From assembly GCA_021818685.1 (NCBI GenBank), contig JAKATP010000012.1, positions 1-38,086 of the forward strand: a DNA stretch of 38,086 bases. The letters run 5' to 3'. This document shows positions 1 through 38,086 of the stretch, piece after piece. The translations under genes were made by a program, and so were the position numbers. The stretch comes from Bacillota bacterium. Lineage in GTDB: Bacteria; Bacillota; Sulfobacillia; Sulfobacillales; JAIMBI01. Numbering within the stretch: the stretch's first letter is position 1; the number at the start of each line of letters is the position of its first letter. The notes under the pieces are model-generated. The model made no database searches. It was not told the origin of the DNA and saw only the letters and a program-made list of their open reading frames with translations.

Positions 1-334
1 CTCCTGTCATGTACGGGATCGAAACCATGGATGCTTTGCTACCGACCGCACGTCAACAATTGCGTGTTCCGGTCACACTGACGTCTTTACAGCCGGGAGC
101 TCCCGGACCCCTGAACTCCCTGACGATCGCACTGGAGGTTGCTTTCACCATCGCTCTAGCCGGGATGGCGTCGAGCGCAGCCGGCCAGCGGTCCGGATAC
201 GACGACGGGACGCATTGGAGGAGGAAAGGGCCGGGACGCCCCGAAGGCTCGTGGCCGACCGCCATTGGTGAGCCGAGTCCGTGCTGCACGGCAGTGCCTG
301 GTTTGGCTTCACGGCCGACCGATGACGTTGGGCT

Positions 335-806
335 GTGGCCCCTAAGGCGGTCTGGCGCCAACTCATCCGGCAGGCCGCGATCCAAGGACTGGGAGTGGCC
401 GTGTTTGCCATCGTGACGGCCGAGATCTTCGAACGGGTTCCCGCCATGATGCTGGCCGCTCCCGTGACCTGGCTGCAGCGTTGGTCGTGCTCGGGGCCAT
501 TGCGCCCGCGCCCGGATGGTAGCCCCCCAAGATCCGTTCTGCGGCTTCAAGCCGGAACCGCCGGCGGGACACATACGGCTCTGCCTATCGACGGCCACCC
601 AGCTCGGGTGGACGTTGGCGGGAGCGGCCTCGCGTCGCTTGTTGCTCGCTGTCGAAACGCTCCTCGTTCCAGCAGCCGTGACCCACGGGGTGCGCTTGAT
701 CGAGTTTGCTTGGCACAGCACCCTCCAAGTCACAGTGCTGGGCGAGCACTTGTTGGTCCATGGGGGCTTGTTGATGATGCTGGCGGATATGGTGACCCCG
801 GATTGA
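335..806 (+). pseudogene. Possible decayed membrane-protein gene
   Basis: Protein-like stretches lie in three reading frames in succession. From 335 to about 470 the frame contains a hydrophobic segment (GLGVAVFAIVTAEIF). From about 470 to 530 another frame reads DLAAALVVLGAIAP and then stops at TAG. From about 530 to the TGA at 806 a third frame ends in a hydrophobic stretch (VLGEHLLVHGGLLMMLADM). The whole looks like a small membrane protein broken by frameshifts. No family was recognised, no good ribosome binding site was found, and the apparent coding signal could be a by-product of high G+C. Confidence 0.25.
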
Positions 807-989
807 CGGCTGTCGCGGCGGGCAAGATCGCGCGGGCTGGAACCGTTTGGCCGCCGGGGACGTGGGCGATGGACACGAGCCTCGTGGGATGCCTGTTCTC
901 TGTATGCTCCGTTGAGCCCGTCGGAGCCCGCGCCGCTGTAACCCAGCGGCCTGCGGCTCTTCAGGTCCCCGGCGGCGTGGGACCGCCCT

Positions 990-1030
990 AAAATTTCGGT
1001 GGGATCGCCCGCGGGCCGGTCCCACCGAAA
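990..1030 (-). terminator. Intrinsic terminator after the cysteine-rich ORF
   Basis: An 11-bp perfect inverted repeat (994-1004 with 1020-1030) has a loop that can itself fold on GCCCGCGGGC. On the minus strand it is followed by TTTT (plus-strand AAAA at 990-993). It lies 10 nt past the stop of the minus-strand cysteine-rich ORF, which supports that ORF being transcribed. Confidence 0.7.
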
Positions 1031-1040
1031 CCGGGTCGCC

Positions 1041-1178
1041 TCAGCGCGCCCTGCTCTGGCATTGGCACGAGTGGCAGGTGCAGCTTCCCTGGCACGTGCA
1101 GTGGCTCCCACACTGGCCGCTTTGGCATTGGCTGCAGCAGCACGAGTCTGCTGCATGGATGGCAGCGTAGGCGAGCAC
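1041..1178 (-). CDS. Small cysteine-rich peptide (11 Cys in 45 residues)
   Basis: A 45-residue ORF with a GTG start at 1178. The purine-rich ribosome site GAGAGGAG (1189-1196) lies 10 nt upstream, and an intrinsic terminator follows at once. The first 11 residues are ordinary (MLAYAAIHAAD). The rest holds 11 cysteines among Ser, Gln, Gly, His and Thr, with one CCC and three CxC motifs (CTC, CTC, CQC). This spacing resembles metal-thiolate proteins such as metallothioneins. A ribosomally made, modified peptide (leader plus Cys-rich core) is an alternative, but no modification enzyme is nearby. An in-frame ATG at 1274 would give 77 residues but has no matching ribosome site. Function is inference from composition only. 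Overlapping frames are also open here because of the high G+C, so expression is unproven. Confidence 0.5.
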   Translation of the reverse strand: MLAYAAIHAADSCCCSQCQSGQCGSHCTCQGSCTCHSCQCQSRAR

Positions 1179-1326
1179 AAGATCACGACTCCTCTCTATG
1201 TGCGTAGACTGACGTGCGTAGCGTCCCCCCGGATGACGTGTTAATGCGCAAGCCGCACCGTCATTCATCCTCATCGTTGTCTGGCTTCCGCGCCCAGACC
1301 TACGGATCTACGACCGATGGGCGGTA

Positions 1327-2030
1327 TCATGCGTTACCCGTTCGAACCCGTGGACGGGACGCAGCCTCAGGGTCACCGCGGAGGTGGTGCTGGTCGTCCG
1401 CGCCCGGAAAGAGGGCTGAACGAATGCGGGCAATGTGGGTGAAGCCTTGGGGAAAGTTGCCGAGAAACTGATCAGTTGCGAGACCAATCTCCTCCGCGTA
1501 CAGACCTACGTCGTTAGCCCGCTTCAGCATGGCCTCAAACAGTCGCCGTCCCTCCTCAACCCGCCCTGCCAGCACGAGGGGTTCACGAGCCAGAAGGCGC
1601 AGACGATGAAGGCGCCCACATCGCCGGCCAGTTCATCCCCTCCTCGGTAGCGCCTGACTAGTTCGCCGGTTCCCAGTTCCCGCCGGACCCCGTCAATCGT
1701 CCGCTGGATCCGCGGATCGTTGGGCGGAATAAGCCCCACCACCGATATCGCGAGCACGCTTGCATCCAGTGCCGTCCCGCCCAGGCTCTGCACAAACGCT
1801 CCCATCGTCCGGGAGTACCCTGTGCGAAGGATGAGGCGGCGCAGGCGCCGCCTCTCCCGCCGCCAGCGGTGGAGTTCTCCCGGGAGCCCGTACGTCTACG
1901 ACAGCTCGATTCCCCGGTCGAGCGCTACCCAGCACATCAGCTTCGAGCGGACGAACTGACCCGGACGACCCCGTCGCGCTTTCCACCTGATGGTGTTGCT
2001 GGTCCGAAGACGCGCGTGCTCACCGTCGAG
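1327..2030 (-). pseudogene. GH15 glucoamylase-like pseudogene (C-terminal half)
   Basis: Read on the minus strand, the fragment matches the C-terminal catalytic half of bacterial glycoside hydrolase family 15 proteins (glucoamylase/trehalase type). Recognisable pieces in order are [55 protein letters not shown] and GNFPQGFTHIARI. It cannot be translated as one protein. A TAG at 1896-1898 interrupts it after IELS, a TGA at 2031-2033 closes the upstream end, and a frameshift near 1575-1595 separates the AFWLV part from the LAGRVEEGRRLFEAML part. The N-terminal domain and start are absent. I infer a dead gene in a decaying region. Confidence 0.75.
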
Positions 2031-2040
2031 TCATCCGCCC

Positions 2041-2725
2041 TTTTTCAGGCGGAGACACATCGGATCCCGGATACTCGGCGACTCGGTACCTCGTCTCCAG
2101 CGTACAGGTTGGACCGCCCGTTGTTACCGCGGTCAAAGTGGTTCGTCAGCGCAAGGGACGGACGTCTCCCGACATGAGCCGGGCCGCGCGTAGGTCGTCG
2201 TGCAAGTGGGCCCTTCACACCAAAGGGCGGTCTCCACCACGGCCCAGGCCCCATGATGAAAACGCAGCCGAAACGGGCGGGTCCGTGTTCAGGCGTGCTA
2301 AGACTCCAAAACCGGGGCCCCTACCGCTGCGGCGGGTCACGATAACGGCGGGCGCTGAGACTGCGGCAAGTTGTGCGCCGCCACGTCCTGGGGGCGAGCC
2401 GGGTGGTCTATCGTCGACGCCGTCATCGCGAACAGGTCTTCGGGAGACCTCTTCCCACCATCCGACCTGGAACTCGGTGGGGGAGATACCCCGCGTAGCG
2501 AGGACAGATCGCCTCGACCGACCACCCGAGCAGTTTGGAGCCGGGTGAGCTGTCAAGAACACCGTCGGCTTCCTAGACCGTCCCTATCCCCTTTGTCATC
2601 TCGCTCCCCCGCTCCCGCATGAGAGGTGAAGAAGGTTCGATGACAATCGGCGGGAGGATGCCCACAGGCATAGCACCGCCGATGCCCACATGGCAGGTCC
2701 GGACGTCATCGAGGGGGACAACCCC
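2041..2725. other. Gene-poor stretch, no recognisable gene
   Basis: Several open frames of 60-130 codons run through this stretch on both strands, but none has a convincing ribosome site, a known motif or a plausible amino-acid composition. They look like chance frames in G+C-rich DNA. It lies upstream of the broken GH15 gene and is probably part of the same decayed region. No tRNA, insertion-sequence end or repeat array was seen. Confidence 0.4.
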
Positions 2726-2751
2726 AAAAAGAGACCGGCTGTGGCGGCCGG
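2726..2751 (-). terminator. Possible terminator downstream of the M50-like gene
   Basis: On the minus strand CCGGC (2747-2751) pairs with GCCGG (2735-2739) across a 7-nt loop, and the hairpin is followed by TCTCTTTTT. The stem is short (5 bp) and lies about 65 nt beyond the stop codon, so the call is tentative. Confidence 0.35.
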
Positions 2752-2815
2752 CCGGATTGCCTGCTTACAGAGGTCGTGGTCCGACACCGAGGAGACCGAC
2801 CGGAGCGACAAAATC

Positions 2816-3208
2816 TTAGCGGCTCAGCTGCTGATGCGGGCGCCGGTGTCCCTGTCCCCAAAAGGAGCGGATGAGGGCTCCGTCGCTCTTCGACCACCAG
2901 GGTCCCAGATTCAAAGTGGCGTCGGCCGCTACGATAACGAGAGCCCAGGCCATGAGACGCATGTTCACGATCCCGGCCAGCGAAAGCCCGCTCAGCGCCC
3001 CCGCGACGAGAATCTCAGACAGGGTGCCCGCCCAGACGGTCTGGAGACGACGGCGAATCGACAGCCCGGTGAGATCCAGCGAAACGCCAATGGCCAGCCC
3101 ACGAAAGACGAGCCCCCGAAACCGGCCACCGAGGCCCACGGTGGTGACGATATGGCCGAGTTCGTGCGACGCCAGGAGCACCGCCACGAGAATAAGCACC
3201 GTGAGCAT
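2816..3208 (-). CDS. Minimal site-2-protease-like (M50) membrane metalloprotease
   Basis: A 130-residue hydrophobic protein. The first helix carries the zinc motif HELGH (residues 15-19, in ASHELGHIVTT). Near residue 102 is NLGPWWSKSDG, which fits the second M50 motif N-x-x-P...DG that supplies the third zinc ligand. Both halves of an intramembrane zinc protease active site are therefore present in a very short protein without PDZ or CBS domains. The ATG at 3208 is preceded by a strong purine-rich site (GGAGGGGAGGG, about 3214-3224). Family members cleave membrane-embedded anti-sigma factors or peptides. The substrate here is unknown and no anti-sigma gene is adjacent. The last 20 residues are basic and look unstructured. 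Confidence 0.7.
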   Translation of the reverse strand: MLTVLILVAVLLASHELGHIVTTVGLGGRFRGLVFRGLAIGVSLDLTGLSIRRRLQTVWAGTLSEILVAGALSGLSLAGIVNMRLMAWALVIVAADATLNLGPWWSKSDGALIRSFWGQGHRRPHQQLSR

Positions 3209-3316
3209 GTAATCCCTCCCCTCCTATCTGGAATTTTATGTTCGGGACCGTGCTGTCGGCCCCGCCAGGATACTGCGCTCCTCCGCCCGTCCGGTTCGAA
3301 GATGCCGACAGACGCT

Positions 3317-4432
3317 TTAGGATCCACCCCCCCACGCCAACTCCAGAAGGACCGTGCCCAGCTCCGCCGCCGGAGCACCGGTCACATTTGACAAGAGGGC
3401 CACCGCGATACCGTATTCCGGCAGGACCGCCATGTATGACGACACTCCGCTCATGTCGCCCGTGTGATACATTCGCCGCGCTCCCGCATACCGGTCGAGA
3501 TACCATCCGAGACCATACCAGGGCCCCGCGGTCGAGCCCTCTCCGATGATGATGCGAGGCGTCTCCATCCGGTGCCGCCAACTCGCCGGCAGAAGTGCCG
3601 GTCCCGATCGTCCGACCTCCACGAAAGCCTCCAGGTAGCGAGCCAAATCTTCGGTTGTCGTACGCACGAATCCGTCGGCCAGTGTAGCCGGAGCCTGCGG
3701 CCAGGCCGGAATGCACACCGGGTTCCCGTCCACATCCGGCTCAAAGAGTTCTGTGACCGCCCCGGCGGCCGCATCCGGCACAGCCACGCGCGAGCGAGTC
3801 ATGAGACAGGGCGCGAAGACGTGCTCGCGCAAGTATTCCTCGTAAGCCTGGCCGCTAACCGCTTCGATCACATGCCCGATGAGGGCGAAGCCTTCGTTGG
3901 AGTACTGAAACCGCTGCCCCGGCCGCCCCACCGGGGCCCGTCCTTCCCGCCCCATGGCCGCCAGGAGGTCGTCAACCGTCTCCATCGGCGGACCGATAGC
4001 CCCCTCCTCCGCCCGGAACCGACGCTGCTGAGCCGGCGTGTAGGAGTTCCATTTAGTGGCCAGGTTGAATGCCCGCGAATATTCGGGCAGACCGCTTGCG
4101 TGAGAGAGGAGATGCTGCAGACGGACACGACCGGCGTCGGGGATAACCGCCGCAAATGCCGGAAAGAACTCCACCAGGCGGTCGTCGAGGTCGATCCGTC
4201 CTGCGGCTGCCAGCTGCAAGAGCGCCGTCGCGGTAAATGTTTTCGTGAGGGACGCGATTCCAAAGAGAGTCTTCGCATCGACCGGTACCTGGCCATGCCG
4301 GTCGCATGAACCCCAATTGACGAAGTCGACCACTCCGTCCTGCCACCGCACCAGACCGGCCATCCCCGGGATCCGGTGGCGGATCCGTTCCGTCTCGAGT
4401 CGCTCGTACAGGGCCGTCGTCATCCGCGTCAT
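3317..4432 (-). CDS. Beta-lactamase-fold serine hydrolase (class C/esterase type)
   Basis: A 371-residue member of the beta-lactamase-related serine hydrolase family (Pfam Beta-lactamase). The three active-site motifs are visible: SLTK (SxxK, in FGIASLTKTFTA), YSN (YxN, in RFQYSNEGF) and HTG near the C-terminus (YHTGDMSGVSSYM), replacing the KTG of true lactamases as is common in esterases and D-aminopeptidases. No signal peptide is evident, so it is probably cytoplasmic. The ATG at 4432 was chosen because AAAGGTGG lies about 10 nt upstream. A longer frame to 4612 would run through the promoter of the divergent ctaG gene. The natural substrate cannot be told from sequence. Confidence 0.88.
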   Translation of the reverse strand: MTRMTTALYERLETERIRHRIPGMAGLVRWQDGVVDFVNWGSCDRHGQVPVDAKTLFGIASLTKTFTATALLQLAAAGRIDLDDRLVEFFPAFAAVIPDAGRVRLQHLLSHASGLPEYSRAFNLATKWNSYTPAQQRRFRAEEGAIGPPMETVDDLLAAMGREGRAPVGRPGQRFQYSNEGFALIGHVIEAVSGQAYEEYLREHVFAPCLMTRSRVAVPDAAAGAVTELFEPDVDGNPVCIPAWPQAPATLADGFVRTTTEDLARYLEAFVEVGRSGPALLPASWRHRMETPRIIIGEGSTAGPWYGLGWYLDRYAGARRMYHTGDMSGVSSYMAVLPEYGIAVALLSNVTGAPAAELGTVLLELAWGGGS

Positions 4433-4551
4433 GCTCGCCGTTCCACCTTTCGGAAAACCGTCCCTGTTAGGGTCTTCGTTCGTGATCTCACAAGCCTGTC
4501 CGGGGTCGATCCCCCGGGAAAGCCTCCTGCCGATACGGCCACATTCCGGGC

Positions 4552-4557
4552 TATAAT
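4552..4557 (+). promoter_or_regulatory. -10 element of the ctaG promoter
   Basis: A perfect TATAAT lies 33 nt upstream of the ctaG start, in the short divergent region between the serine hydrolase and ctaG. No good -35 box is seen at 16-18 nt, so the promoter may need an activator. Confidence 0.5.
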
Positions 4558-4589
4558 AGCTCGATACGGCGATTTGGGGAGGCAGGTCG

Positions 4590-5501
4590 ATGTCGGGGAT
4601 CGGGTGGCTCACACCCGGCGTGCTGACGGGCGTGGCGGCCGTGGGCTTAGCCTATGCGTGGCTCATGTGGGGTCCGCCCCGTGGGAGTCGCCCGGCCGAC
4701 GAGGTGCCCACGCGCGGCCAGACACTGTTCTTCTACGCGTCGCTCCTGGCCGCCTACGCCGCCCTCGGAAGCCCGCTTGGCGTCCTGGCGATGACGGTGT
4801 CGTTTACCATGCACATGTTCCAGCACATGATAGCGGGGCTCGCCGTGCCACCCTTTCTCATCCGGGGCATTCCCGGGTGGGCGTGGCGACGTTTCTTTCG
4901 GAACCCCCTCGCTTCCGCCGTGTGGGGACGTCTGACTCGGCCCGTGACGGCGATTGTGCTGTTTAACGTGGTATTCGGCCTCATGGTTTATCCCGCCATC
5001 CTCACCTCCATGGTGCATTCCATGACCGCGATGCTTGGCTGGCATCTACTCCTGATGGCTACGGGCGTCTTCATGTGGTGGCCGATCGTGAGCCCCTCCG
5101 AAGAGTTTCCGCCCCTGCACCCGGGGCTGCAGATTCTCTATCTGTTCTTGGACGGCTTGCCCATGATCTTGCCTTTGGCACTGGTCACGCTCGATACGAC
5201 ACCCTTGTACGCGGCGGCCTACGGCCACCGCACGCTTCTTTGGGGGCTTAGCCTGGCAAGCGATCAACAGCTCGGCGGGGCCTTGTGTCTGACCGTGGTG
5301 CACTTTGTGTACGGCAGCATGGTCTATCCCCGCTACGGAGCCTGGGTACGACGGGAGCGAACGCTGGACGCTTCCTTGGAGCCGACCCTGGTGCACCTCC
5401 CCCGCCGCCCGGTGCCGGTCCTGCTGGCCGACGGCCATACGCCTGCCCCCGTACCGGCGAATGTCGTCCCATGGCCCGGGTCTATGCCGCCTGAAGCCTA
5501 A
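4590..5501 (+). CDS. ctaG: CtaG-family cytochrome c oxidase assembly factor
   Basis: A 303-residue polytopic membrane protein of the caa3-type CtaG family (PF09678). Typical features are many hydrophobic segments and the conserved histidine-rich region MHMFQHMIAGLAVPPF in the second helix. Later pieces include SMTAMLGWHLLLM and VHFVYGSMVYPRYG. In Bacillus CtaG is needed to make active caa3 oxidase, probably in copper-site assembly. This is family knowledge, not shown here. GGGGAGG lies upstream of the ATG with suitable spacing. The C-terminal tail is Pro-rich and soluble. Its presence, with the sdh operon downstream, points to aerobic respiration. No oxidase subunit genes are in the window. 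Confidence 0.88.
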   Translation: MSGIGWLTPGVLTGVAAVGLAYAWLMWGPPRGSRPADEVPTRGQTLFFYASLLAAYAALGSPLGVLAMTVSFTMHMFQHMIAGLAVPPFLIRGIPGWAWRRFFRNPLASAVWGRLTRPVTAIVLFNVVFGLMVYPAILTSMVHSMTAMLGWHLLLMATGVFMWWPIVSPSEEFPPLHPGLQILYLFLDGLPMILPLALVTLDTTPLYAAAYGHRTLLWGLSLASDQQLGGALCLTVVHFVYGSMVYPRYGAWVRRERTLDASLEPTLVHLPRRPVPVLLADGHTPAPVPANVVPWPGSMPPEA

Positions 5502-5602
5502 GGCTCCTGTTTCTGCCGGGCGTGCTCGTGGTACTGTCGTGGCACGACCTGCCCGTGTGGGAGGGGTCGGGTTCGACTGGAGCTATGGAAGGAGGCGTAT
5601 AG

Positions 5603-5869
5603 ATGGCCGACGTGATCATTTACGGCACCCCTACCTGAAGCGACTGCATCGGGGCGAGAGAGTTTCTCTCCCAGCATGGCCATCCCTTTACGTACCATAA
5701 CGTGGCGGAGGATCCCGCCGCCAAAGAGCGGGCGATGGCGTTGAACGGCGGCCGGTTCGGAAATCCCACCATTCTGGTGGACGGCCAGGTGGTGATGGCG
5801 GGCGGAGTCTTCACCCCCGGCATTTTTCGGGGCGTGGACGGGCTTCCCACCGAACTGCGGGAGGCGTAG
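5603..5869 (+). CDS. Selenocysteine-containing glutaredoxin-like protein (in-frame UGA)
   Basis: The reading frame is 88 codons and begins MADVIIYGTPT, followed by UGA (5636-5638), then SDC. It continues without interruption through GNPTILVDGQVV to TAG at 5867. The family is glutaredoxin/NrdH/mycoredoxin: beta-strand VIIYGTPT, active site CxxC, and the cis-Pro in NPTILVDG. The UGA is codon 12 and replaces the first cysteine, giving U-S-D-C with Cys15 as resolving residue. AAGGAGG lies 7 nt before the ATG. A hairpin suited to a bacterial SECIS follows the UGA (separate entry). If the UGA were a true stop, an 11-residue peptide would precede 76 codons of conserved glutaredoxin with no start, which is unlikely. 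Alternatives are UGA read as Cys by an unusual tRNA, or sequencing error. Its neighbour carries the same kind of UGA, arguing against error. It probably acts as a small cytoplasmic thiol/selenol oxidoreductase. Confidence 0.85.
5653..5672 (+). promoter_or_regulatory. Putative bacterial SECIS hairpin in the glutaredoxin mRNA
   Basis: GAGAGA (5656-5661) pairs perfectly with UCUCUC (5665-5670) around a GUU loop, and GG (5653-5654) pairs with CC (5671-5672) with one bulged C. The loop begins 23 nt after the UGA. SelB-binding bacterial SECIS elements are short hairpins at this distance downstream of UGA with a G, usually GU, in the apical loop, which this fits. Confidence 0.6.
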
Positions 5870-5883
5870 CGGGTCCGGATAAG

Positions 5884-5910
5884 AACGGCCCGGGCTCCGT
5901 CCGGGCCGTT
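5884..5910 (+). terminator. Hairpin/terminator between the two UGA-containing genes
   Basis: A 10-bp perfect stem (5884-5893 with 5901-5910) has a 7-nt loop and ends in TTT followed by GGGG. The U-tract is short, so termination may be partial, acting as an attenuator between the two genes. Confidence 0.5.
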
Positions 5911-5975
5911 TGGGGTTTCGGGACTTCTCCCCCTAATCGGCGCACCCGCTAAGCGCCATGGGGCATAATACGGAC

Positions 5976-7328
5976 ATGAATAAAGGACGGTTCGTGGTGA
6001 TCGGGGGCGATGCGGCCGGCATGACGGCCGCTTCCCAAGTCAGGCGTCAAGCCCCCGAGCTGGAGATTCTCGTGTTCGAACAGGGAGTCTACACCTCGTA
6101 TTCCTCGTGAGGCATTCCCTATCTGGTCGGCCAGTTGGTCGGCGACACGGATGACCTGGTGGTGCGGACACCGGAGGCCTTCCGGCGGGCGGGGATCGAC
6201 GTGTGGATCCGCCACCGCGTCACCGCTGTGGATTTAGGGCGTCATTTGGTCGAGGTGACCGACCTCGATACCGCCCGGACCTACTGGGAATCGTTTGACC
6301 GACTTTTGCTCGCCACCGGTGCGCGCCCTGTCATCCCCGACGCGATCGATGCGAGCCTGGCCGGTGTGTACGGCGTGAAGAGCCTCGACGATGCCCGCGC
6401 CATTCAGCACGCTCTGGACGCGGCCCCGGGCGCGTCCGTGGTCGTGGTGGGCGGCGGCTACGTCGGCGTGGAGATGGCAGAGAACCTCCGCCGCATCGGC
6501 CGGTCCGTCACGGTTATAGACCGGAACCCAGCCCTGATGAGCAGTCTCGACCCGGATATGAGCCAACGCGTCACGGAGTTGGCTCTGAGTCTGGGTATCA
6601 AGGTCGCGCTCGAAGAAAACTTGACCGGCCTGGACGCCCACGGGGGTGTGGTGCGGGCTGTCCAAACCGATCGGGCGCGGCATCCGGCGGACATTGTCAT
6701 CCTTGGTCTCGGCGTAAGGCCCGAGGCCGAGCTTGCAGCGTCGGCCGGCATCCCCCTCGGTGTCGGCGGTGCCGTGCATGTCGACGACCATTGCCGCACC
6801 GGCATCCAGGACGTCTTGGCCGCCGGCGACTGCGCCGATGCTTATGACGTGGTCCGACGGCAGTACGTATATCAGCCGCTTGCGACTCACGCCAGCAAGC
6901 AAGGTCGGATCGCGGGCCTCGCGGTCGCGGGGCGGTCCGGCCGCTTTCCCGGTGTAACCGGCACGGCGGTGACCCAGATCGGGAACGCGGAGATTGCGCG
7001 TACGGGCATCGGCGAGCGAGAGATTCGTTCCCTCAACATCGACGGGGCGGCCGCGGCCATCTCCTCCACTACCCGGGTCGGCTACATGCCAGGTGCCTCG
7101 GCCGTCCACGTCAAGCTGTGGGGTGAGCGGGGCAGCGGTCGGCTCCTCGGCGCTCAGATAGTGGGTGGCCCGGGTGCCGGTAAGCGCATCGACGTCGTAG
7201 CCACCGCCCTTATGATGGCGATGACGGTCGAAGACCTGCTCGGACTCGATCTCGCCTACTCTCCCGGACTGTCAGACACCTGGGATCCCGTACAGGTGGC
7301 GGCCCGTGTCCTCGTACGCGATCTATAG
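5976..7328 (+). CDS. FAD/NAD(P)-dependent disulfide reductase, CoA-disulfide reductase family, with in-frame UGA (selenocysteine)
   Basis: The complete frame is 450 residues. It opens with an FAD-binding Rossmann motif (VVIGGDAAGMTAASQVRR), has the NAD(P) motif VVVGGGYVGVEMAENLRR around residue 155, and a second FAD motif DVLAAGDCADAYDVV near 280. The C-terminal dimerisation domain ends in LDLAYSPGLSDTWDP. This is the coenzyme A-disulfide reductase/NADH oxidase group, which uses a single cysteine in the motif SFxxCGxPYY. Here the text is SYSS-UGA-GIPYLVG: the UGA (6108-6110, codon 45) is exactly that cysteine. Sec is therefore the predicted sole redox residue facing FAD. All other family motifs are intact and the frame is open on both sides, so decay is unlikely. 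The ATG at 5976 is favoured for alignment to the family N-terminus. An in-frame ATG at 5958 exists, and neither has a strong ribosome site. The substrate (CoA disulfide, persulfide, polysulfide, peroxide or the adjacent redoxin) is unknown. Confidence 0.85.
6119..6138 (+). promoter_or_regulatory. Putative bacterial SECIS hairpin in the disulfide-reductase mRNA
   Basis: CUGG (6123-6126) pairs with CCAG (6131-6134) around a UCGG loop. Beyond one U-U mismatch, three more pairs (A-U, U-G, C-G) extend the stem. The loop starts 17 nt after the UGA and contains G. Position and size fit a bacterial SECIS, though the stem is weaker than that of the glutaredoxin gene. Confidence 0.5.
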
Positions 7329-7422
7329 GACCCAGGGCGGCGCCGCCCCTGAGGCGTGAGCGGAAGGCGGTTGCTTGGGTGGATGGGTGGGTGGATGGAT
7401 TGATGCTCGGACGGGAGGCGTC

Positions 7423-8853
7423 ATGTACGCACCGGAAGCGGAGAAGAGCGTCCGGCTCTTCTTAAAGTATGGCCTCGTCAGTGACCCCTGGCAGGCTGCG
7501 GCCCGCGGCCATCCCACCCTGGACCCCGATCTCGAGTCGACTCTCAGGGCCGTGGTGAACGAGATCGCCTCCGAGCCGCTCGACCGTCTCGTGCTGGACT
7601 CCTGGCCGATAACGCAGGCCCAGATCGAGACCGGGATCCGGGAAGTGCTGCTGTCCTCGGGATCATTCGATGCCTATCTGGCGACGGGATCCCTCACCCT
7701 CACCGCGGCAAGCCTCCATGAGGCCATTCGCCGCGTACGCTTGTTGGTCCGCGAGGGGGGCCTGGCCCGTCTCATGCTGGGATACGGGTATACGGCCCTG
7801 GTCGAGAACCTGATGGCTGTCCGCCATTACGGGAGCATGCGCGAGGAGGACTTTGTATCCGGGCGGCTTCATCGACCCTGGGTGTCGCGGTCTCTCGAAT
7901 ATGAACTCGCGGCTGGCATGGCCGTCGGTCACTATGAACTCGTCCCGGGAGTCGACGGCCGGTTCGTGAAGCTTACCCGCCGCGGTGCGGCGCTGTGGCG
8001 CGACGCGCAGGAACTCTGGCGCGTCACGGGCTACGCCGACACCCGTCACCGGCTGTCCATGATGGCCGAGTTTGCCAACCTCGCAGACCTGGATGAGCTC
8101 ACGAACCTCATCCTGCCCGACTTCATGGACATGCGGCGCGCCTTTATCAACGACTGCGACATTCCCGCCGGAGCCAAACTGCTGGAGGTCGGGTCGGGAT
8201 CCGGGATGCTCACCTTCGATGCCGGGCTTTACGACACCCTGAGGCCATCCTCGCTGACCTGTGTCGACCCGTCGCCGGTCCTCACGGGTCTCGCCATGAA
8301 AAAAGCGAAACGGCGTCACGCTCAAGGCGTGCGTTTCGTGCGGGGCGTGGCCGAGTCCCTACCCTTTCCGCCCGAAAGCTTCGACCACGCCCTCGCGTTT
8401 GCCGTGATGCAGTATACCGATCGGGAGCAAGCCCTGCCCGAGCTCTACCGTGTGCTCCGACCGGGCGGCAGCGTGGCGATTTCGGTACCGCTCGACTTGC
8501 CGGCTTTGCACCAGACGGTGATGCAGCGGTGGTTCAAACCCCTGCAGCGTCCGTCCTACGGGAGCTTTGTGTTTGTCTCCCCGGACGATATTCCGGAGCA
8601 CGCGCTGGCGGCGGGGTTTCGTGTCTTGAGCGTATCGACGAAGACCACCTCGCTGGACTACTCGCGCCCGGAGCTCACCGTGCGCATTATGATGCAGTTC
8701 CACGTCTTTCAAGACACGCTGTCCGCCCTTCCCTACCAAGCCCGGCTCGATCTGCGTGATGACCTCATTGGGCGCGGACGCTACCTTCTGAGCCGGGGAG
8801 CAGACATGCGTTTCGAGGCGCCGATGCAGTGGGTCTGGCTGCAGAAACCGTGA
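7423..8853 (+). CDS. Class I SAM-dependent methyltransferase with a large N-terminal domain
   Basis: A 476-residue protein. The C-terminal half is a Rossmann-fold methyltransferase of the Methyltransf_11 type: motif I LLEVGSGSGMLTFD (about residues 252-265), motif II acidic residue in SLTCVDPS, and the post-motif YRVLRPGGSVAISVP. The first 240 residues form a helical domain I do not recognise. It includes a basic, winged-helix-like stretch (VDGRFVKLTRRGAALW) that could bind substrate or mediate dimerisation. The ATG at 7423 is preceded by GGGAGG. It lies 94 nt after the UGA-containing disulfide reductase on the same strand and could be co-transcribed. The methyl acceptor is unknown. A link to selenium or thiol chemistry is conjecture based on position. 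Confidence 0.82.
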   Translation: MYAPEAEKSVRLFLKYGLVSDPWQAAARGHPTLDPDLESTLRAVVNEIASEPLDRLVLDSWPITQAQIETGIREVLLSSGSFDAYLATGSLTLTAASLHEAIRRVRLLVREGGLARLMLGYGYTALVENLMAVRHYGSMREEDFVSGRLHRPWVSRSLEYELAAGMAVGHYELVPGVDGRFVKLTRRGAALWRDAQELWRVTGYADTRHRLSMMAEFANLADLDELTNLILPDFMDMRRAFINDCDIPAGAKLLEVGSGSGMLTFDAGLYDTLRPSSLTCVDPSPVLTGLAMKKAKRRHAQGVRFVRGVAESLPFPPESFDHALAFAVMQYTDREQALPELYRVLRPGGSVAISVPLDLPALHQTVMQRWFKPLQRPSYGSFVFVSPDDIPEHALAAGFRVLSVSTKTTSLDYSRPELTVRIMMQFHVFQDTLSALPYQARLDLRDDLIGRGRYLLSRGADMRFEAPMQWVWLQKP

Positions 8854-8944
8854 TCCCCCCGTCGCCGATGCTGTTTCTTCATGCCCTCTGGTTGATTATC
8901 GATCATTAGAAGTTTGTATGACTTTAGAAGGAAACTGTCGCGCA

Positions 8945-8973
8945 TTGGGGGAACCTTTCCCCTACAGTATTAT
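8945..8973 (+). promoter_or_regulatory. Promoter of the XRE regulator gene
   Basis: TTGGGG (8945-8950) and TATTAT (8968-8973) are spaced by 17 nt. Transcription should begin near 8980, so the ATG at 8976 is too early and the start at 8994 is favoured. Just upstream, TTAGAAG occurs twice (starting near 8907 and in TTTAGAAGG near 8924) in an AT-rich patch and could be an operator. Confidence 0.5.
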
Positions 8974-8993
8974 CAATGTACGGGGTGATTCCG

Positions 8994-9785
8994 ATGATTG
9001 GGCCCCGCATCCGCCTGTTGCGTGAGCAGATTGCCATGAGTCAGTCCAACTTGGCTGATCGCATACCGTTGTCCCAGAAGCAGGTCTCCCGCATCGAACA
9101 CGACAGCTACGTGCAACTGCCGCGCCATACGCTCATCCGCATCGCCGAGGTGCTGGCCATCCCGCTCGCCACCGGCGAGGTCAACGCCTGGCTTGGGCAC
9201 TGCGCGTATGCCCCCCTGGTGCGGCCCAACCTTCCCTTGCCGGACGGGCTCGCGAACTGGCTCGCCTGGGCCTCTTCCCTGCCGGTGGCGGTGCTGGACC
9301 CATCGGGCCAGGTCCGCCATCACACGCGCCTCTTTGGCGAGCTGTGGACGCACGAATGCCGCCGATCCGGCAACCTGACCGTGTGGGCGCTCGAACCGTC
9401 GTCCCCCCTGTGTGAACGGGACCGCCGCCGTCTACTGGCCTGGCATTGGGGTCTGCTGCGGTATGCCCGATCCGAACCGTGGGTCGATGAGGTGGAGCGG
9501 ATGGTGGCTCGCTTTGGACCCGAGGCGCTGGCCCTCTGGAACGGCGTCGAGCGCGATACCCTCCTGCCGAGTGATTTTTCGCAAAGCCCCTGGCATCTTC
9601 ATGATGAGGTGAGGGGTGAGCTGTCATTCCGGGTCGGCATCAGCCAGCCCGTGTGGCGGCCCGATCTGCAGGTCCTGGTCTTTTATCCGTATGATGCCCG
9701 GACCCGCCTGTGGTGCGAAGAGCACCTCGCCCTCGCCGCTTCCGAAACCCTGGCGTCTGCCGTCCCCTATCCGGCGTCTGGGTAG
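8994..9785 (+). CDS. XRE-family transcriptional regulator with MmyB-like ligand-binding domain
   Basis: A 263-residue protein. Residues 1-60 are a Cro/C1-type helix-turn-helix (LREQIAMSQSNLADRI, QKQVSRIEH). The remainder resembles the MmyB-like ligand-binding domain of bacterial XRE regulators: LPVAVLDPSGQVRHHT, a WHWGLLRYA helix, and a C-terminal strand region VRGELSFRVG with LQVLVFYPYD. That domain is thought to bind small hydrophobic ligands. The start at 8994 is chosen because GGGGTGATT immediately precedes it and because the promoter would place an upstream ATG before the transcript start. It lies 141 nt upstream of the sdh operon on the same strand, so it may regulate sdh or itself, which is inference. 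Confidence 0.75.
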   Translation: MIGPRIRLLREQIAMSQSNLADRIPLSQKQVSRIEHDSYVQLPRHTLIRIAEVLAIPLATGEVNAWLGHCAYAPLVRPNLPLPDGLANWLAWASSLPVAVLDPSGQVRHHTRLFGELWTHECRRSGNLTVWALEPSSPLCERDRRRLLAWHWGLLRYARSEPWVDEVERMVARFGPEALALWNGVERDTLLPSDFSQSPWHLHDEVRGELSFRVGISQPVWRPDLQVLVFYPYDARTRLWCEEHLALAASETLASAVPYPASG

Positions 9786-9834
9786 TAAGCCCCGGCCCGT
9801 GCTGTCAGAGTCCCCCGGAATCTCCGCAAAGCGT

Positions 9835-9840
9835 TACAAT
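9835..9840 (+). promoter_or_regulatory. Possible -10 element of the sdh operon
   Basis: TACAAT lies 86 nt before the sdhA start in the regulator-sdhA gap. No convincing -35 is seen at 16-18 nt, so the call is weak. Confidence 0.3.
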
Positions 9841-9926
9841 CTATTGCGTGGCTAGATAGCGCCAAGCGGGCCTGCGCGCCCATACGGCGACCGCCAGGCC
9901 AAAATTCCCAAGACGGAGTGGTGCGC

Positions 9927-11603
9927 ATGATCTACAAGCACGATGTGTTGGTCGTAGGAGCCGGCCTGGCCGGCATGCGGGCAGCCATCGCGGCGCAGCA
10001 GCACGGCGTCGACGTCGCCATTGTTTCTAAAGTTTATCCGGTCCGGTCACACTCCAATGCCGCCCAGGGCGGCATCAATGCGGCTCTGGGCGAAGGCGAC
10101 AGCTGGGAGTCGCACGCCTACGACACCGTGAAGGGCAGCGACTATCTAGGAGACCAGGACGCCATTGAAATTCTCGCCAAAGAGGCTCCCCAGGCGGTGC
10201 TGGAGCTGGAACACTGGGGCGTGAACTTCAGCCGCGACGAGACGGGTCACCTCGGTACCCGCAACTTTGGCGGGGCCTCTCAAGCCCGCACGTACTTCGT
10301 GGCGGACATCACCGGCCAGGCCCTCTTGCAGATTATGTTCGAGCAGCTGGTGCGCTCCGGGCTCAAGATGTACAACGAATGGTTCGTGACGAGCCTGGTC
10401 CTTTCGGAAAATCGGGTGGTCGGAGTCCTCGCTCTGGATATGCGCAGCGGACAGCTCCACGGCATTACCGCGAAGTCCGTCGTGATTGCAAGCGGCGGCC
10501 TGGGGCGGGTGTTCGAGCCCTCCACCAACGCCCTCATCTGCACGGGAGACGGCATGGCCATCGCCTATCGCGCCGGAGCCCAGCTCATGGACATGGAGAT
10601 GATGCAGTACCACCCCACGACCCTTAAAGGATCGGGCGCCCTCTTGACCGAAGGGGCGCGGGGCGAGGGCGCTTACCTCCTGAACGCCAATGGCGAACGC
10701 TTCATGAAGAAATCGGCGCCCAATAAAATGGAACTGGCAAGCCGCGACGTGGTCTCGCGCGCCGAGCAGACGGAGATCGACGAGGGCCGCGGCATCGACG
10801 GCTGTGTGTTATTGGACTGCCGCCATCTGGGCCGTGACCTCATCATGACCAAGCTCGGGCAGATTCACGAGCTGGCACTGGAGTTAGCCGGGGTCGACAT
10901 CGTGAAGGAGCCGGTGCCGGTGCGGCCGGGATTTCACTACCCGATGGGCGGTATCAAGACCGACGTCTTCGGAGAGACCACCGTGCCGGGCCTGTACGCG
11001 GCCGGGGAGGCCGCCTGCGTCTCCATTCACGGAGGAAACCGCCTCGGTGCCAACTCCCTTCTCGACACCGTCATCTATGGCCGCCGGGCGGGAGAAGCCG
11101 CTGCCGACGCGGCGGCCAAGCTCGCCGGCGAAGAAGTGCGCGAGACGGCTGTGCGCGACGAAGAGCGCCGCATCCAGGCCCTCGTGGACCGCCCCGATCG
11201 GGGTCAGTTTGCGGCCAAGGTGCGGTGGGACATGGGCACGGGGATGGTGACGCACTGCGGTGTGTTCCGGGATCAGAAGGGGCTCGAAGCCTGCGGCGAC
11301 CTACTGCACGACTTGAAGGATCGCTTTACGCAGGTCCACGTGGGCGATAAGGGCCGCGTGTTCAACACCAACCTCCTGTCCGTGCTGGAGCTGCGCAACA
11401 TGCTGGATCTGGCGGAGGCCGTGCAGCTGACCGCCCTCACCCGGACGGAGAGCCGGGGAGCCCATACCCGCATCGACTACCCGGAGCGGGACGACGAGCA
11501 CTGGCTCCGCCACATCCTCCTGCAGTACCGCGAAGACGGCCCCGAGATAAGCTACCGCCCGGTCACGATTACGCAGTGGGAGCCCCAGGTTCGCACGTAC
11601 TAG
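9927..11603 (+). CDS. sdhA: Succinate dehydrogenase/fumarate reductase flavoprotein subunit
   Basis: A 558-residue flavoprotein that oxidises succinate to fumarate. It shows the N-terminal FAD motif VLVVGAGLAGMRAAIAAQ and the covalent-FAD histidine, His42, in RSHSNAAQGG. Substrate-site segments are MMQYHPTTL and GARGEGAYLLN, and the C-terminal flavin region is HGGNRLGANSLLD. The ATG at 9927 has GGAG 8 nt upstream. It is the first gene of a three-gene operon with sdhB and sdhE. Length and motifs are normal. The family also includes fumarate reductases, but the aerobic context (ctaG) favours succinate oxidation. Confidence 0.93.
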   Translation: MIYKHDVLVVGAGLAGMRAAIAAQQHGVDVAIVSKVYPVRSHSNAAQGGINAALGEGDSWESHAYDTVKGSDYLGDQDAIEILAKEAPQAVLELEHWGVNFSRDETGHLGTRNFGGASQARTYFVADITGQALLQIMFEQLVRSGLKMYNEWFVTSLVLSENRVVGVLALDMRSGQLHGITAKSVVIASGGLGRVFEPSTNALICTGDGMAIAYRAGAQLMDMEMMQYHPTTLKGSGALLTEGARGEGAYLLNANGERFMKKSAPNKMELASRDVVSRAEQTEIDEGRGIDGCVLLDCRHLGRDLIMTKLGQIHELALELAGVDIVKEPVPVRPGFHYPMGGIKTDVFGETTVPGLYAAGEAACVSIHGGNRLGANSLLDTVIYGRRAGEAAADAAAKLAGEEVRETAVRDEERRIQALVDRPDRGQFAAKVRWDMGTGMVTHCGVFRDQKGLEACGDLLHDLKDRFTQVHVGDKGRVFNTNLLSVLELRNMLDLAEAVQLTALTRTESRGAHTRIDYPERDDEHWLRHILLQYREDGPEISYRPVTITQWEPQVRTY

Positions 11604-11640
11604 GAGGCTTTCCCCTTACCCTTTGAAGGCAGGTGCTTTT

Positions 11641-12627
11641 ATGGATATCAAGCTGAAGGTGCGGCGGCAGAACCCGGAGGCGGACGACAAACCGTTCTGG
11701 AAAGACTACGCCGTCGAGGTGCCCGAGTACTACACCCTCCTCGACGCCCTCTTAAAGGTGCGTGAAGAGGTGGACGAGACACTGGCGCTTCGTTGTTCGT
11801 GCCGCAGTCACATTTGCGGGTCGTGCGGCATGCGCGTCAATGGTCACGCGGCCCTGGCGTGCAAGACGAAGCTGTCGGACTTGGATCAGGAGACCGTGAC
11901 CGTGGAGCCGATGGGCAACATGCCTGTCATTCGGGATCTCGTGGTCGATCTGGAGCCATTTTGGAACAAGCTCTACAGCATCAAGCCGTACCTGCAGCCC
12001 GCCACGGATCCCCCGGAGCGCGAATATGTCGTGCCGAACGAGACGATGTTCCATCTGGACGGAGTCGTCAACTGCATCATGTGCGGCGCATGCGTCTCGG
12101 ACTGCGAGTCGTTGTCCGTAAACCCCATCTTCATCGGCCCGACGGCGTTCGCCAAAGAATATCGGTTTGTGCTTGATCCTCGCGACGCTGCCGACCGTGA
12201 GCGACTGTCCCAGATGAACGGGCCGGGTGGGGTGTGGGACTGCACGCACTGCTTTCAGTGCGTGGAGGTGTGTCCGAAGGACGTCGCGCCCATGGACCGC
12301 ATCATGGCGATGCGCCGGATGATGATGGACATGGGTATGGAGCAGCATAACGGCGCGAAGCGTGCCAACGCCTTCATGGATCTCGTGGGCACGTACGGAC
12401 GGCTTGATGAGACGCGACTTCTCATGCGCAGCGTGTCAGGCCTAGGTGAGCTCATGAGCTTCTCCAAGGTCGGATTCCGTGCGCTCTGGAAAGGCAAGCT
12501 GCCTCCCCTGAAGCCCCATCGGATTGCCGGGGCCCCAGCCGTGCGCCGGATTCTCGAGCGGGCCAGAAACCAGCGCCCGCGGCGCTTCAAGGTCCATCAG
12601 GCTCAGGAGGAGGGAGTGCGCGCATGA
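11641..12627 (+). CDS. sdhB: Succinate dehydrogenase iron-sulfur subunit, SdhE-type operon
   Basis: A 328-residue iron-sulfur subunit that passes electrons from SdhA. The [2Fe-2S] ligands are Cys54, 59, 62 and 74 (CRSHICGSCG... LAC). The [4Fe-4S] motif is CIMCGACVSDC. The third cluster motif reads CTHCFQCVEVCPKDV. In ordinary SdhB the residue after C-x-x is not cysteine and the site holds [3Fe-4S]. The extra cysteine here predicts a second [4Fe-4S], as reported for the archaeal and SdhE-containing class. The C-terminus is longer than in classical SdhB and basic. AGGTG precedes the ATG at 11641, 37 nt after sdhA, and its stop overlaps the sdhE start (ATGA). Confidence 0.92.
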   Translation: MDIKLKVRRQNPEADDKPFWKDYAVEVPEYYTLLDALLKVREEVDETLALRCSCRSHICGSCGMRVNGHAALACKTKLSDLDQETVTVEPMGNMPVIRDLVVDLEPFWNKLYSIKPYLQPATDPPEREYVVPNETMFHLDGVVNCIMCGACVSDCESLSVNPIFIGPTAFAKEYRFVLDPRDAADRERLSQMNGPGGVWDCTHCFQCVEVCPKDVAPMDRIMAMRRMMMDMGMEQHNGAKRANAFMDLVGTYGRLDETRLLMRSVSGLGELMSFSKVGFRALWKGKLPPLKPHRIAGAPAVRRILERARNQRPRRFKVHQAQEEGVRA

Positions 12628-13505
12628 AGTACGCCTTTTATCCGGGATGCGTCGCCAAAGGGGGCACGCCCGAGTTGTATCAGGCCATGACGGCGGTAGG
12701 CGAAAGACTTGGGTTGGAGCTGCATGAGCTGACGGGCGCGGCCTGCACGGGGGCCGGCGTTATCACCGAGCGGGATCCCTTTGCGGGCGACGTGGTGAAC
12801 AGTCGCACGTTTGCCATGGCCGAGCAACTGGGCCTGCCCGTCATGACGATCTGCAGCACCTGCACGGGGGTCATGATGGGCGTAAAGAGCCGGGTGGATG
12901 CCCACGACGACTATCGCGAACGGGTAAACCAGCTGCTGGCCGACGAGGATCTCCATTACAGCGGCCAGACCGATGTGAAGCACCTGTTGTGGGTGCTGGT
13001 GGAAGACCTTGGGCTCGACAAATTGAAGGCCATGGTGGTAAACCCGCTTCACGGCATGCGGCTCGCCCCGTTCTACGGCTGCTATGTCGTCCGTCCGTCG
13101 AAGGACGTGGACCCCCTCCGTCTTGGCCGCATGGGGTACCTGGAGAAAGTCATCGAGGCTCTCGGCGCCGAACCTGTGGAGGAATACCGCGGCAAGGACA
13201 AGTGTTGCGGCTTTCCGCTCCTCGAGACCAACCGCCGCGGGTCCCTGGCCTTGACCGGCAAGCGTCTGGCCGAGGCCCGCGACGTGGGTGCGGATGCGCT
13301 CGTGACGCCGTGCCCCCTGTGCCACCTGAACCTCGACGGCCAGCAGCCCGAAACCCCGGATGCGGGGCGGGTCGACGCGATGCCGGTCATGCACCTGCCC
13401 CAGGCCATCGGACTCGCGATCGGCATCCCACCGGAGCGACTCGGCTTGCATCGGCATATCATCGACACGAAGAAGATCCTGGCAAAGGTGGCCGTGGCGG
13501 GTTAG
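12624..13505 (+). CDS. sdhE: SdhE-type (HdrB-like) CCG-domain membrane-associated subunit
   Basis: A 293-residue protein of the heterodisulfide-reductase subunit B/CCG-domain family. In place of the haem-bearing SdhC/SdhD anchor, non-classical succinate dehydrogenases carry this subunit. The C-terminal CCG motif is intact: GCYVVRP, then KCCGFPLLETN, then PCPLCHLNLD, a set of ligands for a non-cubane [4Fe-4S] cluster. The N-terminal copy is degenerate: YPGC, then AACTGAGV instead of CCG, then CSTCTGVM. There are no transmembrane helices, so membrane attachment would be through amphipathic helices. The start overlaps the sdhB stop by 4 nt, indicating coupled translation. The terminator at 13531 ends the operon. 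Confidence 0.85.
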   Translation: MKYAFYPGCVAKGGTPELYQAMTAVGERLGLELHELTGAACTGAGVITERDPFAGDVVNSRTFAMAEQLGLPVMTICSTCTGVMMGVKSRVDAHDDYRERVNQLLADEDLHYSGQTDVKHLLWVLVEDLGLDKLKAMVVNPLHGMRLAPFYGCYVVRPSKDVDPLRLGRMGYLEKVIEALGAEPVEEYRGKDKCCGFPLLETNRRGSLALTGKRLAEARDVGADALVTPCPLCHLNLDGQQPETPDAGRVDAMPVMHLPQAIGLAIGIPPERLGLHRHIIDTKKILAKVAVAG

Positions 13506-13530
13506 ACGAGACGCTCCCGACGCCTTAAAA

Positions 13531-13561
13531 AACGTCCCGGCGGTAAGCGTCGGGGCGTTTT
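13531..13561 (+). terminator. Intrinsic terminator of the sdh operon
   Basis: An 11-bp stem with two wobble pairs (13531-13541 with 13549-13559) runs into TTTT, 26 nt after the sdhE stop. Confidence 0.75.
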
Positions 13562-14145
13562 GCATGCCGGCCCCGACGCGCGTTCCGATGGAGAACGGCG
13601 ACGAAGTCTATCAGGCAGGGATCTGAGGCGGACGACCGTGTCACACCCGCATACCCCACAAGGCGACATCTGGCCCTTTTGTCAGCGCGCCCAACCCGAG
13701 ATCGGCGAGGACGGGGCCGAAAGAGCATGGCAGCCTTCATGCCGAGCCCACGTGGTCGTTCCATAGCCCGGGTCGCGTCCTGCTCGCTCCCATTCCGCCC
13801 GTCGAGGTCCTGTTCGATCGCCCATGGAGTACGCGGTTGAGATCCATCCCGCGGCGCAAATCGTGGCCAGAGCCATGAAGAGCACGGGTGGCCCTCCCGA
13901 CATCTTTACAAGCCCGCAGAACGTCCCAACGGGACAGCCGGGATCTTTCACTATCACCTGCCTGGTCTACCCGCGGAGTCGCCCTAACCATCTTTCTCTG
14001 ACCGCGGGTTTTCTCAGCGCCCAAAGCTCGTGAAGCCTATACCGGCTGCACACGGAAGGAGATAGGGACGGAAGCGTCCCGTTCGTGCGGAGCCGGCTTC
14101 CTGCCCGCCGTGCTGCCGCCCGGCTCGTTGCTCGGGGATCCCGGG
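13562..14145. other. Intergenic stretch without a recognisable gene
   Basis: Only chance-type open frames are seen on either strand. One minus-strand frame has a short hydrophobic run (PPVLFMALATICAAGWIS), but it lacks a ribosome site and relatives I recognise. No tRNA or mobile-element end is visible. It may be a gene remnant. Confidence 0.4.
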
Positions 14146-14174
14146 TTGCCTTTCCCTCGCCGAGGCCCTAAACT
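14146..14174 (+). promoter_or_regulatory. Promoter of the HesB-like gene
   Basis: TTGCCT (14146-14151) and TAAACT (14169-14174) are separated by 17 nt. The gene starts 78 nt downstream of the -10. Confidence 0.45.
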
Positions 14175-14251
14175 ATACATTGGTAAGCATGAAACGCGGC
14201 GACCTGGCTGGCAGGGAGCACGCCACCACCGTCAAGATTAGGGAGGTTTTC

Positions 14252-14566
14252 ATGCAGCTTACGATTACGCCGGCCGCTGAAAAGGCGTTCGGCAATCTCG
14301 TCGATGAACAGGGCGCTGCCTATATCCGGGTATGGGCCGGTCAAGCCTGCGGCTGCGGCCGCATCGGATATCGGATGGCGGTCGAGGAGAGCCCAGCGGC
14401 CGAAGATACCCTGATTCCGGCCGGGTCCTTGAATCTGGTCGTGGCGCCTGAGTGCGGACCACACCTGGAGGGAGGCGTCATCGACTACATTGATGAGCCC
14501 CTCCGGTCGGGCTTCACCATCGAGAACCCCAATGCCCCATCCGGGTGCTCCTGCGGCGGACACTGA
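14252..14566 (+). CDS. HesB/IscA-like (A-type) iron-sulfur protein
   Basis: A 104-residue HesB-like domain protein. GGGAGG lies 5 nt before the ATG at 14252. The fold signature TPAAEKAFGNLV, GQACGCGRIGYRM and a Cys in the APECGPHL segment are present. The C-terminus is SGCSCGGH, giving the closing CxC of A-type iron-sulfur carriers. Several cysteines are extra compared with IscA (CGCG). HesB-like proteins are one of the families with Sec-containing members in other bacteria. Here every position is Cys. It has its own promoter and terminator and stands alone, so it is probably an iron-sulfur or metal-binding accessory protein rather than part of an isc/suf operon. Confidence 0.8.
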   Translation: MQLTITPAAEKAFGNLVDEQGAAYIRVWAGQACGCGRIGYRMAVEESPAAEDTLIPAGSLNLVVAPECGPHLEGGVIDYIDEPLRSGFTIENPNAPSGCSCGGH

Positions 14567-14580
14567 GGATTGCCCACCCA

Positions 14581-14606
14581 CCGCCCTTCATGAGAAGGGC
14601 GGTTTT
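14581..14606 (+). terminator. Intrinsic terminator of the HesB-like gene
   Basis: CCGCCCTT (14581-14588) pairs with AAGGGCGG (14595-14602) around a 6-nt loop and is followed by TTTT, 14 nt after the stop codon. The convergent flippase gene ends 32 nt further on. Confidence 0.85.
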
Positions 14607-14637
14607 CCATGCCGCTTGGCGGCGCTCGCCCCTCAAC

Positions 14638-15864
14638 TCAACGTGGGTGCGCAGGAGATACCACGGCCGCTGGCCCTTTCGCGGGCAGGAATAGCGCCCC
14701 GAGGAGGCAGCCCACGGCCCCGACGGCCATGATGCCGATCGTCCAGTCCACAATCACGGCCAGACTGGGCCCCACCCAGATGGCGGTCATCCAGCCCAGG
14801 AACACAGCCAGGCCAAATATGGTTAATCGCAGTTGTCCCCGCGCCGCGCCATAATACAGCGCCACCAGCATAAACCCCTGCCCCACCATGGCCACGGTGT
14901 ACGGCAGCAGTTCACGAGCCATCGGCAGAAATCGCGCCCCGAGCGCCACCCGGATCACGAGCGGGCCGCCGACGACATAGAGCCCGACGCCCAAAATTCC
15001 GAGAGCGGCCATGGCCAGAATTGAGTACAGAAGATAGCGAGGCCCCTCACTGGGGCGCCGCTGGGTCGAACTCAAGAGGACGGTGCCGATCGACCCCGCA
15101 AAAAACATCGGGGCACGGCCAATGGTAGCGAGGCCGCCATAGTAGCCGGCCGCACGGGCCGGCAGCGCATGCTTGGCGGCCAGCACATCGGCGCTCGTGA
15201 GCACCAGTGCCAGCATGCCCACGCCCCCAGCGTTCCAAAGCGCCCCGAAGGAATCGAGGCCCGAGGAGGCCGCGAAGCGCACGGCGCGCCGGGCGCCCGC
15301 CCAGGACACGGCGATATCGGTCAGGCTCACGAGCGGTCCGACGATCACCAGGCCCAAAAGGCCAAAAGCACCCGCATACACCAGGGCGGCTCCGATCGTG
15401 TAACCGATGGCATCCCACGCGATGGCGACGGCCGCCCAAGCAAACTTTCCCGCCCACTGCAGGATACCGACGTTGAGCCCATAGGCATACGCGGGAATCA
15501 CGGCCAGGGCAAAGATGAGCAGTAGTTCAGGGGGCAGGTGAAAAAGCCTGGCGACGGGGACGCGCACGCACGCGAGAATGCCCCAGACGCCCGTACCAGC
15601 CAGAACGTAGAACAGGTTCAGACGATTTAGGAACCCAGGCCCGGTGCCGCGTCGGGTGTACACGAGCGCGATGACCGATACGGGCACCTCCATGAGGAGC
15701 ACCAGAGTCCCGAGCGCCGTGAGGACACCATAATGGACCGGTCCCAGCATGCGCGCCACCACCACATGGTAGAGAACGTTGGCAACGCCGGCGGCCAGTG
15801 CGCCGGCGTTGAAGAGGGTGTTGTCCCGCCAGAATCGCGGTTCGGTCCCGGCGCCGCTGCTCAT
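14638..15864 (-). CDS. Polysaccharide flippase (Wzx/MATE-like membrane protein)
   Basis: A 408-residue protein made almost entirely of hydrophobic helices (about 12). Its N-terminus (FNAGALAAGVANVLYHVVVARMLGP followed by YGVLTAL, read as separate pieces) matches the polysaccharide biosynthesis/oligosaccharide-flippase superfamily. These proteins move lipid-linked sugar units across the membrane. It is somewhat shorter than the usual 450-500 residues. The ATG at 15864 has no strong ribosome site. The gene follows the GH18 lipoprotein gene by 23 nt on the same strand and is probably translated from the same mRNA, linking both to envelope or exopolysaccharide metabolism. Confidence 0.75.
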   Translation of the reverse strand: MSSGAGTEPRFWRDNTLFNAGALAAGVANVLYHVVVARMLGPVHYGVLTALGTLVLLMEVPVSVIALVYTRRGTGPGFLNRLNLFYVLAGTGVWGILACVRVPVARLFHLPPELLLIFALAVIPAYAYGLNVGILQWAGKFAWAAVAIAWDAIGYTIGAALVYAGAFGLLGLVIVGPLVSLTDIAVSWAGARRAVRFAASSGLDSFGALWNAGGVGMLALVLTSADVLAAKHALPARAAGYYGGLATIGRAPMFFAGSIGTVLLSSTQRRPSEGPRYLLYSILAMAALGILGVGLYVVGGPLVIRVALGARFLPMARELLPYTVAMVGQGFMLVALYYGAARGQLRLTIFGLAVFLGWMTAIWVGPSLAVIVDWTIGIMAVGAVGCLLGALFLPAKGPAAVVSPAHPR

Positions 15865-15887
15865 GATTTCGAGGGTATCACGAGTGG

Positions 15888-17015
15888 CTATGGATACGGA
15901 TGCGAACGCCTCGACCTTGACGGATGGGGCCTTAGACGCGCCCCGGTTTTTCGAGCGGGATGGCTATTCGACGGTGCCGTCCGGGCGTGCGGAACTTTGA
16001 GCGAGTGCGCCCGCTGAGTCTGGATAGCACCGAGAATGGTTGTGAGCCCCGTGGTCTGGTAACCGAGCCTCCACACGGCCACACCCTGCAGCCCCATCGT
16101 TTCGGCGGCCCTGACCTTAGCATTGATGCCCTGGGGCGTCTCCCACCACAGGTCGTGGGAGACACCTCCGAGCGTATAGCGGGCGTGCATCTCTTCGGTG
16201 GACGGGTCATAGCGGGCGACCTTTAAGGCCTCGGCGGGAATGTGGTTCAAGGAAATCGTGACCGCGTGGGTTGTGCCGTTCAGCCAGTCGTATCCGTAAA
16301 ACGCGATGCCCATCAAGATCTTATTGGCGGGCACCAGGGTCTTCAAGCGATTCACCTTGGCCAGCACCCAGCTGGTGGCGGCCACCGGTCCCGCCACGGA
16401 GCCGTCGTCATGCTCGTCATACGTCATGAAGTCATAGCCCGTGACCTCCGGTGTCATGGCGCGGTAATTATAGGCCGCGCTGTCGCCCGGAATCGTGTCA
16501 AGATACAACTGGCTTCGTGGGGGCAGCAGATCCCGCAGGTCCACGATGAAGGCTGCGAGCCCGGCCCGGTAACGAGGGCGGGCCGGCTCGAAGTCGATGT
16601 TGACGCCCTGATAGTGCTGGGTGCGTACGATGCTGGCGATGTGGCGCGCAACCAAGAGCCGACTCGGGATCGATCCCAAAAACGCCTGACCCATCGGAGC
16701 GGTAAAGGACGGCACGACCGGGATTCCGTCGCTGCGAACCTGCCTCAGGACCGACGGGACGACCTTGTCCTTGATGGCCCCGGTGCCGGCGATGGCGTAA
16801 AACAGCGGCACGACGGCGGAGATCGCCTGCTTGTGCACGTTGAGAGGCGAGAGCGTGACGTTGCTGCCGGTCGCCCAGAAGGCCAGCACGCGAAACGGCC
16901 GCTGCGGCTTCGGGGGCTTCGGGGTGCCCGCGCTGCCGGCGAATCCACACCCGCCCATCCACACGAGGGACAGCAATAACGCGGCGCCCATGGCTCCCGC
17001 GCGGGTTATCCGCAC
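15888..17015 (-). CDS. GH18 family lipoprotein (chitinase/spore-hydrolase type)
   Basis: A 375-residue secreted protein. The start GTG at 17015 has AGGTGA 5 nt upstream and gives a signal peptide with a lipobox (LVWMGGC), so Cys becomes the lipid anchor. The GH18 barrel follows: AFWATGSNVTLSPL, the catalytic motif QGVNIDFE (Glu is the acid), GYDFMTYDEHDD, GIAFYGYDW and VAVWRLGYQ. This resembles spore cortex enzymes of the YaaH/SleL type, but without LysM domains. The first acidic residue of the DxxDxDxE motif is Gln here, a departure that leaves the catalytic Asp and Glu. The last 45 residues are a basic Pro/Ser/His-rich tail. The substrate may be peptidoglycan or another N-acetylglucosamine polymer. 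Confidence 0.82.
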   Translation of the reverse strand: MRITRAGAMGAALLLSLVWMGGCGFAGSAGTPKPPKPQRPFRVLAFWATGSNVTLSPLNVHKQAISAVVPLFYAIAGTGAIKDKVVPSVLRQVRSDGIPVVPSFTAPMGQAFLGSIPSRLLVARHIASIVRTQHYQGVNIDFEPARPRYRAGLAAFIVDLRDLLPPRSQLYLDTIPGDSAAYNYRAMTPEVTGYDFMTYDEHDDGSVAGPVAATSWVLAKVNRLKTLVPANKILMGIAFYGYDWLNGTTHAVTISLNHIPAEALKVARYDPSTEEMHARYTLGGVSHDLWWETPQGINAKVRAAETMGLQGVAVWRLGYQTTGLTTILGAIQTQRAHSLKVPHARTAPSNSHPARKTGARLRPHPSRSRRSHPYP

Positions 17016-17142
17016 TCGTCTCACCTCGTGCGTAGTATCGCGACCGGGCCCAATGGGTAGTCGGGTAAACTTTCCCGCGCCCGCCGGTCTCGCGTTCACA
17101 GTTTTCGTGGCACCCTGGAGGGCACGGGTCGGAGACCCGAAA

Positions 17143-17167
17143 GACCGGCCGCGTAGGGCGGCCGGTC
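17143..17167 (-). terminator. Intrinsic terminator after codY
   Basis: A 9-bp perfect stem (17143-17151 with 17159-17167) and a 7-nt loop are followed on the minus strand by TTTC, 27 nt beyond the codY stop. It closes the long minus-strand block. Confidence 0.7.
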
Positions 17168-17194
17168 GTGGGCATTTCCGGGGCGAGCGCCTCG

Positions 17195-17980
17195 CTACTG
17201 ACGCAGTTTCTGGAGCTCGTCTAAGAGGCGGTCGTTCAAAACCCGGATGTGTGTCCCTTTCATCCCGAGCGAACGCGATTCGATCACCCCGGCGCTTTCA
17301 ACTTTCCGAAGCGCGTTTACGATGACGGAACGGGTGATGCCGACCCGGTCGGCGATCTTGGATGCCACGACCAGCCCCTCTGTCCCATCGAGCTCGTCAA
17401 AGATGTGCTGCAATGCCTCGAGCTCCGAATACGAAAGTGCGCCCACCGCGACCTCCACCGCCGCCTTACCGCGCGCTTCCTCCTCCAGAGACTTCGACCG
17501 CTGCCGCAGCATCTCCATGGCCACGACCGTGGCCCCGTACTCGGCCAAGACCAGATCCTGCTCATCAAACTCGCGTCCAAAGCGCGAAACCACCAGCGTG
17601 CCGATGCGCTCTCCGGCACCCATCAGCGGAATCAACGTGGTGATCTTGTTCTCGTAGATACAGGGACGATCACGGAAGAATACGCACTGGCGCGCCACCT
17701 GCGACACATTGGGAACCGTCTCCGCGATCCGCAAGAGCCCCTGATTGTAGGACCCCGGAAACTCCCGGTGGCCCAGCACTTCCTGCAGCATGATGCTGCA
17801 TTCAAATGAGTCCAAGAGCGCATACCCGAGAACCCCGCCCTGACGATCCACCACGTAAACATTCGCTTCGATAAGTTCCGACAGCATGCGGGCCATGGCG
17901 GTGAAATCGACTGGCAGGCCGGCACTTGTCTGCAGAAGACGGTTCAGGCGCCGGGTTCGCTCCAGCAGTTCTGTCAACAC
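17195..17980 (-). CDS. codY: Global nutrient-responsive regulator CodY
   Basis: A 261-residue protein of normal length. The N-terminal GAF domain senses branched-chain amino acids (RTRRLNRLLQTSAGLPVDF, and the loop NQGLLRIAETVPNVSQVA). The C-terminal winged helix contains the diagnostic DNA-recognition sequence ASKIADRVGITRSVIVNALR, then KVESAGVIESRSLGMKG. With GTP and Ile/Leu/Val, CodY represses many stationary-phase genes in low-G+C Firmicutes. The GTG at 17980 has GAGAGGAG 8 nt upstream. It follows hslU, as in Bacillus (codV-clpQ-clpY-codY), but has an internal promoter in the 97-nt gap. Confidence 0.95.
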   Translation of the reverse strand: MLTELLERTRRLNRLLQTSAGLPVDFTAMARMLSELIEANVYVVDRQGGVLGYALLDSFECSIMLQEVLGHREFPGSYNQGLLRIAETVPNVSQVARQCVFFRDRPCIYENKITTLIPLMGAGERIGTLVVSRFGREFDEQDLVLAEYGATVVAMEMLRQRSKSLEEEARGKAAVEVAVGALSYSELEALQHIFDELDGTEGLVVASKIADRVGITRSVIVNALRKVESAGVIESRSLGMKGTHIRVLNDRLLDELQKLRQ

Positions 17981-18015
17981 GCATCTGGCTCCTCTCCGAG
18001 CTACCGTTCGCCGGA

Positions 18016-18021
18016 ATTATA
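18016..18021 (-). promoter_or_regulatory. Extended -10 promoter of codY
   Basis: On the minus strand TGTTATAAT gives an extended -10 with perfect TATAAT, 36 nt before the codY start. No clear -35 is seen, consistent with an extended -10 promoter. Confidence 0.55.
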
Positions 18022-18047
18022 ACACAATGACAGGCTAGCTCGGAAAC

Positions 18048-18062
18048 AATTCAGAGAAAATG
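18048..18062 (-). promoter_or_regulatory. Possible CodY box upstream of codY
   Basis: CATTTTCTCTGAATT on the minus strand matches the 15-nt CodY consensus AATTTTCWGAAAATT at 11 positions. It lies about 26 nt upstream of the -10, where binding could autoregulate codY. Four mismatches make it only suggestive, though the site is AT-rich against a G+C-rich background. Confidence 0.35.
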
Positions 18063-18077
18063 CACGCGACCAGATGC

Positions 18078-19496
18078 TTAGAGGATGTACCGGGTCAGAT
18101 CGGCCGCTTCGGCCACACTCTTCAACCGCTCATCGACGTACTCGGGTGTGATGGTGATGGTCTGGTCTGGCAGGTTTGGGGCGTGAAAGTTGAGGTCGTC
18201 CAGCACCCGCTCCAAAATGGTGTGCAGGCGCCGGGCACCGATATTCTCCAACTCGCGATTGACCTCCGCGGCATAGCGGGCCATGCTCCGCACCGCCTCG
18301 TTCGTAAACTCGACCCGAATGCCCTCCGTGCCGAGGAGCTCGCGGTACTGCTCGAGGAGCGAGTGGTGCGGTTCCACCAGGATGCGGACGAAGTCATCTT
18401 CCGTGAGCGGCTCCAACTCCACTCGGATCGGAAAGCGCCCCTGCAGTTCCGGTATAAGATCGGACGGCTTCGAGACATGGAAGGCACCGGCCGCGACGAA
18501 CAACATGTGGTCGGTCTTGCACGCCCCGTATTTCGTCATCACCGTGGAACCTTCCACGATCGGCAGGATGTCGCGCTGCACACCCTCTCGGGAAACGTCC
18601 GGGCCCGCTCGGGTGCCGGTGTTGGCAATCTTGTCAAACTCATCGATAAAGATGATGCCGTGCTGTTCAGCGCGAAAAACCGCCTCCGCCTGCGCCGCGT
18701 CCGTGTCGATAAGTTTTTGCACTTCCTCCTCAGACAGCACCTTGCGTGCTTCCCCCACCGTCATCCGACGGCGCTTGGTGCGGCGCGGGAGGAGACCCGA
18801 CAACATCTCCCCGATGTTCATCTGCTGGTCGCCGGGCCCGCCCAATCCCATCATGCCGGCCGGAGTAGACGTGTCCTCGACCTCGACCTCCACCACCTCG
18901 TTCTCCATCTCTCGGCGGCGAATGCGCGCTAGAAACTCGCCCCGGCGCCGACGCCGCCCTTGGGTCTCTTCCGTGGTGGCGGGCGGGGGTTCGGGGTGCC
19001 CGCCGCCGAACCACATCTCAAAGGGGTTGCCGCCGCTCACGGGAGTCGGCGCCGGCTCAGGCACCAGAGCCATCGCAATGCGCTCCTCGGCCTGACGCTC
19101 GGCCCGCGCCCGAACCCCCCGGCCCTTCTCCTCCCGCACCATCCGCAGGCTCACCTCGACCAGATCCCGCACCATGCTCTCCACGTCGCGCCCGACGTAG
19201 CCCACCTCGGTGAACTTGGTGGCTTCGACCTTGAGGAAAGGCGCCCGGACGAGCCGGGCCAGGCGGCGCGCAATCTCCGTCTTGCCAACCCCCGTCGGCC
19301 CGATCATCAGGATATTCTTGGGGAAAATGTCCTCCTGCAGACTCGGTTCCAGCTGCGCCCGCCGCCAACGATGCCTGAGCGCGATGGCCACCGCCCGCTT
19401 CGCGGCATCCTGGCCCACGATATAGCGGTCAAGTTCGCGCACGATCTCTTCGGGCGTGAGCGCCTCCGCGCCAGTTGTGTGCCGGTCGTCAGGCAT
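18078..19496 (-). CDS. hslU: HslU (ClpY) ATPase of the HslUV protease
   Basis: A 472-residue AAA+ unfoldase that feeds proteins to HslV. Walker A is [15 protein letters not shown], Walker [11 protein letters not shown], sensor region [12 protein letters not shown], and the C-terminal degradation-chamber-docking end is LTRYIL. The intermediate I-domain lies around residues 110-240 and is rich in Glu/Arg. The start at 19496 is chosen because AAAGGAG lies 9 nt upstream and gives an 8-nt overlap with hslV. An ATG at 19517 would give a 29-nt overlap. Confidence 0.95.
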
Positions 19497-20079
19497 GACT
19501 GTCGGCTCCTTTGTCAAGGACCTCCACCGTCAGGTGATGATTGGTATAGACGCAGATGTCGGCCGCGATATGAAGCGACCGGCGCACGATCTCCTCGGGG
19601 CCGGGGGGCGGTTCGACGGATCGAAGAGCGCGCGCAGCCGCCAGCGCATACGGGCCGCCGGACCCCACTGCGGCAATCCCGTCATCCGGCTCGATCACCT
19701 CCCCGGTTCCTGACAGGACTAGCAGGGCGGTCGGATCCGCCACCACCAGGAGCGCTTCCAGCCGGCCCAGCATACGGTCGGTCCGCCATTGGCGCGAGAG
19801 GGCCACGGCGGCCCGCTGCAACTGCCCCCGTGACTCTTCCAGCTCGCGCTCAAAGTGCTCGAACAGCGTGAGGGCGTCGGCCACCGCCCCCGCGAACCCG
19901 GCCAGCACCCGACCATGATAGAGCCGGCGAACTTTTTTGGCGCCGGCCTTCATGATCATGGCCTGACCGATGGTAACCTGGCCGTCACCGCCCAACACGG
20001 CCACACCGTCTACCAGCACGCCCAGAACAGTCGTGCCATGAAAACTGATCCGCTCAGGCTCGAGGGTGAGCGTGTGCAT
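19489..20079 (-). CDS. hslV: HslV (ClpQ) peptidase subunit
   Basis: A 196-residue threonine-peptidase-family subunit, the proteasome-like core of HslUV. It shows FHGTTVLGV at the N-terminus, [14 protein letters not shown], and [14 protein letters not shown] around the oxyanion region. As in Bacillus, the catalytic hydroxyl is preceded by a short N-terminal extension (about 15 residues), which would have to be processed or act without removal. GGAGG lies 6 nt before the ATG. The gene overlaps xerC by 26 nt and hslU by 8 nt, showing tight translational coupling. Confidence 0.95.
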
Positions 20080-20911
20080 AAACCGCCTCCAATCGTTCCA
20101 GCGTCACCTGGGTGTAGGTCTGGGTGGTGGACAGGCGGCTATGGCCCAAGAGTTCCTGTACGACCCGCAAGTCGGCCCCATGCTCCAGGAGATGGGTGGC
20201 AAAGGAGTGCCGGAACCAGTGGGGGCTCACGTGGTGATGGATGGCGGTCCGCGCCAGGACCGCGTCGACAATTCGGCCTACGCTGCGCGACGAGAGACGC
20301 GTCCCTCGATAGTTCACGAAGAGGGCTGGCTCCCGCGCCCCCGCGAGACTAGGCCGGCCATCGTCGAGCCATCGCCGGACGGCGTCGCGCGCCGGCGCCG
20401 CCAGCGGCACCACACGCTGCTTGCCGCCCTTTCCCATCACCCGCAGCAACCGTTCGGGCAGATCGAGGTCGGCGACATTGAGTCCCACCGCCTCACCCGC
20501 CCGCACGCCCGCCGCGTAGAGGAGTTCGAGCAGCGCCGTATCACGAAGCCCCAGCGCTCCCGGCTGTTCGGCCGCCGCGAGGATATCCAGCATCGCCGCC
20601 TCCGGGAGGGCGTGCGGCAGGCTCGGCCGGAACTTTGGGGCGTGCAGGCGGTGCGCGGGATTGTCGTCGATGTAGCCCTCCCGGGCCATCCACCGATAAA
20701 AGCCCCGCACGGCGGCCACCTTGCGTGCCGCCGTGCGATGCGATAGACCCCGCCGGAGGAGGCCCGCGGCAAACCGGCGGAGGTCTGCCGTGGTGGCGGC
20801 CGTCGGGTCAGGCACGAGCTCCAACAACTCGGCCAGATCGTGCCGGTAGGCGCGGGTCGTAGCCACCGAACCGGAGCCGTGCAGACGTACGGCCTTCAGA
20901 TATTCGTCCAC
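20054..20911 (-). CDS. xerC: Tyrosine recombinase XerC/CodV
   Basis: A 285-residue site-specific recombinase that resolves chromosome dimers at dif. An N-terminal SAM-like core-binding domain (about residues 1-85) precedes the catalytic domain. The catalytic residues are visible: Arg in [16 protein letters not shown] (H-x-x-R), a downstream His in [11 protein letters not shown], and Tyr in TQTYTQVT. It starts at GTG 20911, 39 nt after topA. In Bacillus trmFO lies between topA and this gene, and it is absent here. Position before hslVU supports XerC over other integrases. Confidence 0.93.
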
Positions 20912-20950
20912 CAGGGGATGCTCCGTGTTCGTATGAGACCCCCTCCCGCG

Positions 20951-23038
20951 TTACTGGGCCACCCGCTCCTCATACCCGCACCCTTCACGCACGCACGTCA
21001 GCGCCCCCCGCGGTCCCCGGCCTTTCTGGGCCAGAAACGCGCCGCAGCGCGGACACATCTTGTCACTCGGAGGATACCAGGTCACGAAATCGCACTCCGG
21101 ATACCCACTACAGCCGTAAAACGTACGGCCCTTACGGCTTCGCCGCACGACGACCGGACGCGCGCACTTCGGACACTCCGCGCCCGTCTTTTGGAGCAGG
21201 GGCCGGGTATTCTGACACTCCGGATACCCGGAGCAAGCAAGGAACCGACCAAAGCGTCCATGCTTGATGACCATGGGGCGGCCGCAACGGTCACACACCT
21301 CGTCGGTGGCTTCCTCGGCGATATGAACGGGCCCCGCTTCTTTCTCGGCGCGGACCAGGTATCCGGAGAAGTCGTCGTAAAAGCTCTGGAGAAGCGCCCG
21401 CCAGGATTCTTGCCCCTCCTCCACCCGGTCGAGGTCGGCTTCCATCGCGGCCGTAAACTGGATGTCGACAATGCGCGGGAAGAACTCCTTCAGCAGGTCG
21501 ACCACGGCCCGCCCAAGCTCGGTGGGCACGAGCCGCCGCTCCTCCCGCCGCGCGTAGTCGCGCGCGAGGAGCGTCTCGATCGTGGGCGCATAGGTGCTCG
21601 GGCGGCCAATCCCCAGATCCTCCAGGGCCTTCACCAAGCTCGCCTCTGTATAACGGGGCGGCGGCTCGGTAAAGTGCTGTTCTGACTTCAGATCCTCCAC
21701 GTTCAAGGCCTCACCGACCCGCAGGGGCACGGTGAGGGGCTGACCCGTGGCCGCGTCCTCGTCCGGCTCGTCGTAGAGGGCGGTGAACCCCGGAAACTTG
21801 AGCTTTTGCATCCGGCTCCGGAAAGTATGGCGTCCCGCGGCCACGTCGACCGTGACCGTGTCATAGACGGCCGGGGCCATCTGACTCGCGACGAAGCGTT
21901 CCCAAATCAGGCGATAGAGCCGGAGTTGGTCGCGACTCAACGATCTTTTGAGACTGTCCGGGGTCCGACGTACCACCGTGGGCCGGATCGCCTCGTGGGC
22001 TCCCTGCTGCCCAGGACGGCTGGGGGCGCGCCGGCGCTCGCGGCTTTCATACTCGAGGCCGTACACCTCCCGGATATACTGCCGCCCTTCCTCCTCCGCC
22101 GACTCCGCCACCCGGGTGGAGTCGGTCCGAATGTAGGTGATGAGACCGACGGTTCCTTCGCCCTGCACCTCCAGGCCTTCATAGAGCTGCTGAGCTAGCT
22201 GCATGGCGCGCTTGACGGTAAGGCCGAGCCGCTTCGAGGCTTCTTGCTGCAACGTCGAGGTGGTGAATGCAAACGGCGCGTAACGGCGGCGCTCCCGCTC
22301 CTTGACGTCGGCAATGCGAAAGGGAGGGCGAGGAACCACGTCCGGGCCTACCTCGGCCACCACGGTGTCGAGCTCGGTCCGCGACAGGCGCCCCCGCTCT
22401 CCCAGCGGGGACAGATAGTCGGCGCTGAGCGCCGTGCCTCCTCCCGACAGGGAGGCCGTCAACGTGAAGTACTCCTCGGGCACGAAGGCATCGATTTCCG
22501 CCTGCCGCTCTACCAGCAGGCGCAGGGCCGTCGACTGCACGCGCCCCGCCGAGAGACCGGGACGCACCTTGCGCCACAACCACGGGGAAAGCTGATAGCC
22601 GACGATGCGGTCAAGAATCCGGCGCGCCTGCTGGGCATCAACGAGTCCATACGAAAGCGGCCGCCAGTGCTTGATGGCCCGCGCCACCGCGTCCTTGGTA
22701 ATCTCGTGAAACTCGATGCGCTTGACCTGCTTGTCGGACAGCCCTAGAACTTCGGCCAGGTGCCAGGAAATGGCCTCCCCCTCGCGGTCAGGGTCGGTGG
22801 CGAGATACACTTGCTCGCTCTTCTTGGCCGCCTCCCGGAGCTCCCGCACCACCTGGCCCTTGCCGCGGATCGTGATGTACTTCGGCTGAAAGCCATGCTC
22901 CACGTCCACCCCAAACTGACTCTTGGGAAGGTCGCGCACGTGGCCCATGGACGGAAGAACCTGGTAGCGTTTGCCGAGGAAACGGCTGATGGTGCGCGCC
23001 TTGGCGGGCGACTCCACAATGATAAGGGGCTTGGGCAA
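20951..23038 (-). CDS. topA: DNA topoisomerase I
   Basis: A 695-residue type IA topoisomerase that relaxes negative supercoils. The TOPRIM domain begins LIIVESPAKARTISRFLG. The acidic triad lies in LATDPDREGEAISWHLAEV and the active-site Tyr in GLITYIRTDSTR. The C-terminus has three topoisomerase zinc ribbons: CDRCGRP...CSGYPEC, CPKCARP...CSGYPEC and CPRCGAF...CVREGCG. The start is TTG at 23038, with GGGAGG 8 nt upstream. Its order with xerC and hslVU follows Bacillus. Confidence 0.95.
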   Translation of the reverse strand: MPKPLIIVESPAKARTISRFLGKRYQVLPSMGHVRDLPKSQFGVDVEHGFQPKYITIRGKGQVVRELREAAKKSEQVYLATDPDREGEAISWHLAEVLGLSDKQVKRIEFHEITKDAVARAIKHWRPLSYGLVDAQQARRILDRIVGYQLSPWLWRKVRPGLSAGRVQSTALRLLVERQAEIDAFVPEEYFTLTASLSGGGTALSADYLSPLGERGRLSRTELDTVVAEVGPDVVPRPPFRIADVKERERRRYAPFAFTTSTLQQEASKRLGLTVKRAMQLAQQLYEGLEVQGEGTVGLITYIRTDSTRVAESAEEEGRQYIREVYGLEYESRERRRAPSRPGQQGAHEAIRPTVVRRTPDSLKRSLSRDQLRLYRLIWERFVASQMAPAVYDTVTVDVAAGRHTFRSRMQKLKFPGFTALYDEPDEDAATGQPLTVPLRVGEALNVEDLKSEQHFTEPPPRYTEASLVKALEDLGIGRPSTYAPTIETLLARDYARREERRLVPTELGRAVVDLLKEFFPRIVDIQFTAAMEADLDRVEEGQESWRALLQSFYDDFSGYLVRAEKEAGPVHIAEEATDEVCDRCGRPMVIKHGRFGRFLACSGYPECQNTRPLLQKTGAECPKCARPVVVRRSRKGRTFYGCSGYPECDFVTWYPPSDKMCPRCGAFLAQKGRGPRGALTCVREGCGYEERVAQ

Positions 23039-23067
23039 TCCTCCACCCTCCCAAATTGGTCGACTTA

Positions 23068-23715
23068 TTATAGCAGAGGGGTCGAACCCTCATTCCCGAC
23101 CGCGGGCAACGGCCCATCGTGCAGAAACGACAGGCGGTGCGCCGGGGTGGGACCGAGCCTCCCGATGGCCGTACGGTGCTCCAAGGTCCCATATCCCTTG
23201 TGACGCGCCAAGCCGTAACCCGGATAAACCTGGTCCAGCACCGCCATGTAACGGTCCCGCAACACCTTGGCCACTATCGAGGCGGCTGCGATCGACGCCG
23301 AGCGGGCATCCCCGTGGATGAGCGGCTCGACGGGTACCCCCGCCTCGAGGGGAACGGCGTCCACCAGAATCCAGTCCGGCGGCGTCGGCAGACGACCCAG
23401 AGCCTGCAGCATGGCCATCCGCGTAGCCCCGAGGATGTTCAGTCGCTCGATTGCCTGTGGACCCGCCGCCCCCACCCCGATCTGGGCCCCGGCCGCCTGC
23501 AAGCTCCGGTAGAGGCCCAGGCGGCGACCCTCCGGAACGACTTTGGAGTCGTCGAGCCCTTCCCAGACCCTTCCCACCGGCAGGATGAGGGCGACGGCCA
23601 CGACAGGACCGGCGAGCGGCCCCCGTCCCACCTCGTCGACACCCGCCAGCACCCGACCGTCCCGCCAGGCCGTCCGCTCCCGGCAATAAAGGTCGCGCCC
23701 CTCAGGGGCCGCCAT
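23068..23715 (-). CDS. rnhB: Ribonuclease HII
   Basis: A 215-residue enzyme that removes ribonucleotides and RNA primers from RNA:DNA hybrids. The motif VLAGVDEVGRGPLAGPVV contains the first catalytic Asp and Glu. DSKVVPEGRR follows, and further acidic residues lie in WILVDAVPL and the HGDARSASIAAASI segment. It overlaps the rbgA stop by 14 nt, so translation is coupled. Length matches the family. Confidence 0.93.
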   Translation of the reverse strand: MAAPEGRDLYCRERTAWRDGRVLAGVDEVGRGPLAGPVVAVALILPVGRVWEGLDDSKVVPEGRRLGLYRSLQAAGAQIGVGAAGPQAIERLNILGATRMAMLQALGRLPTPPDWILVDAVPLEAGVPVEPLIHGDARSASIAAASIVAKVLRDRYMAVLDQVYPGYGLARHKGYGTLEHRTAIGRLGPTPAHRLSFLHDGPLPAVGNEGSTPLL

Positions 23716-24463
23716 CGGGGAGCTCCAGCGTCACACGCCCGAACTTGCCGTGTGCAAAATCGGTCAGTACGGCTTCAGCGGCGCGCTGCAGGTCGACGTC
23801 CCCGCCCCGGGTCAGAAGCTTACGGGCCCGTCCGAAATCTCCCAGCGGGTCCTCGCCCTCCCGCCCGATCTGGCGCAGCAGTCTCACCGCCAAGCCCTCC
23901 GTTTCGCTCGACGAGAAACCGACCACGCCCAGGACTTTAAGCCGCCAGTCCCGGCCCTGGGCCCGTGACAACACCCCCGGTAGATCGAGCCATTCCCAGT
24001 CGTGCCGCCGGATCCACTGGGGTCCGCGCGTCACCCCCGGACGGTTGCCGGTTCGCAACTGGTGACGGCCGATGAGGCGGTTCAGCAAGGTCGACTTCCC
24101 GAGATTCGGGAGCCCCACCACCGCCACGCGCCGCGCGTACGAACTGTAGGGGATGCCGCCCAGGGCCTCTAAGACCACCCGCTCGGACCCGGGCTCCGCG
24201 GCGGCCACGGCGACAGCCCGCTCTTGATCACCCGTCAGAGTGAGAAGCCAACGATCCGTGGCCTCCGGTTCCGCAAGGTCGAGTTTGTTCAAGACGACGA
24301 CCCGCGGACAGTTGGGCACCCATCGCGACAGACCCTCGAAGCGCGTCAGCATCGGAGCCCGCGCGTCTACCACCTCGATGAGGGCGGTCAGGTAGGGCCC
24401 CAGCCGTCTGATGGTCTCAGCGGCGTGCCCCATGTGGCCCGCCCGCCAGTCCGAACTTGCCAT
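23702..24463 (-). CDS. rbgA: Ribosome biogenesis GTPase RbgA/YlqF
   Basis: A 253-residue circularly permuted GTPase acting late in 50S subunit assembly. Motifs come in permuted order: G4 NKLD near residue 60, then G1 GLPNLGKSTLLNRL and G3 DLPG. The N-terminal GHMGHAAETIRR corresponds to the conserved HMxKA helix that begins these proteins. It is about 30 residues shorter than Bacillus YlqF, mainly at the C-terminus. It starts 4 nt after lepB. Its place between lepB and rnhB is the Bacillus order. Confidence 0.92.
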   Translation of the reverse strand: MASSDWRAGHMGHAAETIRRLGPYLTALIEVVDARAPMLTRFEGLSRWVPNCPRVVVLNKLDLAEPEATDRWLLTLTGDQERAVAVAAAEPGSERVVLEALGGIPYSSYARRVAVVGLPNLGKSTLLNRLIGRHQLRTGNRPGVTRGPQWIRRHDWEWLDLPGVLSRAQGRDWRLKVLGVVGFSSSETEGLAVRLLRQIGREGEDPLGDFGRARKLLTRGGDVDLQRAAEAVLTDFAHGKFGRVTLELPDGGP

Positions 24464-24467
24464 AGGC

Positions 24468-24992
24468 TTACAGTCCCCGAAAATCTTTGAGCGGCCACCA
24501 CACTACGAACGCTTCGCCACGCAGCAACGACTCACTGAGAAAACCAAAATAGCGGCTGTCGTAGCTGTCGGGGCGGTTATCACCCAGCACGAAGAGATAT
24601 CCCGGGGGCACCTTCACCGGCTTGTAATTCGACGACGGATCCTTGTATTTGATGAACGGTTCCGGCTCGTAGTGACCGTTGATGTACACATGACCGTCAC
24701 GAATAGCGACCGTCTGCCCCGGCACGGCAATGACCCGTTTAATCCAGTCTTGGCTCGGGATAACGGGTGATCGGAACACGACGATCTCTCCGGGCTTCGG
24801 ACTCTCGAAGTGAAAGATCATCTTGTTGACAAGGACCCGTTCTCCGTTTTGGAGCGTCGGTTCCATGGAGTACCCGGACACCTGGTACGACTCCAGGACG
24901 AATGTTCGGACCAGGAGGGCCAGCACAAAGGCCAGCGCGAGCGTTTCTAAAAACTCCAACCACGCCGGGGTCTGGCGTTTCCGGCGCCTCAT
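24468..24992 (-). CDS. lepB: Type I signal peptidase
   Basis: A 174-residue membrane serine/lysine protease that removes signal peptides. One N-terminal transmembrane helix (FLETLALAFVLALLVRTFV) is followed by box B with the catalytic Ser in YSMEPTLQNGE. The Lys lies in DWIKRVIAVPGQTV, and box E is VLGDNRPDSYDSRYFG. The size is typical of Gram-positive SipS-type enzymes. It lies in the ribosomal block between rplS and rbgA. Confidence 0.94.
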   Translation of the reverse strand: MRRRKRQTPAWLEFLETLALAFVLALLVRTFVLESYQVSGYSMEPTLQNGERVLVNKMIFHFESPKPGEIVVFRSPVIPSQDWIKRVIAVPGQTVAIRDGHVYINGHYEPEPFIKYKDPSSNYKPVKVPPGYLFVLGDNRPDSYDSRYFGFLSESLLRGEAFVVWWPLKDFRGL

Positions 24993-25035
24993 GCGCCTTC
25001 ACCCCCTGGGCTTTTTGTCCCAAGCCGGCGAAGGA

Positions 25036-25377
25036 CTACACACGCTCCTTGATCCGGGCTGCCTTGCCACGCAGGTTCCTCAGGTAATACAACTTGGCCC
25101 GGCGCACCTTGCCGCGCCGCAGCACCTCAATCTTATCGATCCGCGGCGAGTGAATCATGAACGTCCGCTCCACGCCGACGCCGTAGGAAACCCGGCGAAC
25201 GGTCATGGTTTCATGGGACGCACCACCCTTTCGAGCAATGACCACTCCTTCGAACGGCTGCACGCGTTCCCGCGTGCCCTCCCGGATGCGTACGTGCACC
25301 CGGATGGTGTCACCCGGGCGGAAACTCGGCACGTCGTGACGCATCTGCTCTTCTTCAATCAACCGGATGAGATCCAC
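25036..25377 (-). CDS. rplS: 50S ribosomal protein L19
   Basis: A 113-residue L19, at the 30S-50S interface. The sequence [16 protein letters not shown] and the C-terminal [20 protein letters not shown] are characteristic. The GTG at 25377 is chosen because AAGGGAG lies 8 nt upstream and it gives the family length. A longer frame to 25434 adds residues unlike L19. Confidence 0.95.
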
Positions 25378-25440
25378 AGGGCAAACTCCCTTCAAACGGA
25401 GCCTAGTATAGCATGGGCGCCTTCGCCGGAGCAATTTCCA

Positions 25441-26145
25441 TCACTCATCCGACGCCATGCGCTGCCAGCGCTCCGTGCTCCACCGTGCCGACTCCTCGCG
25501 CCACTGACGGATACGCGCGTGGTCCCCCGACAACAACGACTCGGGGACCTGGTGTCCACGGTACACGGGCGGGCGCGTGTACTGCGGGCCTTCCACCAGC
25601 CGACCGGTCCCGCTGAACGAGTCATCCCGGCTCCCAGACAGGGCTCCCAGCACACCCGGCAAGAGACGCACGACCCCGTCCACTACCGCCATCGCCGGAA
25701 TCTCGCCGCCAGTCAGCACGAACGCTCCCAGCGACAGCTCCTCGGCCTGCAAGATGTCAACCACTCGCTGATCGATGCCCTCATAGTGCCCGGCCACGAT
25801 CACGAGATGCCCCGCGCCCGCCAGATCCTCGAGCCACGCCTGCGTAAGCGGCCGCCCGCGCGCTGCCGTGATCAGCACACGGGCGGGCCGGGGATCATGC
25901 GCCAGGCACCACTCGACGGCTTCGACCACCGGTTCCGGCCGCATCAACATCCCGACCCCGCCCCCGTACGGATAGTCATCCGTGGTGCGATGGATCCCCA
26001 CGCCGAACGGGCGTAGGGGCACGAGCCGGATGTCCGCGATGCCCCGATCTACCGCTCGGCGCACCATGCTTTCGGCAAACGGGCCGGAGAACATGTCCGG
26101 AAAGAGCGTCACGATATCGATGCGGAGGGCCGCCTCCCGGCTCAT
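25441..26145 (-). CDS. trmD: tRNA (guanine-37-N1)-methyltransferase TrmD
   Basis: A 234-residue SPOUT methyltransferase that makes m1G37 in tRNAs, preventing frameshifting. It shows IDIVTLFPDMFSGPF, then DDYPYGGGVGMLMRPEPVV. The trefoil-knot SAM site is LVIVAGHYEGIDQRVV, followed by SLGAFVLTGGEIPAM and RDDSFSGTGRLVEGPQYTRP. The ATG at 26145 overlaps the rimM stop in ATGA, the usual coupled arrangement. Confidence 0.95.
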   Translation of the reverse strand: MSREAALRIDIVTLFPDMFSGPFAESMVRRAVDRGIADIRLVPLRPFGVGIHRTTDDYPYGGGVGMLMRPEPVVEAVEWCLAHDPRPARVLITAARGRPLTQAWLEDLAGAGHLVIVAGHYEGIDQRVVDILQAEELSLGAFVLTGGEIPAMAVVDGVVRLLPGVLGALSGSRDDSFSGTGRLVEGPQYTRPPVYRGHQVPESLLSGDHARIRQWREESARWSTERWQRMASDE

Positions 26146-26633
26146 ACCGGCTCCGGATCGCGCAGCAGCGCCAGTGTCCGGTCCTTGCCCACCGCGACCC
26201 ACGCCCGCACGAAGGGGACCCATACCTGATGCTCCACGTTTCCCACGACAAGCCAGTCGTGAGCCGGGCCCGGCTCGACACGCATCACCGATCCCAGCGG
26301 GCGTCCATCGGGTCCGACCACGGCCGCCCCCGTGAGCTCATCCCAATAGTACTCGCCCTCTGCGAGCGGCGAGCGGTCCTCACCAGGCCGATAGATGACC
26401 GCTCTGCGCAAGCGCTCGGCGGCATCCCGGCTCTCGACTCCATCCACCCGCAGCACAGGGCGGTTGGCGGCGATGCGCACCTCCAACACCAGGACCGGCT
26501 CTGGCCCGAGCCGATCGATGCGGACCCGCTTCAGTGCTTCCGGCCAACTCCGCCACTGATCGCTGTCGGGAGCAATCTTGAGACCCCCATCGATGCCGTG
26601 TGCCCCCACCACCTGCCCGATGCGGACCCACAA
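26142..26633 (-). CDS. rimM: Ribosome maturation factor RimM
   Basis: About 163 residues. It assists 30S assembly around protein S19. The N-terminal domain begins VRIGQVVGAHGIDGGLKI and the C-terminal PRC-barrel contains EYYWDELTGAAVV, GSVMRVEPGPAHDWLVV and VPFVRAWV. The start is uncertain. TTG at 26633 gives the family length but lacks a ribosome site, and a CTG at 26651 overlapping the rpsP stop is an alternative. The frame is open much further upstream only because it runs antisense-free through rpsP. khpA and ylqD, which separate rpsP and rimM in Bacillus, are missing. Confidence 0.88.
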   Translation of the reverse strand: MWVRIGQVVGAHGIDGGLKIAPDSDQWRSWPEALKRVRIDRLGPEPVLVLEVRIAANRPVLRVDGVESRDAAERLRRAVIYRPGEDRSPLAEGEYYWDELTGAAVVGPDGRPLGSVMRVEPGPAHDWLVVGNVEHQVWVPFVRAWVAVGKDRTLALLRDPEPV

Positions 26634-26647
26634 AGGAGGCTTAGCGC

Positions 26648-26923
26648 TCAGGAGGACGCGCCCGCCCGCTTCTCCGCCAGAGCCTTCATGACGCCTTCCT
26701 TCCGAAAGAGGCTCCTCACGGTCTCCGTCGGCTGCGCCCCGTTGGTAATCCAGTAAAGGGCCCGCTCCAAGTTCACCTTGATCGTGGCCGGATCCGGAAT
26801 GGGGTCGTAGTACCCAATCTCCTCGATGAACCGACCATCGCGAGGCGACCGTGCGTCGGCCACCACGATCCGATAGAAGGGACGCTTCTTCGCCCCCATG
26901 CGCTTCAAACGAATCTTGACCAT
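26648..26923 (-). CDS. rpsP: 30S ribosomal protein S16
   Basis: A 91-residue S16 with the family start [20 protein letters not shown], then [11 protein letters not shown] and [19 protein letters not shown] lies upstream of the ATG. It follows ffh by 62 nt in the usual order. Confidence 0.96.
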
Positions 26924-26985
26924 TCGTCAAACCTCCCACTGCGGATTTTTCTAGGAGCGGCCGTCATACCTTCAGGCGTCGCACG

Positions 26986-28341
26986 TCAGCGGGACGGAGG
27001 CAGGAAGTCCGGCGGCAGGCCGGGCATTCCGGGCGGCATACGTGCGCCGCGTTTGCCGCCGCGCATCTGCCGTGCGAGCTTCCGCATTTCCTCATAACTT
27101 TTCAAGACCCGGTTCACATCCTGGACCGTGGTACCGCTGCCGCGGGCGATCCGGCGCCGCCGGCTCCCGTCGATAATTTGCGGCCGACGACGCTCGCGAA
27201 GCGTCATCGAAGACAGTACCGCTTCCACCCGCACGAGGGCGCGGTCATCCACCTGTCCCTTGAGTTTCTTCATCTGTCCGCCCATTCCGGGGATCAGATC
27301 CAAGAGCTGCGAGAGCGGTCCCATCTTCTTCACCTGCCGCAGTGCGGCCAGGTAGTCGTCCAGGGTGAACTCATTGCGAGTAAGCCGGGCCCCCAGATCC
27401 GCCCCCACTCTCGCGTCCATGCTGGCCTCGGCGCGTTCGATGAGGCCCAGCACATCGCCCATGCCCAGGATGCGCCCCGCCATTCGTTCCGGCTGGAAGG
27501 GCTCTAGCCCATCGAGCTTCTCGCTGACCCCGACCATCTTGATGGGCAGACCCGTCACCTGACGAATCGAAAGCGCCGCCCCCCCGCGAGCGTCGCCGTC
27601 GAGCTTGGTCATGATGAGGCCGCTTAGATCCAGCCGGGATGAGAACGCTTCCGCCACCGTGACGGCGTCCTGGCCCGTCATGGCATCAACCACCAAGAGG
27701 GCTTCAGCCGGCTTTTGCACGGCGACAATGCGCTGGAGCTCGGCCATGAGGTCCTCGTCGACATGCAGACGCCCGGCCGTATCGACGATGACGATGTCGG
27801 AGGCGAGCTGGCGGGATCGCCCGAGGGCGAGGCGATAGAGCTCCTCCGGACGTCGGTCGGGTTCGAAAAACACCGGCACCCCCGCCTGCTCACCCAACTG
27901 CCGCAGCTGATCGACGGCCGCAGGCCGGTAGATGTCCGCCGCAACCAGGAGCGGATGGCGGCCCTGACGGTGAAACCACCGCGCCAGCTTCGCCGCCGCG
28001 GTCGTCTTGCCGGCTCCCTGCAGGCCCACCAGCAGGATCACCGTCGGGGGATGGGAGGCGAGGCGGATCGGGGCCTCGCTGCCCAGCAGCGTCACCAGGT
28101 GATCTCGCACCACCCGGATGACAGCCTGCGCCGGCGTCAGGCTCTCCAGGACCTCACTGCCGATGGCTTCCGGTTCGACGTCCGCCACAAACGTGCGCAC
28201 GACGCGAAAGTTGACGTCCGCCTCCAACAGCGCCATCCGCACATCGCGAAGCGCAGCGCGCACGTCGCTCTCCGACAGGCGGCCCTTCTTCCGCAGCGGG
28301 GAAAACGCTTGCTGCAGGCGCTCGGTCAGGGATTCAAACAT
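26986..28341 (-). CDS. ffh: Signal recognition particle protein Ffh
   Basis: A 451-residue SRP54 GTPase that binds signal peptides and 4.5S RNA. The N domain is at residues 1-90. G-domain motifs are VGLQGAGKTTAAAKLA, DTAGRLHVDEDLM and TKLDGDARGGAALS. The C-terminal M domain includes the RNA-binding SRRRRIARGSGTTVQDVNRV and ends in a Met/Gly/Pro-rich tail. Its ATG overlaps the ylxM stop by 8 nt. Confidence 0.96.
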   Translation of the reverse strand: MFESLTERLQQAFSPLRKKGRLSESDVRAALRDVRMALLEADVNFRVVRTFVADVEPEAIGSEVLESLTPAQAVIRVVRDHLVTLLGSEAPIRLASHPPTVILLVGLQGAGKTTAAAKLARWFHRQGRHPLLVAADIYRPAAVDQLRQLGEQAGVPVFFEPDRRPEELYRLALGRSRQLASDIVIVDTAGRLHVDEDLMAELQRIVAVQKPAEALLVVDAMTGQDAVTVAEAFSSRLDLSGLIMTKLDGDARGGAALSIRQVTGLPIKMVGVSEKLDGLEPFQPERMAGRILGMGDVLGLIERAEASMDARVGADLGARLTRNEFTLDDYLAALRQVKKMGPLSQLLDLIPGMGGQMKKLKGQVDDRALVRVEAVLSSMTLRERRRPQIIDGSRRRRIARGSGTTVQDVNRVLKSYEEMRKLARQMRGGKRGARMPPGMPGLPPDFLPPSR

Positions 28342-28765
28342 CCGCGTCCGTTCCCTCGCTCCCTGTCATGCGGGCCTCCCCCTCGGCTGTTGAGCCCCCG
28401 ATCCGGTCGGGGCGCTCGTACGGCGTGCCTTCTTCGATCCGGCGCCAGCGCACCAAAAAATCACGCCACACTTCTGGCGGCGCTCCGCTGTCGACGAGGG
28501 TGCCGCCCTCCTGCAGAAGAGAAAGCCTCGCGGCCTGCCGGCTTACGACGTGCAGCCGCTCCTCGATCCTCACCAAGCGGCGCACCGCATCACCGACCAG
28601 CGCCCCCACTCGTGCACGCGAAACCCCGAGCGCGTGGGCCGCTTCCGATAGCGACCAGTCTTCTTCGAACACCAGCGCGCAGGCCTCGCGCTGACGCTCG
28701 GTCAAAAGAGGACCGTATGCATCAAGCAACGCCGCGCCGTAAATTGGGTCGACGCCGCCGGCCAT
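28334..28765 (-). CDS. ylxM: YlxM-like (UPF0122) SRP-associated HTH protein
   Basis: A 143-residue protein. The first 75 residues match the UPF0122/YlxM family, with a sigma-like helix-turn-helix: YGPLLTERQREACALVFEED followed by WSLSEAAHALGVSRARVG. YlxM modulates SRP GTPase function in Gram-positive bacteria. It is longer than Bacillus YlxM (about 110), with an acidic tail. Position directly before ffh confirms the call. Its own promoter lies 34 nt upstream. Confidence 0.85.
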   Translation of the reverse strand: MAGGVDPIYGAALLDAYGPLLTERQREACALVFEEDWSLSEAAHALGVSRARVGALVGDAVRRLVRIEERLHVVSRQAARLSLLQEGGTLVDSGAPPEVWRDFLVRWRRIEEGTPYERPDRIGGSTAEGEARMTGSEGTDADV

Positions 28766-28798
28766 GCTCTGTCAACCCCTATCTCTTGACACCACGAC

Positions 28799-28827
28799 AT
28801 CTTACGGTCCGGCGCACCTCCGGTCAA
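28799..28827 (-). promoter_or_regulatory. Promoter of the ylxM-ffh-rpsP block
   Basis: On the minus strand, TTGACC (28822-28827) and TAAGAT (28799-28804) are spaced by exactly 17 nt. It separates the ffh block from the upstream glycosyltransferase transcript. Confidence 0.65.
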
Positions 28828-28873
28828 GACAACGGCGTTCGGGTGGCCGCCATGGATTTGTGAAAGGCAGACG

Positions 28874-30064
28874 TCACCGCCCGATGCCGACGGCCTGCAG
28901 ACGTCCGGCCGCATCCAGGTCGTCGTACAGCCGCAGGATCTCGCGGGCCATGCGGTCCACGGTGAAGCAATCTCGGACAACCTCCTGACCCCGGCGGCCG
29001 AACCGGGCAGCGAGTCCCGGGTCGTTCCACAGGGCTACCGCCTGCTCCAGCATGGTCTCCATATCGTCGCGGGGCACGAGAACACCCGTGTCATTGCTCC
29101 ACATCACCTGTTCCAAAGCCGCCACCCGGCTGGCCACCACGGGGACGCCGGAGGCAAGCGACTCGAGGGCGGCGAGGCCGAGCGTGTGCCGGGTCCCGGG
29201 CACGATCGTACAGGTCGCGGCCGCATAGTATCCCGGCAGTCGCCGATGGGGAACCGATCCCGCCCACACTACGCGTGGACCGCCGAAAACCGCGAATGTC
29301 TCGTCCGACGCCCCGACCCCCACCACCACTAAGCGACAGTCATGGGGGATGCGTCCGGCCCCATCCGCCGCCTGCCATACCCGCAGAAACTGGCGTGCCG
29401 GCTCATGGTTCTGCTCGCTCACCACGAGGAGAATACCTCGGCGGCTCAATTGCAGGCGCCGCAGGATCGGGCCCGGGTCGCGTGGGAAGAACACAGTGGG
29501 ATCGACGGCGGGAGGGACCACCCGGACCCGCGCCTCGGGCTCCAGGGCAATAACCCGGTCCGCCATCTCACTGTTGGACACGATCACCCGGTCCGCTTCT
29601 TTCAATTGACGCCTCACCATCACTGCCGTCGCGCTGTCCGCCGCCGGCTCCGGCAGCACGAGCGGGGTATGGACCCAAGGCAGCCGGAGCGCCCGGGCTA
29701 ACGGTCCCGCCACCCCGGCCGAAATCCAATAATAGCTGTGGACCAGCCGATAGCGCCGGGCGCCCTCCTCCCGAACCCACTGCAGCGCTTCATCAGTGAG
29801 TGCCTCCAGAGCCGCTGCCCATGAAGCATCGTCCTGCCGTCCGGAGCTCGCACGCAGGCGGATGATGCGCCCCATCTGCCCCAGCACCGAGCGTCGGGAA
29901 TCATTCGGGGTCGTCTGGGCCGTCAGCACGTCGACGCCATAGCCATGCGCCTGCAGCGCCCGCACCGTGTCCTGAACCAGCACCGCCTGTCCACTGGCCG
30001 ACGGTCGGTCCTGCGGCCGCAAGGGATCCGATCTCAGGGACACGTGCAATAATCTGCGGTCCAT
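28874..30064 (-). CDS. GT4-family glycosyltransferase under c-di-AMP riboswitch
   Basis: A 396-residue glycosyltransferase with the GT-B fold, family 4 (Glycos_transf_1). The N-terminal acceptor domain has HSYYWISAGVAGPLARAL. The donor domain has RVVPPAVDPTVFFPRD, a strand LLVVSEQNHEPARQF, and the E-x7-E type motif in GLAALESLASGVPVVAS. The C-terminal helix resembles sucrose-phosphate-synthase-like or MshA-like enzymes, so the product could be an osmolyte or envelope glycan. This is not resolved. The ATG at 30064 has GAGGAGG 6 nt upstream. It is inserted between ftsY and ylxM, where Bacillus has nothing, with its own promoter, riboswitch and terminator. Confidence 0.85.
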   Translation of the reverse strand: MDRRLLHVSLRSDPLRPQDRPSASGQAVLVQDTVRALQAHGYGVDVLTAQTTPNDSRRSVLGQMGRIIRLRASSGRQDDASWAAALEALTDEALQWVREEGARRYRLVHSYYWISAGVAGPLARALRLPWVHTPLVLPEPAADSATAVMVRRQLKEADRVIVSNSEMADRVIALEPEARVRVVPPAVDPTVFFPRDPGPILRRLQLSRRGILLVVSEQNHEPARQFLRVWQAADGAGRIPHDCRLVVVGVGASDETFAVFGGPRVVWAGSVPHRRLPGYYAAATCTIVPGTRHTLGLAALESLASGVPVVASRVAALEQVMWSNDTGVLVPRDDMETMLEQAVALWNDPGLAARFGRRGQEVVRDCFTVDRMAREILRLYDDLDAAGRLQAVGIGR

Positions 30065-30085
30065 GCCATGCCTCCTCGAAACAAG

Positions 30086-30114
30086 AAAAAATGTCCCACG
30101 CCATGCGTGGGACA
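30086..30114 (-). terminator. Riboswitch-linked intrinsic terminator
   Basis: A perfect 10-bp stem (30092-30101 with 30105-30114) with a 3-nt loop is followed on the minus strand by six T residues. It stands between the c-di-AMP aptamer and the ribosome site of the glycosyltransferase gene, the usual place for a transcription-terminating expression platform. Confidence 0.85.
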
Positions 30115-30122
30115 ACTCAATA

Positions 30123-30230
30123 AACGCCTTGTGCCCCCACGCCTGCGAAGTTAGCTGACGGGTGCGGGTTGGGTCCCCGTCTCGCGGTTAGCGAGATTTA
30201 CCCCCACAGAAACTGGGTCCTCCGCTCCCC
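30123..30230 (-). promoter_or_regulatory. Cyclic di-AMP riboswitch (ydaO/yuaA type)
   Basis: On the minus strand the conserved blocks of the ydaO motif occur in order: GCGGAGGACCCA, GGGGGTAAATCTCGC, a variable hairpin (CTCGCTAACCGCGAG), GGGGACCCAACCCG, and CCGTCAGCTAACTTCGCAGG. This class binds c-di-AMP and usually turns off wall-remodelling or potassium/osmolyte transport genes when ligand is high. With the terminator just downstream, ligand binding should lower transcription of the glycosyltransferase. Confidence 0.85.
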
Positions 30231-30267
30231 GAATGCGCTCGGGGATTTGGCAATACAAGGTACTTAG

Positions 30268-30296
30268 ACTGTATCGGAGCCCCACTGAACTGTCAA
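30268..30296 (-). promoter_or_regulatory. Promoter driving the c-di-AMP riboswitch transcript
   Basis: On the minus strand a perfect TTGACA (30291-30296) is followed after 17 nt by TACAGT (30268-30273). Transcription would start near 30261, some 30 nt before the aptamer. Confidence 0.75.
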
Positions 30297-30400
30297 CGGC
30301 CGCAAGGCTTCTTCACGCGGCGTTCGTGTGTGAGGGTATTTCCTTTAGCGGCTACACCGGCCCCTTGACGCCAGACGCTCCGGACTTTACCGGCCAGACC

Positions 30401-31339
30401 CTAGAGCCCAGGCCGGGCCCAGGGGTCGTGTCCCAGCATCGCCCCCACAAAGTCCGTGCGGGAAAACGGCATGAGGTCTTCGGCACCCTCGCCGAGTCCT
30501 ACCCAGCGCACCGGAATCCCAAGCTCCTGTTGAATGGCGATCACCACACCACCCTTGGCGGTGCCGTCCAGTTTCGTCAAAATGATCCCGTCCGCCCCGG
30601 CCGCCTCTGCAAACTGACGGGCTTGGACGACTCCGTTCTGCCCCGTGGTGGCGTCGACCACCAGCAGCGTCCGATGCGGCGCCCCCGGACACTCCCGGCC
30701 GATTACCCGTACAATCTTCCCGAGCTCCTGCATCAGAGGCGTCTTAGTATGAAGTCTCCCGGCGGTATCAATCAGGACCAGGTCGGCTCCGCGACCGCGC
30801 CCCGCCACCACCGCGTCAAACGCCACCGCGGCCGGGTCAGCGCCTGGCGCCTGCTGCACCAGCTCCGCACCCGATCGCCTGGCCCACACCGCCAGCTGCT
30901 CGTTGGCGGCTGCACGAAAGGTATCGGCCGCCCCGATCAACACCCGCCGGTTCCGCGCCCGGAACGCGGACGCGAGTTTTCCCACGGACGTGGTCTTGCC
31001 CGCCCCGTTCACCCCCAGGACAAGCCACACATTGGGGTGCTCGGGCGACAGCGCCCAGGGATCGGGATCGTCCTCCGGCAACAGGCGGATCATTTCTTCT
31101 TCCAACAGGCTCATCAGGGCCGCCTCATCTACCGGCTTATCGGTCTGCAATCGTCGATGGGCACGCTCCAGAATCCGTTCCACCGCCTCCGGTCCCAGAT
31201 CGGCCAGATAGAGCTGCTCTTCCAAGTCGTCCCAGAACTCGGCCGAGACACTCCGCCCGATGAGCTGGCGCCACCGCTGGCCCATCTGTTCGCGGGTGCC
31301 GCGAAGCCCCTGCCAGAATCGGTTCAAGAATCCCGCCAT
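30401..31339 (-). CDS. ftsY: SRP receptor FtsY
   Basis: A 312-residue SRP-receptor GTPase. It lacks the long acidic A domain of proteobacterial FtsY. The start MAGFLNRFWQGL could form a membrane-binding amphipathic helix. The NG domain shows LGVNGAGKTTSVGKLA, GAADTFRAAANEQL, LIDTAGRLHTK, TKLDGTAKGG and VGLGEGAEDLMPF. Its ATG overlaps the smc stop (TGATG), so the two are co-translated as in Bacillus. No clear terminator separates it from the glycosyltransferase promoter. Confidence 0.96.
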   Translation of the reverse strand: MAGFLNRFWQGLRGTREQMGQRWRQLIGRSVSAEFWDDLEEQLYLADLGPEAVERILERAHRRLQTDKPVDEAALMSLLEEEMIRLLPEDDPDPWALSPEHPNVWLVLGVNGAGKTTSVGKLASAFRARNRRVLIGAADTFRAAANEQLAVWARRSGAELVQQAPGADPAAVAFDAVVAGRGRGADLVLIDTAGRLHTKTPLMQELGKIVRVIGRECPGAPHRTLLVVDATTGQNGVVQARQFAEAAGADGIILTKLDGTAKGGVVIAIQQELGIPVRWVGLGEGAEDLMPFSRTDFVGAMLGHDPWARPGL

Positions 31340-34300
31340 CAGCCGGCTCCCTCCTCCCCGAGCCGCACCGACACCAGCCGGCTCACACCCTGCCCATCAG
31401 CCGTAAAGCCCCAGAGGGCATCGGCCTGCTCCATCGTGGGCTTATGGTGGCTCACCACCAGATACTGCACCTGACGATGGCGCGCCAGATGCTGTGCGAA
31501 GCGGCGGGCGTTCAATTCATCGAGGCTCGCCTCCACTTCGTCCAGCACGACGAGCGGGGCCGGCCGGAGGGCGAGGAGCGCAAATAACCACGCGAGGGCG
31601 CCAAGCGCCTTCTCACCGCCCGACAGTGACTGCAGGGACTGCGGCCGCTTCGCTGGCGGCTCAATCCAAAGTTCGAGCCCCGGCTCCGGGTCCGCGGTCC
31701 ACTCAAAGCGCGCGCTACCTCCTCCAAACAGTTCCCGGACCGTCCGACCGACCGCCTCCTCCAATTCAGTCGCCGTGGTCTGGCGCCGGCTTTCCACCTC
31801 GCGGTCCAACTCGGCAATCGTCTCATCGAGCCCGGCCGCCGCCTGTTCGATGTCCCCGCGATGGTGGGCGAGAAACTGGCGGCGCTCGATGAGACGCTCC
31901 TCCAGCGCGAGACTTCCGGCGCTCACCGGTCCGAGCTCCCCGAGACTCGCCTCCACCTTGCGCAAGCGGGCACGGGCGTCGGAGAGTTCCGTGTCTGTAA
32001 GCTCCACGGTCTCATCCCCGATCTCGAGACCGTCGCCCTCCAGTTGCTCCAGCCGGAGGAGGGCCCGCTGCCGAAGCCCTGCGAAGTGCTCGCGCTGCCG
32101 CTCCCGCCGCCGGATCTCCCCTTCGAGTCCGCGGATGCGCTCGAGGATCTCGGCAAGCGCGCGCTCTTGTTCCAGCCGGCGCCCGGAAAGCTCCTGGTCC
32201 TGATCGAGGAGCTTTCGGAGTTCGTCCTCCTTCCGCTCGCGCTCTTCCATCGCGGCCCGCGCGCGCTCCTGCATTACCGCCATTTCGAGCTGCAGGCGCT
32301 CCCGGCGCTGAGCCATCTCCGCATGCCGCGCGCGGGCTCGTTTCTCTTCGGCCGCGCGCCGTGCCAGCTCCTCTCGCCGCCGGGTCCAGGCCGTCTCGAG
32401 CTCCTCCAGGCGCGCTCGATCAGCCGCGTCAGCCTCGCGCAGCTCGCCGATCCGCTCCGTGAGCTGGCTCGCTTCTGCGCTAAGCGCGTCCGCCTCCCGC
32501 TCGCGTCGGGCCAACTCCTCCTCCAAGTCAATGCGGGCCCGCTCTCCGACGATCACCGTTTCCCCGGCAAGCTCCCGCAGGGCCTCGAGCCGCGAGCGGA
32601 GAGATGCCACCCGCGCTCGGAGCGGCTCCGCCGCGGCCGAACTGTCCTCGATGCGGCGCATTACCTCCGCTCGCTCCTGTTCGACCGCGGTGACCCGCTC
32701 GCGGGCCCCCTCCAAGCGCCCCAGTTCCACCACCAGCTCCTGCCCGAGGCGCTCCATTTCCTGGCGACGCACCCATACGGCACCGGCGACGGCGGGCGAT
32801 CCCCCCGTAATGGCTCCGCCGGGATGCACGATCTGCCCGTCGAGGGTCACGAGCCGGTAGCGAAAGTTGATGAGCCGGCCGACTTGCACCGCGTCGTCCA
32901 GCGTCTCCAGGACCAGGACGCGACCCAGGGCATGCTGTGCCGCCGGCTGGATTGGGGCCGGCACCCGGATCAGATCCATGGCCCAGCCCACCACGCCATC
33001 TTGGTGCACGAGGTCCCGATCGTCCGCCGCCGGCCGGCCCCCCCGAACGATATCGAGGGCCAGGAACGTCGCCCGGCCCAGTCCGCGGGCCTGCAGGTGC
33101 CGCACCGCCGCCCGTGCGTGGTGCTCGGTGTCGGCCACCAGGTTCTGCGAGGCGCCTCCGAGGGCCGCCTGAATCGCGACCGTATAGCGGTCGTCGCTCT
33201 CTATCAGTGTGGCGAGGGTCCCGTGAATCCCCTGCAGATGGCCCTCGGCCTGAGCCCGCAGCACGGCCCGGACCCCGGCCTGGAGCCCTTCCCCTTCCGC
33301 CTCCAACTGGTTGAGCGCGCGGTGGCGTGCCTGCCGCTGTGCAAAGTGCTGCTCCATGAGCCGGAGCTCCTCACGCTGTCGTTCGAGGTAGGCACCGAGC
33401 TCCCGCAAGTGCTCGCTCCGCTGTCGGCGGTCGGCATCCAGCCGTTCGAGATCGGCCTCGACCCCCGCGCGTTCCCGATCAAGGGCCGTCAGCACGTCAG
33501 CCAAGGGGCGATCCGCCCCGGGCGCCAGGCGGGCAAGCTGGGCCTGCACACGGCGACTCTCCTCGAGCTGCCGGCCGAGCGCCCGAACCTCCGCCTGCCG
33601 ACTGTCAAGCTTGGCCCGCACGTCTGCCAGTGCGGCCTGTAAGCGTTCCGTGAGTTGACGCCGCTCGGCGCGCGCCTGGGCCACCTGGGTCTTTCGAGCC
33701 TCCCAGCCGATCGCTTCGGCGGGGTCGTTGACGGCATCCCCGTCTTCCGGCTCGGCCTGAGCCAGCTGCTCATCCAACTCGTGCAGCAGACGTTCGCCGC
33801 CCTCCCACCGCACCTCCGCCTCGGTCACTTGCGCCTGCAGTTGCTGAACCGATCGGCCCAGCGTGTCGATGGCGCGGCGGCGTTCCTCGGCGTCGCGCCG
33901 CTCGGCGACCGCCTGCTCTTCGAGTTCCCCCTGCCGCTCGAGGGCGGCCTCTAGCTCCCCGGTCAGAGCCTCCGCCTGGCGCGCCTCGCGCGATTCGCCC
34001 GTCTCGGCGGCGGCCAGCTCACGCCTGAGCCGGATGCGGTCTTGACCCCTAAGGATTCCCGACAGCGACTGCCGTTCCCGATCCAGTTCGACATAGCGTC
34101 GCTCCAGGGCGGCTGCCTCCCGGTTAGCGTCGATTTCTTGAGTCACCTGGGCTTCGAGGTCTGCCGCCCGTGTCAGTTCCCCCAGCACCTGGTGCAGGTG
34201 CTGCCGCGCCTCCCGACGCCGCACCTTGTACCGGGTCGTGCCGGCGGCCTCCTCCAGCTGCTCCAGGCGCTCCTGCGGTCGTTGGGTGAGGGTCGCTTCG

Positions 34301-34737
34301 ACCCGGCCCTGTCCGATGATGGCGTAGGCCGCCCGCCCAAGCCCGCTGTCCAAAAAAAGATCCGCCACATCTCGAAGCCGCACGACCCGATTCCCGACCA
34401 GGTATTCGCTCTCACCCTGGCGGTAGTAGCGCCGCCCCACCCGCAGTATGTCCGGCCAGGCCGGCATCGCACCGTCCGTATTGTCGAATTCCAAGAAAGC
34501 TTCGGCCATCTGCGCCGGACGCCGACCCGGGCCGCCGGCGTACAGCAGGTCCTCCCACCGGTCGGCCCGGAGTTCCTTCAACCGCTGTTCTCCCAGCACC
34601 CAGCGGATGGCATCGACCACGTTGCTCTTGCCCCCGCCATTCGGTCCCACCAGGACCGTGATGCCGGGCGCCAGTTCGATCGTCATCTCCTTCGCGAAGG
34701 ACTTGAACCCGTACAGATCCACCCGGCGGAGATACAC
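31339..34737 (-). CDS. smc: Chromosome segregation/condensation ATPase SMC
   Basis: A 1132-residue SMC protein. The N-terminal head has Walker A GPNGGGKSNVVDAIRWVLGE. Two long Glu/Arg/Ala-rich coiled coils flank the hinge near residues 500-650 (IQAALGGASQNLVADT). The C-terminal head has signature LSGGEKALGALAWLFAL and Walker B PLVVLDEVEASLDE. The GTG at 34737 is preferred because GAGGAG precedes it by 7 nt and the start matches the family (VYLRRVDLYGFKSF). An ATG at 34752 is in frame. The coiled coils produce long antisense open frames that are not genes. Confidence 0.96.
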   Translation of the reverse strand: MYLRRVDLYGFKSFAKEMTIELAPGITVLVGPNGGGKSNVVDAIRWVLGEQRLKELRADRWEDLLYAGGPGRRPAQMAEAFLEFDNTDGAMPAWPDILRVGRRYYRQGESEYLVGNRVVRLRDVADLFLDSGLGRAAYAIIGQGRVEATLTQRPQERLEQLEEAAGTTRYKVRRREARQHLHQVLGELTRAADLEAQVTQEIDANREAAALERRYVELDRERQSLSGILRGQDRIRLRRELAAAETGESREARQAEALTGELEAALERQGELEEQAVAERRDAEERRRAIDTLGRSVQQLQAQVTEAEVRWEGGERLLHELDEQLAQAEPEDGDAVNDPAEAIGWEARKTQVAQARAERRQLTERLQAALADVRAKLDSRQAEVRALGRQLEESRRVQAQLARLAPGADRPLADVLTALDRERAGVEADLERLDADRRQRSEHLRELGAYLERQREELRLMEQHFAQRQARHRALNQLEAEGEGLQAGVRAVLRAQAEGHLQGIHGTLATLIESDDRYTVAIQAALGGASQNLVADTEHHARAAVRHLQARGLGRATFLALDIVRGGRPAADDRDLVHQDGVVGWAMDLIRVPAPIQPAAQHALGRVLVLETLDDAVQVGRLINFRYRLVTLDGQIVHPGGAITGGSPAVAGAVWVRRQEMERLGQELVVELGRLEGARERVTAVEQERAEVMRRIEDSSAAAEPLRARVASLRSRLEALRELAGETVIVGERARIDLEEELARREREADALSAEASQLTERIGELREADAADRARLEELETAWTRRREELARRAAEEKRARARHAEMAQRRERLQLEMAVMQERARAAMEERERKEDELRKLLDQDQELSGRRLEQERALAEILERIRGLEGEIRRRERQREHFAGLRQRALLRLEQLEGDGLEIGDETVELTDTELSDARARLRKVEASLGELGPVSAGSLALEERLIERRQFLAHHRGDIEQAAAGLDETIAELDREVESRRQTTATELEEAVGRTVRELFGGGSARFEWTADPEPGLELWIEPPAKRPQSLQSLSGGEKALGALAWLFALLALRPAPLVVLDEVEASLDELNARRFAQHLARHRQVQYLVVSHHKPTMEQADALWGFTADGQGVSRLVSVRLGEEGAG

Positions 34738-34786
34738 GGCGCCACTCCTCATCAGGACTACAGGAATCTTGCGGACAGGAACCGAA

Positions 34787-34816
34787 TTGACCCACCTTAT
34801 CCCGAATGCATATGAA
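34787..34816 (+). promoter_or_regulatory. Possible promoter of the HTH regulator
   Basis: TTGACC (34787-34792) is followed after 18 nt by TATGAA (34811-34816). If used, the transcript would begin only about 5 nt before the ATG and exclude AAGGAG at 34814-34819, giving a nearly leaderless mRNA. Either this promoter is wrong or initiation is leaderless. Confidence 0.3.
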
Positions 34817-34827
34817 GGAGCCGGGCC

Positions 34828-35424
34828 ATGAACTCACCGTCCGTGACGAATGATGTGCTGGATAAAATCGCGGAGCTAATTTTACAAGACCCCTCCATCA
34901 GTGTACGAGAACTGGCCCGACGTTTGGGCTACGCGGAGGAGAAGACCGTTTACTACTGGCTTTCCAAACGCGGCTTCCACGGCATCCGGCCCTTCAAGCG
35001 GGCGGTCCTGACCGGACATTACCGCCACGTCTTGCGAGTGAGCCCGGAAGGACCGCGCCGACTCGGGCGGCTTCCGATCGTCAATCGGCTGTCGCGGGCG
35101 GGAGAACCCTTTTACACCGGGGCCACCCTACCCGTGGGCCTCGACCGGGGCCGGGGTCTGTACGTGCTGGCCTATGATGGGCCGCCCGACCGCGCCATTG
35201 CCCGGGGTGACTTTCTTGTGGTGGGGCCCCTTGATCTCGACACGGCCGAGGTGGTGCTGGTCCAGACGGGGGATATGGAGCTCGCCGTCCGACACGTGCT
35301 GCATCCCCAGTCGGTGTCAACCCCGCTGCTCCTCGATTGGAGCTTATGTGCGCTCGACGAAGAGAGCATCCCCCGCGGCAGTGTCCTTCAGGTCCTTCGG
35401 GCATTGAAACCGGCCGTACCGTGA
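34828..35424 (+). CDS. HTH regulator with LexA/S24-like C-terminal domain lacking catalytic residues
   Basis: A 198-residue protein. Residues 1-55 form a helix-turn-helix (DPSISVRELARRLGYAEEKT, then VYYWLSKRGF). Residues 100-195 have the spacing of the LexA/S24 peptidase fold: LYVLAYDGPPDRAIARGDFL, then VVGPLDLDTAEVVLVQTGDM. No Ser follows the GD-type turn and no clear catalytic Lys is present, so self-cleavage is not expected. The domain may serve for dimerisation or ligand sensing. It is divergently transcribed from smc and could regulate that operon or the following pbp gene, which is inference. AAGGAG lies 8 nt upstream of the ATG. Confidence 0.65.
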   Translation: MNSPSVTNDVLDKIAELILQDPSISVRELARRLGYAEEKTVYYWLSKRGFHGIRPFKRAVLTGHYRHVLRVSPEGPRRLGRLPIVNRLSRAGEPFYTGATLPVGLDRGRGLYVLAYDGPPDRAIARGDFLVVGPLDLDTAEVVLVQTGDMELAVRHVLHPQSVSTPLLLDWSLCALDEESIPRGSVLQVLRALKPAVP

Positions 35425-35458
35425 TGAGAATACGCTCATCGGGACTTAAAAACGGCTA

Positions 35459-35467
35459 TGCTACAAT
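35459..35467 (+). promoter_or_regulatory. Extended -10 promoter of the PBP gene
   Basis: TGCTACAAT (TGn plus TACAAT) lies 85 nt before the pbp start. The region is AT-richer than its surroundings, and no strong -35 is present. Confidence 0.45.
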
Positions 35468-35552
35468 GATGCCCGAATAGGCCCCCATCCAACAGGCGCG
35501 CCTCGGAGAACCGGTCGGCCAGGTCCGCCGTTATACCACTCGAGGTGATTAA

Positions 35553-38086
35553 GTGCGCTGTAAACGTTGTGGCTTCGACAACCCGCCGCGCACCCGGTTC
35601 TGCCGCCAGTGCGGCGCCCGGCTTGCTGCCCCCGCCGCCGGAGGCGCCAAGAAAAGCGCCCGCGCTGGTCGCCGCCAGCTTCGCTGGGGCCGGCTCGCCT
35701 TGGTCGCCTGCACGGCCGTCGTCGTCGCGGCCGTCGTGGGGGTAAGCGCCAAGGTGCTTCACGCCTACGAAACCCTTCCGCCCGTACCGGACATCATCTC
35801 CTTCCATCAGGATTCCACCGTTTACGATGTCAATGGCCATCCGATCTCGGTCCTGCATAGCTCCCAAAACCGGCTCGTGAGCCCGCTCAGCAAGATTGCG
35901 CCGGTGATGCAGACTGCCCTTATCGATACCGAAGATCACAACTTCTACTCGAACCCCGGTTTTGACCTGCGCTCGATCGTGCGGGCCGCCCTGGTGGACC
36001 TCCGGCACGGAAGCGCCGCCCAGGGCGCCAGTACCATCACGGAACAGCTCGCGAAGCGCCTCTTTCTGACGGACAACGGTACCCTCAACTACAAGCTGCA
36101 GGAATTCATGCTGGGGCTTAAGCTCGCCCGGCGGTATTCGAAACGCCAGATCCTCGATATGTATCTCAACACCGTCTACTTCGGGGACGGGGCGTTTGGC
36201 GTGACAGCGGCGGCCAACGCGTACTTCGACGAGGCCCCCAGTCAGCTCACGCTGGCCCAGGCCTCAGTCCTGGCCGGATTGCCCCAGGCCCCATCGCTGT
36301 ATGATCCCTATGTGAACCCGAAGCTCGCCAAGGTACGTCAGCGCGAGGTCTTGAGCGAAATGGTGAAATACGGGTCCATCACGAGCGCCCAGGCTCGGCA
36401 GGCGTACCTGGCGCCGCTCAACTTGAAGCCGGGCACGCTCGCCGCCTCCAACAACTCCTATCCTTATCCGTGGTTCATGTACACCCTCCTCGACCAAGTG
36501 CTGGCGCATCCCGGTCAGTACCACATTTCGGACGCGCTCCTGTACCACGGCGGACTCAAGATTTACACCACCCTCAACCCGACGGTGTACAACATCGCCC
36601 AGAATGCCGTCACGTATTGGATGAACAACAACTTCCACGAGTACAACGTGCAGGGGTATCCCTGGTATCAGGCGGCGGCGGTGGTGATGGACCCCCACAA
36701 CGGGTACGTGTACGCCGTCATTGGCGGCACCAGTCCGAACCAGGCCCTGGTCCGCGGTATCAATTATGCATACCAGCCGCGGCAGACCGGCTCCTCCATC
36801 AAGCCGGTACTCGACTACACCCCGGCACTGGCCAAGGGGTATACGGAGCTGTCGGTCATTCAGGACCTGCCCAATCCGCAATACCGCCGGCGGGTGAACG
36901 GTCAGCTCGTCTGGTGGCCGAGCAATGATGACGGCTACTATCGAGGGTACATCGACCTGCGCGATGCCCTCGCCATCTCGGACAACAACGTCGCCGTGAA
37001 GCTCCTCGGCAAGATCGGCATCGGATATGGCACGCAGTTTGCCAATCAGAAGTTCGGACTCAATTTCACGAGCAAGGACATTGCCAACTACGGCCTCGGC
37101 CTCGCCATCGGCGCAAAGCCGGTCGCCCCCATGCAGATGGCCGAGGCGTATGACACGCTGGCCAACGGGGGGACCCGCGTCAAGCCGGTCTTCATTACCA
37201 AGATCGTGGCCTCCAACGGGCAAGTCCTCTACCAGAACCACACCCAGGCCACGCCCGAGTTCTCGCCGCAGGTGGCCTATATCATGACCAATATCATGGA
37301 GAATGTGCTGGACGGCTCCCCACTGCCCGGCATTACCCGCCTATCTCACGGCATTCCCCAGTACGCCACCGGGGCCGGTCTCTATCCCGGATTTCCGGCG
37401 GCCGGCAAGACCGGCACCAACAACAACTTCGCCGACGCCTGGTTTGACGGCTTCACGCCCAATCTGGAGGTGGTGACCTGGGAGGGTCGCCAGCAGGAAG
37501 ACGCTCACACGCCGCAGTATCTGGCCAGCGGCGCCCCGGCCTACGGGTCCAGCGCTGCCGGCCCCATCTGGCGCCAGATTATCCAGCAGGCCACCCAGGC
37601 ACTGCATCTCGGCACTCAGGGCTTCGCCGTCCCTCCCGGCATCGTGACCGCCAGCGCCAGCATCACGTCGGGGGAGCTTCCGGGCCCCAACACCCCCTCG
37701 TGGGTCATCCAGCAGGCGCCATTCATCCAGGGGACCGTGCCCACGCAGACGGGCGATTCGTGGATTCCGGTCCAGGTGGTCGCCGGAGCGCCGAAGGAGC
37801 TGTGGGCACCCGGATGCGGTCAGCCCCTCACGGAAGTGTTCCTGCGCCCGGAGTCGGCCTACGTGCCAAGTCTAGGCATGCCGCTTCCGGCGGACAGCTA
37901 CCTGTGGCCGCCGACCCAGACCTGTACCCCCGGAGTTGGGCCCCCGACAAGCTCCAGCCCGTCATCGTCGTCGAGTTCGTCCTCCAGCTCGCCGCCAAGC
38001 TCCTCGTCGTCCTCGAGTTCGTCGTCGTCCTCGAGTTCGTCGTCAAGCTCGTCCTCCAGCTCGCCGCCAAGCTCCTCGTCGTCCTC
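35553..38086 (+). CDS. Class A penicillin-binding protein with N-terminal zinc ribbon and poly-Ser tail (3' end cut)
   Basis: At least 844 codons, running off the window without a stop. Residues 3-20 form a zinc ribbon (CKRCGFDNPPRTRFCRQCG), followed by a basic linker and one transmembrane helix (ALVACTAVVVAAVVGVSA, about 50-67). The GT51 glycosyltransferase domain shows TEDHNFYSNPGFD and QGASTITEQLAKRLFLT. The transpeptidase domain has SSIK (SxxK, near 413), SDN (SxN) and KTG (near 618). It polymerises and cross-links peptidoglycan. After about residue 780 the protein is low-complexity, Pro then nearly pure Ser with PP interruptions, presumably a wall-spanning tail. GAGGTGATTAA precedes the GTG start. 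A cytoplasmic zinc ribbon on a PBP suggests a binding partner inside the cell. Confidence 0.92.
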   Translation, partial: MRCKRCGFDNPPRTRFCRQCGARLAAPAAGGAKKSARAGRRQLRWGRLALVACTAVVVAAVVGVSAKVLHAYETLPPVPDIISFHQDSTVYDVNGHPISVLHSSQNRLVSPLSKIAPVMQTALIDTEDHNFYSNPGFDLRSIVRAALVDLRHGSAAQGASTITEQLAKRLFLTDNGTLNYKLQEFMLGLKLARRYSKRQILDMYLNTVYFGDGAFGVTAAANAYFDEAPSQLTLAQASVLAGLPQAPSLYDPYVNPKLAKVRQREVLSEMVKYGSITSAQARQAYLAPLNLKPGTLAASNNSYPYPWFMYTLLDQVLAHPGQYHISDALLYHGGLKIYTTLNPTVYNIAQNAVTYWMNNNFHEYNVQGYPWYQAAAVVMDPHNGYVYAVIGGTSPNQALVRGINYAYQPRQTGSSIKPVLDYTPALAKGYTELSVIQDLPNPQYRRRVNGQLVWWPSNDDGYYRGYIDLRDALAISDNNVAVKLLGKIGIGYGTQFANQKFGLNFTSKDIANYGLGLAIGAKPVAPMQMAEAYDTLANGGTRVKPVFITKIVASNGQVLYQNHTQATPEFSPQVAYIMTNIMENVLDGSPLPGITRLSHGIPQYATGAGLYPGFPAAGKTGTNNNFADAWFDGFTPNLEVVTWEGRQQEDAHTPQYLASGAPAYGSSAAGPIWRQIIQQATQALHLGTQGFAVPPGIVTASASITSGELPGPNTPSWVIQQAPFIQGTVPTQTGDSWIPVQVVAGAPKELWAPGCGQPLTEVFLRPESAYVPSLGMPLPADSYLWPPTQTCTPGVGPPTSSSPSSSSSSSSSSPPSSSSSSSSSSSSSSSSSSSSSSPPSSSSS
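37981..38086 (+). repeat. 72-bp-period repeat encoding the poly-Ser/PP tail
   Basis: The 34-nt stretch at 37981-38014 recurs exactly at 38053-38086, a period of 72 bp. Between them are short TCG/TCC/AGT serine-codon repeats. The array continues past the window edge, so copy number is unknown. It could vary in length by slippage. Confidence 0.7.

Follow-up and report, generated by a model that had tools for sequence, protein, structure and literature searches.

A predicted selenocysteine-containing glutaredoxin and an adjacent predicted selenoenzyme of the flavoprotein type in a genome of the Sulfobacillia

We analyzed a 38,086-nucleotide stretch of DNA from a bacterium of the class Sulfobacillia (hereafter the window) and found that a small gene in it very probably encodes a selenoprotein, with an in-frame UGA decoded as selenocysteine (Sec) at the reactive site of a glutaredoxin, as judged from comparative sequence analysis. 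The coincidence of the TGA with the catalytic Cys position, its conservation, the covariation of a downstream hairpin and the constraint on synonymous sites together lie far beyond chance. A second in-frame UGA, 470 bp downstream of the first and overlooked in the original prediction, lies in the neighbouring flavoprotein gene, which very probably encodes a second selenoenzyme that uses UGA in the same way. The features are listed in Table 1.

Table 1. Features of the predicted glutaredoxin and flavoprotein genes in the window
Feature	Position	Strand	Basis or remark
Shine-Dalgarno-like AGGAGG	5590..5595	+	7 nt upstream of ATG; read from sequence
Predicted Sec glutaredoxin gene (88 aa, UxxC), from ATG 5603 to TAG ending 5869	5603..5869	+	reading frame, profile matches, predicted fold, purifying selection
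UGA (predicted Sec), codon 12, nucleophilic Cys position	5636..5638	+	sequence and homologue alignment
Putative bSECIS hairpin core GAGAGA-GUU-UCUCUC (stem 5656-5661/5665-5670, loop 5662-5664)	5656..5670	+	covariation, fixed distance, synonymous constraint
Strong GC-rich hairpin after glutaredoxin stop	5883..5911	+	also in sister genome G001; possible terminator or processing site; not called by terminator scan
CATAAT, -10-like box, 6 nt before flavoprotein ATG	5964..5969	+	also in sister genome G001; not called by promoter scan
Predicted selenoprotein, CoA-disulfide-reductase/NADH-oxidase-type flavoprotein (450 aa)	5976..7328	+	homology, TIGR03385 best match
UGA (predicted Sec), codon 45, catalytic Cys (SYSS-U-GIPY)	6108..6110	+	homologue alignment
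Putative bSECIS hairpin GUCGGCC-AGUU-GGUCGGC, loop starting 22 nt after UGA	6126..6143	+	conserved position and shape

A glutaredoxin frame with a single in-frame UGA

Read directly, the frame runs through 88 codons with a single in-frame TGA, and its read-through translation begins MADVIIYGTPT-U-SDCIGAREFLSQHG... The TGA falls exactly at the nucleophilic Cys of the family, giving the active site U-S-D-C with Cys15 as the resolving Cys. Residues 4 to 64 matched the Pfam glutaredoxin family (PF00462; E=6.5e-12, 45.9 bits, above the curated cut-off of 22.9). Direct reading and the Pfam match thus confirmed the original description of a glutaredoxin frame uninterrupted save for a TGA at codon 12. 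That a normal open reading frame search misses the gene also proved correct, as no open reading frame of at least 80 aa was found in this frame when the window was searched. The glutaredoxin fold was predicted with confidence (mean pLDDT 89.7) and matched solved glutaredoxins in a fold search; both a C/UxxC active site and a thioredoxin-like fold are present. When the window species was compared with the sister genome G001, dN was 0.09 and dS was 0.95 downstream of the UGA, a ratio of about 0.1 that indicates purifying selection past this codon.

A TGA at a Cys codon could be a lesion, either a pseudogene mutation or a sequencing error, and the genome that holds the window (G000) is a 3.09-Mb draft of 246 contigs (95.8% complete) in which single-base errors may occur. 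A narrow-alignment scan of the genome collection returned five related MAG loci, and six genomes from separate MAGs, that of the window included, have the same TGA. This recurrence in independent MAGs makes a misread TGC or TGT, a concern raised with the original prediction, very unlikely. The low dN/dS after the TGA and the presence of a UGA at the neighbouring gene's own catalytic Cys also speak against a lesion, and we regard this explanation as refuted by conservation and its remaining probability as negligible. In a survey of 154 genomes of the class, the close subgroup of the window glutaredoxin, marked by VMAGGVFTP, was confined to six genomes of the window's own family; it carried TGA in every one, and Cys forms of it were not found in any of the 154. 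In the column that holds the UGA, more distant glutaredoxin homologues had either TGA or a Cys codon (TGC/TGT), and the proposed alignment of Cys-containing homologues placed Cys at the position of the UGA.

The classical glutathione-binding motif of glutaredoxins is GG-x-D-D. In the alignment, the acidic pair is absent from the window glutaredoxin, which reads GGVFT; glutaredoxin-like action is therefore possible with no requirement for glutathione, and from its sequence glutathione is a doubtful partner. BshA, which serves bacillithiol synthesis, was found in none of 31 genomes.

The best sequence match in the PDB was Grx1 of Clostridium oremlandii (7c10, 7c12; PMC7642778; 35% identity in the structural alignment), which likewise combines a glutaredoxin fold with a natural Sec as the first residue of UxxC. 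Unlike Grx1, which has UPxC, the window protein has USDC, with no Pro after the Sec, and a different C-terminal part (VMAGGVFTP). The UXX-star proteins (NCBIfam NF041212, NF041114 and NF041211) are also small and glutaredoxin-like, and their UGA falls at the corresponding site. Among NCBIfam models, NF041212 matched best (E=1.5e-12, 47.5 bits), and the score lies below the current curated family cut-off of 66; unlike UXX-star, the window glutaredoxin forms its own subgroup, confined to one family of the class.

Metal ligation has been discussed for UXX-star (PMC13188914), the closest curated family, and the Sec of the window protein could accordingly be a ligand of a metal or metalloid in a selenoprotein that is not a general disulfide reductase. 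The missing D-D pair and the appearance of ArsD metallochaperone chains at ranks 7 and 9 of the fold search would agree with such a role. However, the ArsD chains superimposed with an rmsd of 3.5 A, compared with 1.7-1.9 A for true glutaredoxins, the arrangement of UxxC plus resolving Cys is that of a dithiol redoxin, and the top PDB hit by sequence, a Sec glutaredoxin, acts as a reductant. We consider the ligand role unlikely and favour a thiol-disulfide oxidoreductase of the glutaredoxin fold, in which the selenolate at position 12 would attack a bond such as a disulfide, with Cys15 as the resolving residue.

Hairpins downstream of the UGA codons

Bacteria usually insert Sec by way of SelB bound to a hairpin, the bSECIS. 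In the glutaredoxin gene, the ribosome would meet the UGA at codon 12, where the downstream hairpin would serve as the bSECIS and hold SelB with Sec-tRNA(UCA). The Sec-tRNA would be made by SelA with selenophosphate from SelD, and Sec would take the position of the nucleophilic Cys.

The bSECIS model that we used (PMC13188914) has a stem of 4-16 bp, a loop of 3-9 nt with G in the first two loop positions, and a distance of 16-37 nt from the UGA. With a stem of 6 bp, a GUU loop and a loop start 23 nt after the UGA, the glutaredoxin hairpin fits this geometry. Its six-pair core has an energy of -5.5 kcal/mol, compared with -7.5 kcal/mol or lower in the published model (PMC13188914), and a fold that includes flanking Gs is more stable. 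The 45-nt fold after the UGA has an energy of -14.4 kcal/mol, as expected for its composition (z=-0.49 against shuffles). The hairpin emphasized in the original prediction as strong thus exists as described, but is unremarkable by itself: of the 905 TGA triplets in the GC-rich window, 152 were followed by a bSECIS-like hairpin of equal or greater stability, so that the hairpin alone proves little. Since the fold energy of the single sequence is uninformative, we based the case on its position, on covariation and on constraint at synonymous sites.

In 14 Sec glutaredoxins, the distance from the UGA to the loop start was precisely 23 nt. The hairpin reads GCGAAAGC-GUG-GCUUUCGC in a sister genus and GCGAAAGA-GUU-UCUUUCGC in other families; three pairs varied on both sides, 95.5% of the cells were paired, and the covariation score was reached by none of 500 shuffles, a control that takes no account of relatedness. 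Among the Sec forms, 25 of 31 carried a model-like hairpin at or below -5 kcal/mol, versus 6 of 29 among the Cys forms. Between the window species and its sister, synonymous differences were found at 0/12 in codons 13-24 of the glutaredoxin gene versus 26/62 elsewhere. In line with the SECIS check suggested with the original prediction, the UGA is followed at a suitable distance by a hairpin that covaries and whose loop begins with G.

The hairpin of the flavoprotein gene was kept in position and shape, and its covariation signal was weak, five of the eight pairs being invariant. In the same two species, synonymous differences in flavoprotein codons 46-57 numbered 1/11 versus 156/344 elsewhere.

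Six free Sec glutaredoxins of family f3 (L044, L046, L048, L049, L050 and L052), had TGA at UxxC, and a model-like bSECIS was absent or weak within 45 nt; their insertion signal may be atypical.

Selenocysteine machinery and the meaning of UGA

The search for sel genes that had been proposed found selA, selB, selC (tRNA-Sec, anticodon UCA) and selD all in the window's genome. The SelB match has its N- and C-terminal parts in one frame. Identical copies of tRNA-Sec lie at the ends of two contigs (G000:C70:22233-22322 and G000:C175:30-119), which probably represent one gene at which the assembly breaks. The selD gene is itself a UGA gene (KSG-U-GCK; L021, G000:C233:17851-18783, - strand), and a second UGA glutaredoxin, of another subgroup, is found elsewhere in the genome with APG-U-SGC at UxxC (L114, G000:C121:10900-11700, - strand). 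On sequence grounds, the genome thus has at least four predicted selenoproteins. Every check proposed for the original inference of a true selenoprotein that could be run was favourable.

The UGA codons might also be read as Cys or another residue by an opal-decoding tRNA, or be reassigned, and both proteins would then be ordinary selenium-free enzymes. Cys homologues do function without Sec, and suppressor tRNA-Cys species that read opal codons have been postulated for certain bacteria. However, UGA was the ordinary stop codon of 11 of the 23 recognisable window genes, and an internal UGA occurred in only two of the 23, the glutaredoxin and the flavoprotein; a window-wide scan, in which the residues around each TGA were judged by eye, gave no convincing further candidate. 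A genome-wide pattern search, which could miss an unusual tRNA, found no UCA-anticodon tRNA other than selC. With UGA genes accompanied by sel genes and a conserved hairpin after each UGA, opal decoding appears very improbable, and UGA, as far as its use in these sequences indicates, is not reassigned in this organism.

Decoding as Sec also agreed with the distribution of the machinery among relatives. A UGA glutaredoxin or flavoprotein was present in 40 genomes, 38 of which have SelA; the two exceptions, G001 and G028, have SelB, and G028 has tRNA-Sec as well. In the sister genome G001 (a 97% complete draft of 140 contigs), both UGA genes and SelB were present, but SelA and tRNA-Sec were not found. 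SelA, SelB and tRNA-Sec were all missing from two genomes of the same order, G018 and G026, whose glutaredoxins carry Cys codons (TGC and TGT). The association between UGA genes and sel genes (Fisher, 1.3e-4) is overstated in significance, since the genome counts are not phylogenetically independent.

Two minor observations concern the machinery of relatives. In G028, a minor tRNA with a long variable arm and the Cys anticodon GCA scored 57 bits with the tRNA-Sec model (L088:1501-1590, - strand; G028:C290:8079-8170); it appears to be an unusual Sec-like minor tRNA-Cys beside the normal tRNA-Sec(UCA). The SelA of G011 (G011:C33:64781-65866) has one in-frame TAA, possibly a sequencing error, though that genome has UGA genes.

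The neighbouring flavoprotein and its pairing with glutaredoxin

A normal open reading frame search lists the flavoprotein gene from position 6135 only, whereas the full frame starts at the upstream ATG (Table 1). Its single predicted catalytic Sec lies in the SYxxC-GxPY context, as SYSSUGIPY, where homologues have Cys. The best match was TIGR03385, CoA-disulfide reductase (402 bits, under the equivalog cut-off of 578.8), and the sequence suggests a flavoprotein of the same type. After the UGA, dN was 0.14 and dS was 0.94 between the window species and its sister. Decoded in the same manner as the glutaredoxin, the flavoprotein would reduce a disulfide or persulfide of the CoA type by means of NAD(P)H and FAD; the glutaredoxin may be a further substrate.

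Sec-glutaredoxins (UxxC) and Sec CoA-disulfide reductases/NADH oxidases (UGxP) both appear in published lists of selenoprotein families (PMC13188914, PMC9312934, PMC1794560), and both predicted selenoproteins of the window belong to families already known. The neighbour has U-G-I-P like the known Sec CoA-disulfide reductase/NADH oxidase (PMC13188914; Geobacter metallireducens, PMC1794560); unlike it, the window flavoprotein scores beneath the TIGR03385 cut-off and lies beside a Sec-glutaredoxin. No report on these proteins was found in the literature on selenoproteins or selenocysteine of Sulfobacillus and Sulfobacillia. The window adds two well-supported adjacent selenoprotein genes, of a kind that standard gene calling overlooks or cuts short. 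A CtaG-like cytochrome oxidase assembly gene in the window makes it probable that the organism uses oxygen for respiration, whereas selenoproteins are described as seldom kept by aerobic bacteria (PMC13188914).

The glutaredoxin adjoins the flavoprotein in G000 and G001, and lies away from any such flavoprotein in genus g3. Another family supplies six genomes (G011, G020 and G029-G032) in which the gene immediately after the flavoprotein encodes a glutaredoxin of a different, fused type. Such a fusion, which resembles HUGP/GUXX-star (NF045501) and lies directly 3' of the same flavoprotein gene in relatives of the order, differs from the window arrangement in having an extra N-terminal domain and the reverse gene order. 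Across the two glutaredoxin types, the Sec/Cys state matched in 8/8 adjacent pairs (five Sec-Sec, three Cys-Cys, no mixed), which represent few independent events since the six other-family genomes share ancestry.

Co-transcription of the glutaredoxin and flavoprotein genes was unsupported, as the stretch between them contains a strong hairpin as well as a -10-like box in both sister species. The CATAAT box suggests that the flavoprotein gene may have its own, leaderless transcript.

A flavoprotein reductase would be a plausible electron donor to the glutaredoxin, which makes the neighbour a candidate, and a working partnership of the two is a possibility. That the pair forms a dedicated NAD(P)H-FAD-selenol relay, replacing glutathione or bacillithiol systems and with partners that switch together between Sec and Cys, is a tentative proposal that we hold to be unlikely. 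If the partners do cooperate, the order would supply natural Sec-Sec and Cys-Cys redox pairs for measuring the benefit of selenium.

Both states occurred within one family among the fused-glutaredoxin loci, with UGA in L065, L066 and L068 and Cys in L059, L060 and L064. The front domain of the fused glutaredoxin resembles pseudouridine synthase with an altered HRLD-type motif.

Follow-up and report, generated by a model that had tools for sequence, protein, structure and literature searches.

A probable selenocysteine-containing flavoenzyme of the CoA-disulfide/CoA-persulfide reductase group in Sulfobacillales

The gene at positions 5976..7328 (+ strand) of the window, by which we mean the whole stretch of 38,086 nucleotides that was analyzed, codes for a flavoenzyme of the CoA-disulfide/persulfide reductase type (450 aa, ATG to TAG) and contains one internal TGA, which falls on the invariant active-site cysteine of the family. 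The product is very probably a selenoprotein form of the single-cysteine CoA-disulfide/CoA-persulfide reductase group, in which UGA45 would be decoded as selenocysteine (Sec) by the SelA, SelB, SelD, and tRNA-Sec of the host itself, guided by a hairpin in the mRNA. A Sec reductase of the CoA-disulfide reductase (CoADR) type is already known as a predicted selenoprotein, and the window gene is a strongly supported further example of it. New are its occurrence across the Sulfobacillales lineage, with two apparent reversions from Sec to Cys, another and seemingly recent Cys-to-Sec change in a different family of Bacillota, and a predicted Sec glutaredoxin gene neighboring the reductase in this genus.

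The first prediction of a Sec CoA-disulfide reductase type goes back to Kryukov and Gladyshev in 2004 (cited by PMC9312934 and PMC13188914). Table 1 of PMC13188914 gives an "FAD-dependent oxidoreductase (CoA-disulfide reductase)" (TIGR03385, motif UGxP, WP_011365774.1) as "Predicted with high confidence" (see also PMC9312934). Earlier surveys counted one NADH oxidase, from Geobacter metallireducens, among 285 bacterial selenoproteins (Zhang 2006, PMC1794560) and, in the ocean survey of 2008, one such selenoprotein among 3,506 (PMC2398784). Compared by its listed motif, WP_011365774.1 shares with the window reductase both the enzyme group (TIGR03385/COG0446) and the Sec motif, here U45-G46-I47-P48, but the window gene is from a different lineage (Sulfobacillales) and has a neighboring predicted Sec glutaredoxin gene. 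In our full-text literature searches, no assay of a Sec enzyme of this group came up, nor, going by titles and abstracts, did any publication describing a CoADR-type selenoprotein from Sulfobacillus.

Reading frame and in-frame UGA

The sequences on the two sides of the TGA form a single protein, as residues 5-444 can be aligned to the CoADR of Bacillus anthracis (3cgb; E 6.6e-97), and residue 45, encoded at 6108..6110 (+) within the motif SYSS-U-GIPY, falls on the cysteine of that enzyme. This alignment, together with the orthologues described below, confirms what the initial annotation had read from the DNA, namely, a TGA on the family Cys at codon 45 with the motifs intact on both sides. 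When the UGA is not recoded, the longest ORF is the one starting at TTG 6135, with 397 aa, and the FAD-binding dinucleotide motif VVIGGDAAGM (5994..6023, +), located 5' of the UGA, is lost. ORF calling therefore bore out the expectation that an automated gene start would be placed at 6135 at the expense of the FAD motif, and gene callers will shorten Sec reductase genes of this kind in the same way. The initial annotation also spoke of a single redox cysteine, which is right in the sense that Cys/Sec45 is the sole invariant one, although the reductase has other cysteines (e.g., C286).

A nonsense change in a decaying Cys enzyme or an assembly mistake could also leave a TGA at this place, as the codon is one base from TGC and TGT and the host genome is a draft (3.09 Mb, 246 contigs). 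However, the same TGA is found in 11 separate genomes, with the other ten orthologues having 46-79% identity to the window gene, the frame is otherwise intact, and the codons of the hairpin are synonymously frozen (see below). Most of the changes located 5' of the TGA affect third positions; specifically, codons 1-44 differ from those of the same-genus orthologue at 25 places, 19 of them third positions, so this part of the gene is under coding constraint. We reject the pseudogene or sequencing error on these comparative data and regard its probability as negligible.

It is also highly improbable that the UGA is read through or reassigned, e.g., to Trp or Gly, with no selenocysteine involved. 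The frame is open across the UGA, as it would be in that case, but UGA terminates many other ORFs in the window, position 45 is Cys, and never Trp or Gly, in all homologues that lack the UGA, and the host has the full machinery for Sec, with a SECIS in the gene. A general reassignment of UGA was thus rejected on the conservation of the codon, on the regular use of UGA as a stop within the window, and on the Sec machinery.

SECIS hairpin, Sec machinery, and history of the Sec codon

The SECIS hairpin, GUCGGCC-AGUU-GGUCGGC, is located at 6126..6143 (+) and has a stem of 7 bp, the apical loop AGUU with a G at loop position 2, a distance of 22 nt from the UGA to the apical loop, and an energy of -9.6 kcal/mol. 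All of these values are within the published bSECIS model, which specifies an apical loop of 3-9 nt, a stem of 4-16 bp, a G in the first two loop positions, a spacing of 16-37 nt, and an energy of at most -7.5 kcal/mol. A hairpin in the same register is present in 11/11 UGA genes, with seven or eight bp and the apical loop AGUU, GGUU, AGUUUG, or AGGUUG; it begins 17-18 nt 3' of the first UGA base. No comparable hairpin was found in the three Cys order-mates, which have other codons at most of the hairpin places. The codons themselves are synonymously frozen within the hairpin. There are 76 positions with a four- or six-fold degenerate residue common to all 11 UGA proteins, and a single codon is used throughout at 4 of them, 3 of which are the hairpin residues Val51, Gly52, and Val55; if single-codon positions were randomly placed, three given positions would all be included in the four with a probability of 4/70,300. 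The strength of the SECIS evidence is in this cross-gene comparison, as the hairpins of single genes modestly beat shuffles (of 300 synonymous shuffles, 2-48 reached the stability of the native hairpin). A hairpin alone proves little, because some GC-rich Cys homologues form stable ones at other positions, and base-pair covariation, which is weak, is uninformative because the stem pairs hardly vary (5 of the 7 never do).

The components for decoding are found in the host genome, all over their cut-offs: tRNA-Sec (71.8 bits), SelA (539 bits), SelB (339.5 bits), and SelD (363.5 bits). SelB is over the cut-off in all 11 of the UGA carriers as well, and SelA was matched in the host and in 8 of the 10 others. 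The profile search for SelA gave no match in the UGA-carrying drafts G001 and G028, both with SelB, and this gap may be due to the assemblies or, alternatively, to an uncommon way of making Sec. The host SelD gene (G000:C233:17851-18783, - strand) has an in-frame UGA of its own at the Sec/Cys site (SG-U-GCK), and a hairpin is also seen just 3' of that UGA.

An orthologue of the reductase is present in 14 of the 42 Sulfobacillales genomes. Eleven of these orthologues, the window gene included, carry a single TGA, which in each case falls on the Cys position, the other three have TGC there, and several orthologues of the order carry U-S-[IV]-P in place of UGxP. Beyond the order, Cys is at position 45 in the homologues examined from Actinomycetota, haloarchaea, Archaeoglobi, Chloroflexota, and Clostridia. 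In another Bacillota family, G285 and G497, sister species of one genus, have UGA at the same codon, and their closest relatives have TGC. No residue other than these two was seen at position 45, as every homologue examined has either UGA or a Cys codon there. The initial annotation had named two observations that would speak against Sec, absence of the machinery and another sense codon in relatives, and neither was made. Selenocysteine at codon 45 is thus supported by the machinery, by the conserved SECIS, and by a position that admits TGA or Cys only.

In the maximum-likelihood tree, the 14 Sulfobacillales sequences form one supported clade, which is placed next to an actinobacterial Cys clade (including one sequence from an acidobacterial MAG). 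Three changes of the Sec label are required for the Sulfobacillales set, which, as far as the tree goes, would apparently correspond to one gain of Sec and two reversions to Cys. Addition of G285 and G497 requires one further label change, nested among Cys enzymes, and their UGA is best read as a recent and separate Cys-to-Sec change. SelA is present in G285 and in four relatives from its genus and a sister genus. The reductase hairpins of G285 and G497 (loop GGA) are weak. The Sulfobacillales orthologues (11 with Sec, 3 with Cys) and the second family provide natural pairs for measuring the contribution of selenium to a one-cysteine flavoenzyme.

Family, fold, and candidate catalytic residues

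The reductase matches Pyr_redox_2, Pyr_redox, and Pyr_redox_dim of Pfam and has the features of the single-cysteine CoADR/Npsr group, i.e., FAD and NAD(P)H domains, a dimerization domain, the invariant Cys/Sec, and two conserved tyrosines. The CoADR equivalog model TIGR03385 matches over the full length with 402 bits, below its cut-off of 578.8, and a second CoADR model gives 392 bits, below its cut-off of 458. Because these scores are under the equivalog cut-offs, we placed the protein in the CoADR group and not among the strict CoADRs, and, to judge by the profiles, it may differ from a CoA-disulfide reductase proper. The candidate catalytic tyrosines, Tyr370 (7083..7085, +) and Tyr428 (7257..7259, +), are invariant and align with tyrosines of 3cgb. 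Their spacing of 58 is that of Tyr361 and Tyr419 in the CoADR of S. aureus, and these two residues are, per the entry titles, mutated (Y361F/Y419F) in PDB 4eqr, 4eqs, and 4eqw.

The AlphaFold model, built with a 26-sequence alignment and with Cys replacing Sec, has a mean pLDDT of 93.1 and a pTM of 0.89. Its best PDB matches (TM of 0.93-0.95) are the B. anthracis CoADR, the NADH-dependent CoADR 6ruz, and the CoA persulfide/polysulfide reductase of Pyrococcus horikoshii. Homology to the B. anthracis enzyme 3cgb is near end to end (TM of 0.94), with the same Cys/Sec position and the same tyrosines, but 3cgb has Cys for Sec and an identity to the window reductase of 37% over the structural alignment. 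The same FAD/CoA core with one active-site Cys is found in P. horikoshii 4fx9, in the CoAPR of Enterococcus faecalis (8a56), and in the Npsr of Archaeoglobus fulgidus (6pfz), all of which have Cys where the window reductase has Sec. Npsr also possesses an extra C-terminal rhodanese domain, for which we obtained no match in the window reductase, which ends at 450 aa, and CoAPR is longer, with 571 residues.

The same structural family (TM of 0.93-0.94) includes NADH oxidases and NADH peroxidases, so a Sec enzyme that acts on O2 or H2O2 via a selenenic acid, and not on CoA disulfides or persulfides, has to be considered. The adjoining CtaG gene (4590-5501) suggests an oxygen-respiring cell, and this type of selenoprotein was called "NADH oxidase" in older papers (PMC1794560, PMC2398784). 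However, the NOX model, whose cut-off is 600 bits, gives a score of 237, the structures that come closest are those of CoA-disulfide/persulfide reductases, and both CoADR-type tyrosines are invariant. The flavin-adjacent base in NADH peroxidase/oxidase is the active-site His10, and a hand alignment of the motifs puts Ala13 at this place in the window reductase. We consider an oxidase or peroxidase quite unlikely.

In the CoADR/Npsr group, the cysteine is located beside the flavin and, together with bound CoA, acts on di-, per-, and polysulfides, and the substrate cannot be told from the sequence in this group (PMC6026696, PMC7969121 for the chemistry; PMC6026696 for the substrate). The exact substrate of the window reductase is likewise beyond what its sequence tells. 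Sec in place of Cys might also alter the redox properties and the substrate range, as the initial annotation proposed. For a Sec enzyme of the CoA-disulfide/CoA-persulfide reductase group, we can propose a cycle in which NAD(P)H would reduce the FAD, and the flavin would reduce a Sec45-S (or Sec-S-CoA) bond beside the flavin ring. The Sec45 selenolate would attack a CoA-bound disulfide, persulfide, or polysulfide, with the leaving thiolate assisted by Tyr370 and Tyr428 (from the partner subunit in known CoADRs).

Adjacent glutaredoxin-like gene and gene neighborhood

About 100 bp upstream of the reductase, at 5603..5869 (+), there is a gene for a glutaredoxin-like selenoprotein of 88 aa (MADVIIYGTPT-U-SDC). 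Its UGA is codon 12 (5636..5638, +), the first position of a UxxC motif, and a putative SECIS, GAGAGA-GUU-UCUCUC, is located at 5656..5670 (+), with -5.5 kcal/mol as a bare hairpin. The protein scores above the cut-off of the Pfam Glutaredoxin model and below that of the NCBIfam Uxx-star model (47.6 against 66). In the sister species G001, the glutaredoxin-like and reductase genes are also side by side, with a UGA in each. Besides these two, a simple script that scanned the window for UGA/Cys-motif genes accompanied by a SECIS gave no convincing candidate.

The reductase could serve this glutaredoxin, with electrons from NAD(P)H reaching the glutaredoxin Sec via FAD and Sec45. Two selenoprotein genes so close on the same strand, with both UGAs kept in the sister species, point in this direction, and co-localized selenoprotein genes are often part of a shared pathway (PMC13188914). 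On the other hand, a check of the nine remaining orthologous regions, some of them on short contigs, found no glutaredoxin-like gene next to the reductase, and the normal substrates of the reductase group are low-molecular-weight CoA species. A functional link between the two proteins is possible but not general, and we regard the glutaredoxin as an unlikely partner of the reductase. The more specific proposal of a dedicated Sec-to-Sec relay in an oxygen-respiring Sulfobacillales lineage, which would run from NAD(P)H to FAD, Sec45, and Sec12 and then to a sulfur, selenium, or metal substrate, is equally doubtful.

Neighbors were annotated by profile in the window, and the ten orthologous regions were compared as lists of flanking ORFs. 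In addition to CtaG, the neighbors of the reductase include a methyltransferase-domain protein, a helix-turn-helix protein, and succinate dehydrogenase/fumarate reductase-like subunits. We rejected the gene neighborhood as a guide to function, as the flanking ORFs looked different between genera and the pairing of glutaredoxin and reductase genes is confined to this genus. The region 9918-13505 (+), three to five genes downstream of the reductase gene, codes for flavoprotein and iron-sulfur subunits that resemble those of succinate dehydrogenase/fumarate reductase and, after them, for a cysteine-rich subunit (CCG domain) resembling SdhE/HdrB. Last, a c-di-AMP riboswitch (Rfam RF00379, 72.3 bits) is located at 30129-30262 (-), just upstream of the reverse-strand ORF 28874-30115.
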